Source of the DNA: Gemmatimonas sp.
Lineage (GTDB): Bacteria; Gemmatimonadota; Gemmatimonadetes; Gemmatimonadales; Gemmatimonadaceae
Reading direction: 5' to 3'
NCBI GenBank assembly: GCA_011390885.1
Contig: JAABRO010000007.1
Coordinates: 1-64,000 of the forward strand
Length of the DNA stretch: 64,000 nucleotides
Position 1 is the stretch's first letter; every line of letters begins with the position of its first letter. Below are positions 1 through 64,000 of this stretch, piece by piece. A program made the position numbers and the translations under genes. The notes beneath the pieces were generated by a model. That model was not told the origin of the DNA, made no database searches, and was given only the letters and a program-made list of their open reading frames with translations.

Positions 1-1145
1 TGAGACGCGCCCTGCGGTTCCTGTTGCGTGCACTGGCCGGCATCACCCTCCTGCTCGGTGCCGTCGTCACCGTGCTCGCCCTCCTGCTGCGGCGCGAGTC
101 GCCCTGCCCGCCAGGTGCGCCGGCGGCGATCGATGGGCTGGCCGCCGACGCCGCGCCCGATGCGTCGTCCATGCTGGCCATCCGGCAGCACTGCTACGGC
201 CCGCCGGAGGTGCTGCAGCTGGAGCGGGTCAGCCGTCCGGTCCCGTCGGCGCGCCAGCTGCTGGTGCGGGTGCGCGCTGCGTCGGTTAATCCGCTCGATT
301 GGCACTATCAGCGTGGCCGGCCCTACGTCATGCGCCTCGAGAGCGGACTCGGCACGCCGAAGGAAGCCGCCTTCGGCGCGGATTTCGCCGGCGTGGTGGA
401 GGCCGTGGGCGACAGCGTGACGCGGTTTGCGCCCGGCGACTCGGTGTTCGGCTCGCGCACCGGCGCCTTCGGGCAGTACGTCACCATCGGCGAGACGGCC
501 GGCGTGGCGCGCATGCCGAGCGGCGTGAGTTTCGAGGAGGCCTCCACCCTTGGCGTGGCGGCCACGACCGCGCTGCAGGCGCTGCGCGACCATGCGCACG
601 TGCAGCCCGGCGAGCGGGTGCTCATCAACGGCGCCTCCGGTGGCGTGGGCACCTTCGCCGTGCAGCTCGCGAAGTCGATGGGTGCGCACGTGACCGGCGT
701 GGCCAGCACACGCAACCAGGAGCTCATGCGCTCCCTCGGCGCCGACGCCACCGTGGACTACTCGCAGGTCGACTTCACGCAGGCCGGCGCGCGCTACGAC
801 GTGATCATCGACCTCGTGGGCAACCACGCGCCATCAGCGCTCCGGCGCGTGCTCGAGCGCGGGGGGCGCGCGGTGCTGGTGGGCGGGCCGGAGCTGGACC
901 CATACCTCGGGCCCGTGCGCCCCATGGTGGCCTTCACCGTGTACGACTGGTTCGTGCCCGAGGAGTTCGGCGGCATGCTGGCGACCACCACACAGGCGGA
1001 CCTCACCGCGCTCGCAGCGCTCATGGCGCGCGGCGCACTGCGCGTGGTGATCGACCGGCGCTTCACGCTCGCCGAGGTGCCGGCGGCCGTGGCCTACCAG
1101 AAGCAGGGCCGCTCCCGTGGGAAGAACGTGGTGCTGATGCCGTAG
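1..1145 (+). CDS. Membrane-anchored zinc-less MDR oxidoreductase (quinone reductase/NAD(P)-dependent alcohol dehydrogenase type)
   Basis: Medium-chain dehydrogenase/reductase that probably reduces a quinone- or enone-like substrate with NADPH. After a hydrophobic N-terminal anchor (about residues 10-30) come a GroES-like domain (about 55-160) and a Rossmann domain with the dinucleotide loop GASGGVG, then typical closing residues GKNVVLMP. I see none of the Cys/His zinc ligands of alcohol dehydrogenases. The window opens with 'tg' followed in frame by codons for RRALRFLL, so the true start is probably an ATG or GTG whose first base lies just outside the window; a TTG at 24 is the first complete alternative. 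The membrane anchor is unusual, since most family members are soluble. It converges on the ABC permease gene, with a short GC-rich hairpin between them. Exact substrate unknown. Confidence 0.8.
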   Translation, partial: RRALRFLLRALAGITLLLGAVVTVLALLLRRESPCPPGAPAAIDGLAADAAPDASSMLAIRQHCYGPPEVLQLERVSRPVPSARQLLVRVRAASVNPLDWHYQRGRPYVMRLESGLGTPKEAAFGADFAGVVEAVGDSVTRFAPGDSVFGSRTGAFGQYVTIGETAGVARMPSGVSFEEASTLGVAATTALQALRDHAHVQPGERVLINGASGGVGTFAVQLAKSMGAHVTGVASTRNQELMRSLGADATVDYSQVDFTQAGARYDVIIDLVGNHAPSALRRVLERGGRAVLVGGPELDPYLGPVRPMVAFTVYDWFVPEEFGGMLATTTQADLTALAALMARGALRVVIDRRFTLAEVPAAVAYQKQGRSRGKNVVLMP

Positions 1146-1169
1146 GCGCCGCCGTCGCCGGCGGCGGGG

Positions 1170-2002
1170 TCAGCTCAGGCTCCGCCGCCTGAACGTGCGC
1201 AGCCCCAGCCAGAGGAAGAGCACGGTGAGCCCCCCCATTGCCGCGCACGAGACCGCGAGCGGCATGTGCGGCAGCGACGGCGTGAGCGCGCCGCGCATGG
1301 CCTCGGCCACGTACACCATCGGGTTCACCAGCACGCCGTACTTGAACGCCGGCACCGCGTCGAGCCCGCGCCACGGATAGTAGGCGCAGCCGAACATGAG
1401 CATCGGCGCGATGATGATCGAGAACATGAGCCCGATCTGCGTGGCCGAGATCACCGTGCCGATCCACAGCCCCAGCGAGGCGAAGAGCGTGGAACCGAGC
1501 AGCGTGACCCCCAGGATCCACGGCACGTTGGCCAGGTGCAGGTCGGGGATGGGCCCCATGATCACGCGCGCGATCGGCAGCACCACGGCGGCCGCGATCA
1601 CGCCCTGCAGCGCGCCGGCGACGACCTTCTCGATCGCGATGAGCTGCATGGGCACCGGCGCGAGCAGCCGATCCTCGATCTCGCGCGTGAAGCCGAAGTC
1701 CTGCACCATCGGCAGCGCCACCGACTGCACCGACGAGAGCGTGAGCGACACCGCGAGGATCCCCGGCAGCAGCGCCGACGTGTAGCCGGCCTGCACGAAT
1801 CCCATCTTCGGCAGCAGGAACCCGAACACGATCAGGAAGAGCACCGGCTGCATGATGGTGCGCACCAGGAAGTACGGCAGCTCACGTCGCGCGACGCGCA
1901 CGTCGCGGCGCAGGAGCGCGCCGAACACCGAGAGCCGCGACACGGGTGGACGCTCCGCCGCGCTCGCCGCCGCGGCGACCCGACCGGCTGTCGCGGTGGC
2001 AC

Positions 2003-2006
<4 letters not shown>
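1170..2006 (-). CDS. ABC-2 type transporter permease
   Basis: Integral membrane subunit of an ABC exporter, 278 residues, with about six hydrophobic segments in the ABC-2 (DrrB-like) pattern and a cytoplasmic N-terminus rich in Ala/Arg. It works with the ATPase encoded just upstream on the same strand: the two reading frames overlap by 4 bp (ATGA), so they are translationally coupled and form one transporter. The DrrA/DrrB family exports drugs, lipids or polysaccharides; nothing here defines the cargo. Confidence 0.88.
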
Positions 2007-3031
<1,025 letters not shown>

Positions 3032-3136
3032 CCGGGAAACGATACGCAGTGGGGCGCGTCGGCGGCATCACCGTTCCGAGGAACCGCAACGCCACCGCGA
3101 CGCTTGGAGACAGGAGAACCTCAACCGGTCATACCG

Positions 3137-3718
3137 ATGATCCCTGCGATCATGCCGTTGCTGCTCCTGCTGCTCGGCATCGCCGATGTACGCACTGCGT
3201 CGTTGCCGGCGCAGCCGGTTCCCGTGACGCTGTTCACGTTCGACGGCGCCGACGACGCGGCGTGGGACGTGGTGAACGACGGCGTGATGGGTGGCCGCTC
3301 GGCCGGCTTCGTGAGCGTACAGGACGGCGCGCTGCGGTTCACCGGCACGCTCGTGACGCAGGGCGGCGGCTTCACGTCGGTGCGGGCGGCGCGCGCCGTG
3401 GACCTCACGGGCGAGGCGGGCCTCGAGCTGCGCGTCCGCGGCAGCGGGCGTCAGTTCGAGCTCGAAGTCGACGATGGGCTGCGCAGCTATCGGCGCAGCG
3501 TGTCGCGGCGCGCGCCCTTCGCCACGTCACCGGAATGGACGGTGGTGCGCGTGCCGTTCCGTGCGCTCCGCAGCACCATCTTCGGCCAGCCGGTCAACGC
3601 GCCTCCGCTCGACCTGGCGCGTGTCCGGGGCGTGGGGCTCTACATGGCCGACGGTCAGGACGGACCGTTCCGCCTCGAGGTGGACTACATCCGGTCGTAC
3701 GGCGCAGGCGCCACGTAG
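3137..3718 (+). CDS. CIA30 family protein (secreted)
   Basis: 193-residue protein with a hydrophobic N-terminal segment (signal peptide or anchor, about residues 5-20) and one galactose-binding-like beta-sandwich of the CIA30 family (NADH:ubiquinone oxidoreductase intermediate-associated protein 30). Diagnostic stretches are VNDGVMGGRS near the start and VRGVGLYMADGQDGPF near the end. Mitochondrial CIA30 is a complex I assembly factor; bacterial homologues have no established function, and this exported form is unlikely to do the same job. ATG 3137 gives a clean signal peptide; an AGGAGA sequence lies 19 nt upstream, which is rather far. It stands alone, divergent from the ABC operon. Confidence 0.8.
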   Translation: MIPAIMPLLLLLLGIADVRTASLPAQPVPVTLFTFDGADDAAWDVVNDGVMGGRSAGFVSVQDGALRFTGTLVTQGGGFTSVRAARAVDLTGEAGLELRVRGSGRQFELEVDDGLRSYRRSVSRRAPFATSPEWTVVRVPFRALRSTIFGQPVNAPPLDLARVRGVGLYMADGQDGPFRLEVDYIRSYGAGAT

Positions 3719-3765
3719 CCGGCGGCCAGGAGCCGGCGCGGTGGACCGCGCTCCGGCGTGCGGCG

Positions 3766-4704
3766 TCAGCGAAGGCGACGCGTGTCGGGCCCGGCAACCC
3801 CGGTGAGTGATTCGCTGAGGGACACCAGCCGGGCGCGCGCCGTCGCATCGAGCGCCTGCGGCTCCATCGGCACGATCGGCTGGCCTTCCAGGTAGAAGGC
3901 ACCCGGTTCCAGCGCATCGCGCATGATGAGCCCCATCACGTGATCGCGCCCCTCGGCCACCGTGCTCTCGGGCGGAATCCCGATCCCCTGCACCATGGTG
4001 GTGTTCATGAGCGTGGCCGGGTGCAGCGAGATCATCGTGATCCCCTGTGCGGCGAACGCCGGTGCCAGTTCGATCGTCATGCTCACCTGCGCCAGCTTGC
4101 TCTGGCCGTAGGCGCGGTCGATCGCCGCCTCGTAGGCACCGGGCTTCTCCAGCATCACGTCGTCGAAGTCGATCGGCGCGGCGCTGCCTGAGGCCACGTT
4201 GACCACACGTGACGGCGCGGCCGCCGCGAGGTTTGGCTGCAGCCGGTTCACGAGCACCCAGCCGGCCAGGTAGTTCACGGCGAAGTGCAGCTCATGGCCG
4301 TCCGCGCTGGTGCGACGCGGCTGCGTGCTGAGAAGGCCGATACCGGCGTTGTTCACGAGCAGGTCGAGCGTCGGGTACGCCGCTGCGATCGTGTCGGCGA
4401 AGTCGCGAACGGCTTGCATCGAGGCGAAGTCGGCGGCGATGAAGCGCGCCGATCCCGCGCCGGCAGCCGTGATCTCCGCCACCACGGCGCGACCGCGTTC
4501 CGCGTTTCGTCCGTGCACGATCACGTGCGCGCCCTGCGCCGCGAGGGCGATCGCCAGCTCGCGGCCGAGTCCGTCGGTGGATCCGGTGACCAGTGCGGTC
4601 TTGCCAGCGTACGGGAGCGCCGGTGCCGCACCGCGCGTCTGGCAGGCAGCCGGCAGCACGCACAGGCCGGCAAGCAGGGAGCACAGCATGACGCGAAAAC
4701 GCAT
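3766..4704 (-). CDS. SDR family oxidoreductase with lipoprotein-like signal
   Basis: Short-chain dehydrogenase of about 312 residues: TGSTDGLG cofactor loop, NNAG, a catalytic serine region VASGS and the YGQSK catalytic Tyr/Lys. The internal ATG at 4704 is chosen because GAGGAT sits at proper spacing before it and the encoded N-terminus is a signal peptide ending in a lipobox-like LPAAC. An NAD(P)-dependent enzyme outside the cytoplasm would be odd, because free cofactor is not expected there, so the signal may be an uncleaved anchor. The frame stays open upstream into a truncated NTF2-like coding region (4810-4974), so a 402-residue fusion starting at 4974 is also possible. Confidence 0.82.
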   Translation of the reverse strand: MRFRVMLCSLLAGLCVLPAACQTRGAAPALPYAGKTALVTGSTDGLGRELAIALAAQGAHVIVHGRNAERGRAVVAEITAAGAGSARFIAADFASMQAVRDFADTIAAAYPTLDLLVNNAGIGLLSTQPRRTSADGHELHFAVNYLAGWVLVNRLQPNLAAAAPSRVVNVASGSAAPIDFDDVMLEKPGAYEAAIDRAYGQSKLAQVSMTIELAPAFAAQGITMISLHPATLMNTTMVQGIGIPPESTVAEGRDHVMGLIMRDALEPGAFYLEGQPIVPMEPQALDATARARLVSLSESLTGVAGPDTRRLR

Positions 4705-4809
4705 GGGCACGATCCTCGAGCAGAGGGCAAGGCGGTCGGCGAAGACCGGCGGTGGCGATGGCGTGCGACGGACCGGTGCAATATGCAGGCGGGCGCCGAT
4801 CGAGGAGAC

Positions 4810-4974
4810 GCGGGCGGACTCCGTGATCGCCGCTCGCCCCACGGCGGGGGTGCCGTCGTTGATGGTGAGCGAGCCGTCCTCGGCATAGTGCGCGGCAACC
4901 GACGCCGGATCCTGGCTGCACCACGCCGCCGTGTACGAGGTGGCCATCGCGGTCACGGCATCATGCTCGTTCAT
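4810..4974 (-). pseudogene. Truncated NTF2-like (SnoaL/DUF4440) gene fragment
   Basis: The first 55 codons from ATG 4974 encode the recognisable beginning of a nuclear-transport-factor-2-like fold (SYTAAWCSQDPASVAAHYA, then GTPAVGRAAITE). The family normally needs 110-150 residues, but here similarity stops and the frame continues through about 35 Pro/Arg-rich residues into the SDR gene. This looks like the 5' remnant of a gene whose 3' part was lost when the SDR gene became its neighbour. It starts 7 bp after the cupin stop codon, so it probably once formed an operon with it. Alternatively the whole frame is expressed as an NTF2-SDR fusion. Confidence 0.5.
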
Positions 4975-4981
4975 TGGCGAC

Positions 4982-5359
4982 TCATGCGTCCTTGCCGTGC
5001 GAAAGGTCGCCAGGCGGCTTGACCTCCACGCTGACGATGTGAATCAGCGTGGCACCGACGTTCTCCAGCGAGTGCGGGGCCAGCGGTTCGCCCCAGAACA
5101 CGCTCGGGAGCACCGACGCCGGACTGCCGGCACGGCTGTCGACGAGCACCGTCTCGTCGGCAGCGCGTCGGACGAAATCACCCCAGCTCACGACATGGTG
5201 CACCGCAGGCCACTGGTGCGTATGGACCGGCGTGCGTTCACCAGGGCGGATCTGTGTATCCAGCACGCGAACCCGGGCGTTCTCGAGGAGCAGGCGATGA
5301 TGTTCGGGTGCCGCGACGAGCGCATCCAGTTCAGCCGGCCAAGGTGGTGCCGATGACAC
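4982..5359 (-). CDS. Cupin domain protein
   Basis: 125-residue single-domain cupin. The first cupin motif is visible as PGERTPVHTHQWPAVHHVV (metal-binding His residues) and the second, weaker, around PHSLENVG. Such small cupins bind a metal and may act as dioxygenases, isomerases or ligand sensors; the substrate cannot be predicted. The GTG at 5359 is the start because a strong GAGGAGG lies 5 nt before it; longer frames would add 60 low-complexity residues. It is first in a probable operon with the NTF2-like remnant and the SDR. Confidence 0.75.
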   Translation of the reverse strand: MSSAPPWPAELDALVAAPEHHRLLLENARVRVLDTQIRPGERTPVHTHQWPAVHHVVSWGDFVRRAADETVLVDSRAGSPASVLPSVFWGEPLAPHSLENVGATLIHIVSVEVKPPGDLSHGKDA

Positions 5360-5599
5360 AGTGCCTCCTCCATGTGGTGCACGCACAGCGCGCAGTGGAT
5401 CCGCGGGACCGGGTGAATTGACGGCGCCGGCATGGACTCCGCCAGCCGCGGCGGCTCCAGCGGCCAGGTGTCTGCGGTCACGGTGGCTGCTGCAGGAGCG
5501 GTGTGGGCATCGGCGATGCATGCACCAACGACGTGCGGGGTGCATCATCGCCGTGATGCACCCCGCACCGATTCCACGCTGCGCCCCGCGCCCGGCCCG

Positions 5600-7267
<1,668 letters not shown>

Positions 7268-7465
7268 GGAATGCCGGGTGGTGCGGGGAACGGATCACGG
7301 GCGGCCGGTCGGCGCCCAATCGTGAAACATAACGGGTTCGGCCGGGCCGACCCGGTCCACCGGCGTGACGGCGCCTGCCCGCAGAATGACGCCGACGGCG
7401 CTCGCTCGTCTTTCCGGAGACCCCGCGCAGCGCTTCGGCGCCTGCCAGGCCCGCGACCTGCTCTC

Positions 7466-9784
7466 ATGACCACCCCCGTCACCCCGATTCCATCGACCGG
7501 CGTCGTCGCGGACGACCCCGATGTCCGCGCCATGCTCGTCCGGTTCACCGTTGCGTTGAACCGGCGCCGCGCGTACGCGCCGACGCATCCGATGGTCACC
7601 GAGTCCGACGAGGGACTGCGGCAGGCGCTGCACGCGGTGCTCGCGCGGCGGCAGGCGTTCACTCTGGGCGTGGCCCACGAGGAGCTGCTCCTCGATCTCG
7701 CGCCGGTCGAAGGCGGCGGGGCGGCCACGCGAGAGCTGGCCCGGCGACTGCACCGCCGCGAAGTGGGGGCGATCACGTTCCGCGCCGGCGTGACCGGGGA
7801 CGCGGTGCGCGCGCTGCTCGCCTGGCTCGCGGCGGACCCCACCGCGCCCGGCGCGCGATCCGACGAAGGCACCGGCACGCAGCAGCCCGATGGCCCCGAG
7901 ACGAGTCAGCCGCCGGATCTCCCGCCCTCGCTGCGCGACATCCAGGTGCAGAAGGTCGCGTACGATCGCCTCGCGCTCTCGGGCGGTGAACGCGACGCAG
8001 ACCGCAGCATCGCCGCGCTCTGGCGCGCGCTCGCCGCAGCGGCACTCACGGACATGCCACCGGGCCCGCCGGGGACGTTCCTCGGCGATCCGGACGGCCG
8101 CGCGACCGCGCCGCCGCGTGATCCGGGGAGCGCCACCGGCACCACGCTGCCGTCGTTCGACGCGCCGCGGGATGACCTCGACGCGGAACTGGACCGGCTG
8201 GCGGAGGCGCCCGCCGACGAGCTCGCCGACGCCATCAGGGACCGGACCCACGAGGCGGCGCACGCGCATCGGGTCGGCGTCGTGCTGCAGACCATTGCCT
8301 CGCAGCTGCGCACGGCCACACCCGACGTCCGCCGTGAGGTGGCCACCCGGCTTCGCGCGGTGCTGCTCCGACTCGGTGACTCGCCCCTCGCCGCGATCAT
8401 CCGGGCATCGGGAAACGCCGCCGAGCAGCGCCGGTACGTGGCCAGCCTCATCGACGTCCTGCCCACCGTGGCGATCGTGGACTGGCTGGAACACATGGCG
8501 AACACGAGCGAGGAGCAGCTCTCGCACCATCTCCTGCGCATCCTCACGAAGCTGTCGACACACGCCGGGAATCGCCGCGCGTCGCCCGATCGGACCGATG
8601 CCTTTCGCGAGGCGGCGCAGGCGCTGATCGACGGGTGGGACCTCGATGACCCGAACCCGATCGAGCACGGCACGCTGCTCAATCACATCGCCTCGGATCA
8701 GAGCGCGCCGTCGGTATCGTCGGCGCCGCCGCGGCCCGGGGGCGAAGAGATCGGCGAATCCGACCGCGAAACGCCGGACGAGAACGCGTTGCGCCTCGTG
8801 CAGATGGCGTGCGAGATCGACGTCGCGGGGGCCGACGCGCTGCAGGCGGCGCGCGAACTCGTGGCGGCCGGGCATGTGTCCCTGCTCCTGTCGGTGCTCG
8901 ATATCGCACCGGGCCGCCGGGCCGCCGCCGCCCTGCGCGAGGCCATCACGGCACGGGAGCCGCTGCTGCACGCCATGCTGAAGGAGCCCTTCGATGCCGC
9001 CGCCGCTCGCGCGCTGCTGCACGACATCCCGTTCGCGGCCGCGCCGACCCTGCTCGACGCCCTCGAACACGCGCGCATCCGTTCGGCCCGACGCATCCTG
9101 CTGAACACGCTGCAGGGCTTCGGCGCGCCGCTCATTCCCCTGCTCGAGGCCCGACTCGATGCCTCGGCGCCCTGGTACTTCGTGCGCAACCTCCTCCTGC
9201 TCCTGCGTGACGTCGCGATCGACGCGAGCGAACCGTCGCGCACCGGTGCCGCCGATGCCTCCCTCCGCTCGTTTCTCGACCACCCCCAGGAGCAGGTGCG
9301 GATCGAGGCGCTCCGCGTGCTGCTCGACACACCGGCCAGCCGCGACCTCGCCATCCGTCGCGCCCTCGAGGATCGCAGCCCTCGCCTCGTGGCGGCGGCC
9401 ATCGATGCCCTCAGTTCCGGTCCCGGCGGTGAGACCACCGGTCCGCGGGCGATGTCGCGTGACGTCGCCGCGCGCCTGATGCGCCTTGCCGAGTCGCCGG
9501 ACCTCGAAGCCGAACTCGCGGCACGGTCCGTCCGCGCCCTGGGCAATGCCTCGGGCCCCGTGGTACGGGACTGGCTGCTGGCGCAGGTCACACGCCGGAC
9601 ACGGCTGCTGCGTCGCCGCACCCTCGCCGACGGCCCGATCGCCGCGGCCGCGTTGCAGGTGCTTGCCATGGTCTACCACAGCGACCCGGCTGCCGCGGAC
9701 CCGCTCGCCATGGCGCGGCAGCTCGAGGTGCACGATCCGCGGCGCCTCGCCGTCGATCACCCACCGGCGCGAGGGGCGTCGTGA
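7466..9784 (+). CDS. Large alpha-helical (HEAT-like) protein with HD-GYP-associated N-terminal domain
   Basis: 772 residues, no signal peptide and no transmembrane segment. The N-terminal ~110 residues (motif RRAYAPTHPM) are clearly related to the N-terminus of the next gene product (MSLYAPAHPM). The rest is low in hydrophobic runs and rich in Ala/Leu/Arg helices that repeat with HEAT-like spacing, for example EQVRIEALRVLLD followed by DRSPRLVAAAIDALS. Its stop overlaps the start of the HD-GYP gene by 4 bp (GTGA), so the two are coupled and probably act together. Function unknown; a scaffold or partner of the phosphodiesterase is an inference. ATG 7466 is chosen because the conserved domain starts shortly after it. 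Confidence 0.75.
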   Translation: MTTPVTPIPSTGVVADDPDVRAMLVRFTVALNRRRAYAPTHPMVTESDEGLRQALHAVLARRQAFTLGVAHEELLLDLAPVEGGGAATRELARRLHRREVGAITFRAGVTGDAVRALLAWLAADPTAPGARSDEGTGTQQPDGPETSQPPDLPPSLRDIQVQKVAYDRLALSGGERDADRSIAALWRALAAAALTDMPPGPPGTFLGDPDGRATAPPRDPGSATGTTLPSFDAPRDDLDAELDRLAEAPADELADAIRDRTHEAAHAHRVGVVLQTIASQLRTATPDVRREVATRLRAVLLRLGDSPLAAIIRASGNAAEQRRYVASLIDVLPTVAIVDWLEHMANTSEEQLSHHLLRILTKLSTHAGNRRASPDRTDAFREAAQALIDGWDLDDPNPIEHGTLLNHIASDQSAPSVSSAPPRPGGEEIGESDRETPDENALRLVQMACEIDVAGADALQAARELVAAGHVSLLLSVLDIAPGRRAAAALREAITAREPLLHAMLKEPFDAAAARALLHDIPFAAAPTLLDALEHARIRSARRILLNTLQGFGAPLIPLLEARLDASAPWYFVRNLLLLLRDVAIDASEPSRTGAADASLRSFLDHPQEQVRIEALRVLLDTPASRDLAIRRALEDRSPRLVAAAIDALSSGPGGETTGPRAMSRDVAARLMRLAESPDLEAELAARSVRALGNASGPVVRDWLLAQVTRRTRLLRRRTLADGPIAAAALQVLAMVYHSDPAAADPLAMARQLEVHDPRRLAVDHPPARGAS

Positions 9785-11076
9785 ATCCCACGGTGCAGTT
9801 CCTCACCGTGCTCGGCCAGGCGCTGGCGGCGATGTCGCTCTACGCGCCAGCCCATCCGATGCGCACCACGGCGCGGCAGCGCGCGCTCGAGACGCTGCAC
9901 ACCGTGCTGGCCACGCGCGGATCGCTGCGGCTCTCGTTTCTCGAAGGGGACGTGATCGTGGGCACGCGCGCGCTGCCGGAGCTGCGCGGGTGGGACTGGG
10001 GTGCGCGCTTCTCGCGCGCTGGCGTGCAGCGACTCGAGCTCGATCACCTGCCGCCCCCGACCGACGAGCAGCTCGACGCGCTGCTCCAGGCCCTGCACGA
10101 TCGGCTCGCCGCACCCGCAGGGACGGTGTTTCCCGCCTTCGCGCTGGCCGGGCTGCGCGCCGGTCCGCTCAGCGTGACTGAGGACGTGCCCGAGGAGACC
10201 GAGGCCGTCGGCGACCTGCTGGAGGCGATCGCGCGCGAAGGGCTCGATGAGGAAGCCGACGCGGTGCGCTGGATTCACGATGAAGCGGCCGGCGGGCGAG
10301 CGATCCCGATGGCAGAAGTGGAAACGGTCGTTCGTTCCCTGGCGTCGGCCATGCATCGCGATCAGCACGTGGTGCTGCCGCTGCTGGAACTCAAGACGGT
10401 CGACCAGTACACGACCACGCACTCCTGCAACGTGGCCATGCTGTCCATGGGGCTGGCCGAGCGGGTCGGGCTGTCGTCCGCTCAGGTGCGGGAGATCGGA
10501 ACGGCGGCGTTGCTGCACGACATCGGCAAGGTGCGCGTCCCACCGGACATTCTCGTCAAGCCGGGCCGGCTGAGCGACGAGGAGCTGCAGCTGATGCGGC
10601 GGCATCCGGTGGACGGTGCGCGCATGCTCTCCGAGCGGGGCCGCGGTCACGCCCTGGCGGCCACGGTCGCGTACGAGCATCACGTCTGGGAAGACGGACG
10701 CGGAGGCTACCCCCGCTTCGTGTACGCGCGACGGTGCCACTACGCCAGCCGCCTCGTGCACGTCTGCGATCTCTATGATGCGCTGAGCACGCGACGTCCC
10801 TATCGCGACGCGTGGCCGCGCGAGCGCGCGCTCGCCATGCTGCAATCGCAGGCGGGTGTCGAAGTGGACGCCGAACTGGTGCACGCCTTCGTCACCCTCG
10901 CCAACGAGGCAGAGGAGACGCGGCTGCCGCTGCACGACACTCCGCAGAACGACTGGACGGCAGCCGTTTCCCGGGCCGCGGCATCGTGGCCCACTGCCGA
11001 CGAGACGCCGTCGACGAGGCCAGCGGAAGCCGGGCCAGCGGCGGAGGAGCGCGAGGGAACGATTCCTCAGCGGTAA
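9781..11076 (+). CDS. HD-GYP domain protein (probable c-di-GMP phosphodiesterase)
   Basis: 431 residues starting with GTG at 9781. The C-terminal half is an HD-GYP hydrolase: HDIGK (H246/D247), PDILVKPGRL, RRHPVDGA, EHHVWEDGRGGYP and a CDLYDALST stretch. HD-GYP enzymes cleave cyclic di-GMP or related dinucleotides. The N-terminal ~110 residues form the same domain as in the upstream HEAT-like protein. There is no receiver domain or membrane segment, so the input signal probably comes through the N-terminal domain or through the coupled partner. The tail after about residue 385 is low-complexity Pro/Ala/Glu. The stop codon TAA overlaps the AAGGAT ribosome-binding site of the next gene. Confidence 0.88.
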   Translation: MNPTVQFLTVLGQALAAMSLYAPAHPMRTTARQRALETLHTVLATRGSLRLSFLEGDVIVGTRALPELRGWDWGARFSRAGVQRLELDHLPPPTDEQLDALLQALHDRLAAPAGTVFPAFALAGLRAGPLSVTEDVPEETEAVGDLLEAIAREGLDEEADAVRWIHDEAAGGRAIPMAEVETVVRSLASAMHRDQHVVLPLLELKTVDQYTTTHSCNVAMLSMGLAERVGLSSAQVREIGTAALLHDIGKVRVPPDILVKPGRLSDEELQLMRRHPVDGARMLSERGRGHALAATVAYEHHVWEDGRGGYPRFVYARRCHYASRLVHVCDLYDALSTRRPYRDAWPRERALAMLQSQAGVEVDAELVHAFVTLANEAEETRLPLHDTPQNDWTAAVSRAAASWPTADETPSTRPAEAGPAAEEREGTIPQR

Positions 11077-11092
11077 GGATATCTTTCGTGTC

Positions 11093-11818
11093 ATGCAGAT
11101 CGACATCGCCGGCCATCTCTCGGGGAGCCCGCTCGCCGCCATCCCGCTCCTCTTCGGGGCGGGCGTGCTCACGAGCCTGACCCCCTGCGTCTACCCCATG
11201 ATCCCCATCACGGCGGCAATCGTGGGCGGGCAGACGCTCGCCGCCGATGGCACCCGCACGGCGCCGCCCCGCTGGCGAACGGCCGCGCTCACCGGCGCGT
11301 ATGTGCTCGGGCTGGCCGCGGTGTACGCCGGGCTCGGGCTGCTGGCCGGCCTCACGGGCACCATGTTCGGCGCGGTGAGCAGCAACCCGTGGGCCTACTT
11401 CACCATGGCCAACCTGCTGCTGCTCGCGGCCCTGTCCATGTTCGACGTGATCCCGGTGCGCCTGCCGTCGTTCCTCGTGCAGCGCGCCGCTACGGCGGGC
11501 ACGGGCGGGCGCGCCGCCGGCGCGTTCGTCATGGGGGCCGCCTCCGGACTCGTGGCGGCGCCCTGCTCCGCCCCGGTCATGGCCGCGGTGCTCACCTGGG
11601 TGAGCGCCACCCAGAGCGCCGGCCTCGGCTTCGTGTACCTCTTCACCTTCTCGATCGGCATGTGCGCCCTGCTCGTGATCGTGGGGCTGTCGGCGGGTGC
11701 CGTGTCGCGCCTGCCGCGCGCCGGCACTTGGATGCTCTGGGTCAAGAAGGGCTTTGCCATCGTCATGCTGGCGATGGCCGAGTACTACCTCATCAAGATG
11801 GGACAGGTCTACTTCTGA
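11093..11818 (+). CDS. CcdA/DsbD-like transmembrane thiol-disulfide carrier
   Basis: 241-residue polytopic membrane protein of the DsbD beta-domain/CcdA family, which moves reducing power from cytoplasmic thioredoxin across the membrane. About seven hydrophobic helices are visible. The two active cysteines are in SLTPCVYPM and AAPCSAPVM, both with the flanking prolines characteristic of DsbD. The soluble alpha and gamma domains of full DsbD are missing; the secreted thioredoxin encoded next (TGATG overlap) is the probable redox partner. ATG 11093 follows AAGGAT by 12 nt. Confidence 0.9.
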   Translation: MQIDIAGHLSGSPLAAIPLLFGAGVLTSLTPCVYPMIPITAAIVGGQTLAADGTRTAPPRWRTAALTGAYVLGLAAVYAGLGLLAGLTGTMFGAVSSNPWAYFTMANLLLLAALSMFDVIPVRLPSFLVQRAATAGTGGRAAGAFVMGAASGLVAAPCSAPVMAAVLTWVSATQSAGLGFVYLFTFSIGMCALLVIVGLSAGAVSRLPRAGTWMLWVKKGFAIVMLAMAEYYLIKMGQVYF

Positions 11819-12339
11819 TGCCGACGCTTCGCTCGATCTTTCGCCGCGGCGCGGTCGCAGCCGCCGTGGTCATCGCAACTGCACTGCCCAGCCGCGCGCT
11901 CGACGCGCAGGACCTCGGCATCAAGGTGGGCGCCACGGCGCCCGGCGCGCCGGTGGAGACGCTCGACGGCAAGGCCCTCGACCTTGGCACCCTGCTCGCC
12001 GGCAAGCCCACGGTCATGGAGTTCTGGGCCACCTGGTGCCCGAACTGCAAGCAGCTCGAGCCCACCATCAAGGCGGCGCACGCGAAGTACAAGGATCGCG
12101 TGCAGTTCATCGCCGTGGCCGTGTCGCTCAACCAGAGCGTGGAGCGCGTCAAGGCGTACCAGCAGCGTTTCCAGCTGCCGTTCACCTACGTGTACGACCG
12201 GCGCGGCGACGCCTCGGAGGCGTACGACGCGCCGGCCACTTCGTACATCGTGATCGTGAACGCGGCCGGCAAAGTCACGTACACGGGCGTGGGCGGCGAC
12301 CAGAAGCTGGACGCCGCGATCGCGGCCGCGCTGCGCTGA
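11818..12339 (+). CDS. TlpA-like periplasmic thioredoxin
   Basis: 173 residues with an N-terminal signal peptide (about 1-30, ending near RALDAQ) and a thioredoxin fold of the TlpA/ResA type. The redox motif is WCPNC within FWATWCPNCKQLEP, and the cis-proline region APATSYIVI is intact. It should reduce or isomerise exported proteins or apocytochrome c, being kept reduced by the CcdA-like protein encoded immediately upstream; start and stop overlap by one base (TGATG). It converges on the sigma/FecR fusion gene with a long inverted repeat in between. Confidence 0.9.
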   Translation: MPTLRSIFRRGAVAAAVVIATALPSRALDAQDLGIKVGATAPGAPVETLDGKALDLGTLLAGKPTVMEFWATWCPNCKQLEPTIKAAHAKYKDRVQFIAVAVSLNQSVERVKAYQQRFQLPFTYVYDRRGDASEAYDAPATSYIVIVNAAGKVTYTGVGGDQKLDAAIAAALR

Positions 12340-12403
12340 GCGACAACGGCGACTCCGGCGGGTCGGGAAAAGCCCACGACCCGCCGAGTCCACGGCTCAG
12401 CGC
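12333..12403. terminator. Nested inverted repeat between convergent genes, probable bidirectional terminator
   Basis: Outer arms GCGCTGAGC (12333-12341) and GCTCAGCGC (12395-12403) match perfectly over 9 bp and contain both stop codons. Inner arms 12351-12365 and 12377-12390 form a 14-bp stem with one bulged C and an 11-nt loop. There is no clear T-tract on either strand. Confidence 0.6.
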
Positions 12404-13689
12404 TTCGCTGAGGGCTTCGCTGTCGGCTTCGCCGCCGAATCGTTCACGTCGCGCAGGATGCGCTCCTGGCCGTTGTACGTCACCACCAGCTGCGCCGCCT
12501 GCGTGATCGAGTCGAGCGCCAGCGCGTCCGATTCGAGTGAGAGCGTGGTGGACACGCGGCGCTGCCCCAGCGTCGGATCGGCGAGCGTGGCCTCCAGCGC
12601 ATGCCACCGCCGCAGGGTGCGCAGCGCCTCGTCGAGCGTCACGTCATCGAGGCGCAACGCGCCATCCACCCACGAGAACGCCAGCTCCACCTCGCGCGGC
12701 GTGGGCTCACGGAACTGGCCCTGCGCCGTGACCGCCACGGCTTCGCCCGCCGACAGCGAGCGCGACGACGCATCGCCGGCCTCCGGGTGCACGCGCACGC
12801 TCCCTTCGCGCACCAGCACGAGCACGTCGGCCTCGTCGTCGTAGGCGCGCACCACGAAGTCCGTGCCGGTGGCCACGATGGCCGAGCCCTTCGCGCGCAC
12901 CTGGAACGGCATCGCGCCGCCGGTGGCAACCACGAAGCGCGACGCACCGTCGAGCTCCAGGCCACGCACACTCGTGCCGAACTCCCGCGGAATGCGCAGC
13001 GTGGTGGCCGCGCCCATCTGCGCCGAACTCTCGTCGCGCAGCGACACGGTGCCGCGTTGCCCGGGTGAGGAGCGCAAGGTGCGCACGTCGGTGGACTCGA
13101 GCGCGCGCGTGAGCGCGAGCTCGGCGCTGCCCCGATCCATGTACCGCACGAGACCGAACGCGGCGACGACCAGCACGACGCCGGTGATGATCGCCCCCTT
13201 CGGAATGCGCCGCGCCGCCACCGTGTCCACATGCTCACGCGCATGCCGGCGCGCGATCTTGCGTGACTCTTCGCGATGCGCTGCGATGTCCTCGGCCGAC
13301 ACGTGCAGCTTCTGCGCGATCTCGTCCCAGGCCTGCGCGACCGTCATGGACGGTCGCACAGCCGCGTGCGTGCTGACGCCTTCGTGCTGCTCGAACCGAT
13401 GCAGCGCGGCGCGGCGGCGCAGTTCGTCCGCGCACAAGTGCGGCACCGCGTCGTCGAAGTAGTCGTCGATCGCGTGCGCCGAGGTGAAGCGGGCGCGTTC
13501 GCTCCATGCGCCGAGCAGGGCGGACATCGCGACGCGCGGTGCGCCGAGCGAGTCGTCGCCGAGCTTCTGTCGCGCCTTGTCGGTGAGCGCGTCGAAGCGC
13601 GCGTGCACGAGTCGTTCGAATGCGCGTTCGTCGCCGTCGTGGAAAGCCGCGACCTGCGCGTCGTCGAGCGAGGTGAGGAGTGCGGGCAT
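12397..13689 (-). CDS. ECF-sigma-like / transmembrane / FecR fusion protein
   Basis: 430 residues. Residues 13-93 read like ECF sigma region 2 (GDERAFERLVHARF, then the DELRRR end), and 117-150 resemble the region 4 helix-turn-helix (WDEIAQKLHVSAEDIAAHRE), though poorly basic. One transmembrane helix follows at about 163-182, then a periplasmic FecR domain (about 205-310) and a C-terminal segment (340-420) like the STN-related end of FecR proteins, with the Thr-Leu-Ser-Leu strand and QLVVTYNGQE. Normally sigma factor and FecR anti-sigma are separate proteins; no separate FecI gene and no TonB receptor is in the window. ATG 13689 has GGGAGG upstream. The C-terminus is a short AKPTAKPSAK repeat. 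A membrane-tethered or degenerate sigma factor is an inference. Confidence 0.75.
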   Translation of the reverse strand: MPALLTSLDDAQVAAFHDGDERAFERLVHARFDALTDKARQKLGDDSLGAPRVAMSALLGAWSERARFTSAHAIDDYFDDAVPHLCADELRRRAALHRFEQHEGVSTHAAVRPSMTVAQAWDEIAQKLHVSAEDIAAHREESRKIARRHAREHVDTVAARRIPKGAIITGVVLVVAAFGLVRYMDRGSAELALTRALESTDVRTLRSSPGQRGTVSLRDESSAQMGAATTLRIPREFGTSVRGLELDGASRFVVATGGAMPFQVRAKGSAIVATGTDFVVRAYDDEADVLVLVREGSVRVHPEAGDASSRSLSAGEAVAVTAQGQFREPTPREVELAFSWVDGALRLDDVTLDEALRTLRRWHALEATLADPTLGQRRVSTTLSLESDALALDSITQAAQLVVTYNGQERILRDVNDSAAKPTAKPSAKR

Positions 13690-13898
13690 GAGTGCCTCCC
13701 CGGCATGTGGATGCCGTTCGCGTGTGAGCGCGCCCGAGGCCGTCCAAGCGGCATCCTCCCGTTGACGAAGGGTGCGCGCGTGCTCCACCATGTGCTGCGA
13801 TCGGCAAACGCGCCAGAGCGGGAATTCCCGACGCCGCCGCTGCCGGGATTTGCTCGTCGGCAACTCCCTGACGTCGAAACCCTGACCGTGGAGCGCAC

Positions 13899-14963
13899 GT
13901 GGCCCTGCTCATCTATGGCGCGACCGGCTACACCGGGCGCCTGATCGTGGCCCGCGCACTGGAGGCCGGGCTGCGTCCGATCCTCGCCGGACGTGACGCG
14001 ACCGCGGTGCACACGCTCGCGTCGTCGCACGCACTCGAGGCGCGCATCGCCGCGCTCGATGATCCGTCGGTGCTCGACGCGCTGCTGCGCGGCGTGTCCG
14101 TGGTGCTGCACTGTGCCGGTCCGTTCTCGCGCACAGCCGAGCCGATGGTGTCCGCGTGCCTGCGTCAGCGTGTGCACTACCTCGACATCACGGGCGAGCT
14201 GCAGGTGTTCGAGGCCATTGCCGCGCGCCATGCGGAGGCGGAGCGGGCCGGCGTGCTGCTCATGCCGGGCACCGGCTTCGACGTGGTGCCGAGCGACTGC
14301 CTGGCCGCGCACCTGCACCGCCGCCTTCCGCGTGCGACCTCGCTGGCGCTTGGTTTCCGCGCACTGGGTGGCGTGTCACGCGGCACCGCGCTCACCATGG
14401 TGGAGAACATGGGCCGGCCGGCGTGGATTCGGCGCGGCGGACGGCTCACCCCCGTGCCACCCGCGTACGACACGCGCACCATCGATTTCGGGGACGGTCC
14501 TGTGCTCGCCGTCACGATTCCGTGGGGTGACGTGAGCACGGCGTACCACAGCACGGGGATCCCCGACGTGCGCGTGTACATGAGCGTGCACCCGAAGCAG
14601 CTCGCGATGCTGCGACGGTCGCGCTACATCGGCTGGCTGCTGCGCACCGGCTTCGTGCAGCGACGGCTCGCCGCGAAGGTGCGCGCGGCGCCGGCCGGCC
14701 CGAACGACCGCGCCCGCGCCAAGGGGGTGAGCCTGCTGTGGGGCGAGGCCACCGCCCCCGATGGGGAGCGCGTCGTCTCGCGCCTGCGCGGGCCCGAGGG
14801 GTACACGCTCACCGCGGACACTGCGGTGCGCATCGCGCAGCGCGTGCTCGCGGGCGACGCACCGCGCGGCTTCCACACCCCGTCGCGCGCGTTCGGTGCG
14901 GACTTCATCCTCGAGGTGCCGGGCGTGGTGCGCGAGGATGTGCCGACCGGCGCGCCGAGGTGA
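13899..14963 (+). CDS. Saccharopine dehydrogenase-like/trans-acting enoyl reductase family protein
   Basis: 354 residues with an N-terminal Rossmann fold (LIYGATGYTGRLIV) and the family stretches LHCAGPFSRTAEPMV, YLDITGE and PGTGFDVVPSDC. These occur in saccharopine dehydrogenase-like proteins, including the mycobacterial trans-acting enoyl reductases of lipid synthesis. In most bacteria the substrate is unknown. The GTG at 13899 has GGAG 5 nt before it and starts the protein exactly at the Rossmann strand. It is divergent from the sigma/FecR fusion gene. Confidence 0.85.
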   Translation: MALLIYGATGYTGRLIVARALEAGLRPILAGRDATAVHTLASSHALEARIAALDDPSVLDALLRGVSVVLHCAGPFSRTAEPMVSACLRQRVHYLDITGELQVFEAIAARHAEAERAGVLLMPGTGFDVVPSDCLAAHLHRRLPRATSLALGFRALGGVSRGTALTMVENMGRPAWIRRGGRLTPVPPAYDTRTIDFGDGPVLAVTIPWGDVSTAYHSTGIPDVRVYMSVHPKQLAMLRRSRYIGWLLRTGFVQRRLAAKVRAAPAGPNDRARAKGVSLLWGEATAPDGERVVSRLRGPEGYTLTADTAVRIAQRVLAGDAPRGFHTPSRAFGADFILEVPGVVREDVPTGAPR

Positions 14964-14983
14964 CAGCGCCGCCGGGCCGGAGG

Positions 14984-14991
14984 TAAGTTGC
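14984..14991 (+). promoter_or_regulatory. Candidate TAnnTT promoter element upstream of manC
   Basis: TAAGTTGC lies 66 nt before the chosen ATG of the guanylyltransferase gene. It resembles elements at 20886, 23042 and 49742. An in-frame GTG begins 2 nt downstream, so a longer leaderless form is possible. Confidence 0.35.
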
Positions 14992-15056
14992 GGGTGGAGG
15001 CTCGGGGCCGCACCCGGGCGCCTGCCACTCTCGCGCCCATCTCATCGGCACGCCTC

Positions 15057-16244
15057 ATGACCACGCCACGCGTCCCCGGTCCCGAATCCACCGCCGGCAC
15101 CGGCACCATCGATCCGGAGCTGCTCGAGGAACTCGATCCGGCGTCCACCGTGGACGTGGGCACGTCGCTGTGGGCGGTCGTGTTCGCGGGGGGCATCGGC
15201 ACGCGCTTCTGGCCGATCAGCACGCCCGACCGTCCCAAGCAGGTGCTGCCGCTGGTCGACGAGCAGCCGCTGATCGCGGACACGCTCGCGCGCCTCGCGC
15301 CGCTGGTGCCGTCGTCGCGCGTGCTCGTGGTCACGAGCGCCGACATCGCCGACGTGCTGCACGCCGCGATCCCCGACCTGCCGCGGGCCAACCTGCTGGT
15401 GGAGCCGCGTCCGCTTGGCACGGCCGCCGCGCTCGCGTGGGGCGCACAGGAGATCAGCCGCCGCGCCGGTCCGCGCACCGTGTTCGTGGCGCTGCACGCC
15501 GACCTGGCGGTGGACTATCGCGACGCGTTCCACGACACGCTGCGCCGCGCCGCGCAGATCGCCTCGCGCGATCCGTGGCTCGTGACCATCGGCGCCACGC
15601 CCACGCGCTGCGAGCCGTTCTTCGGCTACCTCAAGCCGGGGCAGCCGCTCGACGGCTTCGTCTCGATCGCCGACGGCGGGGCGTGCCGCGTGGAGCACTT
15701 CGTGGAGAAGCCGTCGCTCGCGCTCGCCGACACGCTCATCGCCGAGGGGGCACTCTGGAACACGGGCATCTTCGTGTGGCAGGCGCAGACCGTGCTCGAC
15801 GAGCTCGCGGCGCGCGTGCCCGAGGTGGCGCACGGGCTGCCGTTCCTCGCCGCGGGCGATATGGCGCTGTTCGTGGAGCACATCAGCAGCAGCATTTCCA
15901 TCGACCGGGGGCTGCTCGAGCGCAGCGACCGCGTGGTGGTGCTGCCGGCCGCGTTCGGGTGGGACGACGTGGGCACGTGGGCCTCGCTGCGGCGCGTGCG
16001 CGAACTCGACGACACGGGGAACGGCGTGATCGGCGCGGTGCACTGCGTGGATGCATCGGGCAACATCGTGCACGCCGAGCGCGGCGAGATCGTGGTGTAC
16101 GGCGTGAGCGGCCTGCTCGTGGTGTGCATCGACGGCCTCACGTTCGTGACCACGCTCGATCGGGCCACGGAACTCGGCCCGCTGATCGCGCAGCTGCCGC
16201 CGCATCTGCGCGTGCGCCCGGGCAAGGTGCCGCCGGTGGCGTGA
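15057..16244 (+). CDS. manC: Mannose-1-phosphate guanylyltransferase
   Basis: Makes GDP-mannose from mannose-1-phosphate and GTP for surface glycans. 395 residues with the nucleotidyltransferase signature GGIGTRFWPIST then PKQVLPL, the FFGYL and FVEKP motifs, WNTGIFVW and the WDDVGTWASL active-site stretch. The canonical Leu-Trp-Pro after GGxGTR is Phe-Trp-Pro here. No C-terminal mannose-6-phosphate isomerase domain is present, so it is monofunctional. An extra ~35 residues precede the catalytic core; ATG 15057 is preferred over upstream GTG/TTG codons. No other sugar-nucleotide genes are adjacent. Confidence 0.92.
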   Translation: MTTPRVPGPESTAGTGTIDPELLEELDPASTVDVGTSLWAVVFAGGIGTRFWPISTPDRPKQVLPLVDEQPLIADTLARLAPLVPSSRVLVVTSADIADVLHAAIPDLPRANLLVEPRPLGTAAALAWGAQEISRRAGPRTVFVALHADLAVDYRDAFHDTLRRAAQIASRDPWLVTIGATPTRCEPFFGYLKPGQPLDGFVSIADGGACRVEHFVEKPSLALADTLIAEGALWNTGIFVWQAQTVLDELAARVPEVAHGLPFLAAGDMALFVEHISSSISIDRGLLERSDRVVVLPAAFGWDDVGTWASLRRVRELDDTGNGVIGAVHCVDASGNIVHAERGEIVVYGVSGLLVVCIDGLTFVTTLDRATELGPLIAQLPPHLRVRPGKVPPVA

Positions 16245-16293
16245 CGCCATTCGCGTCGGCACCCTCAGCGCCGGCGCGCGCAACGCTTGCTCG

Positions 16294-17145
16294 CTACTCC
16301 CCGCGAAACACGGGACGCCGTTTCTCCTGGAACGCCGCCAGCGCCTCGCGCACGTCTGCGCTCATGAAGCACGACTTGATGTGCGCGAGTTCGCTGCGCA
16401 GCTGCGCCTCGAGCGTGGCCTGGGCGCTTTCCACCAGCAGCCGCTTCGTGAGCGCGAGTGCGATCGGCGGACCGGCCGCGAGCTGCGTGGCGAGCGCCAG
16501 CGTCGCCGTCAGCACGTGCTCGTCGTCCACCACCTGCGTGGCCAGCCCGATGCGTTCTGCTTCGTCGGCCGAGACATCACGCCCCGTGAGCATGATGTCA
16601 GCCGCACGGCCATGCCCCACGAGACGCGGCAGGAACCACGACACACCGGCGTCCGGCGACAGGCCACGCCGCACGTAGCCCGCGGTGAGTCTCGCGCTGC
16701 GCGCGATCACGCGCAGGTCGCAGGCGAGCGCGAGCCCGAAACCCGCACCGGCTGCGGCGCCATTCACCGCCGCGATCACCGGTTTCTCGCAGGCCATGAG
16801 CGCGAGCACCCAGCGGCCCACCCAGTAGAGCGGGTCCATGCGCTCCGCGCGCGAGCCACGCGCCAGCGACACGGGCTCACCCAGGTCGAGCCCCGCGCAG
16901 AAGCCGCGGCCTGCGCCGGTGATCACCACGGCGCGCACCGCATCGTCGGCCGCGGCGCGCTGCAGCGCGATCGGCAGCTCGTCGGCCAGTCGCGCGTTCA
17001 CCGCGTTGAGCCGATCCGGGCGATCGAGCGTGATCGTGTGCACCCCCTCGACCGACGTGTGCGTGCGCAGGTGCGCGAAGTCGTCACGGGCAGCGGGCGG
17101 CGTCGCGGCCGGCGTTGCGGTCGCAGGGGATGGGGCGTCGGACAC
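16294..17145 (-). CDS. Enoyl-CoA hydratase/isomerase family protein
   Basis: Crotonase-fold enzyme acting on acyl-CoA, probably in fatty acid or branched-chain degradation. The core starts with VHTITLDRPDRLNAV, with the oxyanion loop GAGRGFCAGLDL and the second loop AAVNGAAAGAGFGLALACD; the C-terminus is the usual helical trimerisation region. The position of the usual catalytic Glu is not obvious, so isomerase or hydrolase activity is possible. GTG 17145 is chosen because GAGG stands 6 nt upstream and the protein then has 283 residues with an MSDAPSP start; GTG at 17181 is an alternative. Confidence 0.88.
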   Translation of the reverse strand: MSDAPSPATATPAATPPAARDDFAHLRTHTSVEGVHTITLDRPDRLNAVNARLADELPIALQRAAADDAVRAVVITGAGRGFCAGLDLGEPVSLARGSRAERMDPLYWVGRWVLALMACEKPVIAAVNGAAAGAGFGLALACDLRVIARSARLTAGYVRRGLSPDAGVSWFLPRLVGHGRAADIMLTGRDVSADEAERIGLATQVVDDEHVLTATLALATQLAAGPPIALALTKRLLVESAQATLEAQLRSELAHIKSCFMSADVREALAAFQEKRRPVFRGE

Positions 17146-17404
17146 GGACGGCCTCGGGGACGAAGGAAGCGGGACGGACACCAGGTCCAACTTCCGTCGG
17201 TTCCCCACGGGCGTCAACGCGCGACGTACCCGGCGCGCGCGGTGAAACGACCACGGCGCATGCGTCACAGGTGGGCAACCGGACCGGGCGGCACTACCGC
17301 TTGGCGGGGCTGCCTGAGTAGATCACTGGTCCCACCATTCGATGCACCCCGGTGGTGACGCGATTTCGGCGTCCCTCCGAGCGCATCCGCACTGCCCGCA
17401 CCAC

Positions 17405-17908
17405 ATGCCTGGCACCCGAACGTCCCGCGCGGCCTCGGCCGCCACCGCCCGCCTCCTGCACGAGGACGACGATGTCGCCCTCAACGCGCTCCCGCTCGCC
17501 TGCGCCGACGCGCTCGGGCGCACGGCCGAGGAGTGTTCGCGCCAGCGCGAGCGGCTGTCGAAGCTCATGGCCCGCAACGTCGGACGCGCCGAGCTGACGG
17601 CGGCCGTCGCGATCGTGGACACCTGCGACCTCGCGCTCGAAGAGTGCGTGTCCTGCTACGAGGATGCGTGTGCGCGCGACAGCATCGCCGACGAGGCGTC
17701 CCGCAAGCTCGCCAACAGCCTGTGGCACGCCGCGCGCGAATACCTGCGCCGCCACTCGAGCGCGGAGCAGGCCTCGCAGCGCATCCGCCAGCACGACGCG
17801 GAGGCGTTCGGCGACCTGCACTTCGCGTACGAGCTGGAGGCGTCGGCCATGCTGGCGATGCGCCACGCGTGCAGCGCCTACTTCAAGCATCGTCCCGACG
17901 CCGCCTGA
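17405..17908 (+). CDS. Cys-rich all-helical protein of unknown function
   Basis: About 167 residues from ATG 17405 (an in-frame ATG at 17342 would add 21 His/Pro-rich residues). Predicted to be almost all helical, with seven cysteines, four of them close together in CDLALEECVSCYEDAC. The spacing recalls Cys-lined four-helix bundles of the DUF326/copper-storage type, but the resemblance is weak and I do not assign a function. No signal peptide is evident. No Shine-Dalgarno sequence is visible before either start. The next gene, a DUF389 membrane protein, begins 62 bp downstream on the same strand. Confidence 0.6.
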   Translation: MPGTRTSRAASAATARLLHEDDDVALNALPLACADALGRTAEECSRQRERLSKLMARNVGRAELTAAVAIVDTCDLALEECVSCYEDACARDSIADEASRKLANSLWHAAREYLRRHSSAEQASQRIRQHDAEAFGDLHFAYELEASAMLAMRHACSAYFKHRPDAA

Positions 17909-17970
17909 GCGGCGGATGAACGCCCGGCCATGACCGGCCCCCTGCGCGCACGAGCGCGCGGCGGTGGCGC

Positions 17971-19329
17971 GTGACCTCGTTTCGCGTCCTGCGCGCCTTC
18001 GTGCGGCTCCGCCGCCGTGCCGCCCTGCTCGACGGCACCGACGTGGCCGGCACCGAGCGGCGCATCGAGGAGGGCATTCCCGTGCACGGCGAGCGGGCGT
18101 GGCTGCTGATCTGTTCCTGCCTGCTCGCCAGCATCGGCCTCGACACCGGCTCGGCCGCGGTCATCATCGGCGCCATGCTCATCTCGCCGCTCATGTCGCC
18201 CATCCTTGGCGTGGGCCTTGGCACGGCGATCGCAGACCGCACCCTGCTGGCGCGCGCCCTGCGCGAACTCGGACTCGCCACGGCGGTCACGCTTGGCGTG
18301 AGCACGGTGTACTTCACGCTCACGCCACTCGGCGTGCCGACGGCGGAGCTGGTGGCGCGCACCACACCCACCCTGCTCGACGTGGGGGTCGCGCTCTTTG
18401 GTGGCGTGGCGGGCATCGTGGCCGGCTCTCGGCGCGACCAGAGCATGGCGCTGCCGGGCGTGGCGATCGCCACGGCGCTCATGCCGCCGCTGTGCACGGC
18501 GGGCTTCGGTCTGGCCACCGGCAGCCCGGCGTTCTTCTTCGGCGCACTCTACCTGTACGTCATCAACGCGATCTTCATCGCGCTCGCGACGTTCGCCGTG
18601 GCGCGCGCCCTGCGCTTCCCACTGCGCAGCTTCCAGGATGCCCGCGAGCGGCGGCGCGAGATCCGTCTCGTGACGACCGTCGCCAGCATTGCGATCCTGC
18701 CGAGCCTCTGGTTCCTGTACGGGACGGTGCAGAAGGAACGCGACCGCCGGCGGGTGGAGCAGTTCATCGCCGCCGAACTGACCACGCGCGGCCGCGAGGT
18801 GATCCGCTGGACCCAGTCCGACGTGGAGGACACGACGCGCATCAAGGTGTATCTCGCCGGCACGCCGGTCGAACCCGAAGCGCTCGACTCGCTCCGGCTG
18901 CGCCTCGGGGAGTTCGGCCTGCGCGACGCCACGCTCGACGTGGTGCAGAGCGACATCTCGGCGCGCGACCTCGAGAAGCTGGAGACCGACGTGCAGCGCG
19001 GCATTCTCCAGGCGGTGGAGCTGGCGCAGGCGGCGCGCGATTCGGCCCGCGCGGGCGCCGTGCGCAACGTGGTGCGGTCACCCCTGGACACCTCGCGCAT
19101 CCGCGAGATCGCGCGCGACGTGAACGGCACGTTTCCGGAGATCGTGGCCATCGCGTACGCCCCCCAGGCCAACCTGCTGGCCGCCGACTCGGTGGCGCCT
19201 CCCCCGACGCTGCTCGTGGAGTTCGCCGCGGCCACGACGGCCGACACGCGCGAGGACGTGCTCCGCCGGGCGCGCGCGCTGGTGCGCAGCCGCGTGGGCG
19301 GCGACTCGCTGCGGCTGGTGCCGCGCTGA
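17971..19329 (+). CDS. DUF389 family membrane protein
   Basis: 452 residues starting with GTG. The N-terminal half is the DUF389 domain with about six membrane helices: SCLLASIGLDTGSAAVIIGAMLISPLMSPILG is the family hallmark (split here: LLASIGLDTGSAAVIIGAML and ISPLMSPILG), followed by MPPLCTAGFGLA. The C-terminal half (about 250-452) is a soluble alpha/beta region with several charged helices and no membrane segment. Function of the family is unknown; it is common in marine, soil and cyanobacterial genomes. A strong hairpin begins 3 bp after the stop. Confidence 0.88.
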   Translation: MTSFRVLRAFVRLRRRAALLDGTDVAGTERRIEEGIPVHGERAWLLICSCLLASIGLDTGSAAVIIGAMLISPLMSPILGVGLGTAIADRTLLARALRELGLATAVTLGVSTVYFTLTPLGVPTAELVARTTPTLLDVGVALFGGVAGIVAGSRRDQSMALPGVAIATALMPPLCTAGFGLATGSPAFFFGALYLYVINAIFIALATFAVARALRFPLRSFQDARERRREIRLVTTVASIAILPSLWFLYGTVQKERDRRRVEQFIAAELTTRGREVIRWTQSDVEDTTRIKVYLAGTPVEPEALDSLRLRLGEFGLRDATLDVVQSDISARDLEKLETDVQRGILQAVELAQAARDSARAGAVRNVVRSPLDTSRIREIARDVNGTFPEIVAIAYAPQANLLAADSVAPPPTLLVEFAAATTADTREDVLRRARALVRSRVGGDSLRLVPR

Positions 19330-19331
19330 GC

Positions 19332-19364
19332 GCCCGTCCGGCGGCCTCGCGCCGCCTGACGGGC
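19332..19364 (+). terminator. Strong hairpin after the DUF389 gene
   Basis: Arms 19332-19345 and 19351-19364 pair over 14 positions with a single C/T mismatch and a 5-nt loop. It begins right after the stop codon, so it probably terminates the DUF389 transcript. No T-tract follows. Confidence 0.6.
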
Positions 19365-19451
19365 CGCTGCCCTTCCCGCAGGACGGTCCCTGTCCTCGCG
19401 ATCGGACACCCGAGGCTGACCCGATCGAGCGAACCCGTTGTCAGGAAAGAA

Positions 19452-19467
19452 GTTGCCAAGCGGCAAC
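19452..19467 (+). other. Short inverted repeat upstream of the barrel gene
   Basis: GTTGCC-AAGC-GGCAAC, a 6-bp perfect stem with a 4-nt loop, 34 bp before the outer-membrane protein ATG. It could be an operator or a leader hairpin; no more can be said. Confidence 0.3.
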
Positions 19468-19500
19468 GATCGGCGCGCCGCTTGCGATGTGGGAGAGACG

Positions 19501-20196
19501 ATGCTGTCTTCTGCATCCAGACCACCCATCGCACCGGATCGCCCCATGCCCTCCGCCCGCCCCCGACTCGCCGCGCGCCGCTGGCCGACCGGCCGCCTCG
19601 CGCTGTCCGCCCTCGCGCTCTCGCTGCTCGCCGCCGACACGGCCGCTGCGCAGGATCGCAGCTGGCCCCCGCAGTATCGGCGCGACCGTGCCCAGTTCGC
19701 GCTCGAGGCCTCCGGTCAGCTCTCGCAGCTGAACGGCAATGCCGTCGCCAGTGCGACGGAGGGGAGCGGGTTCGACGTCATGGCCTCGCTCGGCGTGAGC
19801 GTGCTGTCACTCGGCGCCGGCTACCAGCGTTCGTCGCATCGCCTTGGTACGGGCGACGCCACCGTGGACGGCTTCTTCTTCGAGCCGCGCCTCGCGCTGC
19901 CGCTCGTGGCCCGCAACTTCACGCCGTTCGTGTACGGACGCGTGGCGCGGCTCGAACGCTCGGTGCCGGGTGAAATCGGCACGCTCGAGACGCGCGGCAC
20001 GGGTCTGGGCGCGGGGCTCGGCACGTACATCTGGCTCGCCCCCAACATCCAGCTCAACACCACGGTGGGGTGGAACGAGGTGCGCTTCGGTGACCCCGGC
20101 GTGACGGCAGGATTTCCCGTCTCCGGCCGCACGACGGGCAACAGCTGGACGGTGCGCGCCGGCGTGACGCTCGGCTTCGACCGCTGGGGGCGGTAG
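19501..20196 (+). CDS. Outer-membrane beta-barrel protein
   Basis: 231 residues. A signal peptide ends at about residue 50 (ADTAAAQ); the ATG at 19501 follows GGGAGAG by 4 nt, and a second ATG at 19546 would give a shorter leader. The mature part alternates polar and hydrophobic residues in short strands separated by turns (FDVMASLGVSVLSLGAGYQ, FEPRLALPLVARNFTPFVYG, NIQLNTTVGWNEVRFG) and ends in a strand with terminal aromatic residues (VRAGVTLGFDRWGR), as in 8-stranded OmpA-like or opacity-type barrels. Role unknown. Confidence 0.75.
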   Translation: MLSSASRPPIAPDRPMPSARPRLAARRWPTGRLALSALALSLLAADTAAAQDRSWPPQYRRDRAQFALEASGQLSQLNGNAVASATEGSGFDVMASLGVSVLSLGAGYQRSSHRLGTGDATVDGFFFEPRLALPLVARNFTPFVYGRVARLERSVPGEIGTLETRGTGLGAGLGTYIWLAPNIQLNTTVGWNEVRFGDPGVTAGFPVSGRTTGNSWTVRAGVTLGFDRWGR

Positions 20197-20205
20197 CGCC
20201 GCGTC

Positions 20206-20235
20206 GCGGCATCGCCGCTTGCGGCATCGCCACTT
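20206..20235. repeat. Two-copy 15-bp tandem repeat
   Basis: GCGGCATCGCCGCTT and GCGGCATCGCCACTT lie head to tail just after the barrel gene stop, differing at one base. Their GC-rich halves could pair with each other or with the flanking GGCGCC. Confidence 0.6.
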
Positions 20236-20262
20236 GCGAAGGCGCCGCGCTCGAGGAACCGC

Positions 20263-20808
20263 TCAGCGCGCCGCGCCCGTCCCCGTGAGCGGCACCTCGA
20301 GCAGCTTGCGCGCCGGCTGTGGGTCGCGCGTGAGGTACACCTGCAGCCGGTCCACGACCACGGGCGCCGTCACCCGCAGCGCCAGCAGCTCCCGCTCGGT
20401 CACGCGCGTGAGCGTGCGGTAGAAGTTGAGCGTGCAGTGCGGCGTGAACAGGAAGCGCGACGGCTTGAAGGGCAGGCCGCTCGTGGCGATGCGTTCGTGC
20501 AGCGTGCGCAACGGCCCGTGCGGGTCGAGCGGCAGCGAGATGATGTCCGTCTGCATGAAGCGCACCGGCGCGCCGAACGAGAGCGTGAGCGGCGCCGTGG
20601 TCGCCCCGATCGGTTCGAGCGCCTCGCGAATGCGCTCGACGGGCGTGTCGGTGGGAATCGCCCCGACGCCCGAGGACCCGACCAGCGTGACGTGCGGCGG
20701 CGTGAGGCGCGCGAGCTTGGGATCGTACCGTTCCTGAATCGCGCGCACCTGCGCGCCGGCCTCACCGGGCAACTCGGTGAGCACGAAGATCCCGAACGAC
20801 GCCGCCAT
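20263..20808 (-). CDS. 2'-5' RNA ligase family / 2H phosphoesterase
   Basis: 181-residue 2H phosphoesterase with both HxT catalytic motifs (PPHVTLVG and PHCTLNF) in the two-lobe arrangement. Enzymes of this fold open cyclic phosphates in RNA or small nucleotides; the physiological substrate is not predictable. GGGAGGG precedes the ATG at good distance. Transcribed away from the DUF2007 gene. Confidence 0.85.
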   Translation of the reverse strand: MAASFGIFVLTELPGEAGAQVRAIQERYDPKLARLTPPHVTLVGSSGVGAIPTDTPVERIREALEPIGATTAPLTLSFGAPVRFMQTDIISLPLDPHGPLRTLHERIATSGLPFKPSRFLFTPHCTLNFYRTLTRVTERELLALRVTAPVVVDRLQVYLTRDPQPARKLLEVPLTGTGAAR

Positions 20809-20885
20809 CCCTGCCCTCCCGAAGTCCGCACGTGGCGCCGGCCGGATGGACGGTGCCGCCCCTCACGCGGGGCCCTGCTGCACTG

Positions 20886-20893
20886 TAGTTTGC
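20886..20893 (+). promoter_or_regulatory. Candidate TAnnTT promoter element, leaderless start
   Basis: TAGTTTGC stands 4 nt before the DUF2007 ATG, and no Shine-Dalgarno sequence is present. The same arrangement occurs before fabI. Confidence 0.4.
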
Positions 20894-20897
20894 TCGC

Positions 20898-21167
20898 ATG
20901 GGAGAAGCCATGGTCGTGATTCGCGAATACGTCAGCGAGACCGAAGCGCACATCGCGCGCAGCGTGCTCGAGGCCAACGAGATTCCCGCCGTCGTGCTGC
21001 GCGACAACGCGAGCGGGATGCTGCCGTCCATGCACATCATGTTCCCCGTGCGGCTCGCCGTGCGGGACGCCGATGCCTCGCGCGCACTCGCGATCCTCGA
21101 CGCACCGTACGAGGACGACGGCGACTTCGACTTCTCCGGCGACGACTTCCCCAACGGCCTGCGCTGA
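20898..21167 (+). CDS. DUF2007 domain protein (putative signal-transducing small protein)
   Basis: 89 residues. The frame shows the DUF2007 pattern: a strand (MVVIREYVSETEAHIAR), a helix continuing through VLEANEIPAVVL, and a strand/helix pair with VRLAVRDADASRALAIL, ending in an acidic tail EDDGDFDFSGDD. The fold resembles GlnB-like domains; function unknown. It probably leads a run with the SDR and Sua5-type genes downstream (4 bp and -4 bp spacing). Confidence 0.8.
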   Translation: MGEAMVVIREYVSETEAHIARSVLEANEIPAVVLRDNASGMLPSMHIMFPVRLAVRDADASRALAILDAPYEDDGDFDFSGDDFPNGLR

Positions 21168-21171
21168 CCGC

Positions 21172-21987
21172 ATGTCGCGCCCGCCGTTCGCCGGTGCGGT
21201 CGTCTGCATCACCGGGGCGTCCAGCGGCATCGGGGCCGAGCTGGCTCGGCAGTGTGCCGTCCAGGGGGCGCGTCTCGCCCTGGCCGCGCGTGACACCGCC
21301 CGCCTCGAGGCCGTCGCCGCCGAGTGCCGCGCCCTCGGCGCGGAGGCCCTCGTGGTGCGCACCGACGTGGCCGTCGAGGCCGACTGCCGCGCCATGCTCG
21401 ACGCCGTGATCGCGCGCTACGGCCGCCTCGACATGCTCGTGAACAACGCCGGCGTCGGCGCGAGCGGTCCGTTCCGCGACATCACCGACCTGGGCCTCTT
21501 CGACCGGGTGATGCGCGTGAACTTTCTCGGCAGCGTGTACTGCACATCGTATGCGATGCCGCATCTCGTGGCCTCGCGCGGCCGGCTCGTGGCGGTCAGC
21601 TCGCTCACCGGGCTCGCCGGCGTTCCCAAGCGCACCGCGTACGGTGCCACCAAGCACGCCATGGCCGGCTTCTTCGACTCGCTGCGCATCGAACTCGACG
21701 GCACCGGGGTGAGCGTCACCGTGGCCTATCCGGGATTCGTGTTCTCCGAGATCAACGCGCACGCGCTCGGCCCCGACGGCCAGCCGTGGGGCGAACGCGG
21801 CTACAAGCGGCGCCCCGGCGAGACCATGGCCACCGACAAATGCGCTCGCCTCATTCTCGGCGCCGCCGCCGCCCGCGACCGCGACGTGGTCATGACGTGG
21901 CGTGGCAAGGTGGGACGCGTGCTCAAGCTCGTGGCGCCGTCGCTGGTCGACCGCCTGGCGAAGCGCGCCATCGACGGCAAGCAGTGA
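21172..21987 (+). CDS. SDR family NAD(P)-dependent oxidoreductase
   Basis: 271-residue classical SDR. TGASSGIG cofactor loop, NNAGVG, catalytic Ser in VAVSSLTGLAG and YGATKHA as Tyr-x3-Lys are present. The C-terminal ~40 residues are basic and hydrophobic, as in membrane-associated acyl-reducing SDRs, but the substrate is unknown. The ATG is 4 bp after the DUF2007 stop; its stop overlaps the GTG of the Sua5 gene (GTGA). Confidence 0.9.
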   Translation: MSRPPFAGAVVCITGASSGIGAELARQCAVQGARLALAARDTARLEAVAAECRALGAEALVVRTDVAVEADCRAMLDAVIARYGRLDMLVNNAGVGASGPFRDITDLGLFDRVMRVNFLGSVYCTSYAMPHLVASRGRLVAVSSLTGLAGVPKRTAYGATKHAMAGFFDSLRIELDGTGVSVTVAYPGFVFSEINAHALGPDGQPWGERGYKRRPGETMATDKCARLILGAAAARDRDVVMTWRGKVGRVLKLVAPSLVDRLAKRAIDGKQ

Positions 21988-22988
21988 CCTCGGCCATTCG
22001 CACCGTCACTCCCGAGGCGCTCGCCGACGCCGCCGCGCGCATCCGCCGCGGCGAGCTCGTGGCCTTCCCCACCGAGACCGTGTACGGCCTCGGCGCGCAC
22101 GCGCTCGACCCCGACGCCGTCGCGCGCATCTTCGCCGCGAAGGGACGGCCGGCGTGGAACCCGGTCATCGTGCACGTCGCCGACACCGACGCCGCCCGCG
22201 CCCTCGTGGCCGACTGGCCCGATCGGGCGACGCGCCTGGCCGCCGCCTGCTGGCCCGGCCCGCTCACGCTCGTGCTGCGCAAGCGCGCCGTCGTGCCCGA
22301 CGTCGTCACCGCCGGCACCGACACGGTGGCGCTGCGCGTGCCCGCGCACCCGGTCGCGCTCGCCCTGCTGCGCGAGGCCGGCGTGCCGATCGCCGCGCCG
22401 AGCGCGAACCGCTTCACGCAGCTCTCGCCCACCACCGCGGCGCACGTGGTGACCGCGCTTGGCGACCGCGTGCCGCTCGTGCTCGACGGTGGCCCCTGCG
22501 ACGTGGGCATCGAGAGCACGGTGCTCGACCTCACGGGGGACGTGCCCACCGTGCTGCGCACCGGCGCGCTCGATGCGGACACGCTGGCGGGGCTGCTCGG
22601 CGAGCCGGTGCGCATCGGTGCGCCGCGCGCCGTCCTCGCCGACGCGCCCCGGCCGTCGCCAGGCATGGCGGAGCGGCACTACGCGCCCCGCGCCGAGGTG
22701 TGGCTGGTGGAGGCCGGCGGCCGCACCGAGGCGGAGCGGGCCGTGGCGGAGCGCTTGGCGTCCCCGTCGGCCATGGTGGGCGCGATCGCGCGGGGCGACG
22801 GCTGGGCCCCGACCGGCGCGATGCCGGTGCACCGACTCCCCGACGATCCGGCCGGCTTCGCCCGCGGGCTCTACGCCGCGCTGCACGACCTCGACGCCGC
22901 CGGCTGCGCGGTGGTCGTGGTCGACGCCCCGCCCGCGACGGGGCGGTGGGCCGGTGTGCACGACCGCCTGACCCGCGCCACGCGCTGA
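21984..22988 (+). CDS. L-threonylcarbamoyladenylate synthase (Sua5/YrdC type)
   Basis: Makes threonylcarbamoyl-AMP for the t6A modification of ANN-decoding tRNAs. 334 residues: an N-terminal YrdC domain (GELVAFPTETVYGLGAHA, KGRPAWNPVIVHV, APSANRFTQLSPT) followed by a C-terminal Sua5 domain after the PSPGMAERHYAP linker, so it is the long Sua5 type rather than short TsaC. The usual KxR of the first motif appears as RKRAVVPD. GTG 21984 overlaps the SDR stop by 4 bp and gives the complete YrdC start. Confidence 0.92.
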   Translation: MTSAIRTVTPEALADAAARIRRGELVAFPTETVYGLGAHALDPDAVARIFAAKGRPAWNPVIVHVADTDAARALVADWPDRATRLAAACWPGPLTLVLRKRAVVPDVVTAGTDTVALRVPAHPVALALLREAGVPIAAPSANRFTQLSPTTAAHVVTALGDRVPLVLDGGPCDVGIESTVLDLTGDVPTVLRTGALDADTLAGLLGEPVRIGAPRAVLADAPRPSPGMAERHYAPRAEVWLVEAGGRTEAERAVAERLASPSAMVGAIARGDGWAPTGAMPVHRLPDDPAGFARGLYAALHDLDAAGCAVVVVDAPPATGRWAGVHDRLTRATR

Positions 22989-23041
22989 CGGACGACCTGG
23001 TCGGTCGGCCCGCGTGGGCTGTCCCGGCTCTCGCGGACGGA

Positions 23042-23049
23042 TAGATTGC
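23042..23049 (+). promoter_or_regulatory. Candidate TAnnTT promoter element, leaderless start of fabI
   Basis: TAGATTGC ends 4 nt before the fabI ATG. A near-identical element (GTAGATTGCG) lies before the M20 amidohydrolase. There is no TTG about 20 nt upstream, unlike the Bacteroidetes consensus. Confidence 0.4.
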
Positions 23050-23053
23050 GCGA

Positions 23054-23968
23054 ATGCTTCCGATCGATCTCTCCGGCAAGCGCGCCCTCGTCGCGGGCGT
23101 CGCCGATGATGGCGGCTTCGGCTTCGCCATTGCGAAGGCCCTCGCCCAGGCGGGTGCCACCGTGTGCGTGGCCACGTGGCCGCCCGCGCTCAACATCTTC
23201 CTCAACCTGCTCGAGCGCGGCAAGCTCGACGAGTCGCGCACCCTGCCCGACGGGTCACTCTTCTCGTTCGAGCGCATCTATCCGCTCGACGCGCTCTACG
23301 ACACGATGGCCGACGTGCCCGAGGACGTGCGCACGTCCAAGCGCTACGCCGACGTCGGCGACTTCACGATCGGCGGCCTTGCGGCGCGCCTCGTGGAGGA
23401 CTTCGGCGAGCAACCGCTCGACATCGTCTTCCACTCGCTCGCCAACGGCCCCGAGGTCAAGAAGCCGCTGGCCGAGGTGAGCCGTCGCGGCTATCTCGAC
23501 GCCATCTCGGCGAGCGCCTACTCGTTCGTGGCCATGGTGCAGCAGTTCGGACCGCTCATGCGGACGGGCGGCTCGTTCGGCTCGCTCACCTACATGGCGA
23601 GCGAGCGCGCGATTCCGGGCTACGGCGGCGGCATGTCGTCGGCCAAGGCAGCGCTCGAGAGCGACACGCGCACGCTGGCGTTCGAGGCGGGGCGCAAGTG
23701 GGGGCTGCGCGTGAATACCATTTCAGCGGGGCCGTTCGCATCGCGCGCGGCCAAGGCGATCGGCATCATCACCAACATGGTGGAGTACTGCCGCGTCAAC
23801 TCGCCGCTCCCGGAGGAGCTCGAGGCCATGGAAGTCGGCTACACGGCCGCGTTCCTCGCGAGCCCGATGGCGGCCGGCATCACCGGCGCCACGGTGTACG
23901 TGGACAAGGGCTACCACGCGATGGGCATGGCCGTGGACATCCCGGCTGCGCCGCCGTCAGGCGACTGA
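23054..23968 (+). CDS. fabI: Enoyl-[acyl-carrier-protein] reductase, plant/chlamydial-type FabI
   Basis: Last step of each fatty-acid elongation cycle: NAD(P)H-dependent reduction of trans-2-enoyl-ACP. 304 residues, longer than the ~260 of E. coli FabI because of an insert after the cofactor strand (about residues 50-105), as in the plant plastid and Chlamydia/Bacteroidetes enzymes. The catalytic stretch [19 protein letters not shown] contains the catalytic Tyr and Lys, and [17 protein letters not shown] the substrate loop. It appears to be monocistronic and is followed 40 bp later by the sensor kinase gene. Confidence 0.94.
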
Positions 23969-24007
23969 CGGCGGCGCATGTCTCCCTGACGCTCCGCGGC
24001 GACCGAG

Positions 24008-26656
24008 ATGATCGTGTCCTGGCTGCGCCGCATGCATGTGCGCCTCGCGCTGCTCATGCTCGCCGTCACGGCGCCGCTGATCGTCGCGCACTCGCTCCAC
24101 ACGGCGTCGCAGGCGGAACTCAGTCGCGCGTCGGCGGAGGAGCGGGTGCAGCAAGCGGCCGAACTCATGGCCAACCGGGTGGACGACTGGCTCGAGAGTG
24201 CGAACGCCGCCTTCCTGTCCCTCGACGATCCGGTCCGTCGTCACTGGGATGATCGTGCTCGCCTCGATTCCGCATTGAGCCTTGCGTCCGCGGCGTCGAA
24301 TCAGAAGTTCGTGAACTTCTTCGTGGTCGATACCAGCGGTCGGAATCGCGGCAGCGGGCGGCCCACGGCCGACCGGGATACGATCAACTATCTCGAGCGC
24401 GACTATTACGGGGACGCGCTGCGTTCCACGGCCACCGTCGTCGGCGCACCGCGGCAGTCGTTCGTCCTGCCAGGCCGTCCCTGGGTGGTGATGTTCGCGC
24501 GCGCACTGCGCGATCCGGCCGGGCGCGCGTTCGGAGTGATCGCGTCCCCCGTTCGCATCGACACGCTCACGGATTTCGTGCGGGTGGCCGCGTTCTCGCA
24601 GCCCCCGCTCGTGACCATCATCGACACGAGCGGACGCATCGTCGCGCGCTCAACCGCTCCCGACTCGTTCCTCGGCCGGACGGTCGGAGCCGGATCCGTC
24701 CCCCGCTCGGCGTTCTCCACGCGCCCCCGGCTCGCGACGGGCACCGACGAGGACGGCGTGGCCCGCCTCACGGCCTCCGTTGCCGCGCAACGCGCGCCAT
24801 GGCTCGTCCGCGTCGGCCTGCCGCTCACGGTGTTCGAGGCCCCCCTGCAGAAGCAGGCGCGTGACGACTTCCTCCTCTCCCTCTACGCGGTCTTCGTGGC
24901 TGCGGCCGGCGCACTGCTGATCGGCGGGCGCATCATTCGTCCGCTCGAGGCGCTCACCAGCGATGCGCAGCGAATTGCCGGTGGCGCCCCCGACCATCGC
25001 TCCCAGGTGACCGGCCCGCTCGAGGTGGAGATGCTGCGCGACGCCATGAATCGCATGGCAGAGGCCGCCGAGCGGCGCAACGCCGCGCTGGCCGAGAGCG
25101 AGCGGCGCTACCGCTTCCTCTTCGAATCCAATCCCCTCCCGATGTGGGCCTGGGACGCGGACTCGATGGAAATCGTCGCGGTGAACGAGGCAACGGTCGC
25201 GCACTACGGCTACCCGAGGGAACGGCTCGTAGGACACGCCATCACCACGCTGCTCGACCCGTCCGAGCACGAACGGTTCGGCCAGCGTCGCCTGCCGTTC
25301 ACCGAGGAGCGCCAGCACGCCGGAACGTGGCGGCACCGCACGGCGAATGGGCGGATCTGCGAGATGGAGATCATCACGACCTCGTCGCGACGGCTCGGGA
25401 CGGACAGCTGGCTGTCGATCGGGATCGATGTCACGGCGCGCAACGAGGCCGAACGGGCTCTCGCGCGGAGCGAGGAGCAGCTGCGCCAGTCGCAGAAGAT
25501 GGAAGCCGTCGGTGCCTTTGCGGGTGGGATCGCGCACGACTTCAACAACCTGCTGACCGGCATCGTCGGATTCTGCGAGCTTGCGCTCGCCGACCTGGCG
25601 TCGAGCCATCCCGTGCGCCGCGACATCGCCGAGGTGCGCGTGCTGGCGGATCGTGGCGCCGCCCTCACCCGGCAGATCCTGACCGTCAGCCGCAAGCAGG
25701 CCCTGCAGCCCACCGTGCTCGATCTCAACGCGCTGGTGGCCGATCTCGAGCGCCTGTTCGCGCGCCTCGTGGGTGAGGACATCCACTTCAGGACCGCCCG
25801 TGATCACACCGCGGGTGCGATCTGGGCTGATGCGAGCCAGCTCGAGCAGGTGCTGCTCAACCTCGTTGCGAATGCGCGTGATGCGATGCCGTCCGGTGGC
25901 GTCCTCTCGATCGAGACGCACCACGTCGCACTCGATGAGGCCGCGACGTTCGGGCTCGAACCCAAGGCCTGGACGATGCTGCTCGTGCGCGACACCGGGG
26001 TGGGCATGACGGCAGCGGTACGCGAGCGCATCTTCGAACCGTTCTTCACCACGAAGGTGCGCGGCAAGGGCACCGGGCTTGGACTCGCCCTCGCGTACGC
26101 CCTCCTCCAGGAGCTGCAAGGCGTCATCACCTGCGAGAGCGCGCCGGGCCAGGGCACCACCTTTCGGCTCTTCTTTCCGGTAGCGGCGGGGGCGAGCGAG
26201 GCGGTCGACTCCATCACGGCAACGGAGCCCGCTCCGGTCGCCGGCTCCGAGACGATCCTGCTCGTGGAGGACGAGGAGTCGGTGCGCGTGGTCGCCGCCG
26301 CGGCGCTCGAGCGGAGCGGCTTCCGCGTGCTCAGCGCCAGCGACGGCAGGGATGCACTCAGGTGCTCGCGTGCCTTCGAGGGACCGATCGACCTGCTGCT
26401 CACCGACGTGGTCATGCCGGGGATGCACGGTCGCGAACTCGCCGAGATCGTGATGCGCGAACGACAGGAGTTGCGGGTGTTGTTCGCATCGGGCTACACC
26501 GATGACGCGGTGCTGCTTCGGGGCATTCGCGTGGATCAAGTGCCGTTCCTGCAGAAGCCGTTCACGCCGGCGCAGTTGGTGACCCTGGTGCGCGCGGTGC
26601 TCGACGCGCCCCGCGTGTCGCTGCACGAAGTCGGGGAATCACCGCTCGTCAACTGA
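24008..26656 (+). CDS. Membrane hybrid histidine kinase (dCache-like, HAMP, PAS, HisKA, HATPase, REC)
   Basis: 882 residues. Transmembrane helices at about 12-30 and 288-308 enclose a ~255-residue extracytoplasmic sensor of dCache-like character. HAMP (about 309-360), PAS (about 360-480), HisKA with phosphoacceptor H510 in GGIAHDFNN, HATPase with NARDAM, DTGVGM and GTGLGLALAYAL, and a C-terminal receiver (about 745-870) with phosphoacceptor D800 in LLLTDVVMPG and Lys in LQKPF. With the receiver fused, it either self-regulates or passes phosphate to an unlinked histidine phosphotransferase. Ligand unknown. Confidence 0.93.
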   Translation: MIVSWLRRMHVRLALLMLAVTAPLIVAHSLHTASQAELSRASAEERVQQAAELMANRVDDWLESANAAFLSLDDPVRRHWDDRARLDSALSLASAASNQKFVNFFVVDTSGRNRGSGRPTADRDTINYLERDYYGDALRSTATVVGAPRQSFVLPGRPWVVMFARALRDPAGRAFGVIASPVRIDTLTDFVRVAAFSQPPLVTIIDTSGRIVARSTAPDSFLGRTVGAGSVPRSAFSTRPRLATGTDEDGVARLTASVAAQRAPWLVRVGLPLTVFEAPLQKQARDDFLLSLYAVFVAAAGALLIGGRIIRPLEALTSDAQRIAGGAPDHRSQVTGPLEVEMLRDAMNRMAEAAERRNAALAESERRYRFLFESNPLPMWAWDADSMEIVAVNEATVAHYGYPRERLVGHAITTLLDPSEHERFGQRRLPFTEERQHAGTWRHRTANGRICEMEIITTSSRRLGTDSWLSIGIDVTARNEAERALARSEEQLRQSQKMEAVGAFAGGIAHDFNNLLTGIVGFCELALADLASSHPVRRDIAEVRVLADRGAALTRQILTVSRKQALQPTVLDLNALVADLERLFARLVGEDIHFRTARDHTAGAIWADASQLEQVLLNLVANARDAMPSGGVLSIETHHVALDEAATFGLEPKAWTMLLVRDTGVGMTAAVRERIFEPFFTTKVRGKGTGLGLALAYALLQELQGVITCESAPGQGTTFRLFFPVAAGASEAVDSITATEPAPVAGSETILLVEDEESVRVVAAAALERSGFRVLSASDGRDALRCSRAFEGPIDLLLTDVVMPGMHGRELAEIVMRERQELRVLFASGYTDDAVLLRGIRVDQVPFLQKPFTPAQLVTLVRAVLDAPRVSLHEVGESPLVN

Positions 26657-26670
26657 CCGGTCTCGTCACC

Positions 26671-27165
26671 ATGCTGATCGTCCTGCTCGTCATGGCGTCG
26701 GTCGTGTCGACCGCGGTCGCCGTCGTCGTGGGCGGCCTGCTGCTGCCGACGCGACATTCCGTGTCGCACGGCGTGCACCTGCGCGCCGCGCCGGCGTCGG
26801 TCTGGTCGCTCGTCGCCAACCCGGTGGGATACGCAGCGTGGCAGCGGCGCGTGCAGACCGTCGAGCTCCTCGACCGAGCGCCGCTGCGCTGGCGCGAGTT
26901 CGGTGACGGAGGCAGCGTTGCGCTCGAGGTCACGCAGCTCGACGCACCGGTGCGCTTCGTGGCCGTGGTGCTCGACGAGGACGTGACGCGTCGACCCGAG
27001 CGCACGTTCACGCTGGCCGAAGAGGACGGCGGCACTCGGGTGACGTACACCGAGGCGAGCGTTCACCGGAATCCGGTCGCCCGGTTCATTTATCGCTACT
27101 GGCTCAAGCCGGATCACGCGATCATTCGCGTACTGCAGGACCTGCAACGCACGCTCGGGGAGTAG
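26671..27165 (+). CDS. SRPBCC family protein with N-terminal membrane anchor
   Basis: 164 residues: a hydrophobic helix (1-25), then a polyketide-cyclase/START-like (SRPBCC) domain with the typical first strand SHGVHLRAAPASVWSLVANPVGYAAW and a closing helix. These domains hold hydrophobic ligands; the ligand here is unknown. It begins 14 bp after the hybrid kinase stop and may be co-transcribed with it. Confidence 0.78.
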   Translation: MLIVLLVMASVVSTAVAVVVGGLLLPTRHSVSHGVHLRAAPASVWSLVANPVGYAAWQRRVQTVELLDRAPLRWREFGDGGSVALEVTQLDAPVRFVAVVLDEDVTRRPERTFTLAEEDGGTRVTYTEASVHRNPVARFIYRYWLKPDHAIIRVLQDLQRTLGE

Positions 27166-27199
27166 CGGCGGCCACGCGCCCCCCCCCGCGTGTCGAGGC

Positions 27200-28456
27200 T
27201 CAATCAGGCACGCGAACCCTCACCAGCCGACGGATGCTCGCGATGCCCAGCACCGGTCCGAGCGCGAGCACGGGGAACGCCCACGCCCAGCCGATCGCCG
27301 CGGCGAGCAGCGGCACCAGCTGGATCGTGACCGTGGTGAGCAGGAAGCCGAGCGAAACCTGCAGCGTGAGCGCCGTGCCAACGGCTTCCGGGGCCACACT
27401 CTCGGTCACGAGCACGCTGAACTGCGCGCTGTCCGCGATCACGAAGAAGCCCCACACGAGCGCCACCGGGGCCAGCAGCCACCAGCTGCGCCCGAACGTG
27501 AGGCCGATGAGCACGGCACACACGCCGCTCACCGCCATCGCGCGCATCACCAGCCGTTCGCGGCCGATGCGATCGGCCACCAGCCCGCCCCACAGGCAGC
27601 CGATGCCACCCACCGCGATCACGCCGAACGCCACCACGCCCACCAGCCACGGCGGCGAGGCGACGGCCCCCGGCACGGCGCGGCGTGCCACTTCGCTTGC
27701 CGCGAAGAACGCCGCAATCCACGTCCAGAAGCTGTACAGCTCCGCCATGTGGCCGAGGTAGCCACCGAGCGCCAGTCGGTAGCGACGGTCGCGCAGCACG
27801 TCCGCCACGCGCGACCAGCGGAACGGACGCGACGGAAACGCGAACGGACCGTCCCGATAGCCCACCCACACGATCAGCGCGGCGAGCAGCGCGCTCGCAC
27901 TCGCGCCGACTCCGATGTGCCACGCGGTGGCCGACGGGATCGCCTGTGCGAGATAGGGCGTGGCCTTGCCCACCGTGAGGGCGCCCACGATCGCGCCCAC
28001 CGCGAGCCCTCGACGCGCGCGAAACCAGGTGGCGGCCATCTTCATGGCCGGCGGATAGACACCGGCCAGACACGCGCCCGCCATGAAGCGCGACAGCAGC
28101 ACCACACCGAAGCCGTCGGCGAAGGCGAGCGGCAGGTTGGCGATCGCGCCGGCGACCGCGGCGCCCGCGAAGAGGCGGCGTGCGGGCACGATGTCGGCGA
28201 GGTTGCCAAGCGCGCTCACGGCCGTGCCGATCACGAAGCCGAGCTGCACCGCGTTGGTGAGCCAGGCGATTTCGGTCCCGGTCAGCGACCACCGCTCGGC
28301 GAGCTGCGGCGCAGAGGCGCTGCCGGCGAACCAGAGCGCCATGCCGAGCAGCTCGGCGACCGCGAGCAGCCCGAGCATGCGCCAGCGCGCGGGATCGGAG
28401 TCGTCATGAACCAGATGCACGCGCGAAGTATCCGCACGTGCACCCGTTCCGTCCAT
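27200..28456 (-). CDS. Major facilitator superfamily transporter
   Basis: 418 residues with 12 predicted hydrophobic helices, a first helix in the AVAELLGMALWFAGSASAP style of the nitrate/sugar-permease-like MFS branch, and a GGLVADRIGRERL motif between helices 8 and 9 that mirrors the MFS motif A (GxxxDRxGR). Substrate unknown. The first ~25 residues are hydrophilic. The C-terminal Arg-rich tail is short. Probably monocistronic. Confidence 0.9.
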   Translation of the reverse strand: MDGTGARADTSRVHLVHDDSDPARWRMLGLLAVAELLGMALWFAGSASAPQLAERWSLTGTEIAWLTNAVQLGFVIGTAVSALGNLADIVPARRLFAGAAVAGAIANLPLAFADGFGVVLLSRFMAGACLAGVYPPAMKMAATWFRARRGLAVGAIVGALTVGKATPYLAQAIPSATAWHIGVGASASALLAALIVWVGYRDGPFAFPSRPFRWSRVADVLRDRRYRLALGGYLGHMAELYSFWTWIAAFFAASEVARRAVPGAVASPPWLVGVVAFGVIAVGGIGCLWGGLVADRIGRERLVMRAMAVSGVCAVLIGLTFGRSWWLLAPVALVWGFFVIADSAQFSVLVTESVAPEAVGTALTLQVSLGFLLTTVTIQLVPLLAAAIGWAWAFPVLALGPVLGIASIRRLVRVRVPD

Positions 28457-28504
28457 CAGCGGCGCCTCACGCGCAGGCGGCGCGAGGCGCGACTCCGTTC
28501 CGCG

Positions 28505-29569
28505 TCAGCGCAGCCGCGCCGAACGCGCCGAGATCACGCGGGCCTTGCCCGTGACGTCGTAGTAGCCGGTGAGCTGGAGCTTGTACACGGCGTTGCCCTT
28601 CTTCACGAGGTACACGTTGAAGTTGGGCCAGATCTGCAGGTCGGTGCCGGTGACGTTGTACTTGTACCAGGGCTTCGCGCCGAACGGACCGCCGAGCGCA
28701 TCCTGCCCGAAGCTGGGGTTCGGCGTGGCCCGCAGCGCGGCGAGGTCGAGCGTGGCGAAGTCCGCGTCCACCGGCGGCGCCACGAGGATGCCGGCACCAC
28801 CGCTTGCCCCGGAGTTGGCGCGAATCACGAAGCCTTCGAAGCGGATGTCCCACGGACCCGCGGCCGAGGACGTGGCACCGGCCACGAGGTCGAAGAACAC
28901 GGGCGTCGCGCCCACGGTCACCGTGGCCGTGCGCACCGCCGGCAGGGGGGCGTTGGACGTGGGCTGCATGGTGTACTCGAACGTGACCGTGCCCGGCGAG
29001 GTGGCCGTCGCGCCGGCAATGCTGAGCACGCGGAACTTGCCGTACAGCGGCACCGGGAGCACGCGCGAACGCAGGATCACGAACGTGCGCGCGGGGTTGG
29101 CCTGCGCCGCGGCGCCCGTGCCCGTGAACCAGCCCGTGACGCGCGGAATCAGCGATTCCTGCACGAACTCGCCGTCGGCCGGGATCTGCGCCGCCGTCAC
29201 CGCCTCGAACGCCGCGCGTGTGCCCGCGGCCGTGAGCGTCTGGATGGCGGCGTTGCTGATGTTCTCGTTGCCGCAGAGGCAGTAGCCCGACACGGTGCCC
29301 GGACCGGTCGGCCCCGAGTTGAGCGCCACGGTGGTGGCGAACAGCGAGAGATCCCACTCGGTGGAGGTGGCCGGGCTGACCGGCGTCACGGCGCGGATCG
29401 TGTCCCCGAGCTGGATGTACGCCGTGGTCGCGGACGCGTCGACCTGCACCTCGGTGACGGCCGAGTTGATCGGATCCGGTCCGGGCGACACCGGGTCGTC
29501 GGAGTTGCAGGCGGCGAGGGTGGTGAGCGCCGCGACGGCGAGAAGGGACCGCTGGATCGGAGTCGACAT
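28505..29569 (-). CDS. HmuY-family lipoprotein
   Basis: 354-residue lipoprotein with signal peptide and lipobox LTTLAAC at the start of the mature protein. The body shows HmuY family features: AYIQLGDTIRAV, STEWDLSLF, and WYKYNVTGTDLQIWP followed by the KLQLTGYYD strand. In Porphyromonas gingivalis HmuY captures haem for the HmuR receptor; no TonB receptor is next to this gene. The internal ATG at 29569 is the start since it opens the signal peptide. A Fur-like box lies 46-60 nt upstream, which fits iron regulation. Ligand not proven. Confidence 0.78.
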   Translation of the reverse strand: MSTPIQRSLLAVAALTTLAACNSDDPVSPGPDPINSAVTEVQVDASATTAYIQLGDTIRAVTPVSPATSTEWDLSLFATTVALNSGPTGPGTVSGYCLCGNENISNAAIQTLTAAGTRAAFEAVTAAQIPADGEFVQESLIPRVTGWFTGTGAAAQANPARTFVILRSRVLPVPLYGKFRVLSIAGATATSPGTVTFEYTMQPTSNAPLPAVRTATVTVGATPVFFDLVAGATSSAAGPWDIRFEGFVIRANSGASGGAGILVAPPVDADFATLDLAALRATPNPSFGQDALGGPFGAKPWYKYNVTGTDLQIWPNFNVYLVKKGNAVYKLQLTGYYDVTGKARVISARSARLR

Positions 29570-29614
29570 GAAGATCGGAGACCGGGATCGGCGCACCCGA
29601 GGGGCACCGATAGA

Positions 29615-29629
29615 TGAGAATGGTTGTCG
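29615..29629 (-). promoter_or_regulatory. Candidate Fur box before the HmuY-like gene
   Basis: On the + strand TGAGAATGGTTGTCG; 11 of the 14 defined positions of the 7-1-7 Fur consensus (TGATAATnATTATCA) match. It lies in an AT-richer patch in an otherwise GC-rich genome, 46-60 nt before the lipoprotein start. Confidence 0.35.
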
Positions 29630-29742
29630 GGAATGACTGACTGACGGACCGTAACGACCGGGCGCCGGCCCCCTCAATCGGGAGAAGTACCGAGATGGCC
29701 CCCGGAGAGTGCGGAGTGCCCCCTTGCGCACTGGGATATGAA

Positions 29743-29754
29743 AGTGATATCACT
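29743..29754 (+). promoter_or_regulatory. Perfect AT-rich palindrome upstream of the SPFH gene
   Basis: AGTGATATCACT, a 12-bp perfect palindrome 43 bp before the SPFH start, embedded in the most AT-rich stretch of the neighbourhood. A 12-bp palindrome can occur by chance in 64 kb, but its composition and position suggest an operator. Confidence 0.4.
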
Positions 29755-29796
29755 CTGAAGTCACACAACCCTTACCGTTTCGCGTCCGAGGAGACC

Positions 29797-30669
29797 ATGA
29801 CGTTCCGTGAGACCGAGGCCCGGCCGATCGCCGGCATTCCGATGGCGCTCCTGCTGTTCGCGGCCATCGCCGCCAGTATCTGGATGTTCGTCGTCTCCGC
29901 CCGGGCCGACGACACCCCGCGCCTCATCGCCGCGCTCGTGGTCCTGGTCATCGGCGCGGTGCTCACGCCCGGGCTGTTCGTCGTGAACCCGAACGAGGGC
30001 AAGGTTCTCACGCTCTTCGGCACCTACAAGGGCACTGCCAGGCAGCCCGGCCTCTGGTACACCAATCCGTTCATGACCAAGGCCGCCGTCTCCCTGCGCG
30101 TGCGCAACTTCGAGACCGGCAAGCTCAAGGTGAACGACGCGCGCTCCAACCCGGTCGACATCGCCGCGGTGGTCGTGTGGCGCGTGACGGACACGGCCGA
30201 GGCGATCTTCGAGGTGAACGACTACGAGGAATACGTGCACATGCAGAGCGAGTCCGCACTGCGCGCGCTGGCCAGCTCCTACCCGTACGACACGCACGGT
30301 GACGAGGACGTCTCGCTCTCCACGCACACCGACATCGTGTCGGGCAGCCTGCTCGAGGCGCTGGTGGAACGGCTGGCCAAGGCCGGCGTGGAGGTGCTCG
30401 AGGCGCGCATCAGTCACCTCGCCTATGCGCAGGAGATCGCGGCGGCCATGCTGCAGCGGCAGCAGGCCAGCGCCGTGGTTGCCGCTCGGCAGACGATCGT
30501 GGAAGGCGCCGTGGGCATGGTGCAGATGGCGCTCGAGCACATCGCGCGCGATCGCATCGTGGAGTTCGACGACGACCGCAAGGCCGCCATGGTGAGCAAC
30601 CTGCTCGTCGTGCTGTGCGCCGACCGCTCCGTCACGCCGGTCGTGAACACCGGCACCATCCACCACTAG
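29797..30669 (+). CDS. SPFH domain / Band 7 membrane protein
   Basis: 290 residues: two hydrophobic helices (about 12-35 and 45-62), then an SPFH (stomatin-prohibitin-flotillin) domain starting at [20 protein letters not shown] and including [11 protein letters not shown] and [18 protein letters not shown] long helix follows ([21 protein letters not shown] through [11 protein letters not shown]), as needed for ring oligomers. SPFH proteins scaffold membrane microdomains and often hold proteases. GAGGAG precedes the ATG by 3 nt. The small ribbon-helix-helix gene 37 bp downstream is probably co-transcribed. Confidence 0.88.
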
Positions 30670-30706
30670 TTGCGCGTGTCCGTGCGCGCCCCGTTCCGCC
30701 CTCACC

Positions 30707-30925
30707 ATGGCTGACCGCAAGCCGTTCCTGCTGCGCATCGACCGCACCGTGCTCGACGCGGTGCAGCGGTGGGCGAACGACGACCTGCGCAGCCTCAATG
30801 GGCAGATCGAGTTCCTGCTCCGCGACGCGCTCAAGCGCGCGGGGCGGGCGCGGCCGCGCACGGACCAGCGCGCCGATCACGTCGCGTCCGACGACGACGT
30901 GCCGCACGATGCGCCCTCACGCTGA
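30707..30925 (+). CDS. Small ribbon-helix-helix (Arc/CopG-like) protein
   Basis: 72 residues. The first 45 fit an Arc/MetJ ribbon-helix-helix: the strand KPFLLRIDRTVLDAVQRW, a turn ANDDLRSLNGQIEFLL and helix RDALKRAG; the rest is a charged disordered tail. Such proteins bind DNA as dimers over palindromic half sites. It lies immediately behind the SPFH gene, with no toxin-like partner, so it is not an ordinary antitoxin pair. Binding to the palindrome at 29743 would make it an autoregulator; this is inference. Confidence 0.72.
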   Translation: MADRKPFLLRIDRTVLDAVQRWANDDLRSLNGQIEFLLRDALKRAGRARPRTDQRADHVASDDDVPHDAPSR

Positions 30926-30937
30926 CCGGACTCGCCC

Positions 30938-32593
30938 ATGCCGACCTCTCCCCTCCGCCGCTCCCCGCTGCACCCACGCACGCGCGTCCGCATCGGCCTC
31001 TGGCTGCTCGGCCTCGTGGTCGGGGTGATCCTCTTCTTCGCACGCCCGGCCGCCGCGCAATCCGCCCCGACGCGCGGGTTCACCATGGTGTACCTCGCCG
31101 GCCTGGACACGATCGGCGTCGAGCAGGTGCGCGCCAGTGCCGCCGGCTGGACGGGCGACTTGCGCATGCGCGGCCAGCCGCGGGTGCGCTGGACGCAGCG
31201 GCTGGGCGAACCGGCGGGCGTGCACACGCTCGACATCGAAGCGTGGGCCCCCGGCGCGGCCGATGACGCCGCCGCGATGCAACGGCTCACGCTGCGCACG
31301 CGCGGGGACAGCGCCTTTGTGTACGCCACGCCCGCCGCCGGTGGCGCACTCGCGACGCCGCAGGCCACGCTCGCCGCGCGCCGTGGGGCCGCCTGGCTCG
31401 TGAACCAGTCACTCGTGCACGGCGCCTGGCTCGCGCAGCGCACCGTCGCGGCGGGCGACGACACCGCGTGGGTCATGCTCGCCAGCGGGGCGCGACTGCT
31501 CCCCGGAGGCGTCACCCGCGCGGGCGACACCGTCCGGCTCACCATCGCCGGCGTGGAGAGTGTCTACCGCTTCGGCCCCAACGGGGCGCCGCTCGAGGTC
31601 AGCGTGCCGGCGCAGCGCCTGCGCGGCGTGATCGTGCGCGGCGCCGACGAGACCCTCGGGCGTCCGGCGCCCGTGTCCTATGCCGCCCCCGTGGGCGCAC
31701 CTTACGTCGCCGAGCAGGTGCAGGTCCCCACGCCGATGGGCCATTCGCTCGGAGCCACGCTCACGCGCCCTGTCGCTGGGGCGCGCGTGCCGGTCGTGAT
31801 CACCATCTCCGGCAGCGGTGCGCAGGAGCGGGACGAGGCGATCCCCGGCGTGGCCGGCTATCGCCCGTTTCGCGAAATCGCCGACACGCTCGGCCGACGC
31901 GGCATCGCCGTCTTGCGCTTCGACGATCGCGGCACGGGCGCGAGCGGCGGCAACCACGCCACGGCCACGAGCCGCGACTTTGCCGACGACGTGCGCGCCC
32001 TCGTGACGTGGCTGCGCGCCCGCCCCGACATCGACGCCGATCGCATCGCGCTGCTGGGGCACAGTGAAGGCGGGCTGATCGCGCCACTCGTTGCCGCCGA
32101 CGATCCGCAGCTGGCCGGCATCGCGCTGCTCGCCGGACCGGCCTACACGGGCGCGCGCATCATCGACTTCCAGCAGCGCTCGGCGATCTCGCAGGCGTAT
32201 CCGTCGGCGCGCGCCGTGGCGCGCGATTCGATGTTCCGCGCCGCCCAGCAGCAGCTCGACAGCATGGCGCGGTCCCAGCCGTGGTTGCGAGAGTTCCTGA
32301 CCTACGATCCACTGCCCACCGCGCGTCGCGTGCGCGCGCCCGTGCTCATCCTGCAGGGGGAGACCGACCTGCAGGTCACGGCCGAGCAGGCGGACACGCT
32401 GGTCGCGGCCTTCCGCGCTGGCGGCAATGCGGACGTCACGATGCATCGCCTCGCGGCCACCAACCACCTGTTCCAGCGCGATCCTTCGGGGCTGCCGAGC
32501 GGGTACGGGTCACTGCCCGACCGCACGGTGACGAAGGAGACGCTCGGCCTGCTCGCCGACTGGTTCAGCGCGCGGCTGCGCACCGCGCCGTAA
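30938..32593 (+). CDS. Secreted/membrane-anchored alpha/beta hydrolase (serine hydrolase)
   Basis: 551 residues. Signal or anchor (about 15-40), a beta-rich region of ~230 residues without obvious family, then an alpha/beta hydrolase: oxyanion region TISGSGAQERDE, nucleophile in GHSEGG, Asp in QGETD and His in TNHLFQRD. Similar two-part proteins are annotated as dipeptidyl-peptidase-like or feruloyl-esterase-like hydrolases; the substrate is unknown. It begins 12 bp after the ribbon-helix-helix gene and may belong to that operon. Confidence 0.85.
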   Translation: MPTSPLRRSPLHPRTRVRIGLWLLGLVVGVILFFARPAAAQSAPTRGFTMVYLAGLDTIGVEQVRASAAGWTGDLRMRGQPRVRWTQRLGEPAGVHTLDIEAWAPGAADDAAAMQRLTLRTRGDSAFVYATPAAGGALATPQATLAARRGAAWLVNQSLVHGAWLAQRTVAAGDDTAWVMLASGARLLPGGVTRAGDTVRLTIAGVESVYRFGPNGAPLEVSVPAQRLRGVIVRGADETLGRPAPVSYAAPVGAPYVAEQVQVPTPMGHSLGATLTRPVAGARVPVVITISGSGAQERDEAIPGVAGYRPFREIADTLGRRGIAVLRFDDRGTGASGGNHATATSRDFADDVRALVTWLRARPDIDADRIALLGHSEGGLIAPLVAADDPQLAGIALLAGPAYTGARIIDFQQRSAISQAYPSARAVARDSMFRAAQQQLDSMARSQPWLREFLTYDPLPTARRVRAPVLILQGETDLQVTAEQADTLVAAFRAGGNADVTMHRLAATNHLFQRDPSGLPSGYGSLPDRTVTKETLGLLADWFSARLRTAP

Positions 32594-32635
32594 CCCGGCG
32601 CGGCCCGGCGCGCCGAGCGGCGGCGCGGCACGATC

Positions 32636-34591
32636 TCAGCGACCGCTCGTCGTGCTCGCGCTCGCCTGCGCCAGCAGCTCGGCCACGGCCTGCTGGAACG
32701 CCGGCACGGTGAACGGCTTCTGCAGGAAGCGCGTGCGACGGTCGCCGGGCGCGCCGCGAATGGCGGCGTTGCGCGCGTAGCCCGACATGAAGAGCACCGG
32801 CAGCTCCGGACGCTCGGCGCGCACCTTGATCACGAGTTCGCTGCCGCCGAGGCGCGGCATGACGACATCGGTGACGAGCACATCGATCTCCTGCCGGTGC
32901 ATCTCGAACAGGGCAAGCGCCTCGACACCATCGCGCGCCACGTACACCACGTACCCCTGCCGCGCGAGCACGCGGTGCGTGAGGTCACGCACGCCATCCT
33001 CGTCTTCGACCAGGAGCACGGTGCGCGGCCCGGGCACCACGGCCACGCTGCTCGGTGACTGCCGCACGGGCCGTGCCTCGCCCACGACGCGCGGCAGGCA
33101 CACATGCACCGCCGTGCCGCGCGAGGGTGCGCTGTCGATCCACACGTAGCCATCGCTCTGCTTCACGATGCCGTACACGGTGGCCAGGCCGAGTCCGGTG
33201 CCTTCGCCCACCGCCTTGGTAGTGAAGAATGGCTCGAAGGCACGCGCCCTCGTGTCCTCGCTCATGCCGGTGCCGGTGTCGGTGACCGAGAGGTAGATGT
33301 AGCGCCCGGGACGGATCGGCACGTCGGGCGGCAGCGACGGCGCATCGCCCTGCCAGCCTCCGTGGCCGCGCCCCACCCCGATCTCGCCGGTGCGCAGCTC
33401 GAGACGGCCGCCGTCCGGCATCGCGTCACGCGCGTTGATCACGAGGTTGATGATCACCTGCTCGAGCTGTCCGCGGTCGGCGCGTACGAGGCCCACGTGC
33501 GCCGCCGGCGTGAGCACCACGGCGATCGTCTTGGGGATGAGGCGGTCGAGCATGCGCGTGAGCTGCGCCACCACCGCGTTGAGGTCGAGGTCCTGCGGCT
33601 GCAGCACCTGCTTGCGACCGAAGGCGAGCAACTGCCGGGTGAGGTCGCTCGCGCGCGATGCGGCACGCTCGATCTCCTGCAGCTCGCCGCGCAGCTCGCT
33701 CTCGGGCGGCGTGCGCTCCAGCAGCAGCGCCGCGTTGCCGCGAATGACGGTGAGCAGGTTGTTGAAGTCGTGCGCCACACCGCCGGCCAGCCGCCCCACG
33801 GCGTCCATCTTCTGCGCCTGCCGCAGCTGTTCCTCGAGCGCGTGCCGCTCCGTGGTGTCGAGCATGACGCCGAGCACGCGCTCGGCGCGCCCCTGCGCGT
33901 CACGCACGACATGGAAGTGGTCGTGCACCATGGCCCACGTGTCATCGGCGCGACGGAAGCGATAGGCGTGCGTGGCATTCTCCACGCGGCTCGCGTGCAC
34001 CTCTTCGGCGGTCGCGAGCAGCGCGCCCACGTCGTCGGGATGAATGCGTTCGTGCCACCACACGATCGGCAGCGCGCTGCCGCGCACGTCCCAGCCGAAG
34101 CGATCGGTGACGCCTTCGAGGAACGTGATCGTGTCGTGTGCGAGGTCCCACTCCCAGATGGCACCGCCGGCAGCATTGGTCACGAGCCGGTAGCGCTCCT
34201 CCGAGGCGCGCAGCGCGGCCTCGGTGGACTTCTGCACGCGCAGGTCGAGCGCAAAGCACCAGCCCACGCCACGCTCGCGGTCGAGCGTGGTCACGACCAC
34301 GAGCACGGGCACCATCGTGCCATCCCGGTGCCGCAGCACAGTCTCGTAGGGCGGCGCCATGCCGGCTTCCTGCACGAGCGCGCGCATGACGCGCGTGGAC
34401 GCGGCCGCCACGGGATCCTCGATGGCGTCCCACGACAGGTCGCCCTCGCGCAGCTCGTCGTGCGAGGCGCCGATCAGCGAGAGAAAGGCTTCGTTGGCAT
34501 CGAGGATGCGTCCGTCCTGGCTCCACGCCGCCACGGCGATCGCGCGGGCATCCGGTGTACCCTCGCCACCGTGCGCCGCGGCGCCCGGCAT
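32636..34591 (-). CDS. Soluble hybrid PAS histidine kinase with C-terminal receiver
   Basis: 651 residues from ATG 34591 (GTG at 34636 is an alternative). No membrane segment. Two PAS domains (about 15-125 and 130-250), the second including a PAC-like region, then HisKA with H274 in GGVAHDFNN, HATPase with NARDAM, DTGTGM and [11 protein letters not shown], and a receiver (about 525-645) with LVTDVVMP and LQKPF. It senses a cytoplasmic cue, for example redox or ligand bound by PAS. Divergent from the metalloprotease gene. The upstream sequence has no clear ribosome-binding site for either start. Confidence 0.9.
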
Positions 34592-34744
34592 CGGGGAGAG
34601 TGGGGCGGCGGCAGGGAATGGGCGCGTGCTGGGCACTCGGCGGGGACGTCGGCGGTTCGAACGAGAGGAGGCTAGCTTAGGTAACGTGGCGGATCGTCCG
34701 GATGATCGCCACTGCCCACCGTCCTTTCCCTTCACTCCCGCACG

Positions 34745-37288
34745 ATGCGTGTCCTGACCCTCTCGGCACTCGCGGCGACCGCCCTGGTCGCCGCCTGCCG
34801 GCAGCCGGCTCCGCGGCCGGCTCCCACCCCCGCGCCTGGTGCCCGCCCGACGGCGACCCCGAACGCCCCCACTACTCCGAACACTGCCCCGGGCGCACCC
34901 GGCCTCGGCGCCGGCCAGCCGCCGGCCGGCCCGGGTGGCGCCGGTGCCGATCCCGTCCCGCGCCCCTACGCGAGCGTGATCACGTCCCAGGCGAAGTCGA
35001 AGCAGGGACTCTTCGGCGTGCACGACGTGCGCGGCCGCTGGTTCTTCGAGATTCCGGCCTCCGAGATGGGCAAGGACATGATGATGGTGCGCACGATCCG
35101 CGCCACGCCGAACGGCGTGGCCGGCGGCACCATGGCCGGCCAGGCGCTCGTCCGCTTCGAGCGCGTCGGCACGCGCGTGCTCATGCGGCAGTCCAACCTG
35201 CGCAACGTCTCCACCGACAGCGGCTCGATCAACAAGGCCGTGGACATGGTGCGCTACTCGTCGATCATCGCCGCCTTCAACATCGAGGCCTTCGGCCGCG
35301 ACTCGAGCGCCGTGATCGACGTCTCGCGCACGTTCACCGGCGCGATCGACGAGTTCTCGCAGGGGTGCGCGCGCCCGCAGCGTGACGCCACGCGCAGCTT
35401 CGTGGAGCGCATGGCGCCCTACGCCATCAACGTCGAGGTGGACGCCACGCTCACCTGCAACGCGAGCGCTGCACCGGCCAATCCGTTCGGCGGCGGCGGC
35501 GGCAACGGCGGCACCACGCTCTACCACTACTCACTGGTCAAGCTCCCCGAGCAGCCGATGCAGCCGCGCCTGCACGACTCGCGCGTCGGCTTCTTCAGCA
35601 CCACGCAGACCGACTTCGGCTCGGCCGACCAGCGCGTCGTCACGCGCCGCTTCGTGAACCGCTGGCGCCTCGAGTGCTCCGACCAGAAGGTCGGCGCGCT
35701 GTGCGTGCCGAAGAAGCCCATCACCTACCACGTGGATCCGGGCACGCCCGAGTGGCTCGTGCCGTGGGTGAAGGCCGGCATCGAGGAGTGGCAGTCGGCG
35801 TTCGAGGAGGCCGGCTTCCACAAGGGCATCGTGGCCGCCGACGCGCCGAGGAACGACCCGGACTGGAACCCGGAGGACGCGACGATCGCCGTCATCCGCT
35901 GGCTCGCCAGTCCGACCGAAAACGCCGTGGGGCCGAGCACCGTCGACCCGCGCAGCGGCGAGATCATCGACGCCGACGTCATGATGTACCACAACATCAT
36001 GAACCTGCAGCGCACCTGGTACTTCACGCAGGTCGGCCACCTCGACCCGCGCGCCGTGCAGTTCCCCTTCCCGGACGACCTCATGGGTCGCCTCGTGCAG
36101 TACGTCGTCGCGCACGAGGTGGGACACACGCTCGGCTTCCCGCACAACTTCAAGTCGAGCTCGATGTACGCCATCGACTCGATCCGCAACAAGGACTTCG
36201 TCAAGCGCATGGGCCACGTGGCCAGCCTCATGGACTACGCGCGCCTGAACTACGTCGCGCAGCCGGAGGACGGCATCGACGTGGCCGACCTGATCCCGAA
36301 GGTCGGTCCGTACGACAAGTACGCCGTGAAGTGGGGCTACACGCCGATCCCGTCGGCGCGCACGCCCGAGCAGGAGCTGCCCACGCTCGAGCGCTGGACG
36401 CGCATGCAGGACACCATTCCGTGGTACCGCTTCGCGAGCGACGCGGGCGCGGCGGGCCCCGACCCGGGCGAGCAGTCGGAAGCCATCGGTGACGCCGACG
36501 CGGTGCGCGCCACGGAGCTCGGCCTGCGCAACATCAAGCGCATCGTGAAGCTGATCGAACCGGCGTCCACCTCGCGCACCGGTGACGACTTCAGCGACAT
36601 GCAGCAGCTCTACACGCGTCTCGTGGGCCAGTGGGGCACGGAAATGGCGCACGTCGCGCGCGTGGTCGGTGGCGCGTACAAGACGGAGAAGCGCGTGGGG
36701 CAGTCGGGCGCGGTGTACACGCCCGTGGAGCCGGCGCGCCAGCGCCAGGCGCTGCGATTCCTGCTCGACAACGCGTTCGCCACGCCCACGTACCTGCTCG
36801 AGCCGAGCATCATCAGCCGCCTCGAGGCGCAGGGCAGCCTCGCCCGCATCGGCGGGGCCCAGGCGCGCGCGCTGTCGTCGCTCGTGAGCAACGATCGCCT
36901 GCAGCGCATGCTCGAGATGGAGACGATGGCCTCGTCCCGCCGCGAGGTGTACCCGCTGGCCGACATGCTCACCGACCTGCGGCGCGGCCTCTGGTCGGAG
37001 ATCTACGGCGGGCGCTCCATCGACGCGTACCGTCGCCGCCTGCAGCGCACCTACCTCGAGGCGATGGCCAGCAAGATCAATCCGCCGGCCCCGACGCCCC
37101 TGCCGGCCGGCTTCCCCGGCGGCGGTGCCGTGAGCACGGCCGACGTGCGGCCGCTGCTCAAGGCCGAGATGCGCGACCTCGATCGTGAGCTCGCGACCGC
37201 GATCGGCCGCACGAGCGACCGGACCTCGCGTGCCCACCTGCAGGACGCGCGCGACCAGATCAAGGCAATGCTCGAACCGTCGAAGTAG
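34745..37288 (+). CDS. Secreted zinc-dependent metalloprotease (DUF5117/DUF4953 type), lipoprotein
   Basis: 847 residues. Lipoprotein signal with LVAAC, then a Pro/Ala/Gly-rich linker to about residue 70, a DUF5117 domain, and a metallopeptidase domain with HEVGHTLGFPHNF (HExxH at 457-461). The usual gluzincin/metzincin spacing HExxHxxGxxH fits: the third His is in PHNF. Downstream a DUF5118/DUF4953-like helical region runs to the end. Members are abundant in Bacteroidetes and Gemmatimonadota and are presumed exported peptidases. It is divergent from the hybrid kinase gene; a strong hairpin follows 24 bp after the stop. Confidence 0.92.
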   Translation: MRVLTLSALAATALVAACRQPAPRPAPTPAPGARPTATPNAPTTPNTAPGAPGLGAGQPPAGPGGAGADPVPRPYASVITSQAKSKQGLFGVHDVRGRWFFEIPASEMGKDMMMVRTIRATPNGVAGGTMAGQALVRFERVGTRVLMRQSNLRNVSTDSGSINKAVDMVRYSSIIAAFNIEAFGRDSSAVIDVSRTFTGAIDEFSQGCARPQRDATRSFVERMAPYAINVEVDATLTCNASAAPANPFGGGGGNGGTTLYHYSLVKLPEQPMQPRLHDSRVGFFSTTQTDFGSADQRVVTRRFVNRWRLECSDQKVGALCVPKKPITYHVDPGTPEWLVPWVKAGIEEWQSAFEEAGFHKGIVAADAPRNDPDWNPEDATIAVIRWLASPTENAVGPSTVDPRSGEIIDADVMMYHNIMNLQRTWYFTQVGHLDPRAVQFPFPDDLMGRLVQYVVAHEVGHTLGFPHNFKSSSMYAIDSIRNKDFVKRMGHVASLMDYARLNYVAQPEDGIDVADLIPKVGPYDKYAVKWGYTPIPSARTPEQELPTLERWTRMQDTIPWYRFASDAGAAGPDPGEQSEAIGDADAVRATELGLRNIKRIVKLIEPASTSRTGDDFSDMQQLYTRLVGQWGTEMAHVARVVGGAYKTEKRVGQSGAVYTPVEPARQRQALRFLLDNAFATPTYLLEPSIISRLEAQGSLARIGGAQARALSSLVSNDRLQRMLEMETMASSRREVYPLADMLTDLRRGLWSEIYGGRSIDAYRRRLQRTYLEAMASKINPPAPTPLPAGFPGGGAVSTADVRPLLKAEMRDLDRELATAIGRTSDRTSRAHLQDARDQIKAMLEPSK

Positions 37289-37312
37289 TCGCTCGTTGCC
37301 AGGACGTGGTTC

Positions 37313-37344
37313 GGGGGTGGTCGTCCACGCGGGCGACCACCCCC
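37313..37344 (+). terminator. 14-bp hairpin after the metalloprotease gene
   Basis: Arms 37313-37326 and 37331-37344, 14 bp with one G/T wobble, loop ACGC. Strong GC-rich stem 24 bp behind the stop codon; no T-tract. Confidence 0.6.
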
Positions 37345-37365
37345 GCACCGCACGTGCTCCCTCGC

Positions 37366-37406
37366 GTGACGTGCGCTCCTGTGACGCGCTCCTGTGACGC
37401 GCTCCT
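37366..37406. repeat. 13-bp tandem repeat in kinase leader
   Basis: GTGACGCGCTCCT occurs twice head to tail (37381-37406), preceded by a variant GTGACGTGCGCTCCT (37366-37380). It lies 37 bp before the kinase ATG and could be a promoter-region repeat or slippage-derived. Confidence 0.7.
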
Positions 37407-37443
37407 GCAACCCGCACCGCCATCCCGACGTAGGGACCGCAAC

Positions 37444-39279
37444 ATGCCGACCTTCACCACCGATGACCTCTCGCCACTGCGCTCCCTGTTGCGCGGACAA
37501 TACCAGATCGAGCGAGAACTCGGGCGGGGCGGCATGGGCATCGTGTTCCTCGCGCGCGACGAGCGGCTCGACCGCCCGGTGGCCCTCAAGGTGCTGCCGC
37601 CCGCACTCGCCCGCGACGAGGCCACGCGCACGCGCTTCCTGCGCGAGGCGCGCCTGGCCGCGCAGCTCTCGCATCCGCACATCGTGCCCGTCTACCGCGC
37701 CGACGAGCTCGACGGCCTGGCGTTCTTCGCGATGGGGTACGTGGAGGGGGAGACGTTCGGCGCCCGCATCCGCGACCGCGCGCGACTCGGCGCCGTCGAG
37801 ACGGTGCGTGTGCTGCGCGAGGTGGCGTGGGCGCTCGCCTACGCGCACGCGCGCGGCATCGTGCACCGCGACGTGAAGCCCGAGAACATCCTGCTCGAGC
37901 GCGCGTCGGGGCGTGCCGTCGTCACCGACTTCGGCATCGCCCGCTCGAGCGTCGACCCGTCGCTCACCGCCGACGGCCACGTGCTGGGCACCGTGCACTT
38001 CATGAGCCCCGAGCAGTGCACGGGCGAGGCCGTTGACGGCCGTAGCGACCTCTACGCACTCGGAGTGACGGGCTTCTTCGCCCTCAGCGGCCGGTTGCCC
38101 TTCGACGAGGATGCCCCGCAGGCGGTGATCGTCGCCCATGCGACACGCCCCGCGCCTTCGCTGCGCAGCATCGCGCCCGATGTGCCGGCCGCGCTCGCCG
38201 ACGTCATCGATCGATGCCTGCAGAAGGACCCCGCCGCGCGCATCCAGACCGGTGAGGCGCTCGCCGAGGCGTTGACCAAGGCGCTCGAGACCGATGAGGC
38301 CGATCGTCGCGTGCCGGCGCGCGTGCTCCCCACCGAGCAGGCGCACGCCGTGTGGCGGCGCGCCGCGCAGCTGCAGGCCGAGGCGGCCTCACGCCTCGAG
38401 TCGCGCCTGCGCGCGGAGCCGGAGCCGGAGCGCGGCGCGGCGGTGGTGCCGGCGGGCGCCGCAGCCGATGCCCCGCCGACGTCGGGGCTGCGCGTGCACG
38501 ATGTCGCCGCCGCGGCCGTGGAGGCGGGCATCTCGCAGCAGTACGTCGCACTCGCGCTCGCGGAACTCGAGCGGGCACCCGAGGCGCTGCATCGCGCCGA
38601 CGACCTGCCCGCGTGGAAGCGGCAACTCTCCACGCGCCTGCTCGGCACCGACGAACGCACGTTGTCCGTCACTCGCACGTTCCGCGTGCCGCCACGCGAA
38701 GCGCTTGCCGCCCTCGGTCGCACGCTCCAGGCACATCCGTACAGCCTCACGCTGCGCGACACGCTTGGCGGTCATCCGCTGGACGGCGGCGTGCTGGTGT
38801 TCACCCTGCCGGCGATGGTGGACGCGACGTACAAGTGGACGTACACCCGGTATGCGGTCTACTCACCGGAGCTGCGCGTCTCCATGCGCGCCGCACCGGG
38901 CGATGCGCGCGCGTGCGACGTCACGATGCAGGTGGACCTCGCGCCCGGGCTGACGGCGGTGCTGGCCGGCTACACGTTCGGCTGCGCCGGCCTGGCGGCT
39001 GGTGGTGCCGGCATCGGGCTGGCCGTGGGTGCCAAGGCGCTGGCGCTCACCGGTGCGTTGCTCGCCATGCCGGCGCTCGCCGGCTGGGCCGTGGTGGGCA
39101 TGGGCAGCGCACTGGCCGTCGCCCCGCTGCACCGCTGGGCCATCCGCAAGGTGCGCAAGGAGCTCGAGGACACGCTCGCGGCGATCGAGACGTCGGTGCG
39201 CGCGCAGGACATCTTCGGTGAGCTTCCGCCGGCGCTGCCGCGCGGCCCGTCGCTCGCGCGGCTCAGCGGGCTGGAATGA
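37444..39279 (+). CDS. Ser/Thr protein kinase with membrane-tail C-terminal domain
   Basis: 611 residues. The N-terminal kinase domain (about 20-290) is complete: glycine loop GRGGMGIV, K49, HRDVKPEN with catalytic D143, DFG 162-164, APE replaced by SPE in MSPEQ. After a low-complexity linker (310-345) comes a helical segment (HDVAAAAVEAGISQQYVALAL), a ~120-residue alpha/beta domain, and a Gly/Ala-rich hydrophobic segment with about two membrane-spanning stretches (GCAGLAAGGAGIGLAVG and MPALAGWAVVGMGS), ending in a charged helix. Phosphorylates unknown substrates; the hydrophobic tail suggests membrane docking. Start chosen because the kinase fold begins 20 residues after ATG 37444. Confidence 0.9.
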   Translation: MPTFTTDDLSPLRSLLRGQYQIERELGRGGMGIVFLARDERLDRPVALKVLPPALARDEATRTRFLREARLAAQLSHPHIVPVYRADELDGLAFFAMGYVEGETFGARIRDRARLGAVETVRVLREVAWALAYAHARGIVHRDVKPENILLERASGRAVVTDFGIARSSVDPSLTADGHVLGTVHFMSPEQCTGEAVDGRSDLYALGVTGFFALSGRLPFDEDAPQAVIVAHATRPAPSLRSIAPDVPAALADVIDRCLQKDPAARIQTGEALAEALTKALETDEADRRVPARVLPTEQAHAVWRRAAQLQAEAASRLESRLRAEPEPERGAAVVPAGAAADAPPTSGLRVHDVAAAAVEAGISQQYVALALAELERAPEALHRADDLPAWKRQLSTRLLGTDERTLSVTRTFRVPPREALAALGRTLQAHPYSLTLRDTLGGHPLDGGVLVFTLPAMVDATYKWTYTRYAVYSPELRVSMRAAPGDARACDVTMQVDLAPGLTAVLAGYTFGCAGLAAGGAGIGLAVGAKALALTGALLAMPALAGWAVVGMGSALAVAPLHRWAIRKVRKELEDTLAAIETSVRAQDIFGELPPALPRGPSLARLSGLE

Positions 39280-39282
39280 AAG

Positions 39283-39321
39283 ACGACGCGCCGGATGTCG
39301 AGCTGACATCCGGCGCGTCGT
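39283..39321. terminator. Perfect 17-bp stem between convergent genes
   Basis: Arms 39283-39299 and 39305-39321 are exact inverse complements with a GAGCT loop. It starts 4 bp after the kinase stop and faces the LVIVD gene end at 39367, so it probably serves both directions. A 17-bp perfect stem is far beyond chance. Confidence 0.75.
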
Positions 39322-39366
39322 GTCTTCGCGGGCCGACGGCTTCGGGCCGACGGCGCGTGATGCGCC

Positions 39367-41331
39367 TTACATCACCGTGATCTGCAGGTCCTGCAGCGCC
39401 TTGCGCAGCATGTCCACCTTGTTCGGGTCGCAGGAGCGATCGGCTTCCAGCGACTTCACGAGCGACGTGAGCGCCGTGTTGCGCGCGGCGCCATTGGCAC
39501 GCTCCGCACCCGAGATCGACGCGCGGATCTCGCCGATGCGCGCCGCGCTCACGCACCCCTTGCGCTCGAGCTGGTCGGTGTAGGCCTTGGCGAGCGGGAA
39601 GCTGGGCGGCCAGCTGATCTTCGGCTGTCCCTGCGCGTTGAGGTAGTCCCACTTCACCGTGTTCGCCGCGTCGAGCTCGTTCTGCGTGACGAACTCGCTG
39701 GGGATCATCTCCGCCACGTCGAGGCCGCGCGCGATCTCGGAGCTCACGATGGCGCCGTTGTACCAGTACACCGACCACGAGCCGCCCGAGACCATGCGCG
39801 TGGAATCCACCGGGCCGCGGTCGAACGAGGCGATCTCGAACGGCTTCGCCGCGTCGGTCCAGTCGAACACCGAGATGCCGCCCTGGTACCACGCCTGCAC
39901 CATGATGTCGCGTCCCGGGATCGGGATGAGCGAGCCGTTGTGCGCCACGCAGTTCTCGAGCGACGACTGGTACGCGGGGATCTTGTAGTAGCTCTGGAAC
40001 TTCAGCTTGCCGTTCTCGATGGTGAAGATGGCGTTCGCGCCCCATTCGGGCTTGTCACCCTCGCGGCACTTCGGCGCGCCGCCGCCGCCCCATTCGTCGG
40101 AGAAGAGCAGCTTCGTGCCGTCGTTGCTGAACGTGGCCGAGTGCCAGTACGCGAAGTTGGAGTCGGCCACGGCATCGAGGCGGCGCGGATTGACCGGGTC
40201 GCTGATGTCGAGCAGCAGGCCGTGCCCTTCGCACGCGCCGCCGGCCAGGCCGAGCGCGGGGTACACCGTGATGTCGTGGCACTGCGCGCCCTCGTCCACC
40301 GGGCGGTCGCCCTCGGTACGCGCGGCGCTCGCGAACGCGCGATCGATGTACGTCTGCGCGTCACGCCGCAGCTGTGCCGAGTCGGCCGCCGTGGGCGTGC
40401 CCTCGCCGCCGCGCGCCTTCACCAGGCTGTCGAGCACCGCCCGCATCTGCCGCGGCGACATCATCATCTCGGAGCCCGACTGCGGATTGCGCACGATGAT
40501 CGCGCCGCGCGCGCGCGCCTGCGCGAGCTGCTCGGCCTGCGCGGCGAGGTCCGCCTCCGACAGCCCGTGACGCGGCGCCTCGCGCAGGCCGGCGAAGATG
40601 TTGGCCTTGCTCACCACGGCCGCGCTGGCCGGGTTCGCCAGCGGCACCTTGATGATCTCGATGCGAAGCCGCGACGAGCTCGGATCGTTGGCCGCGACAT
40701 CGCCAGCGCAGCCGGCGAGCTCTGCCGCCGGCCGGATGCCCGACGAACCGGACACGTAGATGTAGACGTTGTCCTTGTCCTTCGGATCCTCGAGCACCGT
40801 GTGCGTGTGCGAGCCGCGACACGTCTGCACGTTGGCGATCAGCTTGGGGTTCTTGATGTCGCTGATGTCGAAGATGCGCACGCCGCGCATGCGCAGCGGG
40901 CTCACCGTCTCGCGCACGCCGCCCGGCAGGCAGTCCGTGCGCCCGTTCTGCGCCTCGGCCGACATGAACATCAGGTTGCGATACACCGAGATGTCGTTCT
41001 GCGACGCCGGGCACGAGAACGCCGTGACGAGCGTGGGGCGATTCGGGTTGGAGATGTCCCAGATCACGGGGCCATTGTAGTTGCCCTGGATCGCGTAGTT
41101 GCCGGTGAACGCGAGGTCGGAGTTCGTGACGCCGAGGAAGCCCTCGGGCGAGACGGCCTTGCCGGTGACCTTGAGGTTCGAGACAGCTTCCTCGGCATCG
41201 AGCAACCCCGCCTTGAGGCCGACGCGCGGATCGGTGGACGGCGTGAAGCGCGGCGTGGGCGTGGTGGACGGCTTGCTGCTCGCGCACGCGGCAACGCTGA
41301 GCAGCGCAGCCGTCGTGACGACGTGACGCAT
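39367..41331 (-). CDS. LVIVD-repeat lipoprotein
   Basis: 654 residues. Lipoprotein signal with SVAAC; the body is a beta-propeller-type chain of LVIVD repeats (e.g. GVRIFDISDIKNPKLIANV, GPVIWDISNPNRPTLVTAF, DISDPVNPRRLDAVADS). LVIVD proteins are exported and their function is unknown; in this phylum they often stand beside a DUF305 gene, as here (41457). The internal ATG 41331 is chosen because it starts the signal peptide; the upstream frame is open but unlike a signal. Cys residues appear paired, fitting an extracytoplasmic fold. A helical, charged insert (about residues 235-330) interrupts the propeller. Confidence 0.88.
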   Translation of the reverse strand: MRHVVTTAALLSVAACASSKPSTTPTPRFTPSTDPRVGLKAGLLDAEEAVSNLKVTGKAVSPEGFLGVTNSDLAFTGNYAIQGNYNGPVIWDISNPNRPTLVTAFSCPASQNDISVYRNLMFMSAEAQNGRTDCLPGGVRETVSPLRMRGVRIFDISDIKNPKLIANVQTCRGSHTHTVLEDPKDKDNVYIYVSGSSGIRPAAELAGCAGDVAANDPSSSRLRIEIIKVPLANPASAAVVSKANIFAGLREAPRHGLSEADLAAQAEQLAQARARGAIIVRNPQSGSEMMMSPRQMRAVLDSLVKARGGEGTPTAADSAQLRRDAQTYIDRAFASAARTEGDRPVDEGAQCHDITVYPALGLAGGACEGHGLLLDISDPVNPRRLDAVADSNFAYWHSATFSNDGTKLLFSDEWGGGGAPKCREGDKPEWGANAIFTIENGKLKFQSYYKIPAYQSSLENCVAHNGSLIPIPGRDIMVQAWYQGGISVFDWTDAAKPFEIASFDRGPVDSTRMVSGGSWSVYWYNGAIVSSEIARGLDVAEMIPSEFVTQNELDAANTVKWDYLNAQGQPKISWPPSFPLAKAYTDQLERKGCVSAARIGEIRASISGAERANGAARNTALTSLVKSLEADRSCDPNKVDMLRKALQDLQITVM

Positions 41332-41456
41332 GATCGCGCGCCCGGCGTGGACGCGTGGAGGAACGGGGAGCATGTCGAAACCTCGGGGAGGGCGGAGAGG
41401 GTGCGCCGGTCGGCGCGGTGGGAAACGGGCGGGCGGGAGCGCGCGCTACGCGAGCG

Positions 41457-42170
41457 CTACTCGAACGGCGGGGCGTGCCCCATCTCGAGCAGCATGGTGA
41501 GCATGCGCTTGATCTCGGTGGACTGATCCACCTCGACATCCGCGGCGAACTTGAACACGGTCTCGTCCTGTCCCGCACCCGGCGACTGGAAGAGCGTCTT
41601 GACCATCGTCACGGCGCCGCGGTGGTGCGCCATCATGTACGTGAGGAACAGGCGATCGAACTCCTCGCCGCGCGCGGCGTCGAGTTCGCGCAGCTGCGCG
41701 TCGGTGAGCATGCCGGGCATGCTCATGCCACCGTGTCCGCCGTGGGCGGCGTGCGCGTCGTGTGACATCCCCGCCATGGCCGGCATGGTCACCGTGCCGA
41801 GCGAATCCACGAGTGGCGGCGCCTGGTTGCGGTCGCGCAGCCAGGTCTGCATGAGGTTGATCTCGTCCGTCTGCGCGTTGATGATGCGCGCGGTGAGCCG
41901 CTGCACAGCCGGGCTGGCTCCGTGCGTCGGAGCCCAGCGCGAGATCAGGATGGCCTGCGCATGGTGGTGGATCATGCCCGACATGAAGTCGATGTCGGCC
42001 GTCGTGTACGGATAGCGCAGGCTGTCGGCGCGCGCGCGCGCGATCGCGCCCTCCTGGCCCATCACGAAGGGCACCGCGGCCGGCGACGTGGCGGGTCGCG
42101 ACGGGGCGCACGCCGCGAGCGTCGCGAACGCGACGGCGGCCGGAATCACGGACAGGAAGGCGAGGCGCAT
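41457..42170 (-). CDS. DUF305 lipoprotein (two-histidine-block, possible metal binding)
   Basis: 237 residues, lipoprotein signal with ATLAAC. Two DUF305 blocks: ADIDFMSGMIHHHAQAILISRW and FDRLFLTYMMAHHRGAVTMVKTL, separated by a His/Gly/Met-rich loop (GMSHDAHAAHGGHGGMSMPGM). DUF305 proteins are exported four-helix bundles related to ferritin-like folds, and the His/Met loop suggests copper or another soft metal. Start at 42170 gives the signal. It shares a strand with the LVIVD gene and is probably the first gene of that pair. Confidence 0.88.
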   Translation of the reverse strand: MRLAFLSVIPAAVAFATLAACAPSRPATSPAAVPFVMGQEGAIARARADSLRYPYTTADIDFMSGMIHHHAQAILISRWAPTHGASPAVQRLTARIINAQTDEINLMQTWLRDRNQAPPLVDSLGTVTMPAMAGMSHDAHAAHGGHGGMSMPGMLTDAQLRELDAARGEEFDRLFLTYMMAHHRGAVTMVKTLFQSPGAGQDETVFKFAADVEVDQSTEIKRMLTMLLEMGHAPPFE

Positions 42171-42251
42171 GCGGACGGGGGGCGGCGAGCCACGGGCGCG
42201 GGACACCCGATCGGTGTCCGGTCACCGTCGGAATCTACCCGTGGCGCACGG

Positions 42252-42275
42252 GTGACGCACCGGGGATTGCGTCAC
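42252..42275. promoter_or_regulatory. Inverted repeat in divergent promoter region
   Basis: GTGACGCA (42252-42259) and TGCGTCAC (42268-42275) with an 8-bp spacer, midway between the divergent DUF305 and MBL starts. Could be a dimer operator for both genes. Confidence 0.4.
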
Positions 42276-42324
42276 GCGGCGCGCTCGGCGAAGCTGCACG
42301 CCACATGCCTGCCGACCCGCGCCC

Positions 42325-43299
42325 ATGACCGATCGCCGTCAGTTCCTCCGCGTGGCCGGCGGCTGCCTAGCCCACGTGCTGCTGCAGGGCGCGTGCGCCT
42401 CGCCCGCGCGACGCCGCGCCTGGGTGGCGCCCGTGCAGCCGGTCGTGGTCGAAACGCCATTCGCGCGCCTCGAGGCGATCGGCCCCGGCGCGTGGGCCGT
42501 GATCTCCACGCCGCTCGGCGGCGACCGCACCACCTTCGCCAACGGCGGACTCATCGCCGGGCGCACCGGTGTCGTGGCCATCGAGGGGTTCTACCGCCCC
42601 GCCGGCGCCACGTGGCTCGCCGAGCAGGCGCGCCGCCTCACCGGACGCTGGCCCACGCACGTGGTGATTTCGCACTACCACGTGGACCATGCCGCGGGGG
42701 TGAGCGGGTACCCGACGTCGAGCGGCGGGGCGCCGCACCTGTGCGCCACGGCGACGACGCAGGACGCCGTGCTGCGCGGGGGCCCGGTCGCCCCGCCGCG
42801 GGAGGCCGAACTGCTGCGCCCCTGGGCCGACGTTGTGCTCGCCGGCGCCGGCGGCACGACCTCGCTCGACCTCGGCGATCGTGTGCTCACGCTGCACGCC
42901 CGCGAGGGCCACACCGCCAGCGACCTCGTGCTCGCGGATGCCGACGCCGGCCTGCTCTTCAGCGGCGACCTCGTGTGGAACGGCATGTTCCCCAACTTCG
43001 TGGACGCCGACCCGCGCGCGTGGCGCGCGTCTGCCCAGTGGCTGGCCGACCGAGGCGCCACGCACCTCGTGCCCGGTCACGGCGGCCTCGCAGATCGTGC
43101 GGCGCTCGACCGGTTCGTCGCCCTGCTCGACGAACTCGAAGCGGCCGCACGTCGCGCGCATGCCAGCGGGCGGGCGGCCGCCGAGGCCGCAGCCGACTAC
43201 CGCGTGCCTGAGTCGCTCGGCGACTGGATGGCCTCGCCGGCGTCGGTCTCGCGCGCGCTGTCGGCGTGGTATCGCGTGTTCGGCTCCTCCGAGGCGTAG
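42325..43299 (+). CDS. Exported metallo-beta-lactamase-fold hydrolase
   Basis: 324 residues. Tat-like or lipoprotein signal (TDRRQFLRVAGG with LQGAC). Metal motif HYHVDHAAG gives the first zinc site; further ligands in GHTASD and in GHGGLADR. The protein belongs to the MBL-fold superfamily with a possible quorum-lactonase, glyoxalase or beta-lactamase-like substrate; none is supported here. Its 3' end overlaps the convergent gene below by 103 bp. Confidence 0.87.
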   Translation: MTDRRQFLRVAGGCLAHVLLQGACASPARRRAWVAPVQPVVVETPFARLEAIGPGAWAVISTPLGGDRTTFANGGLIAGRTGVVAIEGFYRPAGATWLAEQARRLTGRWPTHVVISHYHVDHAAGVSGYPTSSGGAPHLCATATTQDAVLRGGPVAPPREAELLRPWADVVLAGAGGTTSLDLGDRVLTLHAREGHTASDLVLADADAGLLFSGDLVWNGMFPNFVDADPRAWRASAQWLADRGATHLVPGHGGLADRAALDRFVALLDELEAAARRAHASGRAAAEAAADYRVPESLGDWMASPASVSRALSAWYRVFGSSEA

Positions 43300-43700
43300 G
43301 CCTCCACCTCGAACCGGTTGCCACGATACGGACAGTCGCCGCGCCACCAGGCCGCGGCACTGGCCAGCAGGTACGCCGGCACGAAGAACGGCCCCAAGCG
43401 CTCGCATTGCTGCACGTGCACTCGCTCGTGCGCGCGCCAGCGCTCGAGGTCGTCACCGCAGCGCGCCACGATCACGTGGCCGAGGGTGATCGCAGCGAAC
43501 GGGACGCGCCGCCAGCGTGACCGACTCGGCAGCGCGTCCCGGTGCAGCGCCACTTCGAGCGTGGAGCCGACGCGCCGCAGCGCGCCACCGGCCGCGAGCA
43601 CCGGGAGCGCCATGATGAGACCCAAGGCCGAGGTGGGCGCGGCCCAGAGGACGCGCAGGGCGGAGGTGAAGCGGTGGCTCCTGGACATGATGCATGGCAT
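43197..43700 (-). CDS. Small membrane protein with HExxH motif
   Basis: 167 residues from ATG 43700. Hydrophobic helix at about 14-40, then a cytoplasmic or exported part with HERVHVQQ (HExxH) and a later Glu in RFEVEAYA, i.e. the pattern of a minimal zincin; a second hydrophobic stretch (FVPAYLLASAAAWW) lies between. Function unknown. The last ~34 codons overlap the end of the MBL gene on the other strand (43197-43299), so both C-termini are encoded by the same DNA. The coding potential looks real because the HExxH region is outside the overlap. Confidence 0.65.
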   Translation of the reverse strand: MPCIMSRSHRFTSALRVLWAAPTSALGLIMALPVLAAGGALRRVGSTLEVALHRDALPSRSRWRRVPFAAITLGHVIVARCGDDLERWRAHERVHVQQCERLGPFFVPAYLLASAAAWWRGDCPYRGNRFEVEAYASEEPNTRYHADSARETDAGEAIQSPSDSGTR

Positions 43701-43838
43701 GATACCCCGAACGATCCCGACCGATCGACGAATCCTTGGTGCGATCGGCGGTATCGGTCGCAGTGACGCGCGCGTTGCGCCGGCGATGCAGCCGACCGCC
43801 GGACGTCGTCACCGCTACCCCGCCTCGAGGCCAGTCCC

Positions 43839-44345
43839 ATGCGTCACGCCGCGACCCTCACCCTGCCCGCCCTTGCCGTCCTGCTGCTCGCGCCGTCCGC
43901 CGCGCCAGCACAGGCAGCGCTCTCCCCCATCCCATCATCCGCCACGAGCCACAGCGTCGCCATGGCGGCGCCCACCCTGCGCGAGGGCACGCTCGGCTCC
44001 GCCCTCCGCAGCCGGCGCGCCGAACGCCTCGCGGAACAGCCGACCGTCGCCGCGTCCCTGCCGACCGCGATCGTCGCTGACGACGCGCCCGCGCACCGGC
44101 TCGACGCCGACGACTTCGCGGCGGGCGGCTTTGCGCAGTTCATGGCCAGCCCCGCCGGCCGCATCCTGCGCGTCGTGGCCGGCGGCACGATGATCGTGGC
44201 GGGGCTGGACGCCGACAGCGACGCGGGCACCGCGGTGGCCGTCGTGGGGGCCGTGCCCCTGCTCGCTGGTGCGTTCGACTTCTGCGTGCTCTCGCCCCTG
44301 TTCGGTGGTCCCTTCTGGGGCCGGGACATTCGCGCAGCGAAGTGA
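43839..44345 (+). CDS. DUF2892-like membrane protein with signal peptide
   Basis: 168 residues. Signal peptide (1-26, ending APAQA), a ~70-residue variable region, then a DUF2892/YgaP-type membrane pair: ASPAGRILRVVAGGTMIVAGL and VVGAVPLLAGAFDFCVLSPLFG with the conserved Cys. DUF2892 domains often accompany rhodanese or sulfur carriers, absent here. Confidence 0.75.
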   Translation: MRHAATLTLPALAVLLLAPSAAPAQAALSPIPSSATSHSVAMAAPTLREGTLGSALRSRRAERLAEQPTVAASLPTAIVADDAPAHRLDADDFAAGGFAQFMASPAGRILRVVAGGTMIVAGLDADSDAGTAVAVVGAVPLLAGAFDFCVLSPLFGGPFWGRDIRAAK

Positions 44346-44400
44346 TCGCGCACGGCGAGGCGCACGGCGCGGCGCGCGGCACGCACGCCCCGGGCGTGCG

Positions 44401-45303
44401 TCAGCTGCGCGCCCGCGCCCGCTGCACCAGCATGACCAGTCCCAACGTGATCGCGCCGGCCACCACGCCGACGACCGCTTCGGCGAGCATGGTGAGCAGC
44501 GTCGAGGAGGCCGTCGCGGCTTCGATCGCGTGCGCTACCGGCGGAATGCCGTGCACCACGATGCTGCCGCCCACGAGGAACATCGCGGCCGTGCCCACCA
44601 CGGACAGCGTCTTCATGAGCAGCGGGGCGGCCACGAGGATGCCGCGCCCGAGCGAACGCTGCATCGCGTCGATACCGTCGCCCTCCTGCCGCGTGAGGCG
44701 AAGCCCGAGGTCATCGAGCTTCACGATGCCGGCCACGAGACCGTACACGAGCACCGTGATCGCGATGGCGATCAGGCTCAGCGCCGTGACCTGCCGGCTC
44801 ATGGACTCGGCGGACATCGTGCCGAGCGCGATCACGACGATCTCGGCCGAGAGGATGAAGTCCGTGCGGATGGCACCCTTGATGCGGTCCCGCTCGAGCG
44901 CGACGAGGTCGACCGCCGGATTGGCGATGGCGGCCGCACGCTCGAGTCGATGCTCGTCATCCTCGCGCGCGTGCAGCACCTTGTGCAGCACCTTCTCCAC
45001 GCCTTCGTAACAGAGGAACAGGCCGCCGATCATGAGCAGCGGCGTGATCGCCTTCGGCAGGAAGGCGCTGATCACCAGCGCCGCCGGCACGAGGATCAGC
45101 TTGTTGACGAACGAGCCCTTCGCCACCGCCCAGATGACGGGCAGCTCACGCTCCGGCCGGAAGCCGGTGACCTGCTCGGCGTTGAGCGCCAGGTCGTCGC
45201 CCACGACGCCCCCGGTCTTCTGTGCGGCGACCTTGCTGAGCGCCGCCACATCGTCGAGCAGGGTGGTGATGTCGTCGAGGAGCGCGAGCAGGCTGGACGC
45301 CAT
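44401..45303 (-). CDS. DUF808 family inner membrane protein (YedI-like)
   Basis: 300 residues, about six hydrophobic helices. The N-terminus [20 protein letters not shown] and the following [28 protein letters not shown] stretches are typical of DUF808/YedI. Function unknown. No ribosome-binding site is obvious before the ATG. Probably monocistronic, convergent with the DUF2892 gene. Confidence 0.88.
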
Positions 45304-45369
45304 GGCGGGCAGGGATGACGGGAACGGGTCGCTGGCGCACCGAGGTCCGGTGCGCCGCGACCGACGAAT

Positions 45370-47370
45370 CTACCGCCGCTGCGCGGGCCTCACCACCGAC
45401 AGCGTCACGCTCGACGGCGTGCCGCGCCCCAGGTGCACCGCGTTGCGAGCCACCACACCGGTCGTCTCGTCGAAGTTGTTGCCGCCGGTGTTCAGGTTGC
45501 GGTCGAAGCGCGGGAAGTTGCTGCTCGACACCTCGAGGCGGATGCGGTGGCCCGGCTTGAAGTAGTTGCTCGTGTTCAGCGGCCCGAGCGTGACCTTGTA
45601 GACCGCGCCCGGCTCCATGCGGGTCTGCGGCTTGTCATAGCCGGTGTGATAGCGCATGCGCTGGATCGTCTCGTCGAGGTTCCAGGCGCGCCCCTCGGTG
45701 TCCACGTCGATGAGCTTCACGGTGAAATCGGTATCCTTCGCGTCGCTCGACACGTAGAGCGTGACACTCACCGGGCCGCTCACCTCGACGCCCTCACGCA
45801 GCGGCTCGGTGGTGTACACGAGGATCTGCGGGTCCGTCTCGCGCACCCGCTGGTCGAAGGAGCCGGCGTCGATCGCCGTGCCGGTGCAGCACACGTTGCC
45901 GCCGTAGCTCATGACCGGCTTCATCGGGTCGTACGTGAACGTGTCGCGCTCGGCGCGCGCGGGCGCGCTGGCCAGCAGGGCTCCTGTGCCGTTCATCGTG
46001 TTGGCCGCGCCACCGGCGTTGCTCAGGAAGTAGGTGACGGGCGCGGCGCCGCGCGGCGGCCATGTGTCGCTCGCCTGCCAGGTGTTGCTGCCCATCGTGA
46101 AGTAGCGGATCTTCGGCAGCGTGTCGAGCAGGCCAGTGCGCTCGCCCTTGAGGAACGTGTCGAACCAGCCATAGGTGAGCGCGTCGTAGTCGAGCCGCGC
46201 GTCGCCCATGCTGCGCGCGCCCACCACGGTGTTCTCGGTGGCGCGGGTATAGGCGCAGTGCGCGACCGGCGCGATCACGGCGTACTGCTGCCGCGCCACC
46301 GCCGGCGACGCCGTCTGCATCGCGTGCTGCCACATGGCGATGTTCGGCCCGACCGACACGTCGTACCAGCTCATCAGCCACAGGCCCGGCGTGTCGAACG
46401 GCATGTCGTCGTGGTACAGGCCGCCGCGGTACCAGCGCGGATCGTTGGGCGTGCGCTTGATCATCTCGCCACCCGTCGCCACGAGCATGCGATCGGCGAA
46501 GACACCGCGCGGCCCGTCCACCGCCTTCAGGATGTCCTGTGTGGGCAGGTGCCAGAGCGCCTGCGCCCAGTCGATGCGCGGCAGCTGTTGCGCGAGGTCG
46601 AACGACTTGCGCAGGCGGGTGAGGTCGGCCTGGCTGGTGTGCGCCGGGAACATGGGCCGCTGCGTGTTCTGCTGGCCGTAGATCCAGGTGATGAACAGCA
46701 TCTGCACCGCGCCGCCGCGGTACCAGTTGCCCTGCTCGTACCAGCCGCCGACGCGCCCCACGCCGGCGCCATAGCCCTGCGGAATCACGGCGCCGAGGCC
46801 GGCCGGCTTCGTGGAGGCGACGGCCATCTGGTATTCCGCCGTGCTCGAGCAGCCGATGAGCCCGACCTTGCCGTTGCTCCACGGCTGGTTGGCGAGCCAC
46901 TGGATCGCGTCGTGCCCGTCGGTGGCCGGCGGTCCGAGGATGTCGTACTCCCCCTCGCTGAAGAAGTGGCCGCGCTCGTTCTGGAAGGCGTACGCGTAGC
47001 CGCGCTTGATCGCGGTGAGCACCGCCGACCAGTCACGCGGTGCGCCCGTGCGCACGTCCCACCAGTTCATGTTGTAGGGCGTCTTGCTCAGGATGAGCGG
47101 CACCGGTCCGCTGCGCTGCTTCGGCACGTAGATGTCCGTCATCAATCGCGTGCCATCACGCATCGGCATCATGACCGAGCGATGGATCTCGGCCACCTGC
47201 TGCAACTCGGCTTCGAGTGCATGGCGGCGGGCGATCAGGCTGGTGTCGGCGGCGGCCGGCTGCGCCGGAAGGGATGCGTACGCGAGCGGTGCGCTGAGCA
47301 GTGCCAGCGCGAGGCGCAGCGCGACGCGTGGCCGGCGCGGGTGTCGAGCAGGCGGTGAGGACTGGTACAT
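45370..47370 (-). CDS. CocE/NonD family hydrolase (secreted X-Pro-dipeptidyl-peptidase-like)
   Basis: 666 residues with a signal peptide (about 1-40; alternative GTG start at 47424). Alpha/beta hydrolase of the cocaine-esterase/alpha-amino-acid-ester-hydrolase family: [13 protein letters not shown] entry, nucleophile Ser in [12 protein letters not shown], catalytic region downstream, and a C-terminal jelly-roll with [12 protein letters not shown] and [19 protein letters not shown]. It probably cleaves N-terminal dipeptides or amino-acid esters outside the cytoplasm. Divergent from the S9 gene, with which it may share a control region (47371-47591). Confidence 0.9.
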
Positions 47371-47527
47371 GGCGCGAAGCGGTGGAGGCGAAGGCAATCG
47401 CCCGGCGTCGGACGGTCCTGCCACGCTAGGCCCGCCCGACCATGCAGCAAGCAGGGTTCCCCTGACGGGTCCGGTCGCCAGGTGTCGCGACGCGCGGCCG
47501 CGTATGGCCGCGCCCGATGCCGACCCG

Positions 47528-47535
47528 TACGTTGA
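47528..47535 (+). promoter_or_regulatory. Candidate TAnnTT promoter element before the S9 peptidase gene
   Basis: TACGTTGA, 56 nt before the S9 ATG. A GGTCCGGTC/GACCGGACC inverted pair (47468-47476, 47534-47542) overlaps the element and could be an operator. Confidence 0.3.
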
Positions 47536-47591
47536 CCGGACCAGTTCGCGCCGCTGCGTTCTCCGTTCCGCCGCCGATTCGAGGATCCGCC

Positions 47592-49661
47592 ATGCGCCTC
47601 CTGCGCGCCCTCCTTCCCGTGCTGCTGCTGACGCTGCCGTCGTGGCTCGTCGCCCAGCCGCGCACGCTCACGCCCAACGACCTGTTCGATCTCGAGACCG
47701 TCGCCGAGCCGGCCATCTCGCCCGACGGGACGCAGATCGTGTACGTGCGGCGCTGGAGCGACCGCATGACGGACCGCCGCTACGCGAACCTCTGGGTCGT
47801 ACGCAGCGACGGCACGGGCCATCGCCCGCTCACGTCGGGGCGCACGGTCGAGGGCACCCCGGTGTGGTCGCCCGACGGCACCCGCATCGCCTTCACCTCG
47901 TCGCGAGGCGGCGCAACGCAGCTCTGGGTGCGCTGGATGGATCGAGGCGATGAGCTCCAGGTCACCCATGCGCCCGAGGCGCCCAGCGCACCGGCCTGGT
48001 CGCCCGACGGCACGCGGCTCGCCTTCCTGCGCCTGGTGGCCGCGCCGCCACTCGTGATCGGCACGCCGCTCACGCCCCCTGCCGGCGCCACGTGGTCCGC
48101 CCCGCCCAAGTACACGGACCGGCTCGTGTTCCGTCAGGACCAGATCGGCGAGCTGCCGAGCGGCTTCGTGCACGCCTTCGTGGTGCCGGCGGACGGCGGC
48201 ACGCCGCGGCAGGTGACCAGCGGCGACTACCATCACGGCGGCAACGTGTACGGGGGCGGCAGCGTGACCTGGTCGGCGGACGGCACGGAACTCGTACTCC
48301 CGGCGCGGCGTGGCGAGAACCCAGAGTGGAACGCGCGCGAAACCGACCTGTTCGCCGTCGAGGTGGCCAGCGGGCGCGTGCGCCAGCTCACCGATCGCTT
48401 CGGCCCGGACCAGAGCCCCGCCGTCTCACCCGATGGCCGCTTCATCGCCTACACGGGCTACGACGATCGCAAGCAAGGCTACCAGAACACCTTGCTCTAC
48501 CTGATGACGCGTGACGGCTCCGGCGTGCGCGTCATCTCGGAGCAGCTCGACCGGAGCGTCTCCAACCCCGTGTGGAGCAGCGACGGACGCGCCATCTACG
48601 CCGTCGTCGACGACGAGGGCAACACGAAGGTGGCGCGCTTCACGCTCGACGGCGGCGTGCGCTACGTCGCGCGCGATCTTGGCTCGGGCAGCTCGGCCTA
48701 CAGCGGCGGCGCCTTCTCGCTGGCGCGAGACGGCCGGCTCGTGGTCACGGCCAGCACGCCCGCCATGCCCTCCGAACTCGTGCTGGTGACGCCGCCGGGA
48801 AGCGGACGCGGCGCGGCGGCACCGACGAAGACGCTCACCGCGATCAACGACGATGTGCTCGCGGGCAAGACGCTCGGCGCCGTGGAGGAGCTCTGGTACA
48901 CCTCGTCCAAGGACGGACGGCGCATCCACGGATGGATCATCACGCCACCCGGATTCGCCCCGGGCCGGAAGTACCCGCTCATCCTGGAAATCCACGGCGG
49001 CCCGTTCGCCAACTACGGCGACCGCTTCGACGACGAGAAGCAGCTCATGGCCGCCGCCGGTTACGTGGTGCTCTACACCAATCCGCGCGGCAGCACGAGT
49101 TATGGCGAAGAGTTCGGCAACCTCATTCACCACGCCTACCCGGGCGACGACTTCGACGACCTGAACAGCGGCGTCGACGCCGTGATTGCCAAGGGGTACG
49201 TCGACGAAGCGAACCTCTTCGTCACCGGTGGCAGCGGTGGGGGCGTGCTCACGGCCTGGATGATCGGACGCACCGACCGCTTCCGCGCGGCCCTTGCCTT
49301 CTATCCGGTCATCAACTGGGAGAGCTTCGTGCTGACGGCCGACATGGCCCCATCGGCGGTGAACAACTGGTTCCCCGGGTTCCCGTGGGACCACCCCGAG
49401 AACTACGACCGGCGGTCCCTCCTTTCGGTCGTCGAGCGCGTGCGCACACCGACGCTCATCATGACCGGCGAGGAGGACTTCCGCACTCCGATGTCGGAGT
49501 CGGAGCAGTACTACAAGGCGCTCAAGATGCGCGGCGTCGAATCGGTCCTCGTGCGCGTGCCCGAGGAGCCGCACGGCATTCGCCGACGCCCGAGTCACGC
49601 GGCGGCGAAGCTCACCACCCTGTCCGGCTGGTTCGCGAAGCATCGCGCGCCGGTGCCCTGA
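47592..49661 (+). CDS. S9 family prolyl oligopeptidase-type peptidase
   Basis: 689 residues. Signal peptide (1-22, ending LVAQP). An N-terminal WD40-like/TolB-like propeller (repeats [45 protein letters not shown]) covers about 25-420, followed by the alpha/beta hydrolase with [11 protein letters not shown], nucleophile S548 in TGGSGGG, Asp in [10 protein letters not shown] and His in EEPHGI. It cleaves oligopeptides after or next to proline or acyl residues outside the cytoplasm. GAGGA precedes ATG 47592. Confidence 0.93.
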
Positions 49662-49741
49662 ACCGGCGCGCGACCTCACGCGTCCCGGCCGTCGCGTTCA
49701 GCCCTTCGAACGCGGCTCGCCGAAGGCGCGGTCCGTTTTCG

Positions 49742-49749
49742 TAGATTGC
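49742..49749 (+). promoter_or_regulatory. Candidate TAnnTT promoter element before the M20 gene
   Basis: TAGATTGC, 36 nt before the ATG. The 10-mer GTAGATTGCG differs from the fabI element only in its first base. Confidence 0.4.
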
Positions 49750-49785
49750 GGAAGGTTCCTCCCCTCGCCCCCCGACTCCCGCCCC

Positions 49786-51108
49786 ATGCGACTTCGTCTC
49801 CCGCTCCCGGCCGCGTTCGCGGCACTCTGCCTGGTTCCGCTGGCCGTCGCGACGGGCCACACCCAGGCAGCTCCTGCACCCTCGCCGCTGGTGCGCGCGG
49901 TCGACGCCCGGCTGCCCGCCGTGATGCCCAAGGTGGTGGCCTGGCGCCGCGACATTCACGAGCACCCCGAGCTCAGCTTCGAGGAAACGCGCACCGCGGC
50001 GCTCGTGGCCGAACACCTGCGCAGTCTCGGCATCGAAGTGCAGACCAACGTCGGCCGGACCGGCGTGGTGGGCATCCTGCGCGGCGGCCGCCCCGGCCCC
50101 GTGGTGGCGCTGCGCGCCGACATGGACGGGCTCCCGGTCACCGAACAGGTCGACCTGCCGTTCCGGAGCCGCGCCACCGCGCAGTGGCAGGGCGCGACGG
50201 TGGGCGTGATGCACGCCTGCGGGCACGACAATCATGTCGCCATCCTCATGGGCGTGGCCGAAGTGCTGGCGGGCATGAAGGCCACGCTCCCGGGCACCGT
50301 AAAGTTCATCTTCCAGCCGGCTGAAGAGGGACTCGGCGGTGCCAAGGCCATGGTGGACGACGGCGTGCTGCGCGATCCGGTGCCCGACGCGGTGTTCGGT
50401 CTGCACGTGTGGCCGTCTCCGGTGGGATCGATCGGCCTGCGCGCCGGCCCGCTCATGGCCGCGTCCGGCAACTTCTCGATCGTGGTCAAGGGACGGCAGA
50501 CACACGGCTCGCAGCCCTGGTCGGGTGTGGACCCGATCGTCGTGTCGTCGCAGGTGATCATGGGGCTGCAGACCATCGTGTCGCGCCAGGTGAACATCTC
50601 CACGCTGCCGGCCGTGCTCACGGTGGGGCAGATCCAGGGTGGGAACCGCAGCAACATCATTCCCGACAGCGTGGTGATGGTGGGCACCCTACGCACCTTC
50701 GACGACGCCATGCGCCGCGACATCGCCGCTCGCATCACGCGCACGGCCCAGGAGATCGCGAAGTCCGCCGGTGCGACCGCCACCGTGACGGTGGACCCGA
50801 GCGGCATGGTGCTCGCCAACGACACCTCGCTCACCGAGCGCATGCTCCCGACGCTCCGCCGCGCGGCGGGCGAGGCCGGCGTGCAGTTCATCAACCCGAT
50901 CATGGCATCGGAAGACTTCCCGGAGTTCACGCGCGACATCCCCAGCGTGTTCTTCTTCCTCGGCATCGTGCCCAAGGGGCAGGATCCGGCCACCGCGCCG
51001 CCGAACCACTCCCCGCTCTTCTTCGCCGATGAGGGTGCGCTCGAGCCCGGCGTGCGTTCGCTCGCCCAACTCGCCGTCGACTTTCTCGCCGGTGGGGCGA
51101 AGCGATGA
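49786..51108 (+). CDS. M20 family amidohydrolase (secreted)
   Basis: 440 residues. Signal peptide (1-27, ending HTQA). Two-zinc amidohydrolase of the IAA-amino-acid/hippurate hydrolase type: HEHPELSFEE, RADMDGLP, HACGHDNHVAILMG, EEGLGGAKAM, and IMASEDFPEF as ligand-bearing stretches, with the dimerisation domain between (about 200-320). It would remove acyl groups from amino acids or peptides exported by or released near the cell. Start and stop overlap the M28 gene (ATGA). Confidence 0.92.
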   Translation: MRLRLPLPAAFAALCLVPLAVATGHTQAAPAPSPLVRAVDARLPAVMPKVVAWRRDIHEHPELSFEETRTAALVAEHLRSLGIEVQTNVGRTGVVGILRGGRPGPVVALRADMDGLPVTEQVDLPFRSRATAQWQGATVGVMHACGHDNHVAILMGVAEVLAGMKATLPGTVKFIFQPAEEGLGGAKAMVDDGVLRDPVPDAVFGLHVWPSPVGSIGLRAGPLMAASGNFSIVVKGRQTHGSQPWSGVDPIVVSSQVIMGLQTIVSRQVNISTLPAVLTVGQIQGGNRSNIIPDSVVMVGTLRTFDDAMRRDIAARITRTAQEIAKSAGATATVTVDPSGMVLANDTSLTERMLPTLRRAAGEAGVQFINPIMASEDFPEFTRDIPSVFFFLGIVPKGQDPATAPPNHSPLFFADEGALEPGVRSLAQLAVDFLAGGAKR

Positions 51109-52838
51109 CGCGTCCCCGTCGGTCGCCCATCCGTCGTTTCCACGCTTCGTCCTGCGCCATGCCCCGCACTCTCACGCTCTCCACCGTCGCCGCACTGCTC
51201 ATCGCCACGCCGCTGTCGGCACAGGTCGTGTGGCCCGATGAGGGGCCGCGCACGTGGGCGCCCCGCCCCACCGAGCCGGCGATCACCGCGAACGACCTGC
51301 GCACCCGCCTCTACCAGTTCGCCGACGACTCCATGATGGGGCGCGAGGCTGGCACGCTCGGCAACATCATGGCCACGGATTACATCGCGGCCGAGTTCAA
51401 GCGTCTCGGGCTCGTTCCTGCTGGCGAGAACGGCACGTACTTCCAGAAGCTCGACTACGGACGGCAGGCGTTCGTGGCCAGCCGCACGCGCCTGAACGCC
51501 GGTCGCCGGCGGCTCGCCCCCGGCACCGACTTCGTGCCCCTCGCGCCCAACGCGGCGCTCGGCGTCACGGGCACCGTCGCTCTCGAGCGCGTGACGGCGA
51601 TCTTTGCCGGCCCCCTCGCGCAGGCGGCGCTCACACCGGACCAGATGCGCGGTCGCGCCGTGGTGTTCAACGGACTCCCCATGGGCAACCCGCCGGCACC
51701 GGCGATCGCCGCCGCGCGCGAGGCCGGCGCCGCGGTGCTCGTGTTCATCGCCGCCGACCTGCCGTCGACCGCGTTCAACGAGCGGCTCAGCATGCGCGTC
51801 ACCGTGCCCGGCACCATGGGCGCTGCGATCGTCACGCCAGCTGCCGCCGCGCAGCTCTTCGGTCAGCCGCTCGCCGCCCTCGCTGCGGGCACCGAGGGAC
51901 AGCCGCTCACCGGCAGCTGGAGCTACACCTTCACCGAGCTCGAGCACCCGGTGCGCAACGTGCTCGCCATCCTCCCGGGCGGCGACGCCGCGCGCAAGGG
52001 ACAGTACGTGATCATCGGCGCGCACAGCGATCACGTGGGCATGGTGCGCGGCACCAACCCGCCCGAGCACGATTCGCTGCGCGCCTTCAACACGGTCATG
52101 CGACCGCAGGGCGCGAACGATCGCATCTCGATCGACGCCGTCACGCCGAAGCAGTGGGGCGAGATCAACGCGCTCATCGCGAAGGCGCGGAGCATCCGGC
52201 CCGCGCGTCCCGACACCGTGAACAACGGCGCCGACGACGACGGCAGCGGCACCGTGGTCATGCTCGAGATCGCCGAACGCATGGCCACCGGCCCGCGGCC
52301 GGCGCGCTCGATCCTGTTCCACTCCCACGCCGCCGAGGAGAAGGGGCTGCTCGGCTCCGCGTGGTGGACGGCGCACCCCACGGTGCCGCTCGACTCGGTC
52401 GTCGCCGCGCACAACATGGACATGCTCGGCAAGGGGCGTGTGACCGACGTGAAGTTCGGCGGTCCGCACACGGTGCAGATGCTCGGCTCGCGGCGCGTGT
52501 CACCGGAGTTCGGCGACATGATCGACTCGCTCAACGCCGTGCGCGACGAACCGATGGTGATCGACTACTCGTGGGACCGCACCAACCGGCTCAACCGCTT
52601 CTGCCGCAGCGACCAGGTGAGCTACATCCGCAAGGGCATTCCCACCACGTACTTCTCCACCGGCTACTCGCGCGACTACCACATGGCGACCGACGAGCCG
52701 CAGTACATCAACTACGACCTCAGCGCGCGCGTCGCGCGGTTCGTGCACGATGTCGCGCTCACGGCGGCCAACCGGCCGGAACGGCTGCCGGTGCTGCCGC
52801 GCGAGCAGCAGGACCCGGCGGCGCGCTGCGGCGGGTGA
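51105..52838 (+). CDS. M28 family zinc aminopeptidase (secreted)
   Basis: 577 residues from an ATG that overlaps the M20 stop by 4 bp; an internal ATG at 51159 gives a cleaner signal peptide (MPRTLTLSTVAALLIATP). A protease-associated (PA) domain (about 130-270) is followed by the M28 catalytic domain: GAHSDHVGM, GADDDGSGTV, HAAEEKGLLGS, NMDMLGK. An insert of ~50 residues separates the first His from the Asp. Removes N-terminal residues from peptides. Forms a coupled unit with the amidohydrolase. Confidence 0.92.
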   Translation: MTRPRRSPIRRFHASSCAMPRTLTLSTVAALLIATPLSAQVVWPDEGPRTWAPRPTEPAITANDLRTRLYQFADDSMMGREAGTLGNIMATDYIAAEFKRLGLVPAGENGTYFQKLDYGRQAFVASRTRLNAGRRRLAPGTDFVPLAPNAALGVTGTVALERVTAIFAGPLAQAALTPDQMRGRAVVFNGLPMGNPPAPAIAAAREAGAAVLVFIAADLPSTAFNERLSMRVTVPGTMGAAIVTPAAAAQLFGQPLAALAAGTEGQPLTGSWSYTFTELEHPVRNVLAILPGGDAARKGQYVIIGAHSDHVGMVRGTNPPEHDSLRAFNTVMRPQGANDRISIDAVTPKQWGEINALIAKARSIRPARPDTVNNGADDDGSGTVVMLEIAERMATGPRPARSILFHSHAAEEKGLLGSAWWTAHPTVPLDSVVAAHNMDMLGKGRVTDVKFGGPHTVQMLGSRRVSPEFGDMIDSLNAVRDEPMVIDYSWDRTNRLNRFCRSDQVSYIRKGIPTTYFSTGYSRDYHMATDEPQYINYDLSARVARFVHDVALTAANRPERLPVLPREQQDPAARCGG

Positions 52839-52931
52839 TCACGGCACTGGGTGCATGACGAACGGGGCCGGGCATCGCCGCCCGGCCCCGCGTCGCCCTC
52901 CCCGATGGCCTGACCGCTGGTGCGGCGCGCG

Positions 52932-54353
52932 CTACACCAGCGCCAGCGCCATGCCCGCGAAGCCGACCAGCATCACGAGCAGCACCCCCGGCACCGCGAA
53001 GCGCAGCCAGCGCGGAAAGGGCACGCGGGCGGCCAGCAGCATGGCCAGCAGCGCGCCATTGGTGGGCACCACCAGGTCCATGGGCGGTCCACCGGTCTGG
53101 TACGCGAGCACGGCCACTTCGCGCGAGAAGCCGAGCAGGTCGGCGAGCGGGGCCATGATGGGCATGACCAGGGCGGCATGACCGCTGTTCGACGCCACAG
53201 GCAGGTGCAGCAGCGCGTGGATCGGCACCATCAACCCGGCGGCCAGCAGGCCGGGCGCATGCTCGAGCGGCGTGGCCAGCCCGTGCACGATGGTATCGAT
53301 CACCTTCCCATCCTCGAGCACCACCGAGATCGCGCGCGCCACACCCACGAACAGGCCGGCAGAGAGCATGGCGTCCATGCCGCGCAGGTAGGTCACCGTC
53401 GTGCCGCGCACGCCGAGCCTCGCCACGAGCCCGATCGCGAACGCCGCCACGAGGTAGATGGCCGAGAGTTCGTTGAAGCCCCAGTCGAAGCGCAGCACAC
53501 CCACCAGGTAGGGTGCGAAGGGCACGATCGCGAGCAGCAGCAACACAGCGTCGCGGCGCGTCGCTGGTGCCGGGACGGTGACAGGCGTCGCCGCATCGCG
53601 CACGCCCGTGCCTTTCGCATCGTCGTCTCGCGTGGTCACGTCCCGCGATGCCGTCGCCGTCCACACATCATGCCGCAGTTGCGACAGCGTCCACGCGATC
53701 CACACGGAGACCGCCACGACCGTCACCAGCAGGCGCACGCCAGCCCCGGCCGACGCCGGCAGTTCGGCGAACCGATTGGCGATCCCCGACGCGAAGGGAT
53801 TCGTGGGGCCGAACGCCGCGCCCACGATCGCCGCGCCCGCGCTCATCGCGATCGCGGTGACCGGACCGAATCCCAACCCTCGGCTCAGCACGAGCAGCAC
53901 CGGCACGAGCGCGATGATCTCCTCGAACAGGTTCACGAGCGCGCCGAGCGTGGCGAAGGCCAGCGAGATCACCACGATCACGAGGCGCGGACGACGGGTC
54001 CGCCCCACGAGCCCACCCACGAGGCGCCCCAGCGCGCCGGTCTGCTCGAGCAGCACGAACGCCCCGCCGACGAAGAGCACCACCACCACCACGTCGGCAC
54101 CAATCACGATGCCACGCGGCACCGCGAGCACCGCCTGCGCGAGCCCCACGGGCGCGACCTCGACGGGGTGCCACGTGCCGGGCACGACGAGCGCGCGCGA
54201 CGACCCGGGGATCGGGCGACGTTCGTATTCACCCGCCGGCAGCAGCCACGTGAGCAGCGCGGCCACGAGCACACCGCCGAGCAGCAGCACCATCGGGTGC
54301 GGAAAGCGTGACGCCCGCGGCGCGGGGGTGTCCGGCGGCTCGAACTGAGGCAT
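52932..54353 (-). CDS. YfcC-family membrane transporter
   Basis: 473 residues, about 12 membrane helices, with the YfcC/DcuC-type opening (PHPMVLLLGGVLVAALLTWLLP, AGEYERR) and two re-entrant regions (GPTNPFASGIANRF and LPVASNSGHAALVMPIMAPL). The family is related to C4-dicarboxylate and basic-amino-acid carriers. A cytoplasmic loop (about 215-255) is long and charged. It could import products of the neighbouring secreted peptidases; this is inference. The internal ATG at 54353 is used; the longer frame is Arg/Pro-rich and not conserved-looking. Confidence 0.85.
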   Translation of the reverse strand: MPQFEPPDTPAPRASRFPHPMVLLLGGVLVAALLTWLLPAGEYERRPIPGSSRALVVPGTWHPVEVAPVGLAQAVLAVPRGIVIGADVVVVVLFVGGAFVLLEQTGALGRLVGGLVGRTRRPRLVIVVISLAFATLGALVNLFEEIIALVPVLLVLSRGLGFGPVTAIAMSAGAAIVGAAFGPTNPFASGIANRFAELPASAGAGVRLLVTVVAVSVWIAWTLSQLRHDVWTATASRDVTTRDDDAKGTGVRDAATPVTVPAPATRRDAVLLLLAIVPFAPYLVGVLRFDWGFNELSAIYLVAAFAIGLVARLGVRGTTVTYLRGMDAMLSAGLFVGVARAISVVLEDGKVIDTIVHGLATPLEHAPGLLAAGLMVPIHALLHLPVASNSGHAALVMPIMAPLADLLGFSREVAVLAYQTGGPPMDLVVPTNGALLAMLLAARVPFPRWLRFAVPGVLLVMLVGFAGMALALV

Positions 54354-54613
54354 GTCCGGTGTCCGAAAGACGGAGGGACGGCGTCGGGGAGGAGGAGGAC
54401 GCGTGCCAGGGAGGCGGGACCACCCGGACGCCGCGAACTTCGTGCCCTGCGGGATCCTTCGCCAGTGCAAAGGGCGCACGCGGCTCGACGCGCCGCACGC
54501 GTCGAGCGGTCATCGTCCGCCGGACCTCGACTTGTGGCCGGTGCCGGGAGGCGAGAGCTTCGAACGGTCACACTCGGTGGCCCGTACCCCGATGTCGGGA
54601 GGTCGTCCTGCTC

Positions 54614-56767
54614 ATGCGTCCACGCACTCGCCACGCGCCGCCTCACCCGCCGCGCCGCGCGCGACACCGCGCGTCCCTGCAGCCGCTCGCGAATCCGACG
54701 CGTGCGCTCGCCCTGACGTGCACCGCGCTCGCGGCCGCCGCGCTGGCCTGCACCGCGCCCCCGCCGCCACCCGACGCCAGCAGCGCGCGCAACCTGCCGC
54801 TTGCCAGTGCGAGCGACCTGCGCACTGCCGCGGGCACGATGCGAGGCGACACCCTCGTGATCGAACTCGACGTGGTGGACGTGGCCTGGACACCGCGCGC
54901 CGACGACGGCCCGCGCGTGGCGACGCGCATCCTCGTGGAGCGCGGCCGCACGCCCACGGTGCCCGGGCCGCTGATCCGCCTCGCCGTGGGCACGCCGCTG
55001 CGCCTGTCAGTGCGCAACACCACCGGCGAGTTCGTGGAACTCGGCAGCGCGCTCGACTCGGGTACGGTCTTCGGCGTGCAGTCGATCGGCCTGGCGCCGG
55101 GCGCGTCGCACGAGGCGCGATGGACGCCGTCAGTGCCGGTGACCTCGGCCTATGCGCTGAGCGGCGAGAGTGGACTGCCGGGCGCGTCCGCTGGCGCGAT
55201 CGTGGTCGATCCGGGTGGCACGGCGCCACACCCCGACGAACGCATCCTGCTGCTCTCGGCGTGGGGCTCGCGCGCCGAACCCACCTCGCTCGACCCGGCC
55301 TTCTCGTGGAAGATGCTCGTGAACGGACGCTCGTGGCCGTACACCGAGCGCTTCGACTTCACTGTGGGGGACACGGTGCGCTGGCGCGTGATCAACGCCG
55401 GCACCGAGTGGCATCCGATGCACCTGCACGGCTTCTACTTCCGCGTCACCTCGGCCGGCGACCTGCGCGCCGACACGCTGTACGACCCCGCCACGCGCCC
55501 CGAGGTGGTCACGCACGCGCTGGCGCCCAACGGTGCGATGACGCTCGTGTGGACGCCGAGCACGCCGGGCAACTGGTTGTTCCACTGTCACCTCTTGCGG
55601 CACTCCGGCGAAACGCAGCGCTTCGTGGCCGATGCGACGCATGACGCCCACGGCGGCGATGATGCCGTGCCGGCGATGGACGACGCCATGGCGGGGATGA
55701 TCACCGGCATCACCGTCCATCCGCCGGCGGACTACGTCGCCTCGGCGTTCGTGCCGGCACGCCGTCTCGACCTCTGGACGGCACGGACCGCCAACGCGTA
55801 CGGTGACGCGCCGCGACTCGGCTTCGCGCTGCAGCAGGACGACGCGCCACCGCGCGCGGACTCAGCACCCACGCTCAGCAGCCTGCTCGTGCTCACACAG
55901 CACGAGCCCGTCGAGATCGCGGTGCACAACCGCCTCGACACCCCGCTCGCGCTGCACTGGCACGGCCTCGAACTCGAGAGCACCTATGACGGCGTCGGCC
56001 ACTGGAGCGGCATGCCCGGCATGCCGCGACCGCCGATTCCCGCCGGCGACTCGCTCTCGGTGCATCTCGCGCCACCGCGCGCGGGCACGTTCATCTACCA
56101 CACGCATGGCGAGGAGGGCTTCCAGCTCTCGCAAGGACTGTACGGTCCGCTGCTCGTGCTGCCGCCCGGCGAGCCGTACGACCCCGAACGCGATCGCGTC
56201 TACGTGCTGGGCCAGGGCGGTGCCGTGCGCGATGCGGATCCAGCGGTGAACGGCCTGCGCGAGCCGCCGCCGGAACGCTTCGCGTCGGGCACCACATATC
56301 GGTTGCGCTTCATCCAGATCGGTGCGGACGAGGCGAAGGTCGTCTCGCTGTTGCACGACGGCGAACCCGTCACCTGGCGCGCGCTCGCCAAGGACGGGGC
56401 CGATCTGCCTGTCGCCATGCAGGTGGACCGCGCCGCCACGTTCCGCGCCGACGTGGGGGAAACGCTCGACTTCGCCTGGACGCCGCCAGCCGACGGTGCG
56501 TACCAGCTCGTGGTGCGCACGCTCAACTACCCGATCGCCTTCGACCGCGGCCCGACGCAGACGATCGCCTTCGCGGTCGGCGATGTGAGCGAGTCCACCA
56601 TCGCCGAGGCGCACGAAGGCTTCGATGGCGTGATGTCGCTCGAGACGATCGACACGCTCATGCGCCTCGCGTTCATCGCCGCGCTGCTGCTCCTGCTCAC
56701 GGCCGTGACGTGGATCGGCCTGCGGCTCGCGCGCCGATTCACCTGGGGACGAATGTCTCGCGCATGA
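54614..56767 (+). CDS. Four-domain multicopper oxidase with permuted copper motifs
   Basis: 717 residues, lipoprotein-like signal (LAAAALACT) and a C-terminal membrane helix (about 690-708). Four cupredoxin-like domains are visible. Domain 1 has no copper ligands. Domain 2 has HPMHLHG (H267, H270, H272) and HCHLLRH (H324-C325-H326, H330), which belong to the last domain of ordinary enzymes. Domain 3 has LHWHG (H448, H450) and YHTHGEEGF (H496, H498), which belong to the first domain. Domain 4 has no ligands. All eight trinuclear histidines and the type 1 Cys are thus present, but in the order III-IV-I-II. The axial type 1 position is Gln335 rather than Met/Leu. Oxidase of metals or phenols, probably extracytoplasmic and membrane-tethered. 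The last 29 bp overlap the convergent gene. Confidence 0.88.
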   Translation: MRPRTRHAPPHPPRRARHRASLQPLANPTRALALTCTALAAAALACTAPPPPPDASSARNLPLASASDLRTAAGTMRGDTLVIELDVVDVAWTPRADDGPRVATRILVERGRTPTVPGPLIRLAVGTPLRLSVRNTTGEFVELGSALDSGTVFGVQSIGLAPGASHEARWTPSVPVTSAYALSGESGLPGASAGAIVVDPGGTAPHPDERILLLSAWGSRAEPTSLDPAFSWKMLVNGRSWPYTERFDFTVGDTVRWRVINAGTEWHPMHLHGFYFRVTSAGDLRADTLYDPATRPEVVTHALAPNGAMTLVWTPSTPGNWLFHCHLLRHSGETQRFVADATHDAHGGDDAVPAMDDAMAGMITGITVHPPADYVASAFVPARRLDLWTARTANAYGDAPRLGFALQQDDAPPRADSAPTLSSLLVLTQHEPVEIAVHNRLDTPLALHWHGLELESTYDGVGHWSGMPGMPRPPIPAGDSLSVHLAPPRAGTFIYHTHGEEGFQLSQGLYGPLLVLPPGEPYDPERDRVYVLGQGGAVRDADPAVNGLREPPPERFASGTTYRLRFIQIGADEAKVVSLLHDGEPVTWRALAKDGADLPVAMQVDRAATFRADVGETLDFAWTPPADGAYQLVVRTLNYPIAFDRGPTQTIAFAVGDVSESTIAEAHEGFDGVMSLETIDTLMRLAFIAALLLLLTAVTWIGLRLARRFTWGRMSRA

Positions 56768-57125
56768 TGCGCCACCCGACCGGCGTGAGCGCCCACTCGG
56801 CCGTGTAGCGTCCGCGCTGCGCGATGGGGCCGGCGCGCGACTGCCACCGGCCCACCCACTGTCCCGCCTCCATCGCCCGCGGCCCGGACACCGACACGGT
56901 GTCCGGCGTGCGCACGTATCCGCGAAACGCCGGGTCCGCCATCTGTTCCGCGAACGCTGCACGGTTTGCCTCCAGGCCGCGCAGCACGGGGCCGCCGGCC
57001 ACGGCTACGGTTACGTCCGGTGCCATGATCGCCACCACGCCCTCGGCGTCATGCGCCACGATCGCGGCGTTCGACTGGGCGCGCAGGGCGCGGATCGGCT
57101 CATCGGGGGCAGGCATGCACGACAT
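56739..57125 (-). CDS. NTF2-like (SnoaL/DUF4440) protein
   Basis: 128 residues from ATG 57125 (56739 is the stop end). Typical SnoaL-like/DUF4440 pattern: helix IRALRAQSNAAIVAHDAEGVVAIMAPDVTVAV, strand GLEANRAAFAEQ, and the terminal strands AQRGRYTAEWALTPVGWRIMRETF. Function unknown; such small domains are often ligand-binding or isomerases. The 3' end overlaps the multicopper oxidase gene by 29 bp. Longer upstream codons are Arg/Gly-rich and look untranslated. Confidence 0.78.
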   Translation of the reverse strand: MSCMPAPDEPIRALRAQSNAAIVAHDAEGVVAIMAPDVTVAVAGGPVLRGLEANRAAFAEQMADPAFRGYVRTPDTVSVSGPRAMEAGQWVGRWQSRAGPIAQRGRYTAEWALTPVGWRIMRETFVPR

Positions 57126-57349
57126 GCTACCCGCACCACCGCCTGCGGTCCAGCACGAATGGAAGCGTAGGACACGGCTTCCGCGGAACCCGCGTCCGAA
57201 CGCCGTTCTGTCACCGGTGACCGCGCGCCCATATGTTCCTGCTGCTCGGTCGAGCGCATGTCGCGCGCCGCGCGAGCTCCGGCGTCCTCGACGAAGCCGT
57301 CCGCATCGAACGCCACCACCAGACTCGCCACCGCCCTGGGACACACGAC

Positions 57350-58147
57350 ATGCCGTCCGAGTTGCTCTATCAGCAGTCGGAGTTCGCCATCGCCCTGATC
57401 CTGCTCGTGGTGCTCGCGGTGACGAGCGAGCTGGCCTATCGCGTCGGGCGGCGACAACGCAGGGCCAACAGCGAGCCGACCCGCGCCGAGATTCTCGGCA
57501 TCCACGCGGGCATCCTCGGGCTGCTGTCGCTGCTCCTCGGCTTCACGTTCTCCATGGCGCTGTCCCGCTTCGAGTTCCGCAAGGAGATGGTCGTCCTCGA
57601 ATCGAACGCCATCGGAACGGCGGCTCTGCGGGCGCAATTTCTGCCCGCGGTGAACGACAGCGCCACGCGCGCCCTGTTCCGGGATTACGTCGCCATCCGG
57701 CTGGAGTCCGTGCTCGAGTCGGAGCAGCAATCTGCGCAGCGACAGCAGTTGGACGAGCGGACCGCTGCCATCCAGCAGCGCCTCTGGATCATCGCACGGG
57801 CGGCGGCAGAGGCCGATCCGCGATCGGTCCCGCTTTCCCTGTTCGTCGAAGCCGTCAACGCGATGATCGACATCAAGTCCAGGCGCGACGTCGCCGTCGC
57901 CAATCACGTGCCGGAGGTGGTGCTCGTCTTCCTGCTGGCCATGTCGCTGCTCACGATCGGCGCGATCGGCTACGGCAACGGACTGGCGGGGGCGCGCAGT
58001 CCGTTGCCGACGCTTGCGTATGCCACGATCATCGTGCTGGTGGTGGTGCTCATCCTCGACCTCGACCGACCGCAGCACGGCATTGCGCGCGTCAGCCAGG
58101 CGAGCATGCAGCAGGTGGAGCGGGTGCTGTCCGCGTGGCCGAGGTGA
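57350..58147 (+). CDS. DUF4239 (bestrophin-like) membrane protein
   Basis: 265 residues. Helices at about 10-30, 48-70, 188-206 and 218-238; GILGLLSLLLGFTFSMALSRF followed by FEFRKEMVVLESNAIGTAALRA is the DUF4239 signature. The domain resembles bestrophin channels and is unassigned. TGGGA is the only candidate ribosome-binding site. It is convergent with the small membrane protein genes. Confidence 0.85.
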   Translation: MPSELLYQQSEFAIALILLVVLAVTSELAYRVGRRQRRANSEPTRAEILGIHAGILGLLSLLLGFTFSMALSRFEFRKEMVVLESNAIGTAALRAQFLPAVNDSATRALFRDYVAIRLESVLESEQQSAQRQQLDERTAAIQQRLWIIARAAAEADPRSVPLSLFVEAVNAMIDIKSRRDVAVANHVPEVVLVFLLAMSLLTIGAIGYGNGLAGARSPLPTLAYATIIVLVVVLILDLDRPQHGIARVSQASMQQVERVLSAWPR

Positions 58148-58159
58148 TCGCCCACCTCG
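58140..58159. terminator. Short hairpin across the DUF4239 stop codon
   Basis: CGAGGTG (58140-58146) pairs with CACCTCG (58153-58159), 7 bp with a 6-nt loop, between convergent genes. Weak evidence. Confidence 0.3.
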
Positions 58160-58171
58160 TCACGCGTGGTG

Positions 58172-58321
58172 CTACACGGCCCGACGACCGCTCACCAGCC
58201 GGAAGATCAGCATGACCAGCGCGATCACGAGCAGGACGTGGATGAGGTTGCCGGCGACGAAGCCGCCGAAGAAACCGAGGGCCCAGAGCACGACGAGAAT
58301 GATGATCAGCGTGGACAGCAT
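58172..58321 (-). CDS. Tiny lmo0937-family membrane protein
   Basis: 49 residues, two hydrophobic helices: LSTLIIILVVLWALGFFGG and LIHVLLVIALVMLIFRL, closing with SGRR. This matches the widespread lmo0937-type small membrane proteins (helix-VLWLLG-GGxIHxLLVIAxVxxLxRLxxG), which have no known function and are often stress-induced. AGGAGC precedes the ATG by 6 nt. Confidence 0.8.
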   Translation of the reverse strand: MLSTLIIILVVLWALGFFGGFVAGNLIHVLLVIALVMLIFRLVSGRRAV

Positions 58322-58353
58322 GCAAAGCTCCTGAGGAGGAAGGACGAAAAGGG

Positions 58354-58578
58354 TCAGCGCGACCGGGTCAGGCCACCGGCGATCAGGACCACGCCCAAGG
58401 CGAGTCCGAGGCCGCCGACCCAGGGGCGAATGGGGTGCTGTTCTTCGGCGCTGATGGTCAGCCCGCCAACGTCGATCACGTCGCGGCTGGAGGTGAAGGA
58501 GCCGCCCTTGAGCAGGACGTAGCCGCCACCGAGTGCGAGGAGGGCACCGAGAGCGATGGACAGCGTGCGAGCGTTCAT
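58354..58578 (-). CDS. DUF3185-like small membrane protein
   Basis: 74 residues from ATG 58578. Two hydrophobic helices (about 5-22 and 52-70) flank a conserved-looking loop SSRDVIDVGGLTISAEE, the pattern of DUF3185. Function unknown. It is 32 bp upstream of the tiny membrane protein gene on the same strand, so they probably share an operon. Confidence 0.68.
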   Translation of the reverse strand: MNARTLSIALGALLALGGGYVLLKGGSFTSSRDVIDVGGLTISAEEQHPIRPWVGGLGLALGVVLIAGGLTRSR

Positions 58579-58703
58579 GGGACCGATCCGTTGACGTCGA
58601 GGGAAATGCCTCTTCACAGAGAGTACGTCCCCATGAACGCCGTACCTATCGGCCGAACGGCTGACTGATGCGCGCGCGCAACGCCTGCGTGGTGGGGCGC
58701 GTG

Positions 58704-58737
58704 CCTCACCCGAAGGAACTACGTCCTTCGGGCGAGG
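58704..58737 (-). terminator. Hairpin after the NarL-type regulator gene
   Basis: Arms 58704-58717 and 58724-58737 pair over 14 bp. On the + strand there is one A/C mismatch, which on the - strand transcript becomes a G-U pair, so the structure is best on the strand of the regulator, 83 bp past its stop. Confidence 0.55.
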
Positions 58738-58819
58738 TGGCGCCGGTCACAGGGAAGGACGGCGTCGGGCAGCGACGCGGGCCGGTCAGTGGCACGGCAC
58801 CGGCGCTCACCCATGGGGA

Positions 58820-59506
58820 CTACTCCCGCGACTCCGAATGCACGTACGCCGCGATCTGGAGGCGCGTGTGCAGCGCGAGCTTGTCCATGACGTTGCGCAC
58901 ATGGCTCTTCACGGTATGCGTCGCAATGTGGAGCCGCGAGGCAATCTCCTTGTTGCTCAGCCCCTCGGCGATGAGGTTCACCACCTCGCGCTCCCGCGGG
59001 GTCATGCGCACGTCGGCATGCGCCTCCCCGCGACCGCGCGCGATCGCGTCGCGCGCGATCTGGGAGAAGAGCGTGGTCGCCATGCTGCGCGGCAGCGCCT
59101 TCTCGCCCCGCGCCACCGCGCGGATGGTGTTCGCCAGCTCTTCGAGCGTGGCATCCTTCCGGATGAAGCCCGAGACCCCGGCGTGCACGAAGTCCACGAG
59201 ATCTTCGGCGGCCGGGAGCAGGTCCATCACCACCACGCGCGCGCCGGGATGGTCGGCCATCGCACGGACGGCAATGCGCACGCTGTTCCCCTGCCGCAGG
59301 CCCATGTCGATGAGCACCACGTGCGGGCTGGGCATGTCGGCCGGCCACGAATCGCCGGACGACCGGCCGGCCACCACCGTGATGTCGTCGAGCGATTCGA
59401 GGAGCGCGGTCAGCCCCTGGCGCACGAGCCGGTTGTCCTCGATCAGCGCCACGCGTACGGGCGCGGCGGCGTGGTCCGGCGTCGGACTGGTGGCGTCGGT
59501 CAGCAT
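58820..59506 (-). CDS. NarL/FixJ-family response regulator
   Basis: 228 residues. Receiver (about 15-130) with acidic pocket IEDN, phosphoacceptor D67 in VVLIDMG and K117 in GFIRKDA; LuxR-type helix-turn-helix (about 165-225) with TPREREVVNLIAEGLSNKEIA and HTVKSHVRNVMDKL. The Thr/Ser switch normally found as V-x-T after strand 4 is Asp in VVVMDLL, so the phosphorylation switch may be altered. No histidine kinase gene adjoins it. A TACGTTCA element lies 5 nt before the ATG, without a Shine-Dalgarno sequence. Confidence 0.9.
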   Translation of the reverse strand: MLTDATSPTPDHAAAPVRVALIEDNRLVRQGLTALLESLDDITVVAGRSSGDSWPADMPSPHVVLIDMGLRQGNSVRIAVRAMADHPGARVVVMDLLPAAEDLVDFVHAGVSGFIRKDATLEELANTIRAVARGEKALPRSMATTLFSQIARDAIARGRGEAHADVRMTPREREVVNLIAEGLSNKEIASRLHIATHTVKSHVRNVMDKLALHTRLQIAAYVHSESRE

Positions 59507-59511
59507 GGCGG

Positions 59512-59519
59512 TGAACGTA
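59512..59519 (-). promoter_or_regulatory. Candidate TAnnTT promoter element of the NarL-type regulator
   Basis: On the - strand TACGTTCA, followed by 5 nt and the ATG. Same geometry as the DUF2007 and fabI elements. Confidence 0.35.
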
Positions 59520-59547
59520 CCACCGGCCGACGCCCCGCGAAACCGAC

Positions 59548-59727
59548 TCAGGGGCAGCCGTCGGCCTGTGGCATCGGGTCGGGGAACGCCTCAGGCACCG
59601 GGAACGCGACGGGCGCGCCCGTGGCGTCCGCGTCCTCCGGCAGGCGCGTCAGGGTGACGGCGGGCGTCGGGCGGAATCGAGCGCGGAAGGCGTCGTGGGA
59701 CGGCGAGCTCTGGAACGATTCGAACAT
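59548..59727 (-). CDS. Possible 59-residue protein of unknown function
   Basis: The frame from ATG 59727 reads MFESFQSSPSHDAFRARF with a Pro/Asp-rich end. AGGTG lies 8 nt upstream. No family is recognised and no signal or membrane helix is present; the coding evidence is weak. Just upstream of the regulator gene on the same strand. Confidence 0.35.
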   Translation of the reverse strand: MFESFQSSPSHDAFRARFRPTPAVTLTRLPEDADATGAPVAFPVPEAFPDPMPQADGCP

Positions 59728-59816
59728 GGCGTGGCACCTGCGGAGGGTGAAGGAAACGACCGCACGCGCCCGAGGGAGCCGTGCCCGTCCTGCCCGTGAG
59801 TGAGGCGCCGCAACGC

Positions 59817-59852
59817 AAACGGCCCCTCGCGCACTCGTGCGGGAGGGGCCGT
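59817..59852 (-). terminator. Hairpin with GTTT tail, third of a tandem set
   Basis: ACGGCCCCTC (59819-59828) and GAGGGGCCGT (59843-59852), 10 bp plus an inner GCAC/GTGC. On the - strand it is followed by GTTT. It is 218 bp beyond the alcohol dehydrogenase stop. The 342-bp gap between that gene and the small frame at 59727 holds only this and the two hairpins below. Confidence 0.5.
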
Positions 59853-59896
59853 GTGGCTCGTCTCGGCGCGCTACAGCGGCCGGCCTCCCAAGCACG

Positions 59897-59927
59897 AAAG
59901 CCCCCGACCAATAACTCGGCCGAGGGC
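59897..59927 (-). terminator. Rho-independent-like terminator with U-run
   Basis: Arms 59900-59909 and 59918-59927, 10 positions, loop of 8. On the - strand the two imperfect pairs become G-U pairs and the stem is followed by UUU (59899-59897), the classic orientation for the alcohol dehydrogenase transcript. Confidence 0.6.
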
Positions 59928-60026
59928 GCTGCTAAGAAGGAGGCTCGTGGAGCGGAACATGACAGACAGTGTGTGGGTGTCGGGTCGTGTCGTCAAGGAC
60001 GACGCGCGCCGCCGTGCGTCACGAGC

Positions 60027-60051
60027 GCCCGCCGCGACCTCAGCGGCGGGC
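60027..60051 (-). terminator. First hairpin after the alcohol dehydrogenase gene
   Basis: GCCCGCCGC (60027-60035) and GCGGCGGGC (60043-60051), a 9-bp perfect stem with a 7-nt loop, 18 bp after the stop codon of the dehydrogenase. Confidence 0.5.
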
Positions 60052-60069
60052 GGTCGGACACCAACGCCG

Positions 60070-61122
60070 CTACGCCCCGATCGTCGCGATGTCGATCACG
60101 AAGCGATACTTCACGTCGCTCTTGAGCATGCGCTCGTAGGCCGTGTTGATGTCTTTCGCCGCGATGAGCTCGATGTCGGACACGATGCCGTGCTCGGCAC
60201 AGAAGTCGAGCATCTCCTGCGTCTCCGGCAGCCCGCCGATGAGCGAGCCGGCCAGTCGCTTGCGCGAGAACACGAACACCATGGCCGGCGGCACGTCGTG
60301 CGGCACCACGTTGCCGCCGAGCAGCACGAGCGTGCCGTCGCGGCGCAGCGTGTTCATGAGCGGCCCGAGGTCATGCGGCGCGCTCACGGTGTCGAGGATG
60401 AGGTCGAGCGTGTTCGCGACGCGCGCCATCTCCGCCTCGTCCTTCGACAGCACCACGTCGGTCGCGCCGAGCCGGCGCGCGTCCTCGGCCTTGTCCGGCG
60501 AGGTCGTGAAGAGCACGACTTCGGCGCCCATGGCGCGCGCCAGCTTCACGGCCATGTGACCGAGCCCGCCGAGTCCCACCACGCCCACACGCTTGCCGGG
60601 GCCCGCCTTCCACTCGCGCAGTGGCGAGTACGTCGTGATGCCGGCGCACAGCAGCGGCGCCGCCGCTGCCGGGTCGAGCCCGTCGGGAATGCGCACCACG
60701 AAGCGCTCGTCCACCACGATCGCGTCGGAGTAGCCGCCCTGCGTGGGCCGGCCCGTTTCCTTCTCCACGCCACCGTACGTGCCGGTGAACCCGCCCTCGC
60801 AATACTGCTCGAGTCCGTCGTTGCACGAGGCGCACGTGCGGCAGCTGTCCACGAGGCAGCCCACGCCCACCATGTCGCCAACCTTGTACTTGCCGACGGC
60901 CGCCCCCCTGGCCACCACCTCGCCGATGATCTCGTGCCCCGGCACCTGCGGGTAGGCAATGTCGCCCCACTCGCCGCGCACCGTATGCAGGTCGGAGTGA
61001 CAGACGCCGCAGTAACGAATGCGGATCTGCACATCGTGCGGGCCCGGCGCGCGGCGCTCGAACGTCCAGGGGGCGAGAGGATCGGTGGCGCTGTGCGCGG
61101 CGTAGGCCTTGGTCGGGATCAT
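60070..61122 (-). CDS. Zinc-containing NAD(P)-dependent alcohol dehydrogenase (YahK/CAD-like)
   Basis: 350 residues. GVCHSD and GHEIIGE carry the catalytic zinc ligands; DSCRTCASCNDGLEQYC carries the four structural Cys; GLGGLGHMAVKLARAMGAEV is the cofactor site. This is the cinnamyl-alcohol/aldehyde reductase (YahK-like) subgroup, which reduces aldehydes with NADPH. GGAG precedes ATG 61122 by about 6 nt. A TAGTTTAC element on the same strand 63 nt upstream is a candidate promoter; it overlaps the stop of the DUF1579 gene. Three hairpins follow the stop. Confidence 0.93.
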   Translation of the reverse strand: MIPTKAYAAHSATDPLAPWTFERRAPGPHDVQIRIRYCGVCHSDLHTVRGEWGDIAYPQVPGHEIIGEVVARGAAVGKYKVGDMVGVGCLVDSCRTCASCNDGLEQYCEGGFTGTYGGVEKETGRPTQGGYSDAIVVDERFVVRIPDGLDPAAAAPLLCAGITTYSPLREWKAGPGKRVGVVGLGGLGHMAVKLARAMGAEVVLFTTSPDKAEDARRLGATDVVLSKDEAEMARVANTLDLILDTVSAPHDLGPLMNTLRRDGTLVLLGGNVVPHDVPPAMVFVFSRKRLAGSLIGGLPETQEMLDFCAEHGIVSDIELIAAKDINTAYERMLKSDVKYRFVIDIATIGA

Positions 61123-61184
61123 GCGGTCTCCGGTGGGGGGCACGCGCGCACGCCGACGGAGGCCGGCCGCGCGCGTGACGCTTC

Positions 61185-61192
61185 GTAAACTA
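61185..61192 (-). promoter_or_regulatory. Candidate TAnnTT promoter element for the alcohol dehydrogenase
   Basis: TAGTTTAC on the - strand, beginning at the DUF1579 stop codon, about 63 nt before the dehydrogenase ATG. Confidence 0.3.
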
Positions 61193-61660
61193 CCGCGCCC
61201 GCGAGTATCGCGCTTCGATCGCGAGCGCCTCCTGCCCGTCCGGCAGGATGTTGTAGTGCCGCACGAGCAGTGCATCGTCGGACTCCACGTGCAGTTCCAC
61301 GTGCAGTTCCACGCGCCAGCCCCAATCGGGGCCCGGGGGCGCCGCGTAGCTGCCCGTGGCCGTGAGCACGGTGTCGGTGCGCGTGCCCTGGCCGAGCGAC
61401 ATGAACTTGCGCTCGGTGTGAAAGTCGTCGAGCCAGATGATGTCCGGCGGGCTGTCGGCGGCGTCGCGCACGAGCATCACGCCCTCGTGCGGCGTCCCGT
61501 CGTGCGACCAGGTGTAGCGCAGCAGCGTGACGAAGTCGCCCACGGCCGGCTCGACGACGAGCGTGGTCGCGCTCTCGTGCGCCGGATCGCCCGGCATGAA
61601 CCAGAGGTGATTCGTGGCCTGCCAGGTGCCCGTCATCGGGCGCAGCATCGTGCCCGGCAT
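61190..61660 (-). CDS. DUF1579-like protein
   Basis: 156 residues from an ATG that overlaps the serine hydrolase stop (TGATG). The opening PMTGTWQATNHLWFMPGDPAHE and beta-strand pattern (WSHDGTPHEGVMLVRD, DDFHTERKFMSLGQG) belong to DUF1579/lipocalin-like small barrels, whose ligand is unknown. An in-frame 12-bp repeat encodes VELHVELHVE. It is the last gene of the M24/serine hydrolase operon. Confidence 0.75.
   Translation of the reverse strand: MPGTMLRPMTGTWQATNHLWFMPGDPAHESATTLVVEPAVGDFVTLLRYTWSHDGTPHEGVMLVRDAADSPPDIIWLDDFHTERKFMSLGQGTRTDTVLTATGSYAAPPGPDWGWRVELHVELHVESDDALLVRHYNILPDGQEALAIEARYSRAR
61283..61312. repeat. 12-bp in-frame tandem repeat in the DUF1579 gene
   Basis: CTCCACGTGCAG and TTCCACGTGCAG followed by a partial third copy; encodes repeated Val-Glu-Leu-His on the - strand. 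Confidence 0.65.
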
Positions 61661-63123
61661 CAGCGGACTCTCGTGAACACGACATCCCACGCGCGGTCGG
61701 ACGCCACGTGCAGCGCCGTCGCGCGCCCCGTCGCGTCCCGGTCGAACCACACCAGCTGGCCACTCGCCTGGAAGTGACTGCCCGTGGTGGGCACGAGCAC
61801 CAGGCGCGTGGACGGCGCCTGTCGCAGCACGAGCGAGCCGTTCTCTACCGCTACCGTAAAGGGCTCGCCCTGCACCTCGTCGCTCGCATACGTGCCGGCA
61901 AGCAGCGCGTGCTCGGTGGGGGGAATCGGCGGTCGTGCTGCAGCGGTGGCCACGGGTCGCGAAAACGGCGCGGTCCGGCTGGCGCGTCGCGCACGTGGCC
62001 CGATCACGCTGTCGGCGAGCTGCTCGGCGAGCTGCGTGGCGTTGAACCCCGCGCCGTTGCACAGCACCGCCACGCCGCCGCGGCGGTCGGGAAACGCCAG
62101 CAGGTGCGCGCGATAGCCGCCCGTGCTGCCGCTGTGCGACAGTTCGCGCGTGCCGCGATGCGCGAGTACGTTCACGCCGAGTGCGTAGTCGATCGTGTCG
62201 CCACCGGTGAGCACCATGCGACGCGTCAGCGAGTCGCCGAACGGCGCCCCCAGGGCGCGCGTGTTGAGTGCCTCCGTCCAGCGCAGCAGGTCCGCCGCGG
62301 TGGTGAGCAGCCCGCCGTTCCCGTACGCGCTCTCGTCCGGCATGTTGAGCCGCGGCGCAGTGCCGGCACCGTAGGCCAGCGCGCGTCCCGGGACCACCCG
62401 GCGATGGTCGTCGCGCCACGACGTGCTCGTCATGCCGAGCGGCGTGAAGAGCCGGTCGCGCGTGAAGGCGGCCAGCGACTGCCCGCTCACGCGCTCCACC
62501 AGGATGGCCAGCAGGTTGTAGCCGGTGTTCGTGTAGGAGTACGTGGCGCCGGGCGTGTAGTTGAGCGCACGCTGACGCGCGGCCACCTGCAGCACGTGCG
62601 CGTTGGTGTGCGCCCGCGCACCGCGCGGCCACCCTTCGAGCTGCACCACGGCGCCCCAGTCGCGCAGCCCGCTCGTGTGCGTGAGCAGGTGACGCACGGT
62701 CACCGGCGCGTCGTACACGGGCAGCTCCGGAAACCACCGACGCACGTCGGCGTCGAGATCGAGCTTGCCCTCGAGCGCGAGCAGCAGCACCGCTGCGGCC
62801 GTGAACTGCTTCGACACCGACCCCGCCTCGATGATCGACGCCGGCGTGAGTGCCACGCTGCGCTCGAGGTCGGCCAGGCCGGCGCTCCGCGTGAGGCGCG
62901 CGTCGCCGAGCGACAGCCCGACCGAGCAGCCGGCCCCGCCCGCCGTCACCGTGCGCGCGAGTGCGCGGTCCACGAGCGACACGAGCGCGGTCGCGTCCTG
63001 CGCCGCGAGCGGCGACGGCGCGAACGACCACGAGGTGACCCACAGCAGCGCGCCGCACAGCAGCGGCGAGACACGACCGCGCCGCGCCGGCCAAGCGCGC
63101 CGCCTGATCGCGCGCGCGCTCAT
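61660..63123 (-). CDS. Serine hydrolase (class C beta-lactamase-like) with C-terminal lipocalin-like domain
   Basis: 487 residues. Signal peptide (1-42, ending PLAAQ). Beta-lactamase/PBP4 fold: SxxK in GSVSKQF, Tyr-x-Asn in SYTNTGYN and the HSGSTGGY box in place of KTG, plus HLLTHTSGLRDWG. A C-terminal ~110-residue lipocalin-like domain (from TEHALLAGTYASD on) is typical of exported D-aminopeptidase/esterase members. It is unlikely to be a true beta-lactamase. ATG overlaps the M24 gene stop (ATGA). Confidence 0.9.
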   Translation of the reverse strand: MSARAIRRRAWPARRGRVSPLLCGALLWVTSWSFAPSPLAAQDATALVSLVDRALARTVTAGGAGCSVGLSLGDARLTRSAGLADLERSVALTPASIIEAGSVSKQFTAAAVLLLALEGKLDLDADVRRWFPELPVYDAPVTVRHLLTHTSGLRDWGAVVQLEGWPRGARAHTNAHVLQVAARQRALNYTPGATYSYTNTGYNLLAILVERVSGQSLAAFTRDRLFTPLGMTSTSWRDDHRRVVPGRALAYGAGTAPRLNMPDESAYGNGGLLTTAADLLRWTEALNTRALGAPFGDSLTRRMVLTGGDTIDYALGVNVLAHRGTRELSHSGSTGGYRAHLLAFPDRRGGVAVLCNGAGFNATQLAEQLADSVIGPRARRASRTAPFSRPVATAAARPPIPPTEHALLAGTYASDEVQGEPFTVAVENGSLVLRQAPSTRLVLVPTTGSHFQASGQLVWFDRDATGRATALHVASDRAWDVVFTRVR

Positions 63124-64000
63124 GGCTGGAACCTCGCGCGCTGCGCCATCAGCGCCTCGATCTCCGCGATCTCGCGCGGCGCGAGACGACTGATCCGCTC
63201 GAGCCCCTGCTTCGTGATGATGTAGCTGTCCTCGATGCGTACACCCACGTGCTGGTACTGGCGCACCTTGTCCTTCACCGCCGCGATGAAGCGCCGATTG
63301 CGCGGCGTGTCGGGCAGGGCGTCGAGCGAGCGCGTGCTGATGTAGATGCCGGGCTCGATCGTGAAGGCATCGCCCTCCTGGAACGTGCCGTTGCCGTACG
63401 TGCCCTGCAGCGGGTCGTGCACCGCGAGCCCGATGCCATGCGTGATGCCGTGGATCATCCAGAGGTTGGACTGTCGGCACGACGCGGGGTTGGCCTCGCA
63501 GTTCGCCCGCCAGGGCGGATCGTACATCGCGTCTTCGCTCTCGATCAGTCCGAGCGCGGCGAGCCCCTTCACCCGCACCACTTCCGACGAATCGGTCGCG
63601 GCGCGCACGTTCATGCCGGGCTGCGAGTTGCGCTCGGCGGCCTTCTGCGCGTCCAGCACCAACTGGTAGATGGTGCGCTGCTCGGGCGAGTACGTGCCGT
63701 TCACGGGAATCGTACGCGTCACGTCGGCGGCGTAGCCGCGATATTCCGCGCCTGCGTCCATGAGCACCACGTCGCCCGGGCGCACCGGGTCGCTGTCGCG
63801 CATGTAGTGCAGCGTGCCCGCGTTCGCGCCTGCGCCAACGATCGAGCCATACGCCGGCCGCTCGGCACCGCGACGCGTGAACTCGAACTCGAGCGCCGCC
63901 TTGAGCTCGTACTCGTGCTGCGGGTTGGCGGTGAGCATCGCGGCGCGGTGTCCCTCGCTCGTGATCTCGATGGCGCGGCGCAGCATCGCGAGCTCGGCCT
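63120..64000 (-). CDS. M24 family metallopeptidase (aminopeptidase P-like), partial
   Basis: The C-terminal part of an aminopeptidase P; the 5' end lies beyond the right edge (codons for AELAMLRRAIEIT are still in frame at the boundary). Metal ligands Asp/Asp in LMDAGAEYRGYAADVTRT, His in HGITHGIGLAVHDP, Glu in EPGIYI and Glu in RIEDSYIIT are all present, so the active site is complete. Removes N-terminal residues next to proline. First of three overlapping genes (M24, serine hydrolase, DUF1579), suggesting peptide or D-amino acid turnover. Confidence 0.92.
   Translation of the reverse strand, partial: AELAMLRRAIEITSEGHRAAMLTANPQHEYELKAALEFEFTRRGAERPAYGSIVGAGANAGTLHYMRDSDPVRPGDVVLMDAGAEYRGYAADVTRTIPVNGTYSPEQRTIYQLVLDAQKAAERNSQPGMNVRAATDSSEVVRVKGLAALGLIESEDAMYDPPWRANCEANPASCRQSNLWMIHGITHGIGLAVHDPLQGTYGNGTFQEGDAFTIEPGIYISTRSLDALPDTPRNRRFIAAVKDKVRQYQHVGVRIEDSYIITKQGLERISRLAPREIAEIEALMAQRARFQP

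Follow-up and report, generated by a model that had tools for sequence, protein, structure and literature searches.

The window analysed here, a stretch of 64,000 nucleotides of a Gemmatimonas sp. contig, encodes a multicopper oxidase (MCO) in which the copper-binding motifs follow each other in the order III-IV-I-II. This raises the question of how such a chain is built and where it could assemble a complete copper site. The gene, which has a GGAGG sequence approximately 11 bases 5' of its ATG, contains the full ligand set of the MCO superfamily, consisting of four motifs with ten histidines and one cysteine for the type 1, type 2 and type 3 coppers. The positions of these and other features are collected in Table 1, where the putative assignment of individual residues to the three types of copper follows from analogy with known MCOs. 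In Pfam searches PF07731 and PF07732 both score above cut-off, and an N-terminal-type Cu-oxidase_3 domain (residues 425–518, E 1.2e-19) lies downstream of a C-terminal-type Cu-oxidase_2 domain (residues 229–332, E 7.9e-23). An annotation based on the two Pfam domains conceals the permuted motif order. The first-pass annotation of this DNA had described four cupredoxin domains, D1 to D4, with ligands in D2 and D3 only, and the motifs and domain profiles confirm this description.

Table 1. Positions of the oxidase gene, its parts and the divergent carrier gene in the window.
Feature	Positions	Strand	Basis
DcuC/YfcC-type carrier, divergent from oxidase	52935..54479	-	Pfam DcuC E 8.6e-58
Whole gene, four-domain multicopper oxidase	54614..56767	+	uninterrupted frame ATG to stop, 717 aa
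Export signal, hydrophobic ~28-45, weak lipobox-like ALAC to Cys46	54614..54751	+	model helix 28-45
D1 (residues 68-203), HxHG-type cupredoxin, His ligands lost	54815..55222	+	hhalign vs two-domain domain 1, E 3.8e-17
D2 (residues 206-372), putative type 1 site and half trinuclear site	55229..55729	+	two-domain domain 2, E 1.7e-27; Cu-oxidase_2
HPMHLHG: putative H267 (type 1), H270 (type 2), H272 (type 3)	55412..55432	+	His invariant 103/103
HCHLLRH: putative H324 and H326 (type 3), C325 and H330 (type 1)	55583..55603	+	invariant 103/103
Loop (residues 331-358), His330 to Met359, holds Gln335 (55616-55618)	55604..55687	+	His/Met/Asp-rich
Met359, probable axial ligand of type 1 copper	55688..55690	+	Met 102/103
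D3 (residues 380-518), putative other trinuclear half	55751..56167	+	two-domain domain 1, E 7.9e-30; Cu-oxidase_3
HWHG (within LHWHG): putative H448 (type 2), H450 (type 3)	55955..55966	+	invariant 103/103
Asp459, presumed CueO Asp112 equivalent (catalytic acid)	55988..55990	+	Asp 103/103, then invariant Gly
HTH (within YHTH): putative H496, H498 (type 3)	56099..56107	+	invariant 103/103
D4 (residues 525-650), HPxHxH/HCH-type cupredoxin, ligands all lost	56186..56563	+	two-domain domain 2, E 1.6e-12
C-terminal membrane helix (residues 676-697), basic tail	56639..56704	+	model helix

The order HPxHxH, HCH, HWHG, HxH is not peculiar to the window protein, but is kept at all 104 loci with a readable frame. 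The ten histidines and the cysteine are invariant in the 103 aligned sequences, and so are Glu453, Asp459 and Gly460. Asp459 has the same spacing from the HWHG motif as Asp112 in CueO, of which we take it to be the equivalent. Because the order is identical in 104 loci and the ligands are invariant in 103 sequences, neither chance nor a frameshift fusion can account for it. A separate second gene joined by a frameshift, which had been named as the finding that would overturn the permuted order, is ruled out by the single frame and by the retention of the order in the 104 loci. Since these loci belong to independent genomes and phyla, the probability that two genes were fused artefactually, through frameshift or assembly error, is negligible. 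The loss of ligands in two of the four domains would also agree with a non-enzymatic copper-binding or structural protein that carries relict motifs; this is hardly credible in view of the invariance of 11 core copper ligands and the catalytic aspartate in 103 sequences.

Full-length homologues at 31–49% identity to the window protein were retrieved in a search of 60 relatives, and the 103 aligned sequences are mostly ∼31–49% identical to it; most relatives have lengths of ∼600–700 residues. Of 200 genomes sampled from the phylum, 68 have a match at E ≤ 1e-40, and some of them carry as many as five copies; across the GTDB species genomes, over 500 matching stretches were obtained. The 80 best-scoring ones are distributed over Gemmatimonadota, Acidobacteriota, Bacteroidota, Balneolota, Pseudomonadota and Rokubacteria, where the phylum assignment depends on binning, nearly all of the 80 being MAG contigs. 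The motif order, for which a mapping of the phylogenetic range had been proposed at the outset, is kept by the aligned relatives from all six of these groups. In the family tree the phyla are clustered yet interleaved, and the four-domain layout is widespread among some soil and water bacteria.

A few relatives show individual features. One genome of 7.5 Mb (G020) contains five copies of the four-domain oxidase, and in the cultured Gemmatirosa kalamazoonensis a copy is located on a 1.1-Mb replicon (NZ_CP007129, 418958–420655). Four loci (L002, L032, L033 and L110) encode a C-terminal extension of 100–200 residues beyond D4; the tails of L032 and L033 are similar to each other, and the two tails that were searched, of L002 and L032, match no Pfam family. 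Another four loci (L026, L027, L028 and L030) contain MCOs of canonical order in an open frame of 726–769 residues, in which the first HWHG is found only at residue ∼315–355, leaving a long N-terminal region ahead of domain 1.

To establish the relationship of the four domains, the family alignment was split by domain and the profiles were compared with those of two- and three-domain oxidases of the same bacteria (hhalign). D1-D2 is collinear with both domains of a two-domain oxidase (E 3.4e-39), as is D3-D4 (E 1.8e-35), and the D1-D2 half and the D3-D4 half align with each other in normal order (E 3.6e-20). The two-domain halves recognized in the first-pass annotation are thus the correct unit, each of them matching a two-domain oxidase. 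The two explanations that it offered for the motif order do not agree with the profiles: halves joined the other way round are contradicted by the collinear alignment of either half (E 3e-39 and 2e-35) to a conventional two-domain oxidase, and a circular permutation by the normal order within the halves and by D1, which is a degenerate HxHG-type domain placed before D2. Because both halves align in normal order with two-domain oxidases, the comparison argues for a tandem duplication rather than a permutation. By sequence, the chain is a tandem (D1-D2)(D3-D4) of type-B two-domain units with complementary loss of ligands, in D1 of the first unit and in D4 of the second.

A three-domain laccase that has been circularly permuted or half-swapped would likewise display the motif order III-IV-I-II. 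Such an origin would also agree with the resemblance of D4 to the middle domain of three-domain oxidases and with the alignment of D3-D4 to laccase domains 1-2. However, a degenerate HxHG-type D1 ahead of D2 is unexpected in a permuted three-domain enzyme, the first half can be aligned with a two-domain enzyme from end to end without any change of order, and the match of D4 to the three-domain middle domain (E 2e-8) is weaker than that to two-domain domain 2 (E 1.6e-12). On the basis of the type of D1 and the collinear halves this origin was rejected as very unlikely. In the trimers of type B two-domain oxidases, neighbouring monomers build the trinuclear site together, one contributing its domain 1 and the other its domain 2 (PMC13151041). 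By analogy, the D2/D3 junction of the tandem would be the inter-protomer contact of these trimers, made covalent inside one chain.

Structural models were obtained with AlphaFold2 for the full chain, from 24 sequences (pLDDT 81, pTM 0.82), and for a D2-D3 fragment, from 95 sequences (pLDDT 90, pTM 0.88). The best solved matches of the full-chain model in Foldseek are factors V/VIII, ceruloplasmin and MnxG, with query TM-scores of ∼0.5–0.55, whereas three-domain laccases reach a TM-score of 0.3, far behind ceruloplasmin and MnxG. The D2-D3 fragment superimposes on ceruloplasmin with query TM-scores of 0.63–0.65 and rmsd values of 4.7–6.3, but shows no match with two-domain and three-domain chains (TM ∼0.3, rmsd 13–18). 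Because lone two-domain chains hold the odd-to-even contact only, the predicted packing of D2 and D3 is most likely that of an even-to-odd pair, which is the kind of interface where the trinuclear site is located. The structure prediction proposed earlier as a check thus places D2 and D3 in the expected arrangement, at the level of a predicted fold, and may be biased toward known MCOs, on which the predictor was trained. A search of the model against a viral fold library (BFVD) gives weak matches only; the matches A0A3G5AHN9 and A0A3G5A9G4 are giant-virus proteins (Satyrvirus, Hyperionvirus) of 863–1102 residues that are annotated as copper oxidases.

That the fold search ranks ceruloplasmin-type proteins and MnxG (9bxa_A) first is also compatible with another history for an enzyme of the same function, in which a six-domain ancestor of the MnxG, algal Fox1 or ceruloplasmin type was shortened to four domains at its C-terminal end. 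In bacteria and algae, oxidases with six domains already use a trinuclear site located between their second and third domains (PMC3600357). MnxG has motifs C and D at its N-terminal end and motifs A and B at its C-terminal end (PMC3618234), an order identical to that of the window protein, which is consequently not new as such. In addition, ceruloplasmin is the second-best PDB sequence match of the D2-D3 profile (E 1.9e-36). Against a truncation, both halves give strong matches to two-domain oxidases encoded in the same genomes, MnxG is absent among the best 60 PDB sequences with either profile, and among the relatives there is none above ∼850 residues with additional cupredoxin domains. Fusion of two two-domain genes and truncation of a six-domain protein both predict the data; the sequence evidence leans towards fusion, and we regard truncation as rather unlikely.

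It seems likely, with good confidence, that the window protein is an exported, O2-reducing MCO that represents a covalent dimer of a type-B oxidase, with one complete site at D2/D3. For this covalent dimer, to which motif order, conservation, unit homology and predicted packing all point, the copper assignment, the activity and the substrate can be proposed as follows. Two protomers would have merged, unit 1 being without first-domain ligands and unit 2 without second-domain ligands, and exactly one complete site would result from the ligand loss in D1 and D4. Electrons would enter at the type 1 copper of D2, coordinated by H267, C325, H330 and the axial M359, and would reach the trinuclear cluster through the H324-C325-H326 bridge; in this cluster, H270 and H448 would bind the type 2 copper and H272, H324, H326, H450, H496 and H498 the type 3 coppers. 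O2 would be reduced to water there, the protons being donated by D459. D1 and D4 would have a structural role, and the flexible loop rich in His, Met and Asp would probably be situated on the substrate side. Among possible substrates, we tentatively place a metal ion (Cu+, Fe2+ or Mn2+) first and phenols second.

The axial ligand of the type 1 copper is probably Met359, as suggested by its conservation and by the profile alignment. In the 103 aligned sequences it is followed by an invariant Gly361, and the family motif MAGM/LVxGI aligns on the MFGMVTAL segment of two-domain oxidases, with the gap falling ahead of it; the first Met of the two-domain MFGM motif is the axial ligand in known small-laccase structures. 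Gln335, to which the first-pass annotation had assigned this role, was rejected, since position 335 is a glutamine in only 15 of the 103 sequences. Residue 362 (Met here, Leu in 99 of the 103) was also considered because G361-M362 resembles the GMM of CueO, but the alignment with two-domain oxidases favours Met359. A lower-potential copper, which had been deduced from Gln335, may still be correct on other grounds, because the potential is lower when the axial residue is Met than when it is Leu or Phe. A type B enzyme that has a Met ligand is listed with 537 mV (PMC13151041). The loop between His330 and Met359 varies in length from 12 to 48 residues across the family and is enriched in His (2.8×), Met (2.3×) and Asp (1.7×); in the model its residues 339–355 have pLDDT values below 50 and are predicted to be disordered. 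This composition at most hints that metal is bound close to the type 1 site, and the enrichment in His and Asp could be nothing unusual in an exported loop that is disordered.

A hydrophobic N-terminal segment is present in 100 of 103 relatives, together with a lipobox-like motif in 21. The C-terminal membrane helix, described previously as a tether, is real in the window copy (residues ∼676–697) but is no family trait, a hydrophobic C-terminal segment being found in none of the 102 other aligned relatives; the tether is thus local to the window copy. No neighbouring genes are conserved across the family (∼80 loci), the largest clusters consisting of spurious GC-rich open reading frames, so that the gene context gives no pointer to the substrate; genes resembling MnxE or MnxF were not noticed among the neighbours. 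In L033, a close relative, the oxidase gene is directly preceded on the same strand by a carrier gene (2422–3940) that is 57% identical to that of the window, and within this sub-clade only, the DcuC/YfcC-type carrier is a possible functional partner of the oxidase.

Multidomain oxidase classes are named for two, three and six domains only (PMC3600357; glossary of PMC13151041, 2026). A search limited largely to openly accessible literature yielded no four-domain or naturally permuted oxidase; circular permutation is on record for an engineered CueO (PMC6497955). On balance we are inclined, with some reserve, to regard the four-domain oxidases as a fourth MCO class, 4dMCO, which would be a type-B covalent dimer that retains the inter-protomer site only, with an open two-thirds ring, an exposed type 1 site and a new metal-binding loop as its guard. 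In 4dMCO the type 1 site would be accessible because the ring is open, whereas in the trimers it faces a closed tunnel. In schemes of MCO evolution, trimers of two-domain chains precede the chains with three and six domains. If the proposal is correct, the four-domain class would be a natural, living intermediate of the supposed path from two-domain trimers to six-domain proteins. The open ring would also allow a test of a single inter-protomer site without a third protomer, and of the effect of the opened tunnel on substrate access.

Comparison with known systems shows that three-domain laccases, CueO and CotA have the ligand motifs and the Asp after HWHG in common with the window protein, and that domains 1-2 of the laccases correspond to D3-D4. 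Unlike the window protein, with its four domains and reversed order, they have the order HxHG, HxH, HPxHxH, HCH and a ligand-free middle domain, and their packing does not match that of D2-D3 (TM 0.3). Ceruloplasmin and hephaestin, which are among the best structural matches, likewise consist of two-domain units arranged in tandem, in which part of the ligands have been lost, but ceruloplasmin differs in having six domains, three type 1 sites and a trinuclear site between domains 1 and 6. The six-domain MCOs, comprising MnxG, related bacterial proteins and algal Fox1, share the motif order C-D-A-B with the window protein, and in both cases the ligands of the trinuclear and type 1 sites belong to domains 2/3. 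MnxG (9bxa_A) has a fold similar to that of the window model (query TM 0.55, 12% identity), whereas the window protein, whose only putative type 1 site and whose trinuclear ligands are likewise confined to domains 2 and 3, has four cupredoxin domains rather than six. Type B two-domain MCOs are defined by two domains per chain with a full ligand set in each chain, while the window protein has two units per chain, its ligands being split over D2 and D3 and lost from D1 and D4, which would leave one site instead of three; its family also has an insert of 12–48 residues ahead of the axial Met. Nevertheless, the type B enzymes, or small laccases (SLAC, CjMCO), align collinearly with each half of the window protein and, as predicted for it, have a second-domain type 1 copper with an axial Met and a trinuclear site at the contact between units; in the window protein the ligands lie in the two domains that meet at this junction.
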